From an uncultured Bacteroidota bacterium (GTDB lineage Bacteria > Bacteroidota > Bacteroidia > Chitinophagales > Chitinophagaceae), in assembly GCA_903887005.1 (NCBI GenBank), contig CAISOH010000019.1, positions 1 through 37,951 of the forward strand: a stretch of 37,951 nt of DNA, read 5' to 3'. Under the pieces are notes generated by a model, which saw only the letters and a list, made by a program, of their open reading frames with translations, had not been told where the DNA came from and did no database searches. Position numbers and translations under genes: made by a program. Positions within the stretch are counted from its first letter, which is position 1. Every line of letters begins with the position of its first letter. Shown in pieces: positions 1-37,951 of this stretch.

Positions 1-131
1 ACCTCAACGCAATATCGCAGGACAGGATAGATAAAGTGCAAGAAAAGCTCAACAACAGGCCTAGAAAAAAGAACAATTTTACCTCACCAATTAAATTGCT
101 AAATTTACATAACGTTGCATTTGCTGCTTGA
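1..131 (+). mobile_element. IS30-type transposase, 3' end (partial at window edge)
   Basis: Reading from base 3 gives an open frame to a TGA at 129-131. Its product contains DRIDKVQEKLNNRPRKK followed by FTSPI and ends in a VAFAA-like tail. The NNRPRK..(N)F.(S/T)P signature followed by a short tail ending in VAF is typical of the C-terminus of IS30-family DDE transposases in Bacteroidota. The rest of the gene and the left end of the element lie outside the window. The last 41 bases overlap the 3' end of the opposite-strand gene at 91-474, so that gene's last residues appear to be IS-derived. The exact inverted repeat and element boundary, probably near 130-145, could not be fixed. The family call rests on recalled C-terminal motifs only. 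Confidence 0.7.
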
Positions 132-474
132 ATTCAGCGTTTCTTTCTTTTTCTAATATCAGGCATTTTTTATCATTTAATGGATCCTTCCCGTATATGC
201 AACAACCAATATCCAATCCCATCTCATAAGGCATATTAAAGCGTGGTAACTCTCCTGTTTTTAGCGGTTCGCATCTTGATATATCGTGAATGGAATATTT
301 TGATTTCCGGATTAATTTTATGATTTCCATTATTCGAATATTACCAGATGACACAGTAACAGCGATTTGAGGCTCTAATTCAAGATACAGAATCGTAAAA
401 ATTAATGCTCTGAGCATGGGTCTATATTCATTGTCAAAAGGGCAATTAATAAATACATTTTTTTCAAAACTCAT
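91..474 (-). pseudogene. TIR/deoxyribosyltransferase-like protein, truncated by IS30-type element
   Basis: The 127-residue product starts with an NVFINCPFD motif and later has a SIHDISR segment and an RFNMPYEMGLDIG segment. These match an uncharacterised bacterial family. By pattern the strand-loop motifs (FINCPFD near the N-terminus, a hDhS-type strand, then YEhG) resemble TIR-like and nucleoside 2-deoxyribosyltransferase folds, in which the Glu of the last motif is catalytic; this fold assignment is inference. Family members run on well past the KKCLILE strand, to roughly 170-200 residues from memory. Here the last 15 or so residues (from about AEFKQQ) are the reverse complement of the IS30-type transposase tail, so the gene looks truncated. 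Its ATG overlaps the TGA of the upstream DUF2188 gene as ATGA, so the two were co-translated. Confidence 0.55.
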
Positions 475-791
475 TGAGCAATTGTTTGAATAACCTCTCC
501 GTTTTTATCATGGACAATGATATAAGCTTTATGCGAAGAATGGGACAATTTTCTTGCAATTGAAATTGCTGTTTGTTTATCATCATATATGCCGGATGCC
601 CGGATAGCGCCATGTTTCCTTACCCTCCATTTCCCTTGGGAGGGCATAATATGAATCCATCCCTCAGTTGATATTGTACGAATACCTTCTTCTATTTCCT
701 TTGTTATTTTTATTTCGCGAGGCTTTATAGCAATTCCATTAGCGGCAACTGCTGCTTTCCTTTTAGCGCCTTTTTCTTTCACCTCAGACAT
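471..791 (-). CDS. DUF2188 domain protein
   Basis: The start chosen is the ATG at 789-791 (MSEVKEKG), giving 106 residues. A longer frame opens upstream to 863 but its extra residues are AT-rich and non-protein-like. The N-terminal third is basic and Lys/Ala rich. The C-terminal 50-60 residues carry the DUF2188 pattern: WIHIMPSQGKWRVRKHG, then a segment in which a query residue is followed by TAISIARKL, and a final strand IIVHDKNGEV. DUF2188 proteins are small and of unknown function. The stop overlaps the start of the TIR-like gene by ATGA, so the pair forms a two-gene operon. A TATCTTTA string just before the ATG resembles a Bacteroidota -7 box, which would give a very short leader. Confidence 0.7.
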   Translation of the reverse strand: MSEVKEKGAKRKAAVAANGIAIKPREIKITKEIEEGIRTISTEGWIHIMPSQGKWRVRKHGAIRASGIYDDKQTAISIARKLSHSSHKAYIIVHDKNGEVIQTIAQ

Positions 792-864
792 AATGTAAAG
801 ATAAAAAAATATTTTTTTATGAAAAAATTTTTTCAAGTTAAAATACTCCACTCCACTGCGCAAT

Positions 865-1521
865 TTAAACCACGATTTCCTTCACATCATCGGCTATCAC
901 CAATCTGCCGGCAGTCTTGGCTTTTATCTCCTCAATAGTAACGCCCGGCGCATATTCCAGGCATTTGAACCCTTCAGGAGTGATGTCAAATACGCCCAGA
1001 TCAGTAACCACTTTCTTTATACATCCAACGCCAGTAAGCGGCAAAGTACATTTAGGCAGCAACTTACTTTCTCCCTTAGGATTGGTATGCTGCATGGCAA
1101 CGATAATATACTTTGCAGCAGCTACTAGGTCCATGGCGCCCCCCATGCCCTTTACCATTTTTTTAGGGATCTTCCAGTTGGCTATATCGCCATTATCAGC
1201 AACCTCCATGGCCCCAAGCACGGTAAGGTCCACTTTACCCGCCCGAATCATGCCAAAGCTCATGGCGCTGTCGAAAAACGCCGATCCCGGAACAGTGGTA
1301 ATGGTTTGTTTACCGGCATTTATCAAATCCGGGTCTTCATCCCCTTCAAATGGAAAAGGCCCCATGCCCAATAAACCGTTCTCGCTCTGGAGTACCAATT
1401 CCACTCCCTCGGGAATATAATTAGCCACAAGAGTAGGAATACCAATACCCAGGTTTACATAGAAACCATCCTTCAACTCCTGTGCAATACGTTTTGCAAT
1501 TTGTTCTTTATTTAATCCCAT
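865..1521 (-). CDS. scoB: 3-oxoacid CoA-transferase subunit B
   Basis: At 218 residues this is the usual length for the beta subunit of succinyl-CoA:3-ketoacid (acetoacetate) CoA-transferase, which moves CoA from succinyl-CoA to acetoacetate in the cytoplasm. The diagnostic SENGLLGMGP motif is present, and Glu47 in it is the residue that forms the glutamyl-CoA thioester in this family. A GMGGAMDLV segment and the LPLTG segment further on also fit subunit B. The alpha subunit is encoded 133 bp upstream on the same strand, so the two are probably co-transcribed. The gap contains REP-like sequence rather than an obvious promoter. The order A-then-B in transcription direction is normal. An atoD/atoA-type substrate range cannot be excluded. 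Confidence 0.93.
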   Translation of the reverse strand: MGLNKEQIAKRIAQELKDGFYVNLGIGIPTLVANYIPEGVELVLQSENGLLGMGPFPFEGDEDPDLINAGKQTITTVPGSAFFDSAMSFGMIRAGKVDLTVLGAMEVADNGDIANWKIPKKMVKGMGGAMDLVAAAKYIIVAMQHTNPKGESKLLPKCTLPLTGVGCIKKVVTDLGVFDITPEGFKCLEYAPGVTIEEIKAKTAGRLVIADDVKEIVV

Positions 1522-1680
1522 AAACCCTAAATCCCTAAAGGGACTTCCCCTTATTTTGTGAGCGTTTTGAAAGTCATTTTTATAATGCTGCTTAATGGAT
1601 ATTTTTTCGCCGAAATCCCTTGAAAAAGCTAAATAGCTGGTCCCCCTTTAGGGGTCAGGGGTTTCGCGGTCGTGTAGTTT
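1522..1680. repeat. CCCCCTTTAGGGG-type intergenic repeat between scoA and scoB
   Basis: The 133-bp spacer has a self-complementary block near 1640-1660 (CCCCCTTTAGGGG followed by TCAGGGGTTT). Similar strings occur near 1524-1550, 29590-29606 and 29960-29995. The block overlaps the 3' end of scoA, supplying its TGA stop and last few codons (TTRPRNP). Confidence 0.5.
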
Positions 1681-2356
1681 TATTTTCAATCCGTTTTTCA
1701 TAATCCTTCCCCTGGAATATCCTGTGCACATAAATGCCCGGCACATGGATACAGTTTGGGTCCAGCTCTCCGGCAGGGACCAGTTCTTCTACCTCTGCAA
1801 TAGTTATCTTACCCGCCATAGCCATCATTGGACTGAAATTGCGGGCTGTACCTTTGAAAATAAGATTGCCCTGCGTATCGCCCTTCCAAGCCTTTACAAT
1901 TGCAAAATCTGAATCAAATGCATATTCCATCAGGTAATCCCTGCCATTGAAATTGCGCACCTCCTTTCCTTCAGCTACTTCGGTGCCTATACCTGCCAGC
2001 AGGAATACAGCAGGCATGCCATAACCCGCAGCCATGCAGCGGGTGGCGAGAGTACCCTGCGGCACCAGTTCCACTTCCAGTTCGCCGCTCAGTAGCTGGC
2101 GCTCGAATTCAGCGTTCTCTCCCACATAAGAGGAAATCATTTTTTTCACCTGCCGGCCTTGCAGCATCAGCCCTATACCGAAATCATCCACACCCGCATT
2201 ATTGGAAATACAGGTAAGATTATTAATACCTTTTTTTACGATAGCAGAAATGCAATTCTCCGGTATGCCGCAAAGTCCAAATCCCCCCAGCATCAGCGTA
2301 GCGCCGGATGGTATATCCTTTATTGCCTCATCAGCGCCTGCAACAACTTTTTTCAT
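1655..2356 (-). CDS. scoA: 3-oxoacid CoA-transferase subunit A
   Basis: The 233-residue product is the alpha subunit that pairs with the downstream ScoB. It begins [15 protein letters not shown] and has the CoA-binding glycine motif [10 protein letters not shown] at about residues 24-33, the classic CoA-transferase family I signature. SNNAG and the C-terminal VDPN-like [13 protein letters not shown] block are also characteristic. The last residues (TTRPRNP) come from a palindromic repeat that overlaps the stop codon and probably replace the native end. A 47-bp near-copy of this gene's start region lies at 3001-3047. TAATTTCG on the minus strand near 2376-2383 is a near match to a -7 box. Confidence 0.93.
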
Positions 2357-2373
2357 TGATTGAAATTTGAGTG
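2327..2373. repeat. 47-bp direct repeat, copy 1 (scoA start region)
   Basis: Bases 2327-2373 match bases 3001-3047 at 41 of 47 positions by hand alignment, including an uninterrupted core CAACAACTTTTTTCATTGAT. This copy is the real scoA start. The two copies flank the broken DUF2442/DUF4160 pair. Confidence 0.8.
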
Positions 2374-2446
2374 CGAAATTAGTGGATAGCTTGGTAAGTT
2401 TATAAAGAATATTGAAATTAGTAGTTAAGTCTTCGGACTTATTGCC

Positions 2447-2454
2447 TAAATTTG
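2447..2454 (+). promoter_or_regulatory. TAAATTTG -7 box upstream of the DUF2442 gene
   Basis: TAAATTTG matches the Bacteroidota -7 consensus TAnnTTTG and ends 17 bases before the ATG at 2472. No clear TTTG -33 box is seen at the expected distance. Confidence 0.4.
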
Positions 2455-2471
2455 TATTATTAATCAGGCTT

Positions 2472-2747
2472 ATGAAAGCAATAGAAGTAAAACCGCTTGA
2501 TGGTTATAAAATACAGGTTGTTTTCAGTGACGGAGTTTCCGGCATTGTTGATTTGAATGATTTAATTCAGAAAGGCATTTTTCAACAATTGAAAGATGAA
2601 AAGGCATTCCGTAATGTTCATACTGATGGTTTATCAATTGCCTGGTCTGTTGAATTGTAAATTGATGCTTATAATATCTATGCCGAAATACTGAATGCGG
2701 AACCAACTCAATTACTGCATACACCATCTTACCATGCCGCAGATTAG
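2472..2747 (+). pseudogene. DUF2442 protein, interrupted by an in-frame TAA
   Basis: The start is the ATG at 2472 ([16 protein letters not shown]). The product follows the DUF2442 pattern: V.PLD.Y.hQV.FSDG..G.VDLNDL, then GIFQQLKDEKAFRNV and GLSIAWS. At 2658-2660 a TAA follows ...WSVEL, but the same frame continues IDAYNIYAEIL, the family's conserved end, to a TAG at 2745-2747. A nonsense mutation is the simplest reading. The full-length frame overlaps the start of the next gene (ATG at 2734), as expected of a coupled pair. DUF2442 and DUF4160 proteins are commonly encoded side by side and are often treated as a toxin-antitoxin-like pair of unproven function. Confidence 0.75.
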
Positions 2748-2990
2748 TATTTTCCTCGGAATTATTATTAAAATGTACTACCGGGAGCATAATCCTCCCC
2801 ATTTTCATGCTGATTATGGAGAGCATAAAGCTATCATAGATATTCGAAAATTAGAATTATGGAGCGGATATTTACCTCCACGTGTATTAGGACTTGTAAT
2901 TGAATGGGCTGTCACCAAAAAGAGTTAATGGATAATTGGGACAAAGCTGTTAAACAGGAAACCCTTCTGCAAATCAAACCACTTGTGTAA
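2734..2990 (+). pseudogene. DUF4160 protein, frameshifted near the C-terminus
   Basis: From ATG 2734 the product is MPQISIFLGIIIKMYY followed by REHNPPHFHADYGE and LPPRVLGLVIEWA, a textbook DUF4160 N-terminus and core. The frame ends at a TAA at 2926-2928 after VTKKS. One frame away, starting in the CCAAAAAG run at about 2915-2922, the sequence reads KELMDNWDKAV...LQIKPLV to a TAA at 2988-2990, which is the expected family C-terminus. A one-base deletion in the A-run explains this. A -1 ribosomal shift at C-AAA-AAG is possible but less likely. The gene sits with the broken DUF2442 gene. Confidence 0.75.
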
Positions 2991-3000
2991 TTTATTACTC

Positions 3001-3047
3001 CTCACCTGCTCCTTCAACAACTTTTTTCATTGATAGAAATTTGAATG
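3001..3047. repeat. 47-bp direct repeat, copy 2 (remnant of a scoA start)
   Basis: This block is 41/47 identical to the scoA 5' end. On the minus strand it would encode MKKVVEGAGEE and then a stop. It is not followed by any further scoA-like sequence. Confidence 0.8.
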
Positions 3048-3202
3048 AAAAGGAATGATGCCAAAATAAATTCATTCTTTATACCATTAGCTGTTATAGC
3101 AGCCCTTTCAATTTCAGAATTGTATGTGCAATTAAAAATCACAATGTCTGTAAGGCGATCAAGCGGGTATCTTATAATGGCCGCACAGCAATAAAAACAA
3201 CT

Positions 3203-3210
3203 TAAATTTG
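3203..3210 (+). promoter_or_regulatory. TAAATTTG -7 box before the ferritin-like gene
   Basis: TAAATTTG fits TAnnTTTG and lies five bases before the ATG at 3216, which implies a very short or absent leader. The -33 region is not convincing. Confidence 0.4.
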
Positions 3211-3215
3211 CCAGG

Positions 3216-3845
3216 ATGAAACAAGAGGAGCTATTAAGTAAGATAGTTGATAAAATAGTATTGTCGGACGACATGCATGTAAAGTGGCTCAACAGCCTTT
3301 CGATGATGGAGAATACCGGCGCCCGGAAAATATCAAAGTATGAGCACCCGGTATATACCAGTATCATTGTGCTGAAACATGCCGCCGAAGAAGCGCGGCA
3401 CGCCTGGTATTTAAAGAAGCAAATAGAAAAGCTGGCAAAGAATACCTGCCCTGATTACTCCTACCCATACCTGCTGGCGCCTTTGGAAAGCTACCATTAT
3501 CTGCAGATGCTGGATGTGGAAGCCTGCCGCTATTTAAAAAATAAAATGGGTCTGGAAGGCAGGGCATTAAAACATGGGGCCTATTTACTGGTTACCTATG
3601 CAATAGAAGTGCGTGCCGATATGCTCTATGGCATATACCAGGAAGCGCTGACAAAACATGCTTCAAAAGTGAATGTAAAATCAATTATCCTGGAAGAAGA
3701 AGGCCACCTGGAAGAAATGCAACGTATGCTGGAAGTATTTGACCCTGAATGGAAAGAACTGGCAGCGGATATGTGTACCATTGAAAATAAGCTGTTTGAA
3801 ACATGGATTACAGCTATAGATAAAACAGAAATAAGCAATCAATAA
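3216..3845 (+). CDS. Ferritin-like diiron four-helix protein
   Basis: The 209-residue product has no signal peptide. It carries the helix pattern of a non-haem diiron carboxylate protein: HAAEEARHAWYLKKQ (ExxH with Glu59 and His62), AIEVRAD (Glu131) and LEEEGHLEEM (ExxH with Glu161 and His164). Two ExxH motifs on separate helices plus single Glu residues are the ligand set of the ferritin-like superfamily. The substrate is unknown; oxygenase, peroxide-handling or iron-storage-like roles are all possible, and the length fits a hypothetical ferritin-like family better than classical ferritin. It is monocistronic, with a strong bidirectional terminator 20 bp downstream. Confidence 0.7.
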   Translation: MKQEELLSKIVDKIVLSDDMHVKWLNSLSMMENTGARKISKYEHPVYTSIIVLKHAAEEARHAWYLKKQIEKLAKNTCPDYSYPYLLAPLESYHYLQMLDVEACRYLKNKMGLEGRALKHGAYLLVTYAIEVRADMLYGIYQEALTKHASKVNVKSIILEEEGHLEEMQRMLEVFDPEWKELAADMCTIENKLFETWITAIDKTEISNQ

Positions 3846-3863
3846 AGTGCGGCTTAAGCCAAT

Positions 3864-3897
3864 AAAAAAACCACCCCTGTTTCGAGGTGGTTTTTTT
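3864..3897. terminator. Bidirectional Rho-independent terminator
   Basis: AAAAAAACCACC, a loop, then GGTGGTTTTTTT forms a strong stem with an A-run before it and a T-run after it. It serves both the ferritin-like gene (plus) and the nuclease-fold gene (minus). Confidence 0.85.
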
Positions 3898-3912
3898 ATA
3901 ATATTTATGTTA

Positions 3913-4629
3913 TTAATTATTCGGTGTTGCGGTAACGTATGGCGCAGAGATGACCCCATTTACAAAGTGAACGCCAGCCAATGATTCTATGGTGCTGATA
4001 TCTACTTTATGGTTTGCAAGTTTATCCTTGGCATAATAAGGCTCTATATTATGAAACTGGTAGCATAGGTATTCATCAGTGCTGGGTATGTAGATAACCT
4101 TCCAGCACCATTCAGGTACTATTACGTTATTGTCTTTGCCAATAACCCAGTTACGGCCTACGGTTCCTGCAAATACTTTTACTTTCTTGAATTTCTTCGC
4201 TTTTACTACTTCTTTCTCATGAAGTTTTTCCCATAATTCCTTGTATAGATTTTTAGGCATTGGCATTACATTCGTAAAATAATAGCTTTCTACAAAAGCG
4301 TCTTTGTCGCAGGTGTTTTCATCGGCAGCCATCATTTGCGCATTGTCAAACAAGGAGTTATTATAATCGTCTTTAAGTGCGGTTACCTCGGGCAACTGGG
4401 GATCCGTAGCTAATGTTATGCCATGCTCGCCTTTCATTTTTATGCAATTGAACATATCCGGAGTCAAGGTATAAACCACCAAAGCGGGAATGTGCTGTGA
4501 TTTTGAAAAATAAGAAGTAAAATTCTGGTTTCTGATCTTTACAATATCCTGCCCGTGAGAGTTAAAACTAAAAACGATGAATAGTATCGTCATCAGTTTT
4601 GAGGCGCTTTTTAAAATTCCTTTTTGCAT
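3913..4629 (-). CDS. Secreted DNA/RNA non-specific endonuclease-fold protein, probably inactive
   Basis: The product has 238 residues with an N-terminal signal peptide (LMTILFIVFSFNSHGQ). The body follows the NUC1-type nuclease fold: a strand ending VVYTLTPD, then SLFDNAQMMAAD, then FTNVMPMPKNLYKELWEKL, then a strand with VFAGTVG and VPEWCWKVIY. In active members the second block is a DRGH motif whose His is the general base. Here that position reads D95-N96-A97-Q98, so the catalytic His is replaced by Gln. The metal-binding Asn region (N127, with W132) is still recognisable. The gene is intact and signal-bearing, so the loss looks like neofunctionalisation rather than decay. It stands alone between two terminator/promoter regions. 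Confidence 0.6.
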   Translation of the reverse strand: MQKGILKSASKLMTILFIVFSFNSHGQDIVKIRNQNFTSYFSKSQHIPALVVYTLTPDMFNCIKMKGEHGITLATDPQLPEVTALKDDYNNSLFDNAQMMAADENTCDKDAFVESYYFTNVMPMPKNLYKELWEKLHEKEVVKAKKFKKVKVFAGTVGRNWVIGKDNNVIVPEWCWKVIYIPSTDEYLCYQFHNIEPYYAKDKLANHKVDISTIESLAGVHFVNGVISAPYVTATPNN

Positions 4630-4781
4630 ATAAACCTTTTATTCAAGTTAACAATTTAAGAAAATGGACTGTCGAGCGATAAAAATATGACTTTCGCTGA
4701 ATTTTTTATAATTAAATCCCAATTTTTGCAACATTAATTAAATTTTAGGGTTTTTCAACCTGTCCGGCGCCTTATTTTTAA

Positions 4782-4789
4782 TAATTTTG
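4782..4789 (+). promoter_or_regulatory. TAATTTTG -7 box in the 4630-4987 gap
   Basis: This is a perfect TAnnTTTG match about 38 bases before the small membrane ORF at 4827. No clear -33 box is visible. Confidence 0.35.
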
Positions 4790-4826
4790 CCTCAGATTTC
4801 ACAGAGATAGAAAAAAATGTTCCTCA

Positions 4827-4925
4827 ATGCGTTTAAATAAGTTTGTTTATATAGCTTCCTTGTTGCTGATTTTAGCGCTTTCATTCGCCACTATTTTTTA
4901 CCTCAGTTATAAAATCCTTCATTAA
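4827..4925 (+). CDS. Possible 32-residue single-pass membrane peptide
   Basis: The frame begins MRLNKFVYIASLLLILALSF and continues to a TAA at 4923-4925. It has a basic N-terminus, a hydrophobic stretch of about 22 residues and a short Lys/His end, the usual shape of a small bitopic membrane protein. It is the only candidate gene in the 358-bp gap between the nuclease-fold gene and plsC, and a -7 box precedes it. No Shine-Dalgarno sequence is evident, which is normal in Bacteroidota. It could be a chance ORF. Confidence 0.3.
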   Translation: MRLNKFVYIASLLLILALSFATIFYLSYKILH

Positions 4926-4987
4926 TACCCGGCTTTGTTACTAATTCATTTTGAGGCAATAAGGGATTACTTATAACTCCTTTTATA

Positions 4988-5728
4988 CTAAGTAGCACGC
5001 TGGTGTTTTTTCAATTCAGTTTCCATCATCTTAAATACCCTTTGTTTTAGTTCCGGCAACTTATCCATTGTAAGCCCTTCCGCCTCCACGGCCGGCAGAT
5101 ACACTGCCCTGTTTTTACCTGGCCACAATTTCCACCATGCACTGTAATGCCACCTGTTGATTGTATCCGGTAACACCATAGGGAATATAGCTGTTTGTGT
5201 ATTAATAGCAAGCCTGAAGGCGCCATCATAAAATCCTTTCAGGGCATGAGTGGTTTCATTAAAAGTGCCCTCGGGGAAAATAACAATATTCCCTTCATTC
5301 TTTAATACCCGCCATAACAATCGCAGACTTTTAGCCCTGCTATGAGCGCTGCTCCTGTCAACCATTATAACCGCCTGTTTATAAATAAACCCAAAAACAG
5401 GGATCTTTGATATTTCTTTTTTACCTAAGGCCCTGAAATAGCCAGGTATGGCGGGGAAAATTGCAATCGTATCGAGATATGAAATGTGATTAACCACTAT
5501 TATATACCTTCCGGCCGAAGGGCGTTTACCTGATATTTTTACCCGCATTCCGATCATCCACAGCCATACAATCGCCCAATACCGGATAATATAATACATC
5601 ACCTTGCGGGCGGCGGTTTTATTACCAATGCTGATCAGCGCAAAAAAAGGGAATGCTATAAGAATGCTTATAACGAAAGTCAGCAACACATAGGCCGTAT
5701 AAAAAGGCTGCAGTATTTTTCTAAACAT
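4988..5728 (-). CDS. plsC: 1-acyl-sn-glycerol-3-phosphate acyltransferase
   Basis: At 246 residues this is a PlsC-type membrane acyltransferase that converts lysophosphatidate to phosphatidate in phospholipid synthesis at the inner membrane. A hydrophobic segment (about residues 10-35) is followed by the catalytic HX4D motif in VVNHISYLDT (His81, Asp86) and by FPEGTFNE (about residues 151-158), the glycerol-phosphate-binding motif. Both motifs are intact. It is 9 bp downstream of a small membrane protein gene on the same strand, so the two are probably one transcript. Substrate preference cannot be read from sequence, and related acyltransferases acting on ornithine lipids share these motifs. 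Confidence 0.88.
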   Translation of the reverse strand: MFRKILQPFYTAYVLLTFVISILIAFPFFALISIGNKTAARKVMYYIIRYWAIVWLWMIGMRVKISGKRPSAGRYIIVVNHISYLDTIAIFPAIPGYFRALGKKEISKIPVFGFIYKQAVIMVDRSSAHSRAKSLRLLWRVLKNEGNIVIFPEGTFNETTHALKGFYDGAFRLAINTQTAIFPMVLPDTINRWHYSAWWKLWPGKNRAVYLPAVEAEGLTMDKLPELKQRVFKMMETELKKHQRAT

Positions 5729-5737
5729 GATTTAAAA

Positions 5738-6220
5738 CTAAGACTGCGCATGCATAGCAGGTATATTCGGACGGGCAATACCTTCAGACTTCCATTGCCA
5801 TGGGATCATAGCAACAATGAGGATCAATGCAATAAATACACACCAGAATATTCTTTTGAATTTTCTGTCGTCATCCATAAGCTTTTTGGTAAAACTATAT
5901 CCAATATGCACTAAAATAATAGCTATTAACATACTTACACCATGCTCTACAGCCCAAAAACGCTTAACCGGATCCTTCATTACATCCCCGTCGCTAAACT
6001 TATTTATCGTTCCGGTAAGAAAGTAAAGCGCCAGGCCCAATAACAATTGCAGGTCGCAAAAAATAAGTAGCACGAGGGCCGACTGCTTATTACCAGTCTT
6101 GAATTTCTTTTTGCCGAGCATGCCTATTAAGCTTTGCACAACCACTATCAGTGCAAACAACAATATGAAATAGCGGAGAATACTATGTAAATAGATAAAT
6201 CCAGGAACATAAGACTGCAT
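5738..6220 (-). CDS. Four-helix membrane protein (cytochrome b-like family)
   Basis: The 160-residue product has four predicted transmembrane helices: about residues 8-32, 46-66, 88-108 and 122-142. Conserved-looking His residues sit at the membrane edges (LHSILRY in helix 1, VEHGVSM and ILVHIGYSF in helix 3). Similar Bacteroidota proteins are commonly labelled cytochrome b-like on this basis, but haem binding is unproven. The gene is immediately upstream of plsC in the same operon. Confidence 0.6.
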   Translation of the reverse strand: MQSYVPGFIYLHSILRYFILLFALIVVVQSLIGMLGKKKFKTGNKQSALVLLIFCDLQLLLGLALYFLTGTINKFSDGDVMKDPVKRFWAVEHGVSMLIAIILVHIGYSFTKKLMDDDRKFKRIFWCVFIALILIVAMIPWQWKSEGIARPNIPAMHAQS

Positions 6221-6324
6221 AGAAGGATATAATTTTATTAAAGGTAAGATGGAATTTTTGAAAAAAAATATTTACTGACAATTTTAGTCGCTTTTTGTAA
6301 ACAAAAAGAACTTGTCAATGCCTT

Positions 6325-6867
6325 TCAACGCCAGTTCATTCTTTCGCGCAGTTGCCTGATATGTTCTGTATGATGGCGGCTATGCCATGCATAGAGCGCC
6401 ACCATTTCCCATACCGGGAAATTTCGCTGGTGTTCGGGATGGTAATAGGTACGTTCCCAGTCGGTTGGCTGCATGTGCTGCAATAAAACCACCATCCGGC
6501 GATGCATGGCATGTAACATAGTTACCGAAATATTTACCGGCACTATTTGTGTATCCGGCAGCTCCGCCCATGCTTTTTCATCGTATGGCTTCACTGTTGG
6601 ATTTTCTTCCGTTAAAGCGAGTTTCAACCTGATGTAAGCATTCATGTGGCTATCAGCCACATGGTGGATTACTTGCTGAATGTTCCATCCGCCTTCGCGA
6701 TAAGGAACATGTAATTGCTGTTCATCCAGGTTTTCAATACAGGCGTCCATCCATGATGGCAATGCCTCTAATATGGATATCCACTCTTTCTGAAGTTGCG
6801 GGGTAACCGCTTCAGGTTTTTGATAACGGCCTATCGGATACTGCAAGCGTTCTATATTGTTTTCCAT
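6325..6867 (-). CDS. YfiT/DinB-like putative metal-dependent hydrolase or thiol transferase
   Basis: The 180-residue product begins with the YPIGRY motif and contains GGWNIQQVIHHVADSHMNAY and AWHSRHHTEHI, the signature blocks of the YfiT group of the DinB superfamily. The His of the first block and the two His of the second are the expected divalent-metal ligands of a four-helix bundle. Bacillus members act on bacillithiol S-conjugates; in Bacteroidota the physiological thiol is less certain, so the reaction is given only as a class. It is cytoplasmic and has its own terminators on either side. Confidence 0.85.
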   Translation of the reverse strand: MENNIERLQYPIGRYQKPEAVTPQLQKEWISILEALPSWMDACIENLDEQQLHVPYREGGWNIQQVIHHVADSHMNAYIRLKLALTEENPTVKPYDEKAWAELPDTQIVPVNISVTMLHAMHRRMVVLLQHMQPTDWERTYYHPEHQRNFPVWEMVALYAWHSRHHTEHIRQLRERMNWR

Positions 6868-6888
6868 AACCGGATATTTATCAAAAAC

Positions 6889-6920
6889 AATAAAAGCTGC
6901 CCTTTACAGCAGCTTTTATT
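6889..6920. terminator. Hairpin terminator after the TPR gene
   Basis: AATAAAAGCTGC, an 8-base loop and GCAGCTTTTATT form a perfect 12-bp stem. On the minus strand it is followed by GTTTTTG. It ends the TPR transcript and lies just upstream of the YfiT-like gene. Confidence 0.8.
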
Positions 6921-6932
6921 CAAATCATTGTA

Positions 6933-8537
6933 TTATTTTTTCCCTTTGGCTGGTTGTTTGGGTGCTGCCGGAGTTTTTTCCGCCGCTTCTATCTCCAGCA
7001 TTGATTTGTTCTGGGGATCAATTGCTTTAATCTTTTCAATATACATTTTCACATTTTCCTTATCTTTTTTGTTATAGTAGTAGTATAACAAATATTCATA
7101 AGCGCCCTTCATTTCATTTTTCTTAGGATAATCAGGGCCTACTTTATCAAGCCATTTTATAAAATAAGGTACTGCCGCACCGGTGGTAGCCTCAGAGTCT
7201 ATTACTGCGGCGCACCGGCCTTGCCAGTAAGGTACAGATGGCTGGTCAGGGTATTTGGCAGCGAAATCATTGGCGGCATTCATTGCTTTCTCCAGGTCTT
7301 TACAATAATAGTACATAATTGCCCTCCATGCATAGTCTCCGGGCTGTGTTTCCGGGTTTGCCTTTATGAGATTATTATACCAGTCGGCGGATTTACAATA
7401 GTCTTTTTTTGTTTTGAAAGCTTCCGCTATCTGGCGATAGATGTCTGTTTTATTTTGGGCCGTATCTCCGCTAATGCCCTTTGTATAGTAGTACCCGGCA
7501 GAATCCAGCAAGCCTAATTTCAAATACAACTTCCCTAATTGAATGTAATCGCCCGGCATTATTTTTTTAGGGTCCTGCATCCCAAAATATGCGCGCAGGT
7601 TTTTTAGCGCTTCTGTGGAATCTCCGCAATCTATCTGTGAATATCCGAGTATGCCTGTTACCTCGATCCTGTTTTCGTTTTTCAATTGTTGATGGGCCAG
7701 CAAATCCTGGGCGTATTTTGCCGCATCACAGCTGCTTTCTGCCCGGTACAACGCCCTGAGATATTCCAGCTTGTCCATTAATGTATTGTCTGATAATTGT
7801 ATGTACTTTTTATTATTCTCCAAAGCAAGCTGGTATTTTCCTGAGCGGGTATAAACATTAGTCAGGGCTTTATAGGGCAGTGGATTTGTAGCATCGGCAT
7901 CTTTAGCTTTTGCATAGTTATCCAGGGCGCTTGTCCAGTTGTGTGCTTCATACCAAAGATCACCTATCCGCGATAATGCGAGCGAGTTTTTAGGGTCCTT
8001 GGCAGTTACTGTTTCATAATTATCCATAGCCGGGCCGCCGCCACCTTGTATTTTTCTGTTTACATCGCCAAGTGCTATGTGTGTTTCTATGTTATCATTC
8101 TTTGTCAGGGCATCCGTGTACCATGCAATGGCCTGGTGGTAGTCGCCTCCTGTGGTATAGGTAATAGCATCCGCGGCGTATTTTTCCTGTATCCATTCTT
8201 TCTTTTTCGATTTGGCGGCCAGATCTTTAGCTATCTGCATTCCCTTAGCTACATCTTTATTAACGAATGCAACCCTTGCTGTCCCGGATATATTTGCAGG
8301 GTCTTCCGGGTATTTCAGAAATGTAGTGCTGGCTGTTGCAGGATCCCCGGCATCAAGATAAGAGAGCCCTAAGTAGTAGTTGGCCAGGGCGTTTGTTGCT
8401 GCAAGTTCAGAAAGGTTGCTCTGCGCACTTTTGAACTTGCCATAGTTATACATTTTAATACCATTTTCCAGTGTTGCCTGCGCGCCTGCGCTCATGGTAA
8501 TGGCCGAAGCCGCAAGTATCATTAATATTCTTCTCAT
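6933..8537 (-). CDS. Secreted tetratricopeptide-repeat protein
   Basis: The second ATG (8535-8537, MRRILMILAASAITMSAGAQ) is preferred as the start because an AGG lies at a better distance from it than from the ATG three codons upstream. It gives about 534 residues: a signal peptide followed by TPR-type helical pairs over most of the length, such as ANYYLGLSYLDAGDPATAST and QAIAWYTDALTK. The C-terminal 20 residues are Lys/Ala/Pro rich (AAPKQPAKGKK). The role is presumably periplasmic scaffolding. It lies 41 bp downstream of a PstS-like lipoprotein gene in the same operon. In related genomes such pairs sit near TonB/ExbBD genes (from memory), but none is visible here. Confidence 0.75.
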   Translation of the reverse strand: MRRILMILAASAITMSAGAQATLENGIKMYNYGKFKSAQSNLSELAATNALANYYLGLSYLDAGDPATASTTFLKYPEDPANISGTARVAFVNKDVAKGMQIAKDLAAKSKKKEWIQEKYAADAITYTTGGDYHQAIAWYTDALTKNDNIETHIALGDVNRKIQGGGGPAMDNYETVTAKDPKNSLALSRIGDLWYEAHNWTSALDNYAKAKDADATNPLPYKALTNVYTRSGKYQLALENNKKYIQLSDNTLMDKLEYLRALYRAESSCDAAKYAQDLLAHQQLKNENRIEVTGILGYSQIDCGDSTEALKNLRAYFGMQDPKKIMPGDYIQLGKLYLKLGLLDSAGYYYTKGISGDTAQNKTDIYRQIAEAFKTKKDYCKSADWYNNLIKANPETQPGDYAWRAIMYYYCKDLEKAMNAANDFAAKYPDQPSVPYWQGRCAAVIDSEATTGAAVPYFIKWLDKVGPDYPKKNEMKGAYEYLLYYYYNKKDKENVKMYIEKIKAIDPQNKSMLEIEAAEKTPAAPKQPAKGKK

Positions 8538-8578
8538 ATTGTACATCCTGGTGCCTTTGTAATATTTGTTGTTTGAAA

Positions 8579-9484
8579 TTATTGATTATTGATTTTAGCT
8601 TCCCTGATGGTTATTTGCGCCTTCAATGGGAAAAAATGCGCGTGCAGAAAGATCAGTTGCCCTCTGTAGCTTCCTAAAAAATTAGCAAAACCTGTGCCAA
8701 GCCCATGATAACTTTCCGAATTAATGTAATAAAGTTTGCGTGTCAATGGGTAAGATTTCAAAGCGATAAATGCCTGGTATGGTTTATAAAACTGCCGGTC
8801 CTTCTGATTTTCAAGCGCCACCACTTTCACATTTTGTATAAAAGTACCCGACTGTGAAGTATCTTCATTCGCATAAACATAATTCATACCCACAAAACCG
8901 ATAGCCTCCGAATTTTTGGAAACATAATCCACTACTTCATTATTCCCTTTTGCTGCAAATACGTTGCTGCCTAATTTATTTCCTTTCAGCAGAGAATCAG
9001 TAATATACCTCACTGTGCTTGAAGCCTGGTTATCGAACACCACCGTATATTTTTTGCTATACACACCCGTAAGTATGCCATTAAGCGCATTTATATCTAA
9101 CGCAGTATCCGTTGATTTATTATTTACTATTACGGCAATGCCATCTCCCGCAAGGGCTTCTGAAAAAGGAAATAACTTTTGTTGATCACAACTTTCTTTC
9201 TCTGCCTTTGTAAGCTCACGGGTTACAAGAATAATCCGCGCCTTATGATCAAAATAGTCTTTGAAACACTCTGCTTCCGGCTTATAATGTATTGTAATCT
9301 TCGCTTCGGGAAAGCTGCTGTCAAAGACCTTAAGCTGTTCTTCAATAACGGGTTTATATGTTTCATCAGCCGAAATATCTATAACGCCTTTACCCACACT
9401 ATCCGCATGTTTTGGGGTATCATCACACGACAATATGGTAATACCCGCAAAAATACAAAGCAATATATTTTTTAACCAATGCAT
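8579..9484 (-). CDS. PstS-like substrate-binding lipoprotein
   Basis: The 301-residue product has a lipoprotein signal with the lipobox ILSC near residue 20. The mature part follows the phosphate-type periplasmic binding fold: GVIDISADETYKPVIEEQLKVF at the N-terminus, VTRELTKAE, ALAGDGIAVIVNNKS, VFDNQASSTVRYI and IGFVGMNYV. No transporter permease or ATPase gene is adjacent, so it may be a stand-alone sensor or binding protein rather than part of a phosphate ABC importer. It is co-directional with, and 41 bp upstream of, the TPR gene. Confidence 0.75.
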   Translation of the reverse strand: MHWLKNILLCIFAGITILSCDDTPKHADSVGKGVIDISADETYKPVIEEQLKVFDSSFPEAKITIHYKPEAECFKDYFDHKARIILVTRELTKAEKESCDQQKLFPFSEALAGDGIAVIVNNKSTDTALDINALNGILTGVYSKKYTVVFDNQASSTVRYITDSLLKGNKLGSNVFAAKGNNEVVDYVSKNSEAIGFVGMNYVYANEDTSQSGTFIQNVKVVALENQKDRQFYKPYQAFIALKSYPLTRKLYYINSESYHGLGTGFANFLGSYRGQLIFLHAHFFPLKAQITIREAKINNQ

Positions 9485-9597
9485 AAAGAGCGCAATTTTA
9501 CTTATTAATTTAAAGAATAAGGGTTCTTATATCTGTTGTAACAATAATTTAACAGGCCGAAAATATAATGCATTACAGAAAAGAAGTGTTTGTTCAC

Positions 9598-9843
9598 TTA
9601 CTGATCCTGTGAATCAGTAGTCTGCTTTTTAGGAAAAATCACCTTGAACCCGCGGTAAAACCGGGCTACTCCGCCTACTATCATCATCCCCCCCAAAATC
9701 CAGGCTATAACAGATGGGATTTTCATGTCACCAAAAGACTGTATAATAAAAACATACCCGCCAATTAGTACATAAAATATACCCATGCCTATATCCATAC
9801 TGGTGCGGAAATGCCGGTTGGATTTTCTTTCTTCGTAACTCAT
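9598..9843 (-). CDS. Small two-helix membrane protein
   Basis: The 81-residue product has two hydrophobic helices (about residues 18-36 and 44-62), a charged N-terminus (SYEERKSNRHFRTSMD) and a polar Lys/Gln/Asp tail. The pattern is that of a conserved Bacteroidota protein of unknown function. The PstS-like gene lies 113 bp downstream on the same strand, so shared transcription is possible but not shown. Confidence 0.6.
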   Translation of the reverse strand: MSYEERKSNRHFRTSMDIGMGIFYVLIGGYVFIIQSFGDMKIPSVIAWILGGMMIVGGVARFYRGFKVIFPKKQTTDSQDQ

Positions 9844-10067
9844 TGTAAATATTTACGCCGCAAATTTAAGATTAATTGCTTTGTAAAGAATAGACGCCTC
9901 CTGAGGGAAATTCCATAAAATAATGGGAAGCAATCTATAAATAATAAATTTACATTCTATTAATCAAATTCCGCAAAAACCAAAAAGAAATGTTAACTAT
10001 TTTAAACTTTGCCTCCAATGATTATGGAATCTCTACCTTTCTATATCTTCTTTGAAAACACATTCAT

Positions 10068-11822
10068 ATGATACACACTCGTTTTATCCTGATTACCGGT
10101 ATTGTAGCATGGAGCACAGCCCATCTATATGCACAAACTCCTCAGAAACTAAACATTGATGAGGCTACAGTATTCCTTAACGGAGCTGAGTTGTCAAGCA
10201 GCGCCAAAATCAATCTTGTGAAAGGAGAAAATGAAATACTCTTTACCAATGTGGCAGGCGATGTAAACAGCCAGAGCCTTACAGTAAACGCAACAAATGG
10301 CGTGGTAGTGGAAGCAACTACTTTCCAGAACAATTACCTTGCGGCTGAAACGTTCTCCCCGCGTGCTAAAGACATTAAAGACAGCATAGAACTGATAACA
10401 GAGAACAAAGGGATTATAACCAATAAAATAGCGGTACTCAATGAACAGGTAGCCATATTGCAGGGGAACAGGAAGGTGAGTGGTGAGAATACCGGTTTAT
10501 CGGTAGCTGAACTGACAAAAATGCTGGACCTTATCAGCAGCAAAATGGAAGGTTATCTCAACCAAAAAAACATGGAAGAAGCATTGTTGAAAAAAGCGGA
10601 TGAACGGCTTGCAAAACTTAAAAAACAATTAGATGAGGAGCAAAAAAAAGACTATCAGCCCGGCGGACAATTGCTGGTAAAGTTTTATGCCAAAGAAGCA
10701 ACGAACTCTGACGTTAAAATCACTTATATAGTGCCTCATGCCGGGTGGTCTGCCACCTATGATATTATGGCGGATGATGCAAACAGCCCTATAAAGTTAT
10801 ACTACAAAGCCAATATTTACCAGAACAGTGGCGTGAAATGGAATAATGTTCGCCTTAGCCTTTCTACCGGTAATCCCAAGGAGGGTGTACAGGCGCCAAC
10901 TATGAATCCCTGGTATTTGGCGTTTTATGCCCCACCTGTTTCGAACCAGGGATTGACAAATAATGCAAATAGGATTCGGTCTGATGCAGGACGTAATGGA
11001 ATACCAGAGAACAAAAATATGCAATATCTTCCCGGTTCAAGTCAAGGTGTTGAGGATTTAGTAGCTTTAAGTCCAGGTATGTATCAACAAAAAAGAGGGG
11101 GTGACCTTAGTATGGGTGGAGCAAGATCTGACGGTACTCTTTATATCGTCGATGGCGTGCAGGTACGTGGGAATACTTCCATCAACAATTATGTCTCCGT
11201 TGACAATTCGGGTGTAAGTACAACTTTCGACATAGACCTGCCTTATACCATACCCAGTGACGGGCAGCAACACCTTGTATCTATTAAGAAATATGAAGTG
11301 CCTGCTACATACCGCTATTATGCAGCGCCCAAAATAGATAAGGATGCCTTCCTGCAGGCGCAGATAACCAATTGGGAAGACCTCAATTTACTGCCGGGCC
11401 AAACCAATATTTTTTATGAAGGCACTTATGTTGGGCAGGGTTATATGGATGTACGGAATGTTAAAGACACGATGACGATTTCATTGGGCAGGGATAAGAA
11501 GATAGTTATAAAAAGAGACCAGGATAAAAAGCTGCGAAGTGTAAAAACCGTGGGTACTAATATCAGGGAAACATTTGCCTATACTATCTCCATTCGTAAC
11601 ACCCGGAAAGAAACCATAAACCTGGTTTTGCAAGACCAGCAACCTGTGAGCAATGATAAAGATTTAGTAATTGAAGATAAAAATACAGGAGACTCGGAAT
11701 ATGAAGAAACCACTGGTATGATGAAATGGACGCTTTCACTAAATGCCAATGAAGCTAAAAATGTAAACTTCGGCTACACAATAAAATACCCCAAAGGAAA
11801 AACAGTATATAACCTGCGGTAA
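10068..11822 (+). CDS. DUF4140/DUF4139 (mucoidy-inhibitor A-like) protein with TonB-plug-like insert
   Basis: The 584-residue product has a signal peptide ending near AYAQ-type LYAQTPQ. The first 100 residues fit DUF4140 (EATVFLNGAELSSSAKINLVKG). A coiled-coil stretch follows at about 105-195 and then the DUF4139 beta region (ITYIVPHAGWSATYDI, YYKANIYQNSGVKWNNVRLSLSTG). Between about residues 320 and 370 lies VEDLVALSPGMYQQK, a GGDLSMGGARSDG segment and YIVDGVQVRG, which looks like the plug-domain strand of SusC/TonB-dependent receptors. Normal DUF4139 sequence resumes at FDIDLPYTIPSDGQQH and runs to NFGYTIKYPKG. The protein is probably periplasmic or outer-membrane associated. A hairpin terminator follows 20 bp after the stop. 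Confidence 0.8.
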   Translation: MIHTRFILITGIVAWSTAHLYAQTPQKLNIDEATVFLNGAELSSSAKINLVKGENEILFTNVAGDVNSQSLTVNATNGVVVEATTFQNNYLAAETFSPRAKDIKDSIELITENKGIITNKIAVLNEQVAILQGNRKVSGENTGLSVAELTKMLDLISSKMEGYLNQKNMEEALLKKADERLAKLKKQLDEEQKKDYQPGGQLLVKFYAKEATNSDVKITYIVPHAGWSATYDIMADDANSPIKLYYKANIYQNSGVKWNNVRLSLSTGNPKEGVQAPTMNPWYLAFYAPPVSNQGLTNNANRIRSDAGRNGIPENKNMQYLPGSSQGVEDLVALSPGMYQQKRGGDLSMGGARSDGTLYIVDGVQVRGNTSINNYVSVDNSGVSTTFDIDLPYTIPSDGQQHLVSIKKYEVPATYRYYAAPKIDKDAFLQAQITNWEDLNLLPGQTNIFYEGTYVGQGYMDVRNVKDTMTISLGRDKKIVIKRDQDKKLRSVKTVGTNIRETFAYTISIRNTRKETINLVLQDQQPVSNDKDLVIEDKNTGDSEYEETTGMMKWTLSLNANEAKNVNFGYTIKYPKGKTVYNLR

Positions 11823-11843
11823 TTTGGAGGTGGCTATAATATG

Positions 11844-11872
11844 AAAAAGCCATCTGGTCGGATGGCTTTTTC
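11844..11872. terminator. Bidirectional terminator
   Basis: AAAAAGCCATC, a 6-base loop and GATGGCTTTTT form a strong symmetric hairpin shared by the DUF4139 gene and the convergent DUF4783 gene. Confidence 0.85.
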
Positions 11873-11894
11873 TTTAACAATATTTTTGGGTGAC

Positions 11895-12302
11895 CTATTC
11901 CTTATTCAACCTAAAGTCTTGCAACACATAATTGCCATCCTTCAATTTAATAAGGATATATACATTATATTTAATATTATTAGTTGCTGTTAAACTACCG
12001 ATAATGAATTTTGAACTATTATCCGGAGAACCGTTATCCATTATCTGGAAGTCTTTAGGAATATTCTTGTCAAAGAAATCCTTTAGTACAACTTCCGCCT
12101 GGTTACGGCTGTAAATAGACTGGGCATTGTTTAAGGTTAGCGGAACGAAATTGTCGAAATACTTGATCATATCCGCAACACGGTCATTCCTTATCGCATT
12201 TACCATGTCTTCCAATGGCATATGGGTACCCTGAGCCTGCGTAGTATGAAGTACGAACAAGCAACCGACCGACAGTAATAATTTCTTAAAGTAATGTTTC
12301 AT
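11895..12302 (-). CDS. DUF4783 family secreted protein
   Basis: The ATG at 12300-12302 (MKHYFKKLLLSVGCLFVLHTTQAQG) starts a good signal peptide. The 17 codons upstream of it in the open frame do not look native. The mature domain (about 110 residues) has MVNAIRNDRVADMIKYFDNFVPLTL, NQAEVVLKDFF and YNVYILIKLKDGNYVLQDFRL, the DUF4783 pattern, an NTF2-like or cystatin-like small alpha+beta fold of unknown function in Bacteroidota. It is a single gene with a terminator on its 3' side. Confidence 0.75.
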   Translation of the reverse strand: MKHYFKKLLLSVGCLFVLHTTQAQGTHMPLEDMVNAIRNDRVADMIKYFDNFVPLTLNNAQSIYSRNQAEVVLKDFFDKNIPKDFQIMDNGSPDNSSKFIIGSLTATNNIKYNVYILIKLKDGNYVLQDFRLNKE

Positions 12303-12603
12303 TTCAATAGCACACATATCATTTAGTCTCTGTAAAGATATTGCAAAAATCAAGCCAATTTTAATTTTTTAAGGTTTTTACTTCAAAAAATTAATATTGG
12401 AGCTGATTCCAGCTTTAAAACCAAGTATATACATTGCAGCAAAAATCAAGCCAAAATATTGCTTTCTGTTAAAAAAGCTTCAAAAAAAGAAGGTTTTACA
12501 CATCAATAACAATAAAAAACAATTACATTATTTATTTATGTTGTGTATTTTGATTAATGAATACCTTCTGAAAAGATAAGATATAATGATATTTTATTGC
12601 CTG

Positions 12604-13455
12604 TCAGGCAAGCAACTCGCATGGTTTCATACCGGTAATCCGCTTAAATGCGGTGCTGAAATGGGAAATACTGCTATATCCAAGCGTATTTGCAACGTCT
12701 GTTACAGAACATCCCTGTACCTGCAATAATTCTTTAGCCCTGGTTATCCGCAATTCCTGCTGGTATTCGTGAATCGTTTTTCCAACCAGCGTCTTAAATC
12801 CTTTTTTAAGGTAGCATTCATTCATAGCCACTTTCCGCGAAAGTTCACGGATGGTATGCAACTGGTCTATATGCTGTTCAAGGATAATACGTGCATCCAT
12901 TATTTTTTCCCGTTCACTTTCGTATGCAAGAAACCGGCAGGCAGGCACCTGGCTTGGAATATTGACACATTCAATTGCCCTGCGCATTAACTGCGTTGCA
13001 GCCTCACTTTGCTGTAATAACTTTACGAAAGGAGCAGTAACATCCGTTTTCTCCAGATGGCTGAGCAGTATGCGCGTCTGTGCACAAACAGGGAATTGCT
13101 GTTCGGTGGCTTCGTCAAACCTGAAAGGCTGGTTGGCCATTAAAGTTTCTGGCGGGTATTGTTCAAAAAATGAAGGTAAAAACCGCAGGGAACATACTAT
13201 CGCATTAGTGGATGAATCATCCTCATATTGCAGATAGCACAACTGCATACAAAACTTTTTATCATCAATAGGAAACAGGTATAGTTTGCCCTCATCTTCC
13301 GCAATGCTATCTTCCGGAAAGGATGCTTCTATCCATTCGACCTCAATATTATGGCTAATGGTATAGGATTCCGTGTTCAGCACACGGGCATCTTCACCCA
13401 TGAACCGCTCTATGGGGGTCAATACTTTTCCACTTTTTACAGATACAATAGCCAC
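12604..13455 (-). CDS. AraC-family transcriptional regulator
   Basis: The 283-residue product has a C-terminal AraC/XylS DNA-binding domain of about 95 residues: IRELSRKVAMNECYLKKGFK as the first helix-turn-helix and VTDVANTLGYSSISHFSTAFKR as the second, ending MKPCELLA. The N-terminal 180 residues are an uncharacterised sensor region. This shape is common in Bacteroidota regulators of iron, stress or metabolite uptake, but no target is obvious. The upstream region (13456 onward) is a long repeat-rich intergenic tract. Confidence 0.85.
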   Translation of the reverse strand: MAIVSVKSGKVLTPIERFMGEDARVLNTESYTISHNIEVEWIEASFPEDSIAEDEGKLYLFPIDDKKFCMQLCYLQYEDDSSTNAIVCSLRFLPSFFEQYPPETLMANQPFRFDEATEQQFPVCAQTRILLSHLEKTDVTAPFVKLLQQSEAATQLMRRAIECVNIPSQVPACRFLAYESEREKIMDARIILEQHIDQLHTIRELSRKVAMNECYLKKGFKTLVGKTIHEYQQELRITRAKELLQVQGCSVTDVANTLGYSSISHFSTAFKRITGMKPCELLA

Positions 13456-13540
13456 TAATACAAAGATAGGGAGTTATAAAAAAACAATGTCATAAAATTA
13501 TCATGCCTTAAATTATTTATACGATTTTTAATTAAGGTTA

Positions 13541-13689
13541 TACTTCTCACGGGGTAAAACAGTGCAATAAATATCTCTCGCAAAGGCGCAAAGACGCAAA
13601 GTATAATTACTTGATTGTTAATTCATTATATAAATGTCAAGACCGCAAAGCCCTCAATTTAATTGCACTAATCTATCCCGATTACAGTA
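13541..13689 (+). repeat. MITE-like element A
   Basis: It starts TACTTCTCACGGGG and ends CCCGATTACAGTA, flanked by TA on both sides. The interior has CGCAAAGGCGCAAAGACGCAAAG-type tandem motifs. It is about 85-90% similar to the elements near 29638-29787 and 35809-35959 by eye. The termini form an imperfect inverted repeat TACT...CGGGG. Confidence 0.75.
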
Positions 13690-13712
13690 TAGCCCTATTC
13701 CTTTTCTATTTC

Positions 13713-13857
13713 TTCCGGGTATAAATTTCCGGTAAATTTCCGGTTTTTTCCGGTACCGGAAAAAGGGCTTTTACCTTGTAATTAATTTATTATCAATGAC
13801 TTAAATGGTTATTTTTGTTCAATTTCCGGTTTTGAATTTCCGGTATTTTGTGGATAA
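13713..13857. promoter_or_regulatory. TTTCCGG motif cluster with palindrome and DnaA-box match
   Basis: TTTCCGG or TTCCGG occurs at 13713, 13726, 13737, 13748, 13823 and 13837, the first four about 11 bases apart. TTTTTCCGGTACCGGAAAAA (13745-13764) is a perfect 20-bp palindrome. TGTGGATAA at 13849-13857 is the reverse complement of the DnaA-box consensus TTATCCACA. The function is unknown: binding-site array, origin-like element or repeat. Confidence 0.4.
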
Positions 13858-13884
13858 CTTTTTCTTAGTGAAATAACTGGAAGA

Positions 13885-13945
13885 TATCACGCAAAGTTCG
13901 CAAAGGCCGCAAAGATAGGTTATTTGATTGTTTGTAATTTGAATA
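13885..13945 (+). repeat. Degenerate CGCAAAG-type repeat remnant
   Basis: The string CGCAAAGTTCGCAAAGGCCG followed by TTATTTGATTGTTTGTAA resembles the middle of the 151-bp MITE-like elements, without their ends. Confidence 0.45.
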
Positions 13946-13997
13946 AAGAATGGAACCAAATGTCATTAACAGCTTTATGAATGAAATAGCAATTCCC

Positions 13998-14100
13998 TTG
14001 GAATATTTCGCCCCTTAAGGGCTCAGCAATGTTTGTTTTGTTCCGATGGGCGTTGCCTATCGCTATTCATATTTTGCCCCTTCAGGGCCCTACAGGGCTT
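13998..14100 (+). repeat. REP-type double hairpin
   Basis: GATGGGCGTTGCCTATC, the spacer GCTATTCATATTTT and a GCCCC...GGGC hairpin share the architecture of the tandem array at 17255-17580 and the copies at 37685-37810. Confidence 0.6.
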
Positions 14101-14202
14101 GTGTTATTGAGATTGGACTGCAATCCCGATTAGTATTTTATGATAAATTAAATACATTATTAAAAGGTATAGTTTGCATTTTGCGTACAAAGGTAAGATG
14201 GA

Positions 14203-14322
14203 AAACAATACAAAAAATGACAAAATACCCACATTTTTGAAGGGTAAATATGGATGAAAGGCAATGTGGGAGCGGGTTTTGGAGTTACAAAACTGTGTGG
14301 GGAACTTTATTATTGTAATGTT
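14203..14322 (+). repeat. Palindromic repeat flanking the toxin-antitoxin pair, left copy
   Basis: It begins AACAATACAAAAAATGACAA and ends TTTATTATTGTAATGTT. These ends are imperfect inverted repeats of each other, and CCCACA...TGTGTGGGG lies just inside. The right copy is at 15022-15145 in the same orientation. The similarity extends about 17 bases further left, from 14186. Confidence 0.7.
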
Positions 14323-14337
14323 TTGGGGGTTAGCGAA

Positions 14338-14733
14338 TCAAATTGCTTCCCATAGATTAACAATATTCACTCCTTTAATATTCTTAAAGTCGCTAACATT
14401 ACGGGTAAGTAAAGTGTAGCCATTTACAACAGCGGTAGCTGCAATAATGGCATCCGGCAATTTAATTTTGTGAAGTTTACGAATGTCAGCAGTTTTTAGT
14501 TTTATAGACCTTTCCAACTCAATTACCAAGGCGTCATTGATAAAGTTATTAAGCACTTCCTGATCTTTTTGGGTGGGAGTTTTCCAACATAGTAATTCAA
14601 TTTCAGTTATTACGGAAATACAAGGTTGAAACTCTTTCAATAAATTATCCATCATCTTTTCAGCAGCCGGTGGAAATTGCCGCTGCAAATAATAAATAGC
14701 AGTATTAGTATCCCAAAGGTATTTTACTCCCAT
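14338..14733 (-). CDS. VapC-like PIN-domain toxin
   Basis: The 131-residue product is a PIN ribonuclease of the VapC type. All acidic active-site positions are present: Asp8 (YLWDTN), Glu44 (ITEIELL), Asp94 (KLPDAIIAATA) and Asp115 (TRNVSDF). It presumably cleaves RNA when free of its antitoxin. Its ATG (14731-14733) lies inside the 3' end of the upstream antitoxin gene, a 10-bp overlap typical of coupled toxin-antitoxin genes. The stop is only 15 bp from the left flanking repeat. Confidence 0.88.
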   Translation of the reverse strand: MGVKYLWDTNTAIYYLQRQFPPAAEKMMDNLLKEFQPCISVITEIELLCWKTPTQKDQEVLNNFINDALVIELERSIKLKTADIRKLHKIKLPDAIIAATAVVNGYTLLTRNVSDFKNIKGVNIVNLWEAI

Positions 14734-14933
14734 TCGTTACGCAATTCATTTAGTTGTTTATCAATGATTGTCAATGGTTGTTTAGTCATTGCCCCTTTGT
14801 ATTTAGCCGCCCAGTTGACCGGCGCTACTTCCTGCGGTTGTTCTTTATGTAAACGAATGAGTTGCAGTAGTTCAAGATCCTGCAATAGTTTTAACGCTTT
14901 GGAATTGAGAATATCAATTGTAATACTCTGCAT
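14724..14933 (-). CDS. Antitoxin partner of the PIN toxin
   Basis: The start chosen is the ATG at 14931-14933 (MQSITIDILNSKALKLLQDL), giving 69 residues. The longer open frame upstream adds 17 non-native-looking residues. The N-terminal half fits a short DNA-binding or dimerisation segment (TIDILNSKALKLLQDLELLQLIRL) and the C-terminal half is charged (LTIIDKQLNELRNEWE), as in VapB-type antitoxins that bind and mask a PIN toxin. It resembles DUF2281-like or other small antitoxins, and the exact family is uncertain. It precedes and overlaps the toxin gene, and a -7 box lies at 14961-14968. Confidence 0.75.
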   Translation of the reverse strand: MQSITIDILNSKALKLLQDLELLQLIRLHKEQPQEVAPVNWAAKYKGAMTKQPLTIIDKQLNELRNEWE

Positions 14934-14960
14934 AATATCTGAATTAAATTGATGACTTAA

Positions 14961-14968
14961 CAAAGGTA
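14961..14968 (-). promoter_or_regulatory. TACCTTTG -7 box for the toxin-antitoxin operon
   Basis: On the minus strand this reads TACCTTTG, a perfect TAnnTTTG match, 27 bases before the antitoxin ATG. No convincing -33 TTTG is seen. Confidence 0.5.
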
Positions 14969-15021
14969 ATAATAATATTAACATGAATCCTTAGAACAAC
15001 ATATACAAATGTAAAATGGGA

Positions 15022-15145
15022 AACAATACAAAAAATGACAAAATACCCACAATTTTGGCGTCCGCGTCCGCTTTCGCTAAAGCTAGGGATGGTAAAAGGT
15101 TTTGGCGTCACAAAATTGTGTGGGAAACTTTATTATTGTAATGTT
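15022..15145 (+). repeat. Palindromic repeat flanking the toxin-antitoxin pair, right copy
   Basis: This is a directly oriented near-copy of 14203-14322. It differs mainly in the middle, where it has a GCGTCCGCGTCCGCTTTCGC segment. The CCCACAATTTTG and CAAAATTGTGTGGG arms are clearer here than in the left copy. Confidence 0.7.
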
Positions 15146-15230
15146 TATGGGTAATTGAAAGGTACGTTCATCTATGTTACCGCAAATGTTCCTGTGCATA
15201 AGTTTTATACATCACGGGCTTGTTATGTAT

Positions 15231-15286
15231 AAAAAAGCAGCCTTTTCTTTTCATGAAAAAGAGGTATGTTTTCGGCTGCTAAAAGA
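15231..15286 (+). promoter_or_regulatory. Leader hairpin upstream of the DUF6934 gene
   Basis: AGCAGCC (15236-15242) pairs with GGCTGCT (15274-15280), and inner CTTTTC/GAAAAG complementarity extends the structure. It lies 30 bases before the ATG at 15316 and could be a terminator for upstream transcription or a leader structure. Confidence 0.4.
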
Positions 15287-15315
15287 AATACAATTGAACA
15301 GATACACGCAGTTCA

Positions 15316-15804
15316 ATGAATAATTATATTAGCAGTCTAATTTGCCATGAAATGAATCTTGAACGATATGAATATCTTGTGAGGAATAATTTCCAATATT
15401 ATGAATTTAATAGTATTGGGCCAAAAGGAACAATTAAAAAAATCATCCGTTTTAGCCTAAGAAATATTGACGGTGTGACATATATCAATCTTGGCTTTGG
15501 TGATTAGGATTTAATAACCGGTGAAATTGATGATTTGTCTGTTTCTAATAATCAAGACAAGGATAAAATCTTAGCTACAATTGCATCAGCAGTGTTGGAT
15601 TTTACGGTAATTTTTCCTGACATGATGGTGTATGCAAAAGGAAGTACTCCTTCAAGAACCCGTCTATATCAAATGGGAATAGCTGCTAATTTTAAAGAGA
15701 TCAGTTCTTTATTGCATATTTATGGTTTTTTAAACGGTAATTGGCATCAGTTTGAAAAGAACATTAACTATGAGGCTTTTTTTGTTTTGCGCAAAAATCA
15801 GTAA
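15316..15804 (+). pseudogene. DUF6934 family gene split by an in-frame TAG
   Basis: The frame runs MNNYISSLICHEMNLERYEY, then YYEFNSIGPKGTIKKIIRFSL and YINLGFGD, stops at a TAG (15505-15507), and continues in the same frame with DLITGEIDD, NNQDKDKILATIASAV, GSTPSRTRLYQMGI and NYEAFFVLRKNQ to a TAA. Together the two halves make one DUF6934-type protein of about 162 residues with only the amber codon out of place (probably TAT/TAC to TAG). The family is of unknown function and often precedes a small ORF, as here. Both halves look well conserved, so inactivation was recent or the stop is suppressed. Confidence 0.7.
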
Positions 15805-15826
15805 TTTTACAACTAAATAGCATACA

Positions 15827-16006
15827 ATGAAACATCCTTCAAAAAAACAAGTTCTGAAAGTAAAAATCAATGCTACTATCCATAATCAGATGAGAGACTA
15901 TAGCAAAGATCCTTACTTCATTAAGAAAGATGAGGAAGCTGATGCTTTTTTGAAAAAAAATGGGTTTCCTGAAGAATTGCTAAGGATACGGAAAAGTTAT
16001 CTTTAA
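15827..16006 (+). CDS. Small partner protein of the DUF6934 gene
   Basis: The 59-residue frame MKHPSKKQVLKVKINATIHN...FIKKDEEADAFLKKNGFPEEL is basic at the N-terminus and amphipathic after. The C-terminal K.EEADAFLKK.GFP pattern resembles small proteins that follow DUF6934 genes. It starts 22 bp after the DUF6934 stop and is probably co-transcribed with it. Its end is 2 bp from the convergent aldo/keto reductase stop. No domain function is known to me; an antitoxin-like role is speculation. Confidence 0.55.
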   Translation: MKHPSKKQVLKVKINATIHNQMRDYSKDPYFIKKDEEADAFLKKNGFPEELLRIRKSYL

Positions 16007-16008
16007 AG

Positions 16009-16986
16009 TTATCGTGGCTTCGTTCCCATTATCTCTTCCATCTCATTCATTATTTCCGGAGTAAGTTTAGGGTATAAATCCAGCGCTTGCAGGTTTTCAG
16101 TTAGCTGTGGCACTTTGGTAGCACCTAATATTGTTGTGGTAACGTTTGGATTATGGATACACCAGGCTATAGATAAGGTGGCGAGGGAAGTGTTCAGTTC
16201 TTTAGCTACCGTTTCCAGTTTTTTCACTTTATCAATTTTCTCTTTTTGCATCAGGCGGTCTTTGAGCCAGACATAATTTTCAAGGGCAAGGCGTGTGCCA
16301 TCCGGAATACCTTCGTTATACTTTCCGGTAAGCAGCCCGGATGCAAGCGGGCTCCATGAGGTAACGCCCATGCCCACGTTTTTAAAAATAGTGGTATAAT
16401 CCCACTCCATTTTACGGCGTTCAAAAAGATTGTATTGTGGTTGTTCCATAGCGGGGCCTATAAGGCCCAATTCCTTTGCTGCGGCATGAGCTTCCATTAT
16501 CTCGGCAGCGCTCCACTCACTGGTACCCCAATATAGTATTTTGCCCTGCTGCAACAGCAGGTTCATGGTCCATACTATTTCCTCCATTGGTGTCTCCGGG
16601 TCGGGCCTGTGGCAGTAGAACAGGTCGAGGTAATCTGTCTGCATCCGCCGCAATGCCATGTGGCAGGCTTCGGTAATATGCTTGCGGCTGAGGCCATGCT
16701 GGTTGGGCTTATTGTTTTTGCCATACAGCCCGAAAAATGCCTTGCTGGACAGGCAGTAAGAGGTCCGGTCCCAGTTTTTCTTAGCGAGCACACGCCCCAT
16801 CATCTCCTCCGACCTGCCCCCTTCGTAGGCTTCCGCATTGTCAAAGAAATTGATGCCGCTGTCATAGGCAAGGCCCATCAGCTGGTCAGACGCGGAATCG
16901 TCCACCTGCTTTGAGAAAGTAACCCAGGAGCCATAGGAAAGCACGCTTAGCTGCAATCCGGTTTTACCCATTCTTCTGTATTCCAT
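16009..16986 (-). CDS. Aldo/keto reductase (KCNAB/YghZ-like)
   Basis: The 325-residue product is a TIM-barrel NADPH-dependent oxidoreductase acting on aldehydes or ketones. The catalytic tetrad is complete: Asp49 (FFDNAEAY), Tyr54, Lys82 (SSKAFFG) and His126 (YCHRPD). The GTSEWSA, EQPQYNLFERR and SPLASGLLTGKY blocks place it in the voltage-gated potassium channel beta-like group of aldo/keto reductases, close to YghZ-type enzymes. The natural substrate is unknown. It is transcribed away from the repeat-rich region at 16987-17629 and converges on the small DUF6934 partner. Confidence 0.92.
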   Translation of the reverse strand: MEYRRMGKTGLQLSVLSYGSWVTFSKQVDDSASDQLMGLAYDSGINFFDNAEAYEGGRSEEMMGRVLAKKNWDRTSYCLSSKAFFGLYGKNNKPNQHGLSRKHITEACHMALRRMQTDYLDLFYCHRPDPETPMEEIVWTMNLLLQQGKILYWGTSEWSAAEIMEAHAAAKELGLIGPAMEQPQYNLFERRKMEWDYTTIFKNVGMGVTSWSPLASGLLTGKYNEGIPDGTRLALENYVWLKDRLMQKEKIDKVKKLETVAKELNTSLATLSIAWCIHNPNVTTTILGATKVPQLTENLQALDLYPKLTPEIMNEMEEIMGTKPR

Positions 16987-17011
16987 AACACAAGACTTTT
17001 TAATAATAACG

Positions 17012-17190
17012 TCAGTTCGATGATTATTTATATGACAATCAATTAGTTAACTATATTTAGCACAGGTGTTCCACACCGAAAAGGTGTGGGACACCCCTAA
17101 GACCTCAACAAAATATCATTATTAGCATCAAAATATAGAAAAGGCCTGGCTAATAACTGATATTTATCATCGAACCCGCGTTAAATTTAT
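17012..17190 (+). repeat. GTGTGG-hairpin repeat, copy 1
   Basis: The core is a 13-bp stem GGTGTTCCACACC/GGTGTGGGACACC with loop GAAAA (17065-17095). Preceding and following sequence is shared with 19139-19315. Partial copies lie at 35679-35806 (continuing past 35960) and inverted at 36100-36175. This copy contains the uninterrupted string GGCCTGGCTAATAACTGATA that serves as the empty site for MITE C. Confidence 0.75.
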
Positions 17191-17254
17191 TCCGAGTTCA
17201 AAGCCTTTTTTGTTTTGGCTTTTGACTTTTGAATTAAATCATATACACCACCAG

Positions 17255-17580
17255 TTCCGATGGGCGATGCCCATCGCTAACATATTCCGCCCTTTCAGGG
17301 CTTAACGGTGTTTTTTTTCATTTACAAGATGGGCGATGCCCATCGCTAACATATTCCGTCCTTTCAGGGCTTAACGGTGTTTTTTTTCATTTACCAGATG
17401 GGCGTTGCTCATCGCTAACATATTCCGCCCTTTCAGGGCTTAACGGTGTTTTTTTCATTTACAAGATGGGCGATGCCCATCGCTAACATATTCCGCCCTT
17501 TCAGGGCTTAACGGTGTTTTTTTCATTTACCAGATGGGCGTTGCCCATCGCTATCATATTCTGCCCTTTCAGGGCTTAAA
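17255..17580 (+). repeat. Five-unit tandem array of 68-69 bp double-hairpin units
   Basis: Units start at 17259, 17328, 17397, 17465 and 17533. Each contains GATGGGC..nGCCCATC and GCCCTTTCAGGGC hairpins joined by GCTAACATATTC, then ACGGTG and a T-run. The units alternate subtly, with CAAGAT/CCAGAT leaders and GGGCGATGCC/GGGCGTTGCC arms. There are no unique spacers. Confidence 0.85.
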
Positions 17581-17629
17581 ATAATGACATTGCCTTTTAA
17601 CTAATTAACCTTTTAACCCTTTACCCAAC

Positions 17630-18871
17630 TTATATCATATACACTACCAGCCCGTCCCTCAGCTTAGGCTCGAACCAGGTGCTTTTTGGCGGCATTACAT
17701 TACCACTGTCTGCAATAGCGAACAGCTGCTGAATAGTTACGGGGTACAAAGAAAATGCGACTTCCATTTCTTCACTGTCCACTCTTTTTTCCAGGGCTTC
17801 CATACCTCGTATGCCACCCACAAAATCTATGCGTTTGTCCACCCGCTGGTCTTTTATACCTAATAATTTATCAAGTACGTTTTCCGATAGAATGGTAACA
17901 TCCAATACGCCAATCGGGTCGTCGGACCATGTGCCGGGCTTTGCTGCCAGCTTGTACCAGGAGCCACTGAGGTACATGCCAAATTCATGAGGGTGCTCCG
18001 GCTTGCAGGCCTGGTTTCCTAACCTGGATATTTCAAAATCGTTTTCAAGCGCCTGAATGAATTCTTCGTTCGTCTTACCATAAAGGTCTTTGACTACACG
18101 ATTATAGTCCATGATCTGCAACTGGCTGGCCGGGAAAATGCAGGTAACAAAATAATTAAACGCTTCATCGCCGTCAATGGAATAGCCATTTTCACGCATG
18201 TCTTTGCACACCTTTGCCGCAGAGGCAGCGCGGTGGTGGCCATCAGCAATATAAGTGCAGGGTACATCCTGTTCAAAATAGTGCGATATGGACGCCACTT
18301 TTGAATAATCATTGATAACCCAGAATATATGCCTTATGCCATCGCCTGCTGTAAAATCATATTCCGGCTGATGCTCCTTCTTCCATTCATCAATGATTTG
18401 CTGCACACTGTCGCAATCATTATAAGCAAGGAATACAATACCCGTTTGCGCGCCGGTAGCGGTGATGTGATTTATCCGGTCCTGTTCTTTTTCAGGGCGT
18501 GTAAATTCATGTTTCTTTATAATGCCATTGTTGTAATCGTCAATAGAGGAGCCGCATACAAGACCTGTTTGCGAACGACCATTCATTACCAGTTCATAGA
18601 TGTAATAAGAAGGTTCTGCATCCTGCACCAATATTTTTTTTTGCACAAAAAAGTCCAGGTTTTCTTTAGCCCTTTCATATACAAGCGGGCTATGGACATC
18701 CACATTGTCGGGAAGGTCTATTTCTGAACGTGTAATATGGTAAAAATTGTAACGTTCTTTTTTAAACTCACGCGCTTCGGCCACACTTACCACATCGTAA
18801 GGTAATGTAGCTACTTGTGCCGCTAATGATTTGGTGGGCCTCAAGCCCTTGAAAGGTGTGATCTTTGCCAT
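17630..18871 (-). CDS. DUF1015 family protein
   Basis: The ATG at 18869-18871 (MAKITPFKGLRPTKSLAAQV) is the chosen start, since the open frame's upstream start is a TTG four codons earlier. The 413-residue product has the family's opening PFKGLRP, YDVVSVAEARE, and IADGHHRAASAAKV, and a C-terminal MPPKSTWFEPKLRDGL block. The function is unknown; in other Bacteroidota (from memory) the gene commonly accompanies serC and serA. Here serC is 520 bp upstream and serA is not between them. Directly repeated hairpin elements lie on both sides of the gene. Confidence 0.88.
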   Translation of the reverse strand: MAKITPFKGLRPTKSLAAQVATLPYDVVSVAEAREFKKERYNFYHITRSEIDLPDNVDVHSPLVYERAKENLDFFVQKKILVQDAEPSYYIYELVMNGRSQTGLVCGSSIDDYNNGIIKKHEFTRPEKEQDRINHITATGAQTGIVFLAYNDCDSVQQIIDEWKKEHQPEYDFTAGDGIRHIFWVINDYSKVASISHYFEQDVPCTYIADGHHRAASAAKVCKDMRENGYSIDGDEAFNYFVTCIFPASQLQIMDYNRVVKDLYGKTNEEFIQALENDFEISRLGNQACKPEHPHEFGMYLSGSWYKLAAKPGTWSDDPIGVLDVTILSENVLDKLLGIKDQRVDKRIDFVGGIRGMEALEKRVDSEEMEVAFSLYPVTIQQLFAIADSGNVMPPKSTWFEPKLRDGLVVYMI

Positions 18872-19392
18872 AATAAACCCCAATCCGCCTCAGCGGAGCT
18901 TTAAAAGACTTTTACTAAATATTATTTTTCTGCCGTCAAGTTATTACTTTATTTTCATTTGTTCAATTGTCATTGGCGGGAATAAACCCATAATGCTGCA
19001 CATGAAATAAATCTGTCAGCAAAGAACTTTGTGCATGCTTTTGTTCAGATTGCAGCATGTCATGGTTCGGCGCGAGGTTCGGCGTAGCTCACCTTGACAA
19101 TCCATCCTGACAAATTATCTATTTTTATATTTTGACCTCAGTTCAGCGATTATTGATCTGGCAATTAATTAGTTAACTATATTTAGCACAGGTGTTCCAC
19201 ACCGAAAAGGTGTGGGACACCTCCAAGATCTCAACAAATACAATTATTGATAATAATATATAAATGCTTGGTTAATAAATTGATATTTATCATCGAATTT
19301 GCGTTATTTTAATTAAATTCACTGATTTATTCCAGCAAAAGAAGCCCAGGCACTTGTCCCGCTCTACGAGCGGGAAGGGTTTGGGGTGTGTT
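18872..19392. other. Gene-free spacer between serC and the DUF1015 gene
   Basis: It contains the second GTGTGG-hairpin repeat (19139-19315) and a CCCGCTCTACGAGCGGG hairpin at 19358-19374 downstream of serC. No residual serA coding sequence was recognised in it. Confidence 0.6.
19139..19315 (+). repeat. GTGTGG-hairpin repeat, copy 2
   Basis: It shares long stretches with 17012-17190, including CAATTAGTTAACTATATTTA-like sequence, the 13-bp hairpin stem and TTGATATTTATCATCGAA. It has the same orientation as copy 1. Confidence 0.75.
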
Positions 19393-20457
19393 TTACGCAT
19401 TCGGGCTTATTAATTGCGCAAGCCTCATAACATCTTCCAGCCTGACAGCATTATACAAAGAAGCCCTGAACCCGCCCACCGAGCGATGTCCCTCTATTCC
19501 TGTAATATTATTTTTTTCGCAAAGGGCGAGGAAGGTTTTTTCGTCCTCCTCCGTATTTGCGCTAAAGCATACATTCATCAGGCTCCTGTGGGCCTTTTCA
19601 GTTACATGAGGCTTAAAAATAACGCTGTTATCAAGCGCGTGGTATAATAAATCCGCTTTTTGTTTATTTTCTTTTTCAATAGCGTCTATTCCCCTGGCCT
19701 TTATCCAGCGCAGCATCAGCAGCGACACATATACACCAAAAACATTGGCGGTATTCAGTATCGAATTTTCCTTTACCTGCTGTTTGTAATCAAGCATCGG
19801 AGGCAACGGACGGGCAATATTTTCCAGCATATCCTTCCGGATAACCGCCAGCGCCACACCTGCGATCCCCAGGTTTTTTTGCGCAGCAGCGTAAAACATG
19901 GCATACTTTGTAAAGTCGTGCTTGCCGCTAAAAATATCGCTGCTCATATCGGCAATCAATGGCACATTTGTCTTAGGGATATGGTGCCTCTGGGTACCGC
20001 AAATGGTATTATTGGTAGTGAAGTGCAGATAGGCGAGTTGTTTGGGTATGGACGATGGCCATTCAGGGAGGTGACTGTACTTACTTTCTTTTGAAGTCGC
20101 CAGTATCTGCACATCCCCGTAATGAGTAGCGTATTCAAGCGCTTCTGCCGACCAATGCCCGCTGTCAATATATCCGGCGGAGCTTTGTTCTGATAAAAAA
20201 TTCATGGGAATCATGCAAAACTGCATCCTGCCGCCGCCGTGCAGCCAAAGGATTTCGTAGCTGTCATCAAGCCCGCATAACTCTTTTACGAGCGTCTTGC
20301 TTTCTTCCATAATTTCAAGGAATTCCTTGCCCCGGTGAGGCAGCTCCAGTATGGATAGTCCTGTTTTTTTGTATTTTTTCACGGCTATTGAAGCCTCATG
20401 AAGCACCTCAGGAGGCAACGCTGCCGGTCCTGCATTAAAGTTGATCTTTTGTTCCAT
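19393..20457 (-). CDS. serC: Phosphoserine aminotransferase
   Basis: The 354-residue product is a PLP-dependent class V-type aminotransferase that converts 3-phosphohydroxypyruvate and glutamate to phosphoserine and 2-oxoglutarate. The start FNAGPAALPPEVL is diagnostic, LWLHGGGRMQF lies early, TTNNTICGTQ is the phosphate-binding region, and Lys194 in AAQKNLG is the PLP Schiff-base lysine. Its length matches short bacterial SerC enzymes. Its start overlaps the end of the DUF502 gene by 23 bp, so the two are coupled. The enzyme may also serve pyridoxal synthesis. The usual partner serA is not adjacent. Confidence 0.95.
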   Translation of the reverse strand: MEQKINFNAGPAALPPEVLHEASIAVKKYKKTGLSILELPHRGKEFLEIMEESKTLVKELCGLDDSYEILWLHGGGRMQFCMIPMNFLSEQSSAGYIDSGHWSAEALEYATHYGDVQILATSKESKYSHLPEWPSSIPKQLAYLHFTTNNTICGTQRHHIPKTNVPLIADMSSDIFSGKHDFTKYAMFYAAAQKNLGIAGVALAVIRKDMLENIARPLPPMLDYKQQVKENSILNTANVFGVYVSLLMLRWIKARGIDAIEKENKQKADLLYHALDNSVIFKPHVTEKAHRSLMNVCFSANTEEDEKTFLALCEKNNITGIEGHRSVGGFRASLYNAVRLEDVMRLAQLISPNA

Positions 20458-21037
20458 TTATCTCTACGTCTTCTACTATTGTGATACCACCGCTGACTGC
20501 GAATTTCATCGCTTCGCCAGAGGTCATTGTTGTTACTGGTTTTACATTTTTACTTTCCGTAATAATCACCCAGCCGGAAATGGCATAGGCATGAGGCATA
20601 TAAACGGCAACTTTGTTACCCATACCTAAATGGGTCATATCTCCCTGCGTCATAAACCCGATTCGCCAAACTTCAGGATTATAGTTTACACATACCCAAA
20701 CAGGTTTGTTAAATCTTTTTTTATCTCCTACAAATGATTTGACCAAATCTCTTATAGATGAATAAATATACTTTACTCCGGGCGTGTGTTCAAGGAGATT
20801 AGCAAATGAATCAAAAACCCACTTACCTATAAAAAACCTCGTGCCAAGGAACCCGATTACGGTTACAGTGACAATAATGACGATAAAGCCAAGGCCACGG
20901 GGCATTTTATCCACAGGTACGAGGCTATCAATCTTATCAAATATTGAATATAATAAGAAACCGGTAAGCGCTATGGGGCTCAGCAACAGGAGCCCTTGTA
21001 AAAATGACCTTAATAATATGGCTGCAAAACGGCGCAT
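20435..21037 (-). CDS. DUF502 membrane protein
   Basis: The 200-residue product has two N-terminal transmembrane helices (about residues 10-30 and 50-72) followed by a soluble beta-rich region. LLLSPIALTGFLLY, the LVPVDKMPRGLGFIVIIVTV region and TPGVKYIYSSIRDLVKSFVG are the family's landmarks. The function is unknown. It overlaps serC and is transcribed first. TACCTTTG lies six bases before its start codon. Confidence 0.9.
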   Translation of the reverse strand: MRRFAAILLRSFLQGLLLLSPIALTGFLLYSIFDKIDSLVPVDKMPRGLGFIVIIVTVTVIGFLGTRFFIGKWVFDSFANLLEHTPGVKYIYSSIRDLVKSFVGDKKRFNKPVWVCVNYNPEVWRIGFMTQGDMTHLGMGNKVAVYMPHAYAISGWVIITESKNVKPVTTMTSGEAMKFAVSGGITIVEDVEINGTKDQL

Positions 21038-21042
21038 GGGCG

Positions 21043-21050
21043 CAAAGGTA
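21043..21050 (-). promoter_or_regulatory. TACCTTTG -7 box of the DUF502-serC operon
   Basis: A perfect TAnnTTTG match on the minus strand, almost adjacent to the DUF502 ATG. A TTG lies about 15 bases further upstream as a possible -33 box, at slightly short spacing. Confidence 0.5.
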
Positions 21051-21213
21051 CATAATCTAATGGCTCAATTTAATGTGGAAATGTGATAATGTGGAAATGT
21101 GAAAATAATGACTCCTCAAATGCACAATGGATTTATGGTTGTGTTTCATAATACAGAAAAAAATGCACATATCAACGCTATTACAGTTTAATGCTAATAT
21201 ATATGCATAGATG

Positions 21214-22092
21214 CTAAGGTATTATAACTTTCTGTGCCCCCTGTTCTATCCTGAAACTGATAATGTTTTCACAAACATGCGCATCTCCATCAGTTTGCAT
21301 AAGCCGCAAAGCCGGGTTGGAGATTGTAATCTCCCTGCCTTTCAAATGTGTTACATAAGGACTATTTACAATGGTCCCGTTCATGGCCCGGACTACTAAT
21401 GTACCGCCCAATATTTTGGGAAACCTGCGGATGATGATGAGGTCCAGCAAGCCATCCGTATAACTGGCCATCGGGGCTATTTTAAAATTATAGCCGAACT
21501 GTTGCCCGTTTGCCACATTTACCATGAAAGCCTGTTCGGTAATTTTCCTGCCGTCAATGGTTATTTCCCAATCCCAGCTTTTATACAACCACATATATTT
21601 TGTAACCAGCCAGCTATACATCATAAATCCGCGCCGCTCACTTTTGGCGAATTTTTTAGAGACGAGCGCGTCAAATGCTACACCTGCATTGCTGATAAAA
21701 GCGCGCTCGTTGGCGAAGCCCACATCCATGGCTACTACATTTCCTTTATTGATCACTTTAATGGCTTCATTGGTATCCAGCGGTATGCCCATAGTACGCG
21801 CCATACCATTTCCCGAACCCTTTGGAATTATAGCCAGCAATGTTCCCGTGCCTAAAAGCCCTTGTACCACATCATTCACCGAGCCGTCGCCTCCAACAGC
21901 CACTACCGCATAAGCGCCGTTTTTCGACGCTTCGTGAGCCAGTATAGTACCGTGTTTTGCAAATTCAGTATGCCGGATCTCAAACGAATACTTTTCTTTA
22001 TCAAGATACGAATCTATACCCTGCCTTATCTCTTTTTGTCTTTCTACACCCGATTTCGGGTTAATGATAAATACAAGGTGTTTTTTGCTCAT
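21214..22092 (-). CDS. Diacylglycerol/lipid kinase family protein
   Basis: The 292-residue product has the DAGK catalytic domain: FIINPKSG at the N-terminus, the nucleotide-binding GGDGS at residues 67-71 followed by VND, and KGSGNGMART. It is an YegS/DgkB-type kinase that phosphorylates diacylglycerol or a related lipid in membrane lipid turnover. The glycine-rich loop has Ser instead of the more usual Thr at the GGDG(T/S) position, which is tolerated. The ATG overlaps the nadC stop as ATGA, so translation is coupled, though the functions are unrelated. Confidence 0.9.
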   Translation of the reverse strand: MSKKHLVFIINPKSGVERQKEIRQGIDSYLDKEKYSFEIRHTEFAKHGTILAHEASKNGAYAVVAVGGDGSVNDVVQGLLGTGTLLAIIPKGSGNGMARTMGIPLDTNEAIKVINKGNVVAMDVGFANERAFISNAGVAFDALVSKKFAKSERRGFMMYSWLVTKYMWLYKSWDWEITIDGRKITEQAFMVNVANGQQFGYNFKIAPMASYTDGLLDLIIIRRFPKILGGTLVVRAMNGTIVNSPYVTHLKGREITISNPALRLMQTDGDAHVCENIISFRIEQGAQKVIIP

Positions 22093-22928
22093 AATATTTC
22101 CGCTTTGAGACTTAAGTCCATACTTACAGCATGATGAATAATCGCGCCAACAGATATGAAATCAACCCCGGTGCGGGCATAAGCAATAACATTATCTAAG
22201 TTAATCCCACCGGAAGCCTCGGTTTCATACCTATTGCCAATCAGGCCAATGGCTTCTTCAACCTGATCAGGTGTGAAATTATCGAGCATAATGCGGTCCA
22301 CATTTCCCACTGCCAATACCCGGCGAACATCTTCCATACTTCGCGTCTCTACTTCTATTTTCAGATTAAGGGTATTCCTGCGCAGGTAAATATTGGTTTG
22401 TTCTATCGCATTTTCAATACCCCCGCAAAAGTCTATATGGTTATCCTTGAGCATTACCATATCATATAACCCCATACGATGGTTCACTCCCCCACCTATC
22501 CGCACCGCTTCTTTTTCATGCATACGGAACAGCGGAGTGGTTTTGCGCGTATCAAGAATTTTTGCAGGGTACCCTTTAATGGCGTCCACATATTGACGGG
22601 TAAGCGTAGCGATGCCACTCATACGCTGCATGCAATTCAGCGCCAGCCGTTCGGCCTTCAATATAGTATGCACACTTGCCGAAACTTCAAAGGCTATTTC
22701 ACCATTGCTTACCTGATCGCCATCATTTTTTAAAAGCGTAAAAGCCGCGCCAGGCTCTAAAAAACAGAATATTTCCTCAGCAAGACCTATACCAGCGATT
22801 ATTCCATTCTCCTTTATCTTCAGAACAGCTTTGCCTCTTGCATCAGCAGGAATACTTGCAAGTGTAGAATAATCGCCATCGCCTACGTCTTCCAGTAATG
22901 CGGCTTCTATAAATTCCTGTGTGTTCAA
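22089..22928 (-). CDS. nadC: Nicotinate-nucleotide pyrophosphorylase (carboxylating)
   Basis: The 279-residue product is quinolinate phosphoribosyltransferase, which makes nicotinate mononucleotide from quinolinate and PRPP in de novo NAD synthesis. DTRKTTPLFRMHEKEAVRIG and GGGVNHRMGLYD, then MLKDNHI, are the defining active-site blocks. ASGGINLDNV and FISVGAI are C-terminal phosphate-binding blocks. A TAATTTTG -7 match lies on the minus strand at 22951-22958. It is followed by the lipid kinase gene with an ATGA overlap. Confidence 0.95.
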   Translation of the reverse strand: MNTQEFIEAALLEDVGDGDYSTLASIPADARGKAVLKIKENGIIAGIGLAEEIFCFLEPGAAFTLLKNDGDQVSNGEIAFEVSASVHTILKAERLALNCMQRMSGIATLTRQYVDAIKGYPAKILDTRKTTPLFRMHEKEAVRIGGGVNHRMGLYDMVMLKDNHIDFCGGIENAIEQTNIYLRRNTLNLKIEVETRSMEDVRRVLAVGNVDRIMLDNFTPDQVEEAIGLIGNRYETEASGGINLDNVIAYARTGVDFISVGAIIHHAVSMDLSLKAEIL

Positions 22929-22950
22929 AATGGTGCCTTTATTTGGTGGG

Positions 22951-22958
22951 CAAAATTA
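22951..22958 (-). promoter_or_regulatory. TAATTTTG -7 box of nadC
   Basis: TAnnTTTG match 22 bases upstream of the nadC ATG. No good -33 box was found. Confidence 0.4.
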
Positions 22959-23064
22959 GTGAATAAGGATTATGTGAATGTTAATTATTTAAAACTCTGG
23001 TATGGAGTCCAATGATAGATGACTTCTGTCCTTGCACAAAAAAATATTGAAAGCAATAAGGAAA

Positions 23065-23306
23065 ACAACTAATTAGGGTCTGCTGTTAAATACCCAAACG
23101 CTTATTCAGCTTGAATTTTAGCGAAGTATTTATTCCTGAAGTGCATGGAATTTGAGGCTTGACCTTCAAACCCTGCACCTCGTTTTTATTCAACCCTACC
23201 GGGTTGGTGTTTTTATCATCATTTTCCGGGGGTGATACCCCCGGCTATTCAAATTGCGCCCCATTCAGGGCTTTTCTATCGTTACCTTACTTTTTCAGCA
23301 GACCCT
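23065..23306. mobile_element. Non-coding element with inverted ends (TAGGGTCTGCTG)
   Basis: TAGGGTCTGCTG near 23075-23087 and CAGCAGACCCTA ending at 23306 are exact inverted repeats of 12 bases, with partial complementarity on either side. If the ends are GGGTCTGCTG, the flanks read TA on both sides. The interior has no coding sequence and includes a REP-type hairpin set (23172-23275). It resembles a MITE or solo IS remnant, and the family is not identified. The right end lies 3 bases from the stop codon of the lipoprotein gene. Confidence 0.5.
23185..23275 (+). repeat. REP-type double hairpin
   Basis: CCGGGGGTGATACCCCCGG, then CTATTCAAATTGC and GCCCCATTCAGGGC, plus an ACCCTACCGGGTTGGT hairpin just before. 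The order matches other REP units in the window but with a different first hairpin. Confidence 0.6.
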
Positions 23307-23308
23307 AT

Positions 23309-23779
23309 TTAAAAGTCCGCTCTCAAATGTTGAACAAATTGCTGAACGGCAATACTGGTGTTACTCAGATTGCATTCAAAAGACCATTTGTATAATACTC
23401 CATTCACAGAAGCCCGGACATCCGTATATCCAAAATCAGGGCAATACATCCCAATATCAGCATTGTTTTGCGTGAATAGTTCTTCGGGTATTGATGAGAG
23501 CAAGTATTTAACAGTATCGAACCTGGCAGCAGGAAGGGTATAATTAAAATTGAATTTATTTACGTCGGTTGGTACAGGCAAAGTGTAATTGTACCGGGTG
23601 GAGTCTTCCAGTAATTGATTAGCTGTGAGTTTATAAAAAGGCGGAGTGTACATCACAAAGCCTCCTACCTGGCCAACTATAATAAAATCTGCCGGGCCAC
23701 TAACTTGCCTGCCCTTAGAGCAGGAAAGGCAGGTTATTATGCTTATTGCGAATAAAAACAATATAGTAGCGGCTTTCAT
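23309..23779 (-). CDS. Hypothetical lipoprotein
   Basis: The 156-residue product has a lipoprotein signal (ILFLFAISIITCLSC, lipobox Cys near residue 20). The mature part includes GPADFIIVGQVGGFVMYTPPFYKLT and a Cys-bearing YCPDFGYTDV segment. No family was recognised. The stop codon is TAA formed next to an inverted-repeat element, so the native C-terminus may have been changed by that element. Confidence 0.55.
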   Translation of the reverse strand: MKAATILFLFAISIITCLSCSKGRQVSGPADFIIVGQVGGFVMYTPPFYKLTANQLLEDSTRYNYTLPVPTDVNKFNFNYTLPAARFDTVKYLLSSIPEELFTQNNADIGMYCPDFGYTDVRASVNGVLYKWSFECNLSNTSIAVQQFVQHLRADF

Positions 23780-23913
23780 AAAAATACATTTTGGTGATTA
23801 TAACGCCCAAAAACGGGGGAAATTATTTATCATCAGGATCGCTGTAAAGTACAACAAGAAGAAAATATTTTTCTCAATAAAATACACCCGAACTATTACT
23901 GTTCAAACCGTTA

Positions 23914-24138
23914 TCATTCATTACTATATATTTTATTACTGGCATATTCAATTGCTTCCTTCAGTTTGCGTTGCAATAGTTCTATTGGCGGTAGTTCTGT
24001 ATAGTAAGCAGCTACATGAATTCCTTGTTTATCCACTTCTAATAGTTGTATCAGTTCCTCGCTTTTATCTGTACAAAGTATTAGCCCTATCGGAGATTGT
24101 TCATGGGGCTGCTGTTCGTGTTTGGCCAGCCAGCGCAA
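23914..24138 (-). pseudogene. DUF1016/YhcG-like nuclease, C-terminal remnant
   Basis: The 74-residue frame contains RWLAKHEQQPHEQSPIGLIL, then LLEVDKQGIHVAAYYTELPP and LQRKLKEAIEYA, the C-terminal end of the DUF1016 (YhcG, PDDEXK nuclease-related) family. The start is a TTG, and the in-frame sequence upstream hits a stop after about 20 codons. The N-terminal DUF and catalytic region are therefore missing. Full-length members are around 350 residues, so this is a decayed 3' fragment. Confidence 0.65.
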
Positions 24139-24232
24139 TATAATTCCATCTGGCTTTGAGAAATTTTGAATGTTTGATAAACGCGGGAAAGACTATATTA
24201 TTAAACATATATTTTTCATATATAAAATGAAA

Positions 24233-24267
24233 ACCCAATTATCTACGCAGTGCGTAGATAATTGGGT
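24233..24267. terminator. Perfect 17-bp inverted repeat, terminator of korA
   Basis: ACCCAATTATCTACGCA, one base, then its exact complement TGCGTAGATAATTGGGT. On the minus strand the second arm is followed by TTTTCATTTTATA, so it likely ends the korA transcript. Confidence 0.65.
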
Positions 24268-24302
24268 AAAAGGCTTGTTTATTTTAATATTGCAGGGGGT
24301 TA

Positions 24303-26147
24303 CTAAAGCAAATCCCCGATAGCAGTCACCAACTCAGTCCTGGTAATAGGAACGCCTTTGATTTTGTTATAAGCAACTGCATCTATGAAATACTTATCAC
24401 GGATAATTTTTATCAACTGCCCGTTATTTATTTCCGGTATCAATACTTTTTTATAATTATGGAGCATTTCTCCGAGGTTACGCGGGAAAGGCCGCATGTG
24501 GCGGAGATGAGCATGTGCAACCTGTTTTCCCTGCGCCTGCAATTCTAATACTGCGCTTTTTATAGAACCATAAGTTGATCCCCATCCCAACACTAAAACA
24601 TCTCCTTTTTCAGGGCCGCTGTCCAAGGTTTGCAATGGTATATAATCAGCTATTTTTTCCACTTTTGCTTCACGGATCTTTACCATGTGCTGGTGGTTTT
24701 CGGCTTCGTAAGAAATATTGCCGGTAAGATCTTCTTTTTCCAACCCGCCAATGCGGTGCTCCAGTCCTGCGGTGCCGGGTATCACCCATGGCCTTACTAA
24801 TTTCTCATCACGCAGGTAGGGCAGGAAGTTTGGCTCATCAGGCTTTAGTTCTTTCTTAAAGCTTACTGAAATATCCGGCAAATCGCTGCTTTTCGGATAA
24901 AGCCATGGCTCAGCGCCATTGGCAATGTACCCATCGCTGAGTAATATTACCGGTGTCATATGCTGAACAGCAATACGAACTGCTTCAAATGCCGCGTCAA
25001 AGCAATCACTTGGAGTGGATGCTGAGATTACCGGCATAGGACATTCGCCATTCCTGCCATAATAGGCCTGCAAGAGGTCGCTCTGCTCCGTTTTGGTAGG
25101 TAACCCTGTAGATGGGCCACCCCGTTGAATGTTTACAATGATCAATGGAATTTCCAGCATTACTGCCAGGCCCATCGCCTCCGTTTTTAGCGCCATTCCC
25201 GGCCCTGAGGTAGTGGTAACGCCTAAACTGCCGCCATAAGCCGCACCTATTGCTGATGCTATGGCCGCAATTTCGTCTTCAGCCTGGAAAGTGCGCACAC
25301 CAAAGTTCTTAAGCTTTGATAGTTCATGCAGTATATCTGATGCGGGTGTAATAGGGTAAGAACCTAAGAACATGGGCAATGCGCTTTTTTCAGCTGCAGC
25401 AACAAGTCCGTAAGTAAGGGCAACATTTCCGGTAATGCTACGATATGTTCCTTTTGGAAGCTTTGCTTTTTCCACCTTGTAACGGGATGAGAAAGCCTCT
25501 ACTGTATCTCCGTAATTATAGCCGGCCTGCAGCGCTTTAATATTGCTCTCCAGTATTTCAGGCTTCTTACTGAATTTATCCTGAAGGAAGGAATAGGTGC
25601 TGTTTAAATCGCGGCTATAAAGCCAGTATAGGAAACCCAGCACGAACATATTTTTGGCACGGTCTTTTTCCTTTACGCCCATTGTGATCTCCTTCAGCGC
25701 TTCGCGCGTGAGCTTGGTAATATCCATTTTGTGCAGCTCATACCCGCTAAGCGATCCATCTTCGATCGGATTAACGCCATCAGGGTATTTTGCCAGCCGC
25801 AGGTTTTTTATGTCAAAACCATTAATATCAACCAGTATAATACCACCCGGTTTTAAGCTTTTAAGATTTACTTTGAGTGCGGCGGCGTTCATGGCAACCA
25901 GTACGTCGCAATTATCTCCGGGCGTATATATCTTCTGGCTGGAGAAATGCAATTGGTAACCACTGACTCCGGGAACCGTTCCCTGCGGGGCGCGGATCTC
26001 TGCCGGAAAATCGGGAAAAGTGGAAAGGTCATTGCCTATAAGCGCGCTGTTATTGGTAAACTGGCTTCCTGTAAGCTGCATACCATCGCCGCTGTCGCCG
26101 GCAAATTTTATCACTACATCATCAATAATCTGAATAGGTGCTGCCAT
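24303..26147 (-). CDS. korA: 2-oxoglutarate:ferredoxin oxidoreductase subunit alpha (gamma-alpha fusion)
   Basis: The 614-residue product joins a gamma domain (GDSGDGMQLTGSQFT, APQGTVPGVSGYQLHF) and an alpha pyrimidine-binding domain (GNVALTYGLVAAAE, GSYPITPASDI, TTTSGPGMALKTEAM). With a beta subunit it oxidises a 2-oxoacid with CoA and ferredoxin, supporting the TCA cycle. The family's YPITP and GPG motifs are present. A beta subunit gene would normally be next to it, but here the 3' neighbour is a DUF1016 remnant after a terminator. It could belong to another 2-oxoacid:acceptor oxidoreductase with different substrate preference. Confidence 0.92.
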   Translation of the reverse strand: MAAPIQIIDDVVIKFAGDSGDGMQLTGSQFTNNSALIGNDLSTFPDFPAEIRAPQGTVPGVSGYQLHFSSQKIYTPGDNCDVLVAMNAAALKVNLKSLKPGGIILVDINGFDIKNLRLAKYPDGVNPIEDGSLSGYELHKMDITKLTREALKEITMGVKEKDRAKNMFVLGFLYWLYSRDLNSTYSFLQDKFSKKPEILESNIKALQAGYNYGDTVEAFSSRYKVEKAKLPKGTYRSITGNVALTYGLVAAAEKSALPMFLGSYPITPASDILHELSKLKNFGVRTFQAEDEIAAIASAIGAAYGGSLGVTTTSGPGMALKTEAMGLAVMLEIPLIIVNIQRGGPSTGLPTKTEQSDLLQAYYGRNGECPMPVISASTPSDCFDAAFEAVRIAVQHMTPVILLSDGYIANGAEPWLYPKSSDLPDISVSFKKELKPDEPNFLPYLRDEKLVRPWVIPGTAGLEHRIGGLEKEDLTGNISYEAENHQHMVKIREAKVEKIADYIPLQTLDSGPEKGDVLVLGWGSTYGSIKSAVLELQAQGKQVAHAHLRHMRPFPRNLGEMLHNYKKVLIPEINNGQLIKIIRDKYFIDAVAYNKIKGVPITRTELVTAIGDLL

Positions 26148-26162
26148 AATTTAAAATGTCGC

Positions 26163-26170
26163 CAAAGGTA
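26163..26170 (-). promoter_or_regulatory. TACCTTTG -7 box of korA
   Basis: TAnnTTTG match 16 bases upstream of the korA start codon. A -33 box is not evident. Confidence 0.4.
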
Positions 26171-26249
26171 AGATATTTATCACTTAAAAATTAAAAATCG
26201 GAACAGTTTGCTTAGCGTCAATAATTGTTATTAATTTTATCGTTTCGAT

Positions 26250-26278
26250 TTTGATTTCGTTCATTTAGTGTACGTTTG
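26250..26278 (+). promoter_or_regulatory. Bacteroidota promoter (TTTG-N17-TACGTTTG) for the VWA gene
   Basis: TTTG (26250-26253), 17 bases, then TACGTTTG (26271-26278), a complete match to both boxes. Expected transcription starts just before the ATG at 26296. Confidence 0.7.
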
Positions 26279-26295
26279 CCATCTTAGTGTGTATC

Positions 26296-28413
26296 ATGTC
26301 GTTAAAGAAATTTATAGTATTCTTATTAGGTATTTTTTGCACTTATCAGTCATCCGGTCAGGTACAGGGTGATCTGATACAATCGCGTGTTCTGATATTA
26401 CTCGACCGGTCGTCGAGCATGACAGAATCATGGTCGGGGGGTAAGGAAAAATCCAAAGCGGCGGATGAATTTATCCGCAGGCTTGTGGATAGTATTTACG
26501 CGGTAAACCCGGAAGTGGAGATCGGGCTAAGGGTATTCGGCCACCAGTACCCAACAGCCGAAAATAACTGTTATGACAGTAAAATGGAGGTGCTGTTCAG
26601 CAAGGATAACAGAACGCAGATCGCATTAAGGCTTAATGATCTGCACCCGCTTGGAGTTACTCCTATTGCCTATTCCTTAGAGCAGGCTGCCAAATATGAT
26701 CTCATAAACGAGAACCGCAATGCCTATTGCATTGTATTGGTTACAGATGGAGGCGAAAGCTGCGGCGGCAATATATGCGATGTGATGACCAAATTTTTGA
26801 AAAACAAAGTTCACTTCAGGCCATATATTGTGAGCCTTGAAGATAATCCACCCCTCAAAACCTTATATTCCTGCATGGGCGATTATCTGCAGGTATTGAA
26901 AGCAGGTGATATGTCGCCGGCGGTTGGCGTTATTGTTGAAGCCTTCCGGCCAATTCTGAAAATATCTGTTTCGGATTACAAAGAATTGCAAAAAACGCCT
27001 GTGGTTGTTCCAAGCATCTTAAAAGTGCCTGTACCGGAAATAAAAGTTATTGAACCGCCCAAGGATACAACGCCAAAAATCCCTGAAAAAGAAAAAGTGG
27101 TTTTTACCAAACCACCTCCCATACCACCGGGTGAAAAGATATCCGAATTACCATCAGAACGTCTGAAATTATTTACAATCAGTATTCCCAAAGCCGGGAA
27201 GTTAAACACAGAAGAGCTGCCGGTATTTACGCTGCAACCCATTGTTATTGATACCCCCGTTGTAATACCGAAACGGGTAGCGGATAATATAGGACGCATA
27301 CAGCCCGGTCGCCCGAAAGAGTTGACCATCCATATTCCAACTGCTGCTAAACTAAGCGCTGCAGATGCCGGGTTGCCACCGATAAAATTAGTAATTGATA
27401 CCCCGGTTACTCCCAAAACAGCAGATAAGATAGCCCGGTTAACACTTGCCCACCCAAAACAGTTTAATGTGATCTTTGTAATTGAAGATCATATATTCCA
27501 GCCGCGTGCATTGCCGCCACCGCCACAATTTAAAATTGATCTGCCCGAGGTAAAGCCGGAACCGGTTGTGAAGAAAGCTCCGGAACCTGTAAAACCAGCT
27601 AAAAAGCCGGAAAAAGAACCAACGAAAGCTGAGTATAAGGTGGAAACTGAAGATGCTAAAGAAACAACCCTGGAAATATACTTTACCAATGGCAAAGGGA
27701 AATTTTTTAATTCCACTCCACAGGTACAATTACTGGATCCCGGAACCAACCAGATGGTGAAGAAATTTTACCGTACTATAGATGAAAACGGCAATCCCGA
27801 CCCCCAGTTGCACATACTACCGGGCAGGTATGATATTGCTTTTACGGAAACAAGAGGGGTAGCGAGCAAAAATGTGGAAGTAGTGGCTGGTAAAAAGAAT
27901 AAAATTTATGTTGTTATCAAAAATACCAGCCTGAGTTTTTATTATTATACTCCCGGAAGTTTGGCTGAAAGCCCGCGACAGATAAAGGAATTCTCAGCAA
28001 TAGTTACGGAACGGAATAAAGCGCAAGGCAGGATAAATAACCAGAAATGCAGTGACATCGTAGAATATGAGCCGGGCAATTATCATATTGAAATAAACAC
28101 TTTCCCTGTAGATATACGGAATGTGGACCTTGACTTTAATCAAACTGAAATAGGAATACCGCAGCCGGGCTTTGCAAAGTTCAACAATTTAGACGGGAAA
28201 GCGCATGATATAACACTATGGAGAAGACTTGGAGATAAATTCCTTCAATTTTACCGTTTGGATATTAAAAGTCCTGTGAGCCAGCATTTACCAATACAAC
28301 CCGGCGAATACCAGGTACATTACCAGAAAGGCCCGGGGCAAAGGGGCATGGCTGAGAAAGTGGTGACTTTTCTGATAAAAGCTACCGAGGAAACTGAAGT
28401 AATTTTAAAGTAA
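26296..28413 (+). CDS. Secreted von Willebrand factor A protein with Pro-rich tandem repeats
   Basis: The ATG at 26296-26298 (MSLKKFIVFLLGIFCTYQSSGQ) is preferred over the in-frame GTG three codons earlier, and it begins a signal peptide. A VWA domain follows with the MIDAS motif DRSSSM and a distal DGGESC. A proline-rich region then holds two tandem copies of about 47 residues, both with (F/L)(T)I.IP.A.KL... and VIDTPV, then R(V/I)AD/AR. The C-terminal half has repeated beta units with PGRYDI/PGNYHIEI/PGEYQVHY turns like PEGA-type surface repeats. A metal-dependent surface binding role is inferred. It has its own promoter. Confidence 0.75.
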   Translation: MSLKKFIVFLLGIFCTYQSSGQVQGDLIQSRVLILLDRSSSMTESWSGGKEKSKAADEFIRRLVDSIYAVNPEVEIGLRVFGHQYPTAENNCYDSKMEVLFSKDNRTQIALRLNDLHPLGVTPIAYSLEQAAKYDLINENRNAYCIVLVTDGGESCGGNICDVMTKFLKNKVHFRPYIVSLEDNPPLKTLYSCMGDYLQVLKAGDMSPAVGVIVEAFRPILKISVSDYKELQKTPVVVPSILKVPVPEIKVIEPPKDTTPKIPEKEKVVFTKPPPIPPGEKISELPSERLKLFTISIPKAGKLNTEELPVFTLQPIVIDTPVVIPKRVADNIGRIQPGRPKELTIHIPTAAKLSAADAGLPPIKLVIDTPVTPKTADKIARLTLAHPKQFNVIFVIEDHIFQPRALPPPPQFKIDLPEVKPEPVVKKAPEPVKPAKKPEKEPTKAEYKVETEDAKETTLEIYFTNGKGKFFNSTPQVQLLDPGTNQMVKKFYRTIDENGNPDPQLHILPGRYDIAFTETRGVASKNVEVVAGKKNKIYVVIKNTSLSFYYYTPGSLAESPRQIKEFSAIVTERNKAQGRINNQKCSDIVEYEPGNYHIEINTFPVDIRNVDLDFNQTEIGIPQPGFAKFNNLDGKAHDITLWRRLGDKFLQFYRLDIKSPVSQHLPIQPGEYQVHYQKGPGQRGMAEKVVTFLIKATEETEVILK

Positions 28414-28490
28414 GTCAAAAGTTAAAAGTTAAAATCAAAAAGTGTCCTCAATATAAATCCGTAATTCATTAATTGCTTCATTAATTGTTT

Positions 28491-28937
28491 ATGGTTAAAC
28501 CAGAAGATATAGTTGTTTCTCAAATCAACCCGGAATCTCCGCAATTCGGGCAGGTATGGGACCTGCGCGAAGAAGTGCTTCGTAAGCCAATTGGCTTGTC
28601 GTTGAAAAATGATGATCTTAGCAGGGATTATATAGACACCATTTTCGTGGCAGCGCATAATGGCAAAGTAATTGGCTGTGTATTTTTTCATCATTTGGAT
28701 ACTGCACAGGTCCAGTTGCGGGCAATGGCTGTTTATAATGACTGGCAGGGAAAGGGTGTAGGAAGAATGCTGGTGACTACAGGAGAAAAATTTGCAGCGG
28801 AAAAAGGCTATGATAAAATAATTCTTCACGCCCGGAAAGTAGCTATGGGTTTTTATGCCGGTATGGGCTATACTGTTTCCGGAGATGAATTTACTGAGGT
28901 GGGAATACCGCATTTTATGATGGAGAAGAGCGTTTAA
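28491..28937 (+). CDS. GNAT-family acetyltransferase
   Basis: The 148-residue frame from the ATG at 28491 (MVKPEDIVVSQINPES) is an acetyl-CoA-dependent N-acetyltransferase. The QGKGVGRML motif (acetyl-CoA pyrophosphate loop, pattern Q/RxxGxG/A) follows QVQLRAMAVYND, and FYAGMGY is the last core strand. The substrate is not predictable. It is downstream of the VWA gene (gap 77 bp) and may be read from the same transcript. An upstream in-frame TTG is two codons earlier. Confidence 0.88.
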   Translation: MVKPEDIVVSQINPESPQFGQVWDLREEVLRKPIGLSLKNDDLSRDYIDTIFVAAHNGKVIGCVFFHHLDTAQVQLRAMAVYNDWQGKGVGRMLVTTGEKFAAEKGYDKIILHARKVAMGFYAGMGYTVSGDEFTEVGIPHFMMEKSV

Positions 28938-29265
28938 CCAACATTCCTCGTATATACAAACACATAAACCATCCCTAATGTAATACCAATTGGGTATCAA
29001 ATTACGGCACGAAAGAATTTCTCGCAAAGCCGCAAAGGCGCTGTTACCAATTAATGTTTTTAAGTTCGCAAAGGCATATAGTAATACAGATTTTTGACGT
29101 TTAAATGGTATAATTACCTTTTTTTACATCAAAAAATTATGTTTTCCTGTTGTTTTTATTCAACTTCTCTTAGCAGGCAATATGAGGTAAAAGTATATCC
29201 GGAAGCCTTATTGAGCTAATACCTTATTTTCGTGTTTTAAATTGATATCTCCGGGGAAAAGTAAC
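28938..29265. other. Intergenic region with a non-coding repeat
   Basis: No credible gene was found. It contains repeat family 2, copy 1 (28983-29111). Confidence 0.6.
28983..29111 (+). repeat. About 130-bp repeat with ATACCA ends, copy 1
   Basis: It begins ATACCAATTGGGTATCAAAT and ends GACGTTTAAATGGTAT, inverted-repeat-like ends (ATACCA...TGGTAT). The interior holds CACGAAAGAATTTCTCGCAA and a CGCAAAGG/GCAAAGG block. About 85-90% similar to 31735-31867 by eye. Confidence 0.65.
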
Positions 29266-29601
29266 ATGGACAACTTCGAACAAAGATGGTTAGATACACA
29301 AATGCTCCTTAAAGAACGCTTTGGCAAGGTGCCCGACATGGAGGGCATTTTATTTTTAATAGGAATTAATGAGCTTAGTGGCCAGCCAGCCAAAAAATTC
29401 TCAAAAGAGCAAAAACAGGATCTCATGCACATTGCAGTATGTACCTTATTATGCCAGCTTGGCTACTATGAGTTTGTAGGCAGGGATGAAGATGGCTGGC
29501 CACATTTCAATGAGCTATCGCAGGTCTCCGTAAAAGGTATCAGCGAACAGGAGCGTATGCTCAAAGAATGTGTGATCAGGTATTTTATACCCCAACCCTA
29601 A
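29266..29601 (+). CDS. Conserved hypothetical protein
   Basis: From the ATG at 29266 (MDNFEQRWLDTQMLLKERFG) the product is about 111 residues, small and soluble with no signal peptide. It has the pattern GKVPDMEGILFLIGINELSG, KKFSKEQKQDLMHIAVCTLL and DGWPHFNEL. It looks like a conserved Bacteroidota protein of unknown function. Its last codons (IPQP) and its TAA stop fall in a CCCAACCCTAAAGGGGG palindrome. The gene is isolated by repeats on both sides. Confidence 0.65.
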   Translation: MDNFEQRWLDTQMLLKERFGKVPDMEGILFLIGINELSGQPAKKFSKEQKQDLMHIAVCTLLCQLGYYEFVGRDEDGWPHFNELSQVSVKGISEQERMLKECVIRYFIPQP

Positions 29602-29992
29602 AGGGGGTAAATACGGTAAATAATAATTGTTATGAATACTTCTCAGGGGTAAAACAGTGCAATAAATATCTCTCGCAAAGGCGCAGAGACGCAAAGTATA
29701 ATTATTTGATTGTTAGTAAATTATATAAAAGGTCAAGACCGCAAAGCCCTCAATTAATATATGCACTAATCTATCCCGATTACAGTATAATTGCCCAATT
29801 ACTACTATTCAAAAAATAATATGCACAGCAACCTTATATGCTTTTACAGGCAAAGAAGGATTACTTACAAATCCTTCAATACCAATCAAAAATTGTCAGA
29901 TGGAATTCAATCGTTTAATAACCTTTTGTGCAGCTTAATAGCAGGTTCCCCGGAACAAGGTCCCGCCTTTTTCAGCGGGAGGGGTCAGGGGT
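29602..29992. other. Gene-free repeat region
   Basis: It contains MITE-like element B (29638-29787) and a hairpin-rich tail (AGGTCCCGCCTTTTTCAGCG, then GGGAGGGGTCAGGGG) before the T9SS gene. No coding sequence recognised. Confidence 0.6.
29638..29787 (+). repeat. MITE-like element B
   Basis: It starts TACTTCTCAGGGGTAAAAC and ends CGATTACAGTA, then TAA. The internal CGCAAAGGCGCAGAGACG run and the TTATTTGATTGTTAGTAAAT segment match elements A and C. The left flank reads AATACT rather than TATACT, so the TA duplication is not visible on that side. Confidence 0.75.
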
Positions 29993-30730
29993 TTACTGCT
30001 TTGTAAATTTCCTTGTAACTACTACATTCCCGTTTGAGTTGAATAACCGGACAAAATAGATACCCGATGGAATATTGTCAAGGTTCAGGTTAGCGCTGTT
30101 TCCTGTTACCTTATAAACATTCATGACCTTACCAATGATATTGTACACCGCAATGTTTTTTACATCAGCATTTGCATCATAAACTACATTCAGTTCATCG
30201 GTTGCAGGATTGGGGTATAGCATCACTTTTTCTTCCCCGTTAGTTACAATAGGAACAGATGTTGGAGCTTTGGTAACCAGAAAAGTAATGTTCTTTGTAT
30301 AGGTGGCGCCTGATGTATCTTTAAGCTCAATGGTAATATAGTGTGTGCCTGTTGTGACAGTGGCATAGCTAAGTGAAAGATTAAAACCACCCGGAGTGTT
30401 ATAAGTATATGGCATAGAGTAATGATTAGGGCCTGGTGTTGATCCGTTCCATAAAGCGGTGCCTCCATCATTTCCATAACATGTGTTATTATCGCAAATA
30501 CCGAAACAGGCTGCAGTACGCCAGTCAGCAGGAAAGTCACCGGTAACCACATGCCATACAATTCTTAAACCGCCGGTAGCACTGGTATTTGTGATATTAT
30601 CGGATGGTGTACCGCCGCTGTTAAGTGAACAGACAACTGTATCTGAAACAACTGTAAATGTCTGCGCCTTCAACATTACTGCCGAAAACATACTTAAACA
30701 ACATATTATAATAAATAAAGCTTTTTTCAT
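29993..30730 (-). CDS. T9SS-secreted protein, paralogue 1
   Basis: The 245-residue product has a signal peptide (FIIICCLSMFSAVMLKAQ), a middle domain with HVVTGDFPADWRTAACFGIC and NTCYG (Cys pair), and an 80-residue C-terminal tail with LYPNPATDELNV, GKVMNVYKV, SGIYFVRLFNSNGNVVVTRK, the type A T9SS sorting domain. The tail is removed and the protein exported to the cell surface. Adjacent paralogue 2 shares both the domain layout and much of the tail (about 67 of 82 positions by hand count). The function of the middle domain is unknown. Confidence 0.88.
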   Translation of the reverse strand: MKKALFIIICCLSMFSAVMLKAQTFTVVSDTVVCSLNSGGTPSDNITNTSATGGLRIVWHVVTGDFPADWRTAACFGICDNNTCYGNDGGTALWNGSTPGPNHYSMPYTYNTPGGFNLSLSYATVTTGTHYITIELKDTSGATYTKNITFLVTKAPTSVPIVTNGEEKVMLYPNPATDELNVVYDANADVKNIAVYNIIGKVMNVYKVTGNSANLNLDNIPSGIYFVRLFNSNGNVVVTRKFTKQ

Positions 30731-30864
30731 CTTACACTAATTTACCTTGCAAATTAAGCATTAATTCACTAATAGCAAAAAAATCATTGTTAAAAATGTC
30801 ATTAAATATATTTTATATTTTGTGACATTTTATGAAAAGGCATTATATTAAAAAGAAAATAAAT

Positions 30865-31623
30865 TTATTGCCTGGTAAATTTCCTCGTAACCACCACATT
30901 CCCGTTCGAGTTGAATAACCTTACAAAATAGATACCGGGGGGTACGCTTTCAATATTCAGGTTAGCGCTGTTCCCGGTTACTTTATACACATTCATCACT
31001 TTGCCTATGGTATTGTACACCACAATATTCTTTACATCCGCATTCGCATCATAAACAACATTAACCTCATCCCGCGCCGGGTTAGGGTACAAGATTATGT
31101 TGTCTCCGGCATTTGTAACATTAGTCACATTTAATGGCGATTTACAAATAATAAATGTAATAGGTTTGGAATAACCACCTGGAACCGCTTCTGCCAGCAT
31201 TACCGTAACATAAAAACAGCCTGTACTGGTCGCATTTGCCAGGTTAAGGGAAAGGTCAAATGCATTGGTAGCACCTCCTGCATAATTACATGTAAAATAA
31301 GTACCTGTAGAGGTGGGCTTATACCATAACAATGAATCATTTGTATTATTTCTGCACAAACTCGCATCACAAATTCCAAAGGCTTCATTCTTAAGCCAGT
31401 CAACAGGAAAATTGGAATCAATCACATGCCATTTGATATTCACTGCGCTTGAGCCCGGAATTGTAATATTATCAAATACAGCGGCAGTTTTATCAGTTAT
31501 TCCGGGAGTACCCGGTATAGTGAAATATACAGTATCTGAAGCAACAGTAAATACTTGCGACCACAAAACACCCGGTGAGATAAAACCTAAAGCACACAAC
31601 AAAATAAGTAGGATTTTTTTCAT
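30865..31623 (-). CDS. T9SS-secreted protein, paralogue 2
   Basis: The ATG at 31621-31623 (MKKILLILLCALGFISPGVLWSQ) is chosen over an in-frame GTG upstream. The product of about 252 residues has the same plan as its neighbour: signal peptide, a domain with HVIDSNFPVDWLKNEAFGIC and LCRN (two Cys), and a nearly identical T9SS tail (ILYPNPARDEVNVVYDANAD ... VVVTRKFTRQ). The middle domains are much more diverged than the tails, as after tandem duplication with tail conservation or gene conversion. It is transcribed in the same direction as paralogue 1 with a 134-bp gap. Confidence 0.88.
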   Translation of the reverse strand: MKKILLILLCALGFISPGVLWSQVFTVASDTVYFTIPGTPGITDKTAAVFDNITIPGSSAVNIKWHVIDSNFPVDWLKNEAFGICDASLCRNNTNDSLLWYKPTSTGTYFTCNYAGGATNAFDLSLNLANATSTGCFYVTVMLAEAVPGGYSKPITFIICKSPLNVTNVTNAGDNIILYPNPARDEVNVVYDANADVKNIVVYNTIGKVMNVYKVTGNSANLNIESVPPGIYFVRLFNSNGNVVVTRKFTRQ

Positions 31624-31734
31624 ATTCACACTATTTTACAATGCAATTTAGTAATTAAAGACCTGTTTTCCAAGAAGGCAGTTGGTTTCCGCATGAAAAT
31701 CTTGTTAAAAATACATTTGCCCAATGGTCTGATA

Positions 31735-31867
31735 ATACTAAATCCAATTGTATATCAAATTACGGCACGAAAGAGTTTCTCGCAAAGCGGCAAAGGCGCT
31801 GTTTCCAATTAACGTTTTCAAGTTCGCAAAGGTATAGTAGTACAGATTTTTGACGTTTAAATGGTAT
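31735..31867 (+). repeat. About 130-bp repeat with ATACCA-like ends, copy 2
   Basis: Shares CAAATTACGGCACGAAAGA, TTTCTCGCAAAGCGGCAAAG and TACAGATTTTTGACGTTTAA with 28983-29111. Its left end ATACTAAATCCAATTG is diverged from copy 1. Confidence 0.65.
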
Positions 31868-31875
31868 TACAGAAC

Positions 31876-31915
31876 AATAAAGCGGCTGCCCTGAAAAAAG
31901 GCAACCGCTTTATTT
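31876..31915. terminator. Hairpin terminator
   Basis: AATAAAGCGGCTGCC, loop, GGCAACCGCTTTATT forms a long stem with one bulge. It ends the Omp28-like gene on the minus strand. Confidence 0.75.
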
Positions 31916-31934
31916 ATGCAATACAAACTATTTA

Positions 31935-33935
31935 TTATTTCTCTACTGTGATACGTTGTGCATTAGTACCACCATTAGCTTCTATTAAAACTATATAATT
32001 TCCCGGAGCAACATTGGTAGTTGGTATAGTTACCTTCTGTGCGCCTTCACTCCTGTTGTCATTCATTACATCAGCAATAAGGCGGCCTGTATAATCAACT
32101 AATTTGACATGCACATTGCCCGATTTTCCAAGATAAAAACTTAGTGTTGCTTCATCTTTTGCCGGATTAGGATAAATACTGATGCCGGTTACATTAGATA
32201 TAGTACTAACTCCGTTTATAGTAGTCGTATTAGTAGGAATAGCTACAAATGACTGCATAATGGAATGACTTGCATCTTCCTGTACAAAGGCGATCATCTC
32301 ACTGCCTAATAATGGATTGCTCCAGAAATCACTGCTCATCTGAAGCGGATAGGAAGATGCCCCAATGTAATAATTGTCGTTAACATACGATATTGCAGTA
32401 TCTGCAAATGTCTGAGAAACACCATCAGTCCAGGAAGTCACGGCATGACCATTAGCGGATGGCAGCATTTTACGCATTACATTATAATAATCAAGCTGCC
32501 CTGTTGTATTTGTTGTATTCGTGTAATGCTTGTCGCACAATGCGGTATAAACATGGAAAGTGCCTGTTTTTGTAAAGTGTGGTGTAACAGTTAATATCAC
32601 GCCAACCTTTTTCTTGAATGTATCAACATTGTAGGTAGCTGTAATGTCAATAAATGACATATCAGCATGAGAGCTGTTTGCTTCATTGGTAAAATCTGTA
32701 GTGTTGGTTGTTGAGAATGGGCTGGTCCAGCCTACATTGCTCATTACACCATTTACCCAATGCTCGGGGATACTGTTACAGCCATAAAAGGTCCTGCGGG
32801 TCAATCCGTCATTATTATAGCTTTTGTCGGTACCGGGGCTTGGCCAGTTCATCTGGTAATGAATAACATTGAAATTTGAGCCGATCACATCTGCATTCAA
32901 TGTCAGGCACAAGGGGTCATAAGAAAAGTTAAATGCTTTACATGGTGCGCAGGTAGAAGAGGAGAACTCTTCAACAAGGCCCTCGCGTGTTGTAGTTGCG
33001 GAAGCCAGTAAAAATGAGGACTTTAATACAGAATCTTTATTCACATTGGCTATTCCATTAGCCTGTGTTGCACCTACTCTTAATGCATTGGTACCGGTAA
33101 TAGCGCCTGACATCGCTGTTGTAAATGTCAATGTCTGTGTTGCATAGGGTGCAAGGCTTAAGCCGGTAAAGCTTTGGGTAACCTGCGCTCCGCCATTAAT
33201 GGTATAGTAAGCGTCTAATGAAGTAAGTGTTATGCCATCATTCTGAACAGTAAATGATAATGGAGTTCCGTTAGCGGAAATACCATTGGCAATGCTGTTA
33301 TAATTAAGTGATAGCAGCCCGGCTTCACTGGTATTGAGGTTTTTCACTTCAATATTATCCAATGCAACGCCAAGAATAGCGCCGCCGCCATCGGAATAGG
33401 TAAATGCGATCATACAATTCGCCCCGCTTAAAGTAGTTGTGAGGTTGATATGCTGCCTCGTCCAGACAGCGCCATTCCATGCATAAGGCAGAACAGAATC
33501 TATCACACTCCAGGTAGTACCGCCATTAATAGAACCTAATACGTAAGCATGTTCAGTAATGCTGGTTGATGTTTGAGTAGCACCATAAAAAAAACAGTCG
33601 AAATTCAGCCATGGTGTTGTCTTCCCTACTAAACTGAATACCGGAGATTTCAATGTATCATGTAATTGCCCGGGATTTGCAGCATCATCTACTACCACAT
33701 ACTGCGAAGATGTAGGAATATTGTATTTCCCTGTAAGCGTACCCCAATTGGTTCCGGCAGCGGAACTTGTAAACCATGCAACATGTGAAACAGGACCGGG
33801 TGTTGCTGTATCCAAAACCCAACCAGCTGGTAATGCCGGGGCTGTGACACTTTCAAAATCCTGCGTTAATATTACCTGCGCATTGCTTGCCAAGCCAAAG
33901 CACGCAAGTGTAAAACTGAGTAAAATCTTCTTCAT
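31935..33935 (-). CDS. Omp28-like thioredoxin-fold protein with T9SS tail
   Basis: The 666-residue product has a signal peptide (KKILLSFTLACFGLASNAQ), an N-terminal choice-of-anchor/adhesin-like beta domain (QVILTQDFESVTAPALPAGW, ALDNIEVKNL) and a central thioredoxin-like domain opening VEEFSSSTCAPCKAF (CxxC at residues 329-332). The C-terminal T9SS tail has ISIYPNPAKDEATLSFY and ends ITVEK. Omp28-related proteins carry such a thioredoxin-like module with a CxxC pair, suggesting a surface-exposed redox or disulfide-related role. The protein is presumably secreted and surface anchored. It is followed by a terminator. Confidence 0.85.
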   Translation of the reverse strand: MKKILLSFTLACFGLASNAQVILTQDFESVTAPALPAGWVLDTATPGPVSHVAWFTSSAAGTNWGTLTGKYNIPTSSQYVVVDDAANPGQLHDTLKSPVFSLVGKTTPWLNFDCFFYGATQTSTSITEHAYVLGSINGGTTWSVIDSVLPYAWNGAVWTRQHINLTTTLSGANCMIAFTYSDGGGAILGVALDNIEVKNLNTSEAGLLSLNYNSIANGISANGTPLSFTVQNDGITLTSLDAYYTINGGAQVTQSFTGLSLAPYATQTLTFTTAMSGAITGTNALRVGATQANGIANVNKDSVLKSSFLLASATTTREGLVEEFSSSTCAPCKAFNFSYDPLCLTLNADVIGSNFNVIHYQMNWPSPGTDKSYNNDGLTRRTFYGCNSIPEHWVNGVMSNVGWTSPFSTTNTTDFTNEANSSHADMSFIDITATYNVDTFKKKVGVILTVTPHFTKTGTFHVYTALCDKHYTNTTNTTGQLDYYNVMRKMLPSANGHAVTSWTDGVSQTFADTAISYVNDNYYIGASSYPLQMSSDFWSNPLLGSEMIAFVQEDASHSIMQSFVAIPTNTTTINGVSTISNVTGISIYPNPAKDEATLSFYLGKSGNVHVKLVDYTGRLIADVMNDNRSEGAQKVTIPTTNVAPGNYIVLIEANGGTNAQRITVEK

Positions 33936-34059
33936 TTTCTTGTTTTTAAGTTAAGTATAAAGTTTTCCGATCTACGAAATTAAGAGAATTTTAATTCTCA
34001 AGGTTATTTTTTTACGTTTATTAACTAATTTCTAAAAAAAAACCGGTTGACAACTATGC

Positions 34060-34089
34060 TTTGAAGCAACTTATTTTGTTTACATTTAG
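34060..34089 (+). promoter_or_regulatory. Bacteroidota promoter (TTTG-N17-TACATTTA) for the sulfotransferase-like gene
   Basis: TTTG at 34060-34063 and TACATTTA at 34081-34088 have the same 17-base spacing as the VWA promoter. The last base of the -7 box differs from the consensus G. Confidence 0.5.
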
Positions 34090-34106
34090 GTTTAAAACAA
34101 GTTGCC

Positions 34107-35648
34107 GTGCGCCTGCTTTCAAGTTTAATTGTGTTCTTATCAGGTATTTCATGTATTGGTTACTCACAAATGCTGCCCAAAGAAAATGCAGTTCTCAATT
34201 ACAGGTTAATTGGTTTTTCATTTCCGGGAAAGGAAGACATAATTGATTATAAAATTGAAATAGCGAGGGGATATTTTACCGGAGAAGATTCTTTTAAGAA
34301 AAATATTATTGTATCACAATCTGCAGCGAAAAATAAAATAATCGCGGAGGTTCCTGCTTTTGGCAGCCAATATACATGGCGGATTATTTACCCGGCCGGC
34401 ACTCCGGTTGAAACGCCCGCCGGCAGACTTTTTCACTTCAGCACTGCAATGATCCCGGCTGTGGATACAAATAATATGAGATTGCGGATCTGTAAACCTG
34501 CAGAAAAATATGGCGACGCCTTTGTGTTTTTAGATGGTAACGGAGTTTTGTATGACGTCAGCGGGCGCCCCATATGGTTCCTGCCGCAGATAGAAGGAAA
34601 GAAACCGGAACCGATTGATCTGAAACTTTCAGCAAAAGGGACCATTACTTTTATTTCCAAGCCCCATGCATACGAAATAAATTATAACGGGGATATCTTA
34701 TGGGAAAATCCGGTTACAGGGAATGTAACGGGGTTAAGCAAGGAACAGTTCCACCATCAGCTTACGCGGTTGGCTAACGGTCATTATATGGTACTTGGTA
34801 CTGAACATCTTAAAGTGCTGCGAAAGCAGCCACTCATGAGCGGTAAATATCCATTTTTTTCTATCAATGACAGTTCAAAAACAGGCCAGATAGACACGAC
34901 CTACTTCGAAGCGCCCTTTGGAACAATAGAAGAGTACGATGAAAAAGGCAATCTGGTCTGGTCCTGGAAATCTTCCTCTTACATTCTGTCGTCCGATATT
35001 TACGATTATTACCGCATGTTGCCGGGCCCCTTCCCCGATTATGATATACACGAGAACTCATTTTATTTTGATGAAAAGAATAAGGTTGTTTACCTGGGCT
35101 TCAGAACTATCAGCAGGATACTTAAAATTAAATATCCTGAGGGGGAAATACTGAGCACCTATGGTGAGATCTATAAGCCGGGGGGTTTGCCGAAAGGGAA
35201 TGAATTTTTTTACGGCCAGCACAGTTGCAATCATTCAGACAATGGCTATTTGTACGTGTTCAACAATAATATGCGCGACTCAAATTGTCTTCCTAAGATC
35301 ACGATCCTGAAGGAACGTTCACCGGGCAAGGAGCGCCTTAAAAAAATATGGGAGTATGATTTCCCTGCGAAGGACCTGGATGAGAAAATTAAGCCGGGAT
35401 TTTCATTTAATGCCGGGGGAAACGTAGCAGAACTGCCTGATAATTCCATGTTTGTGAGTATGGGTGTTCCGGATAGCAAACTGTTCATTGTCAGCAGGGA
35501 AAAGAAAGTATTGTGGAGCGCATTACCTGAAAAATGGGATGAGAAAAAAGGAAAATGGACATTAATGCCCCAATATCGCGCCAGCATTATTGCAAACCGC
35601 AAAGATCTGGAGCGTCTCATCTGGAACGAAGAAATAAAGAATGAATAG
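34107..35648 (+). CDS. Arylsulfotransferase (ASST)-like secreted protein
   Basis: The 513-residue product starts at a GTG (34107) with a signal peptide (RLLSSLIVFLSGISCIGYSQ). It has the repeated beta-propeller blades of the arylsulfotransferase family, with FHHQLTRLANGHYMVL (His216/217), YDIHENSFYFD (His315), the FR.ISRILKI block and FYGQHSCNH (His372). In active ASSTs such His residues form the sulfuryl-transfer site, and the sequence retains them, so it may move sulfate between phenolic or sugar acceptors without PAPS. The substrate is unknown. There is no T9SS tail. It is the only plus-strand gene among T9SS genes. Confidence 0.75.
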   Translation: MRLLSSLIVFLSGISCIGYSQMLPKENAVLNYRLIGFSFPGKEDIIDYKIEIARGYFTGEDSFKKNIIVSQSAAKNKIIAEVPAFGSQYTWRIIYPAGTPVETPAGRLFHFSTAMIPAVDTNNMRLRICKPAEKYGDAFVFLDGNGVLYDVSGRPIWFLPQIEGKKPEPIDLKLSAKGTITFISKPHAYEINYNGDILWENPVTGNVTGLSKEQFHHQLTRLANGHYMVLGTEHLKVLRKQPLMSGKYPFFSINDSSKTGQIDTTYFEAPFGTIEEYDEKGNLVWSWKSSSYILSSDIYDYYRMLPGPFPDYDIHENSFYFDEKNKVVYLGFRTISRILKIKYPEGEILSTYGEIYKPGGLPKGNEFFYGQHSCNHSDNGYLYVFNNNMRDSNCLPKITILKERSPGKERLKKIWEYDFPAKDLDEKIKPGFSFNAGGNVAELPDNSMFVSMGVPDSKLFIVSREKKVLWSALPEKWDEKKGKWTLMPQYRASIIANRKDLERLIWNEEIKNE

Positions 35649-35678
35649 AACGTAATAACTAAAAGTAACGAGATCCCG

Positions 35679-36000
35679 ACAATTATTAATATGGCAATCA
35701 ATCGTTACCCTATTTAGCATAGTTGTCCCACACCGAAAAGGTGTGGGACAACTCAAGACCTCAACAAATATCATTATTATACTTCAAAATATAGAAAAGG
35801 CCTGGCTATACTTCTCACGGGGTAAAACAGTACAATAAATATCTCTCGCAAAGGCGCAAATACGAAAAGTATAATTATTTGATTGTTAGTAAATTATATA
35901 AAAGTCAAGACCGCAAAGCCCTCAATTAAAATATGCTCTAATCTACCCCGATCACAGTATAATAACTGATATCCGGGGTTGAAATATCGGATCATATTCC
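35679..36000 (+). repeat. GTGTGG-hairpin repeat, copy 3, interrupted by MITE C
   Basis: GTTGTCCCACACCGAAAAGG and GGTGTGGGACAAC hairpin, then CTCAAGACCTCAACAAATAT and GGCCTGGCTA; the sequence resumes after the insertion at 35962 with ATAACTGATATCC, as in copy 1. Confidence 0.75.
35809..35959 (+). mobile_element. MITE-like element C (151 bp), nested, with TA duplication
   Basis: It starts TACTTCTCACGGGG and ends CCCCGATCACAGTA, flanked by TA at 35807-35808 and 35960-35961. Its flanks join to give GGCTAATAACTGATA, the uninterrupted sequence at 17148-17161, so TA is the target duplication. No ORF lies inside. TA duplication and size fit a non-autonomous IS630/Tc1-mariner-type element. Confidence 0.8.
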
Positions 36001-36050
36001 CACCGGTTTCACCGGTGGCTATTCAAATTAATGCCCTATCGGGCATTCTG
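35995..36050 (+). repeat. REP-type double hairpin
   Basis: CCACCGGTTTCACCGGTGG, CTATTCAAATTAAT, GCCCTATCGGGC: same architecture as 13998-14100 and 23185-23275 with a different first hairpin. Confidence 0.6.
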
Positions 36051-36099
36051 CATCATTTATAAGATGATTACCATGCACAATTTTATCAGGCGAGGAGAA

Positions 36100-36175
36100 T
36101 AATAATGATATTTGTTGAGGTCTTGGGGGGTGTCCCACACCTTTTCGGTGTGGAACAGCTATGCTAAATCTGGCT
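36100..36175 (-). repeat. GTGTGG-hairpin repeat, inverted partial copy
   Basis: Reverse complement of the hairpin and flank (GTCCCACACCTTTTCGGTGT), with TTTGTTGAGGTCTTG on the left. It lies opposite in orientation to copy 3. Confidence 0.65.
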
Positions 36176-36234
36176 GATACTCCCTGCTGTAAAGCATTTT
36201 CGTGACTTACACCCAATAGCATATCCCCTGCCAG

Positions 36235-36278
36235 GCAAAAAAAAGAAGGAACCATATAGCCCCTTCCCTTTTTTGTAA
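36235..36278 (-). terminator. Probable terminator of the Omp28-like gene
   Basis: On the minus strand AAAAAAGGGAAGGG, a loop, then TTCCTTCTTTTTTTTG. The stem is imperfect with a strong T-run. Confidence 0.5.
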
Positions 36279-36290
36279 AATATTCAGCTA

Positions 36291-37454
36291 CTACTTACTA
36301 ACTGTAAATGATTTAGTTACTTTTTCACCACCGTTATAGATATTCATAAAATATTCACCGTTTGCGAAATTATTCATTTCAATGACTTCACCGAAAAGAC
36401 TGCCGCCTGATGGATATTCTTTGGCTAAAACAACCTGTCCTATAGAATTGCAAATTTCAATCTTAGTATCAGAAGGTGCGCTTAATACGCCTTTTACAGT
36501 AATCCTGTTTTTTGCAGGATTAGGAAAAAGAGTAACTTCTGCCATTGCCTTAGAAACTTCATTTACTGACAGAGGAGCGTTCTTGGGCATGAGTCTTACT
36601 CTCGACTGGATTACATTTTCAATTGCATTACCGGCAGAACTATTTGCAGGGCCAGGTTTTTGAAACATACCTATTACCTTTACATAAGTGGGATTTGAAA
36701 TAGCAGGGATCGTGTAACTGTAAGTCTTGGTGAATGTGGCGCCAGCCGCAGGATTAGTAAATGCCAAATCACCAAATATATTGGCGCCAAGAGATGCTCT
36801 TACTACATTCATGTGCGAATATTTTGCAGCAGGTAAAACGCTTCCCAAACCGGTAAACCAGCAAGGCTGACCATTACATGCAGTTGTAGATGAATTTAAA
36901 TAACTATGTTGCTGGAAGGCTGCAGCTGCACTTGAAATACTATCTTCAGTTATGAGCGCATTGACATTCCAGGTGCCTGTTTGAGCAGATAAAGCTTTTC
37001 CTATAATAGTAATGGTAATTACTTTTGTAGCAGGATCGTAAAGACAATGCATTGTTACATCAAAATTAGGAGTGAGTGCATCACGGTTGCTCACGTAACT
37101 GTCCCAGGGACGGCTCTTCCCTACTGCACCTCCTAAAACTGGATAACGGTCAACTGATCCCATAGGGAATCCCGAAATATACCCCGTACCAGCACAATAT
37201 GGGTCTCCGGTTACAACCATGTCAGTACCATCATAAGATGAACCATGCCAGGAAGCGATAACAGCATGAGGATAATTCGTTGCAATAGTTTCTTCAATAT
37301 CCTGTGCTCCGTCAGGGCAATAACCACAGCCAGGTCCGGTTGCTTCTTCTACAAGTGTATATTTTTTTCCGTAGGTCGAGACATTGTATTGCCCGAAGGA
37401 ATTGCTAACCAGCAGCGTTGCTGTGGCGCATAAGAGAATAGATTTCAGTTTCAT
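36291..37454 (-). CDS. Omp28-like protein with CxxC and T9SS tail
   Basis: The 387-residue product has a signal peptide (LKSILLCATATLLVSNSFGQ), a thioredoxin-like module right after it (TLVEEATGPGCGYCPDGA, CxxC at residues 43-46), a GDPYCAGTGYISGFPMGSVDR block as in Omp28 proteins, and a T9SS type A tail (VTLFPNPAKNRITV, GEYFMNIYNGGEKVTKSFTV). It is probably an exported surface protein. It lacks the N-terminal adhesin domain of the larger Omp28-like gene at 31935-33935, but shares its thioredoxin module and tail type. Confidence 0.85.
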   Translation of the reverse strand: MKLKSILLCATATLLVSNSFGQYNVSTYGKKYTLVEEATGPGCGYCPDGAQDIEETIATNYPHAVIASWHGSSYDGTDMVVTGDPYCAGTGYISGFPMGSVDRYPVLGGAVGKSRPWDSYVSNRDALTPNFDVTMHCLYDPATKVITITIIGKALSAQTGTWNVNALITEDSISSAAAAFQQHSYLNSSTTACNGQPCWFTGLGSVLPAAKYSHMNVVRASLGANIFGDLAFTNPAAGATFTKTYSYTIPAISNPTYVKVIGMFQKPGPANSSAGNAIENVIQSRVRLMPKNAPLSVNEVSKAMAEVTLFPNPAKNRITVKGVLSAPSDTKIEICNSIGQVVLAKEYPSGGSLFGEVIEMNNFANGEYFMNIYNGGEKVTKSFTVSK

Positions 37455-37684
37455 TTTTATTTGGATTTTTAAAGATTTAGTTGATTAATGTCCAGCAATT
37501 TAATGAAATATTTAACTAAAACCACAGAATTTACTAATTTTTAATTAAATATATTTTTTAATAAAGCATGCAGGCATTAAAAAACAATGTGTCATTGTCG
37601 GGCCAACCATTTATAAATCAATTAATTATAAAAAATATCCACAATATGAAGGAGGCCTGGAGTACCTCATCATTTTTAACCATG

Positions 37685-37810
37685 GTGAAGTTCCGATGGG
37701 CGTTGCCCATCGCTAACATATTTCGCCCTTTCAGGGCTTAGGGCGTTTTTCATTTAACCGATAGGCGTTGCCCACCGCTATTCATAATTTGCTCTTTCAG
37801 GAGGGCTTAG
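37685..37810 (+). repeat. Two-unit REP array
   Basis: GTTCCGATGGGCGTTGCCC, the ATCGCTAACATATTTCG spacer, then GCCCTTTCAGGGCTTA, followed by a diverged second unit about 70 bases later. Nearly identical to the first unit of the array at 17255-17580. Confidence 0.75.
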
Positions 37811-37902
37811 GTTAATGACATTGTAGTGGGCCCATATTTTTATTTACTTTCTCATAAAATACATAATAACACCTCCTAAGTTCAAGTACCAAATGCTACA
37901 CG

Positions 37903-37950
37903 CTTAGTCAATTTACGTCCGGGGGTACCCCCGGACGTAAATTGACTAAG
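37903..37950. repeat. Perfect 48-bp palindrome at the right edge
   Basis: CTTAGTCAATTTACGTCCGG followed by GGGTACCC and then the exact complement. It has no loop. Its core CCGGGGGTACCCCCGG resembles the REP hairpin at 23226. A fold-back at the contig end is possible. Confidence 0.7.
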
Positions 37951-37951
37951 A

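What the first reader, a model, noticed from the sequence alone, without database searches (positions are those of the whole stretch)
35807..35961. A 151-bp MITE-like element inserted into another repeat, with an empty-site control in the same window
The occupied site reads GGC-TA-[TACTTCTCAC...CACAGTA]-TA-ATAACTGAT. At 17148-17161 the same target repeat is uninterrupted: GGCTAATAACTGAT. The TA duplication and element ends are therefore visible directly. The element has no ORF and imperfect terminal inverted repeats (TACT...CGGGG), and is present three times here. This is the clearest sign of non-autonomous transposition in the window and points to an IS630/Tc1-like source.
Basis: seen in the sequence. 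Interest (0 to 1): 0.72.

Follow-up and report, generated by a model that had tools for sequence, protein, structure and literature searches.

The report
IS630-type miniature element with TA duplication
A 151-base piece of DNA without genes has copied itself to dozens of places in this uncultured Bacteroidota genome, most likely by borrowing the enzyme of a larger IS630-family transposon that carries the same kind of ends; this sort of parasite is already known from other bacteria.

Summary
Window 35809-35959 is a 151-bp element without a real gene, flanked by TA, inserted into another repeat whose uninterrupted copy lies at 17148-17161. A copy elsewhere in the genome sits in the same target repeat at a different TA; four uninterrupted copies of that site match. 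The genome holds at least 42 BLAST matches; the end pattern occurs 92 times, against 0 for the reversed control.

The IS630 interpretation is supported. Four contigs of this genome break inside a longer element with the same kind of end and the start of an IS630-like transposase. A congener has IS630 transposase fragments running into such an end. Three genomes of the same family carry full-length IS630 transposase frames bracketed by related ends.

So it is an IS630-derived MITE, like RUP of pneumococcus: a new member of a known kind. Less ordinary: the same ends bracket unrelated interiors, largely species-specific. Against: no complete autonomous IS was found in this genome or in MITE-rich G003 and G019, and the 151-mer does not fold unusually well.

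The parts
35807..35808 (.). TA, left copy of the target duplication
   Evidence: read directly; compared with the empty site
35809..35959 (+). 151-bp MITE core, TACT...AGTA
35960..35961 (.). TA, right copy of the target duplication
35807..35834 (+). left terminal inverted repeat, TATACTTCTCACGGGGTAAAACAGTACA (bipartite: TATACT, 5 nt, CGGGGTA, then GTGCA in most copies of the catalogue)
35934..35961 (-). right terminal inverted repeat, read from the edge inward TATACTGTGATCGGGGTAGATTAGAGCA
35847..35869 (+). interior heptad tract (CGCAAAGGCGCAAATACGAAAAG here; CGCAAAGGCGCAAAGACGCAAAG in other copies)
13539..13691 (+). second copy of the MITE in the window (90%)
29636..29789 (+). third copy of the MITE in the window (94%)
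35711..35973 (+). target repeat (CCACACC...GGTGTGG hairpin family), interrupted by the MITE
17003..17161 (+). uninterrupted target repeat: empty site for this copy at 17148-17161, and for the C359 copy at 17003-17060
19127..19290 (+). another uninterrupted, diverged target repeat; empty site for the C359 copy at 19127-19186 (the rest of the repeat read by eye)
36074..36101 (-). decayed end of a second MITE of the same end type with a REP-like interior, next to an inverted target repeat
   Evidence: found by the end scan; compared by eye with L091 and L093

Best explanation
The element is a miniature inverted-repeat transposable element (MITE) that moves when the transposase of an IS630-family insertion sequence with the same kind of ends acts on it in trans. 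It is joined into a TA dinucleotide, which is doubled. Shown: the ends, copy number, TA flanks, two empty sites, and IS630-family transposase genes with related ends in the same genome (truncated at contig breaks), in a congener (fragments) and in the same family (full-length frames). Inferred: that this transposase, and no other, did the moving; that the move is cut-and-paste; that the family was recently active (several contigs end inside copies).
For: Many copies: at least 42 matches; end pattern 92 against 0 reversed. TA on the left in 21 of 29 copies, on the right in 24 of 29, both in 17 of 29. Empty sites: window 17148-17161 for this copy; window 17003-17060, window 19127-19186, L009 and L027 for the copy at C359. 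Own genome: contigs C73, C156, C411 and C412 share a 123-bp left end TATACTGGTCGCTGGATAAAAATGTGCA... (99-100%) with an ORF start 81 bp inside whose 34 aa match IS630 transposases of the ISAcma14 kind at 45-50% (E 3e-4 to 5e-4); 25 aa of the frame match the congener's transposase at 60% (E 5e-5). Congener G026: two transposase fragments run into such an end plus TA (L110, L111; 3 and 4 pattern mismatches) and one left end starts the homologous protein (L117). L139, L140 and L141: full-length frames, NF033545 (IS630) at 171.6-185.4 bits against a cut-off of 100, inside 1155-, 1144- and 1227-bp stretches whose ends match the 28-base pattern with 2 and 4, 3 and 3, 5 and 6 mismatches. Identity of the window's left and right ends to IS ends: 20 and 17 of 28 (own IS left end), 22 and 20 (L117), null maximum 16 in 522. 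Several contigs end inside such copies (C49, C89, C99, C225, C300, C325).
Against: No complete IS630 was found in the window's genome (PF13358: 0 hits), nor in G003 and G019, which are also rich in these MITEs; in G027 the one DDE_3 gene has no matching end. Identity to the more distant IS ends (G278: 15 and 17 of 28; one G230 end 16 against the right end) is at or near the null maximum. 12 of 29 copies lack TA on one or both sides. The 151-mer does not fold better than shuffles (z -0.02 and 1.00), unlike classic hairpin MITEs. TA belongs to the search pattern, so the 94 of 113 is partly by construction.
Confidence: 0.9

Rival explanations
1. The element is a MITE, but of another TA-duplicating family (for example the IS427 group of IS5), and the resemblance to IS630 ends is superficial.
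For: No DDE_3 transposase was found in the window's genome. Some IS5-family elements also duplicate 2 bp (recalled, no call).
Against: Ends of this kind are found directly attached to IS630 transposase genes in this genome, in a congener and in three other genomes, with agreement above the null for the nearer ones. No IS5 search was made.
Confidence: 0.04
2. The repeat is a functional regulatory or structured-RNA repeat spread by recombination, not by transposition.
For: The midpoints of 22 of 23 copies examined (of 30 fetched) lie outside crude ORFs, two of them overlapping an ORF edge, as expected of regulatory repeats but also of tolerated insertions.
Against: TA-bounded insertion at two different sites of one target repeat, transposase genes with such ends, no Rfam match at E up to 1 in 35600-36300, no unusual folding.
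Confidence: 0.02
3. The GCAAAG heptad interior is the active part, for example a unit spread by a GxxExxY-type nuclease, and the TA ends are incidental.
For: The genome has 6 GxxExxY genes; L033 is flanked by heptad tracts in opposite orientation and L034 has heptads on both sides.
Against: The same ends bracket interiors counted as without heptads: 27 REP-like, 5 palindrome type C and 21 other, of 113 (some of the 'other' are decayed heptads). Of 30 heptad places examined (of 85), 14 have MITE ends on both sides, 11 on one, 5 on none. The six GxxExxY loci hold no MITE end at 4 mismatches or fewer.
Confidence: 0.03

Closest known systems
RUP (repeat unit of pneumococcus) with IS630-Spn1
   Same: about 100-150 bp, no ORF, ends like those of an IS630, TA target, many intergenic copies, repeats found inserted into one another (passages of PMC2229807, PMC3049150 and PMC10969869)
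   Different: here the host is an uncultured Bacteroidota and several unrelated interiors share the ends; RUP is 107 bp with 108 copies (PMC2229807 passage). The sequences were not compared
ISAcma14-like IS630 elements (Acaryochloris)
   Same: homologous transposase (L138 40% identical to L139); by eye the flanks of the gene also begin TATACT
   Different: these are elements with a transposase gene; the MITE lacks it
Correia elements (Neisseria)
   Same: small MITE with TA at the termini and an interior delimited by inverted repeats (passages of PMC2229807 Table 1 and PMC3049150)
   Different: different host; sequences not compared here

Membership tests
MITE (non-autonomous, IS-derived) | short, no transposase gene, many copies | tested here: met
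   151 bp; at least 42 matches; only 24-33 aa frames
MITE (non-autonomous, IS-derived) | terminal inverted repeats | tested here: met
   imperfect: 18/28 between the two ends of this copy, null maximum 16/28 in 522
MITE (non-autonomous, IS-derived) | target site duplication shown by an empty site | tested here: met
   two independent sites, each TA
MITE (non-autonomous, IS-derived) | strong single-strand hairpin (common, not required) | tested here: not met
   z-scores -0.02 and 1.00 for two copies
IS630/Tc1 derivative | TA target duplication | tested here: met
IS630/Tc1 derivative | ends shared with an IS encoding an IS630-family transposase | tested here: met
   own genome, transposase start only; G026 fragments; L139, L140, L141 full-length frames
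IS630/Tc1 derivative | DDE catalytic residues in the partner transposase | tested here: inconclusive
   in alignment A1, L139, L140 and L138 keep what I take, from recall, for D, D and E; L141 has V in place of the second D; the partner in the own genome is truncated
IS630/Tc1 derivative | movement by that transposase | not testable with these tools
   needs an assay

The most novel reading that the evidence does not exclude
IS630-type ends act as an exchangeable carrier: the same ends have repeatedly taken up pieces of other repeat families (GCAAAG heptads, REP-like palindromes, the CATGGTGAGCC palindrome), so that one transposase system spreads many otherwise unrelated intergenic repeats through a genus, each species amplifying its own cargo.
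Probability: 0.35. Interest if true: 0.5.

Novelty: new member of a known kind. Interest (0 to 1): 0.3.

Why it matters
It ties several unexplained repeat families of a Bacteroidota genus to one transposition system and explains some contig breaks in this assembly. Beyond that it is ordinary genome parasitism; the exchangeable interiors would matter if shown to be general.

Tried and rejected
PF13358 (IS630 DDE_3) in the own genome: 0 hits; I explain this by contigs that break shortly after the transposase start. GxxExxY (TIGR04256) as the mover, because of the shared heptads: 6 genes; none of the six loci holds a MITE end at 4 mismatches or fewer (the printed sequences were cut). Heptads in congeners G008, G010, G022 and G025, which show none of these ends (0 matches): of 7 loci looked at (one of them from G018) 5 show a heptad pair by a strict pattern (L067, L069, L070, L073, L076), lying by eye between genes, and I saw no GxxExxY gene among the frames printed, without a family search.

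Other IS630 genes of the genus: of 8 DDE_3 loci, 2 (L110, L111) carry a matching end at 4 pattern mismatches or fewer; the other 6 do not (best 5-8). Viral contigs: 0 exact matches to one end pattern. Rfam: none. In the family draw 15 of 394 genomes match the end pattern; G000 (114) and G019 (67) are rich, the other 13 have 1-4, and the reversed control matched once in the table (G135). G003, the other very rich congener, has no row in that table. In the genus search the control matched once (G028).

Papers: 0 papers hold 'miniature inverted-repeat', 'IS630' and 'Bacteroidetes' together; the 4 papers that hold a heptad string are unrelated by title and abstract; some searches gave search listings only (74: none). 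Passages were read of PMC10969869, PMC2229807 and PMC3049150. No paper was read whole.

Joined-flank matches dropped as evidence of empty sites, because they align only through other repeats or other MITEs, with gaps or mismatches at the junction, or to themselves: L007, L128, L194, L127, L123, L129, L197 (printed), L019 and L169 (only). The catalogue (126 pairs) was cut to 113 by dropping pairs under 110 bp and pairs that enclose a smaller one with a shared end. It covers only loci that I fetched, not all end matches.

Full report
What is there. The window is contig C19 of a 5.96-Mb, 453-contig genome. At 35807-35961 it reads TA, a 151-bp core TACT...AGTA, TA. The core carries no gene; the ORF list gives only four frames of 24-33 aa that cross its edges. 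The same element lies at 13539-13691 and 29636-29789. The site GGCTAATAACTGAT stands uninterrupted at 17148-17161 and at no other place on the + strand of the window. The left flanks of the two sites are 87% identical over 130 columns, up to the insertion point. On the right the match runs 11 bases, after which the occupied copy meets sequence of a second, decayed element of the same end type whose end is at 36074-36101.

A second empty site. Joining the flanks of the copy on contig C359 (L015) gives a sequence that aligns without a gap at the TA to four uninterrupted copies of the same target repeat: window 17003-17060, window 19127-19186, L009 75-132 and L027 1938-1994. This insertion is at a different TA of the repeat, so it is independent of the first. 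The duplication of TA is therefore supported twice.

Copies and ends. BLAST finds 42 matches in the genome, a lower bound since 40 of 142 first-look candidates were scored. The end pattern TATACT-N5-CGGGGTARANNAGTGCA with up to 3 mismatches is found 92 times, the reversed pattern 0 times. Counted without the pattern, on the 29 of 30 fetched BLAST copies with at least 70% identity, TA stands on the left in 21, on the right in 24 (one copy is cut off there) and on both sides in 17. In the catalogue of 126 pairs the end is bipartite: TATACT, a variable stretch, C.G.RTA, a variable stretch, GTGCA (the pattern was used to find these, so conservation is partly by construction). The two ends of this copy agree in 18 of 28 bases; the best of 522 TATA-starting 28-mers of the window agrees in 16 with either end. 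Folding is not better than that of shuffled sequence for two copies, so this is not a strong hairpin. By a crude ORF count the midpoints of 22 of 23 copies examined lie between frames, two overlapping a frame's edge.

The source of the transposase. PF13358 finds no IS630 transposase in this genome. But four contigs (C73, C156, C411, C412) share a left end TATACTGGTCGCTGGATAAAAATGTGCA with an ORF start 81 bp inside, and break within 123-184 bp of that end, as assemblies do inside a multi-copy element. The first 34 residues match IS630 transposases of the ISAcma14 kind on Acaryochloris plasmids at 45-50%. In congener G026 two transposase fragments run into such an end plus TA, and one left end starts the homologous protein. 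G026 is probably the MAG CAIUZK01 (uncultured Bacteroidetes bacterium, MJ-time_bin-5616): P0001 from its contig C201 matches CAIUZK010000201.1 at 100%, and both contigs have 58075 bases. P0001 matches NF033545 (IS630) with 64 bits over its partial length, below the cut-off of 100. In 394 genomes of the family P0001 has matches in 13. Relatives in G039, G230 and G278 have full-length frames that score 171.6-185.4 bits on NF033545 and sit in stretches of 1155, 1144 and 1227 bp whose ends match the 28-base pattern with 2 to 6 mismatches. The right end overlaps the last codons of the transposase in G026 and G039. In the alignment of L139, L140, L141 and ISAcma14 the residues that I take, from recall, for the DDE triad are kept, except that L141 has V for the second D.

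Different interiors. After filtering, the catalogue of 113 elements from fetched loci falls, by motif, into 60 with GCAAAG heptads, 27 with REP-like modules, 5 with the CATGGTGAGCC palindrome and 21 others. By genome: G000 42 of 51 heptad (4 palindrome, 2 REP-like, 3 other); G019 14 of 23 heptad (1 palindrome, 8 other); G003 25 of 31 REP-like, none counted as heptad; other congeners 4 of 8 heptad. Some 'others' are decayed heptad elements, and L094 is REP-like by eye. Of 30 heptad places examined, out of 85 in this genome, 14 have MITE ends on both sides, 11 on one and 5 on none. Heptads also occur in congeners that show none of these ends, so they are older than the element or independent of it. 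Capture of other repeats by the ends is the simplest reading; nested insertion of other repeats into the elements also seems to occur (L082, L085, L097; by eye) and could explain part of it.

Range. In the genus 8 of 35 genomes match a looser end pattern, five of them in numbers (G000 107, G003 85, G019 73, G027 30, G026 22) and three once each; the reversed control matched once. In the family draw of 394 genomes, which has no row for G003, only G000 and G019 are rich. One exact pattern is absent from viral contigs.

Known or new. The nearest known case is RUP of Streptococcus pneumoniae, thought to be moved by IS630-Spn1 for the same reasons, similar ends and TA targets (passages of PMC2229807 and PMC3049150). 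This is a new member of that kind; for Bacteroidetes the one search made with the three terms found no paper. What is shown is anatomy and association; movement by the IS630 enzyme is inferred.

Noticed in passing
window 36074-36101 (minus strand): Decayed end of a second MITE of the same end type with a REP-like interior, lying between two inverted copies of the target repeat.
   Followed up: partly
window 17243-17591: Tandem array of five units, 68-69 bp apart, built of palindromes GATGGGCGATGCCCATCGC and GCCCTTTCAGGGC; related units occur near 14003, 37679 and 37718 and inside REP-like MITEs of the same end type.
   Followed up: partly
window 17003-17190, 19123-19320, 35675-35973, 36096-36169: The target repeat is a family of its own with a CCACACC...GGTGTGG hairpin; two MITE copies (C19 and C359) landed in it at different TAs.
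   Followed up: partly
L031-L036 (six GxxExxY genes of the own genome): GxxExxY genes look bracketed by inverted repeats: heptad CGCAAAG tracts at L033 (and heptads on both sides at L034), TTGTCTGAAC-type repeats in L031, L032, L035 and L036 (by eye). May be a mobile unit of its own.
   Followed up: no
L082, L085, L097: Hairpin stretches such as AACATCTCCCCTCCT...AGGAGGGG...GGTTAAG appear nested inside MITEs of this family.
   Followed up: no
L120 1529-1731 and L185 (genome G003): Elements of this end type interrupt genes that look like toxin-antitoxin toxins (HigB-like and ParE-like, by eye and from recall).
   Followed up: no
window 28981-29078 and 31739-31836: 98-bp repeat (90%) with a CGCAAAG-rich tract and no MITE ends noticed.
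   Followed up: no
window 14186-14328 and 15004-15151: Two duplicated stretches (54 + 54 bp, 89-93%) about 820 bp apart, near a PIN-like ORF (name recalled) at 14338-14733.
   Followed up: no
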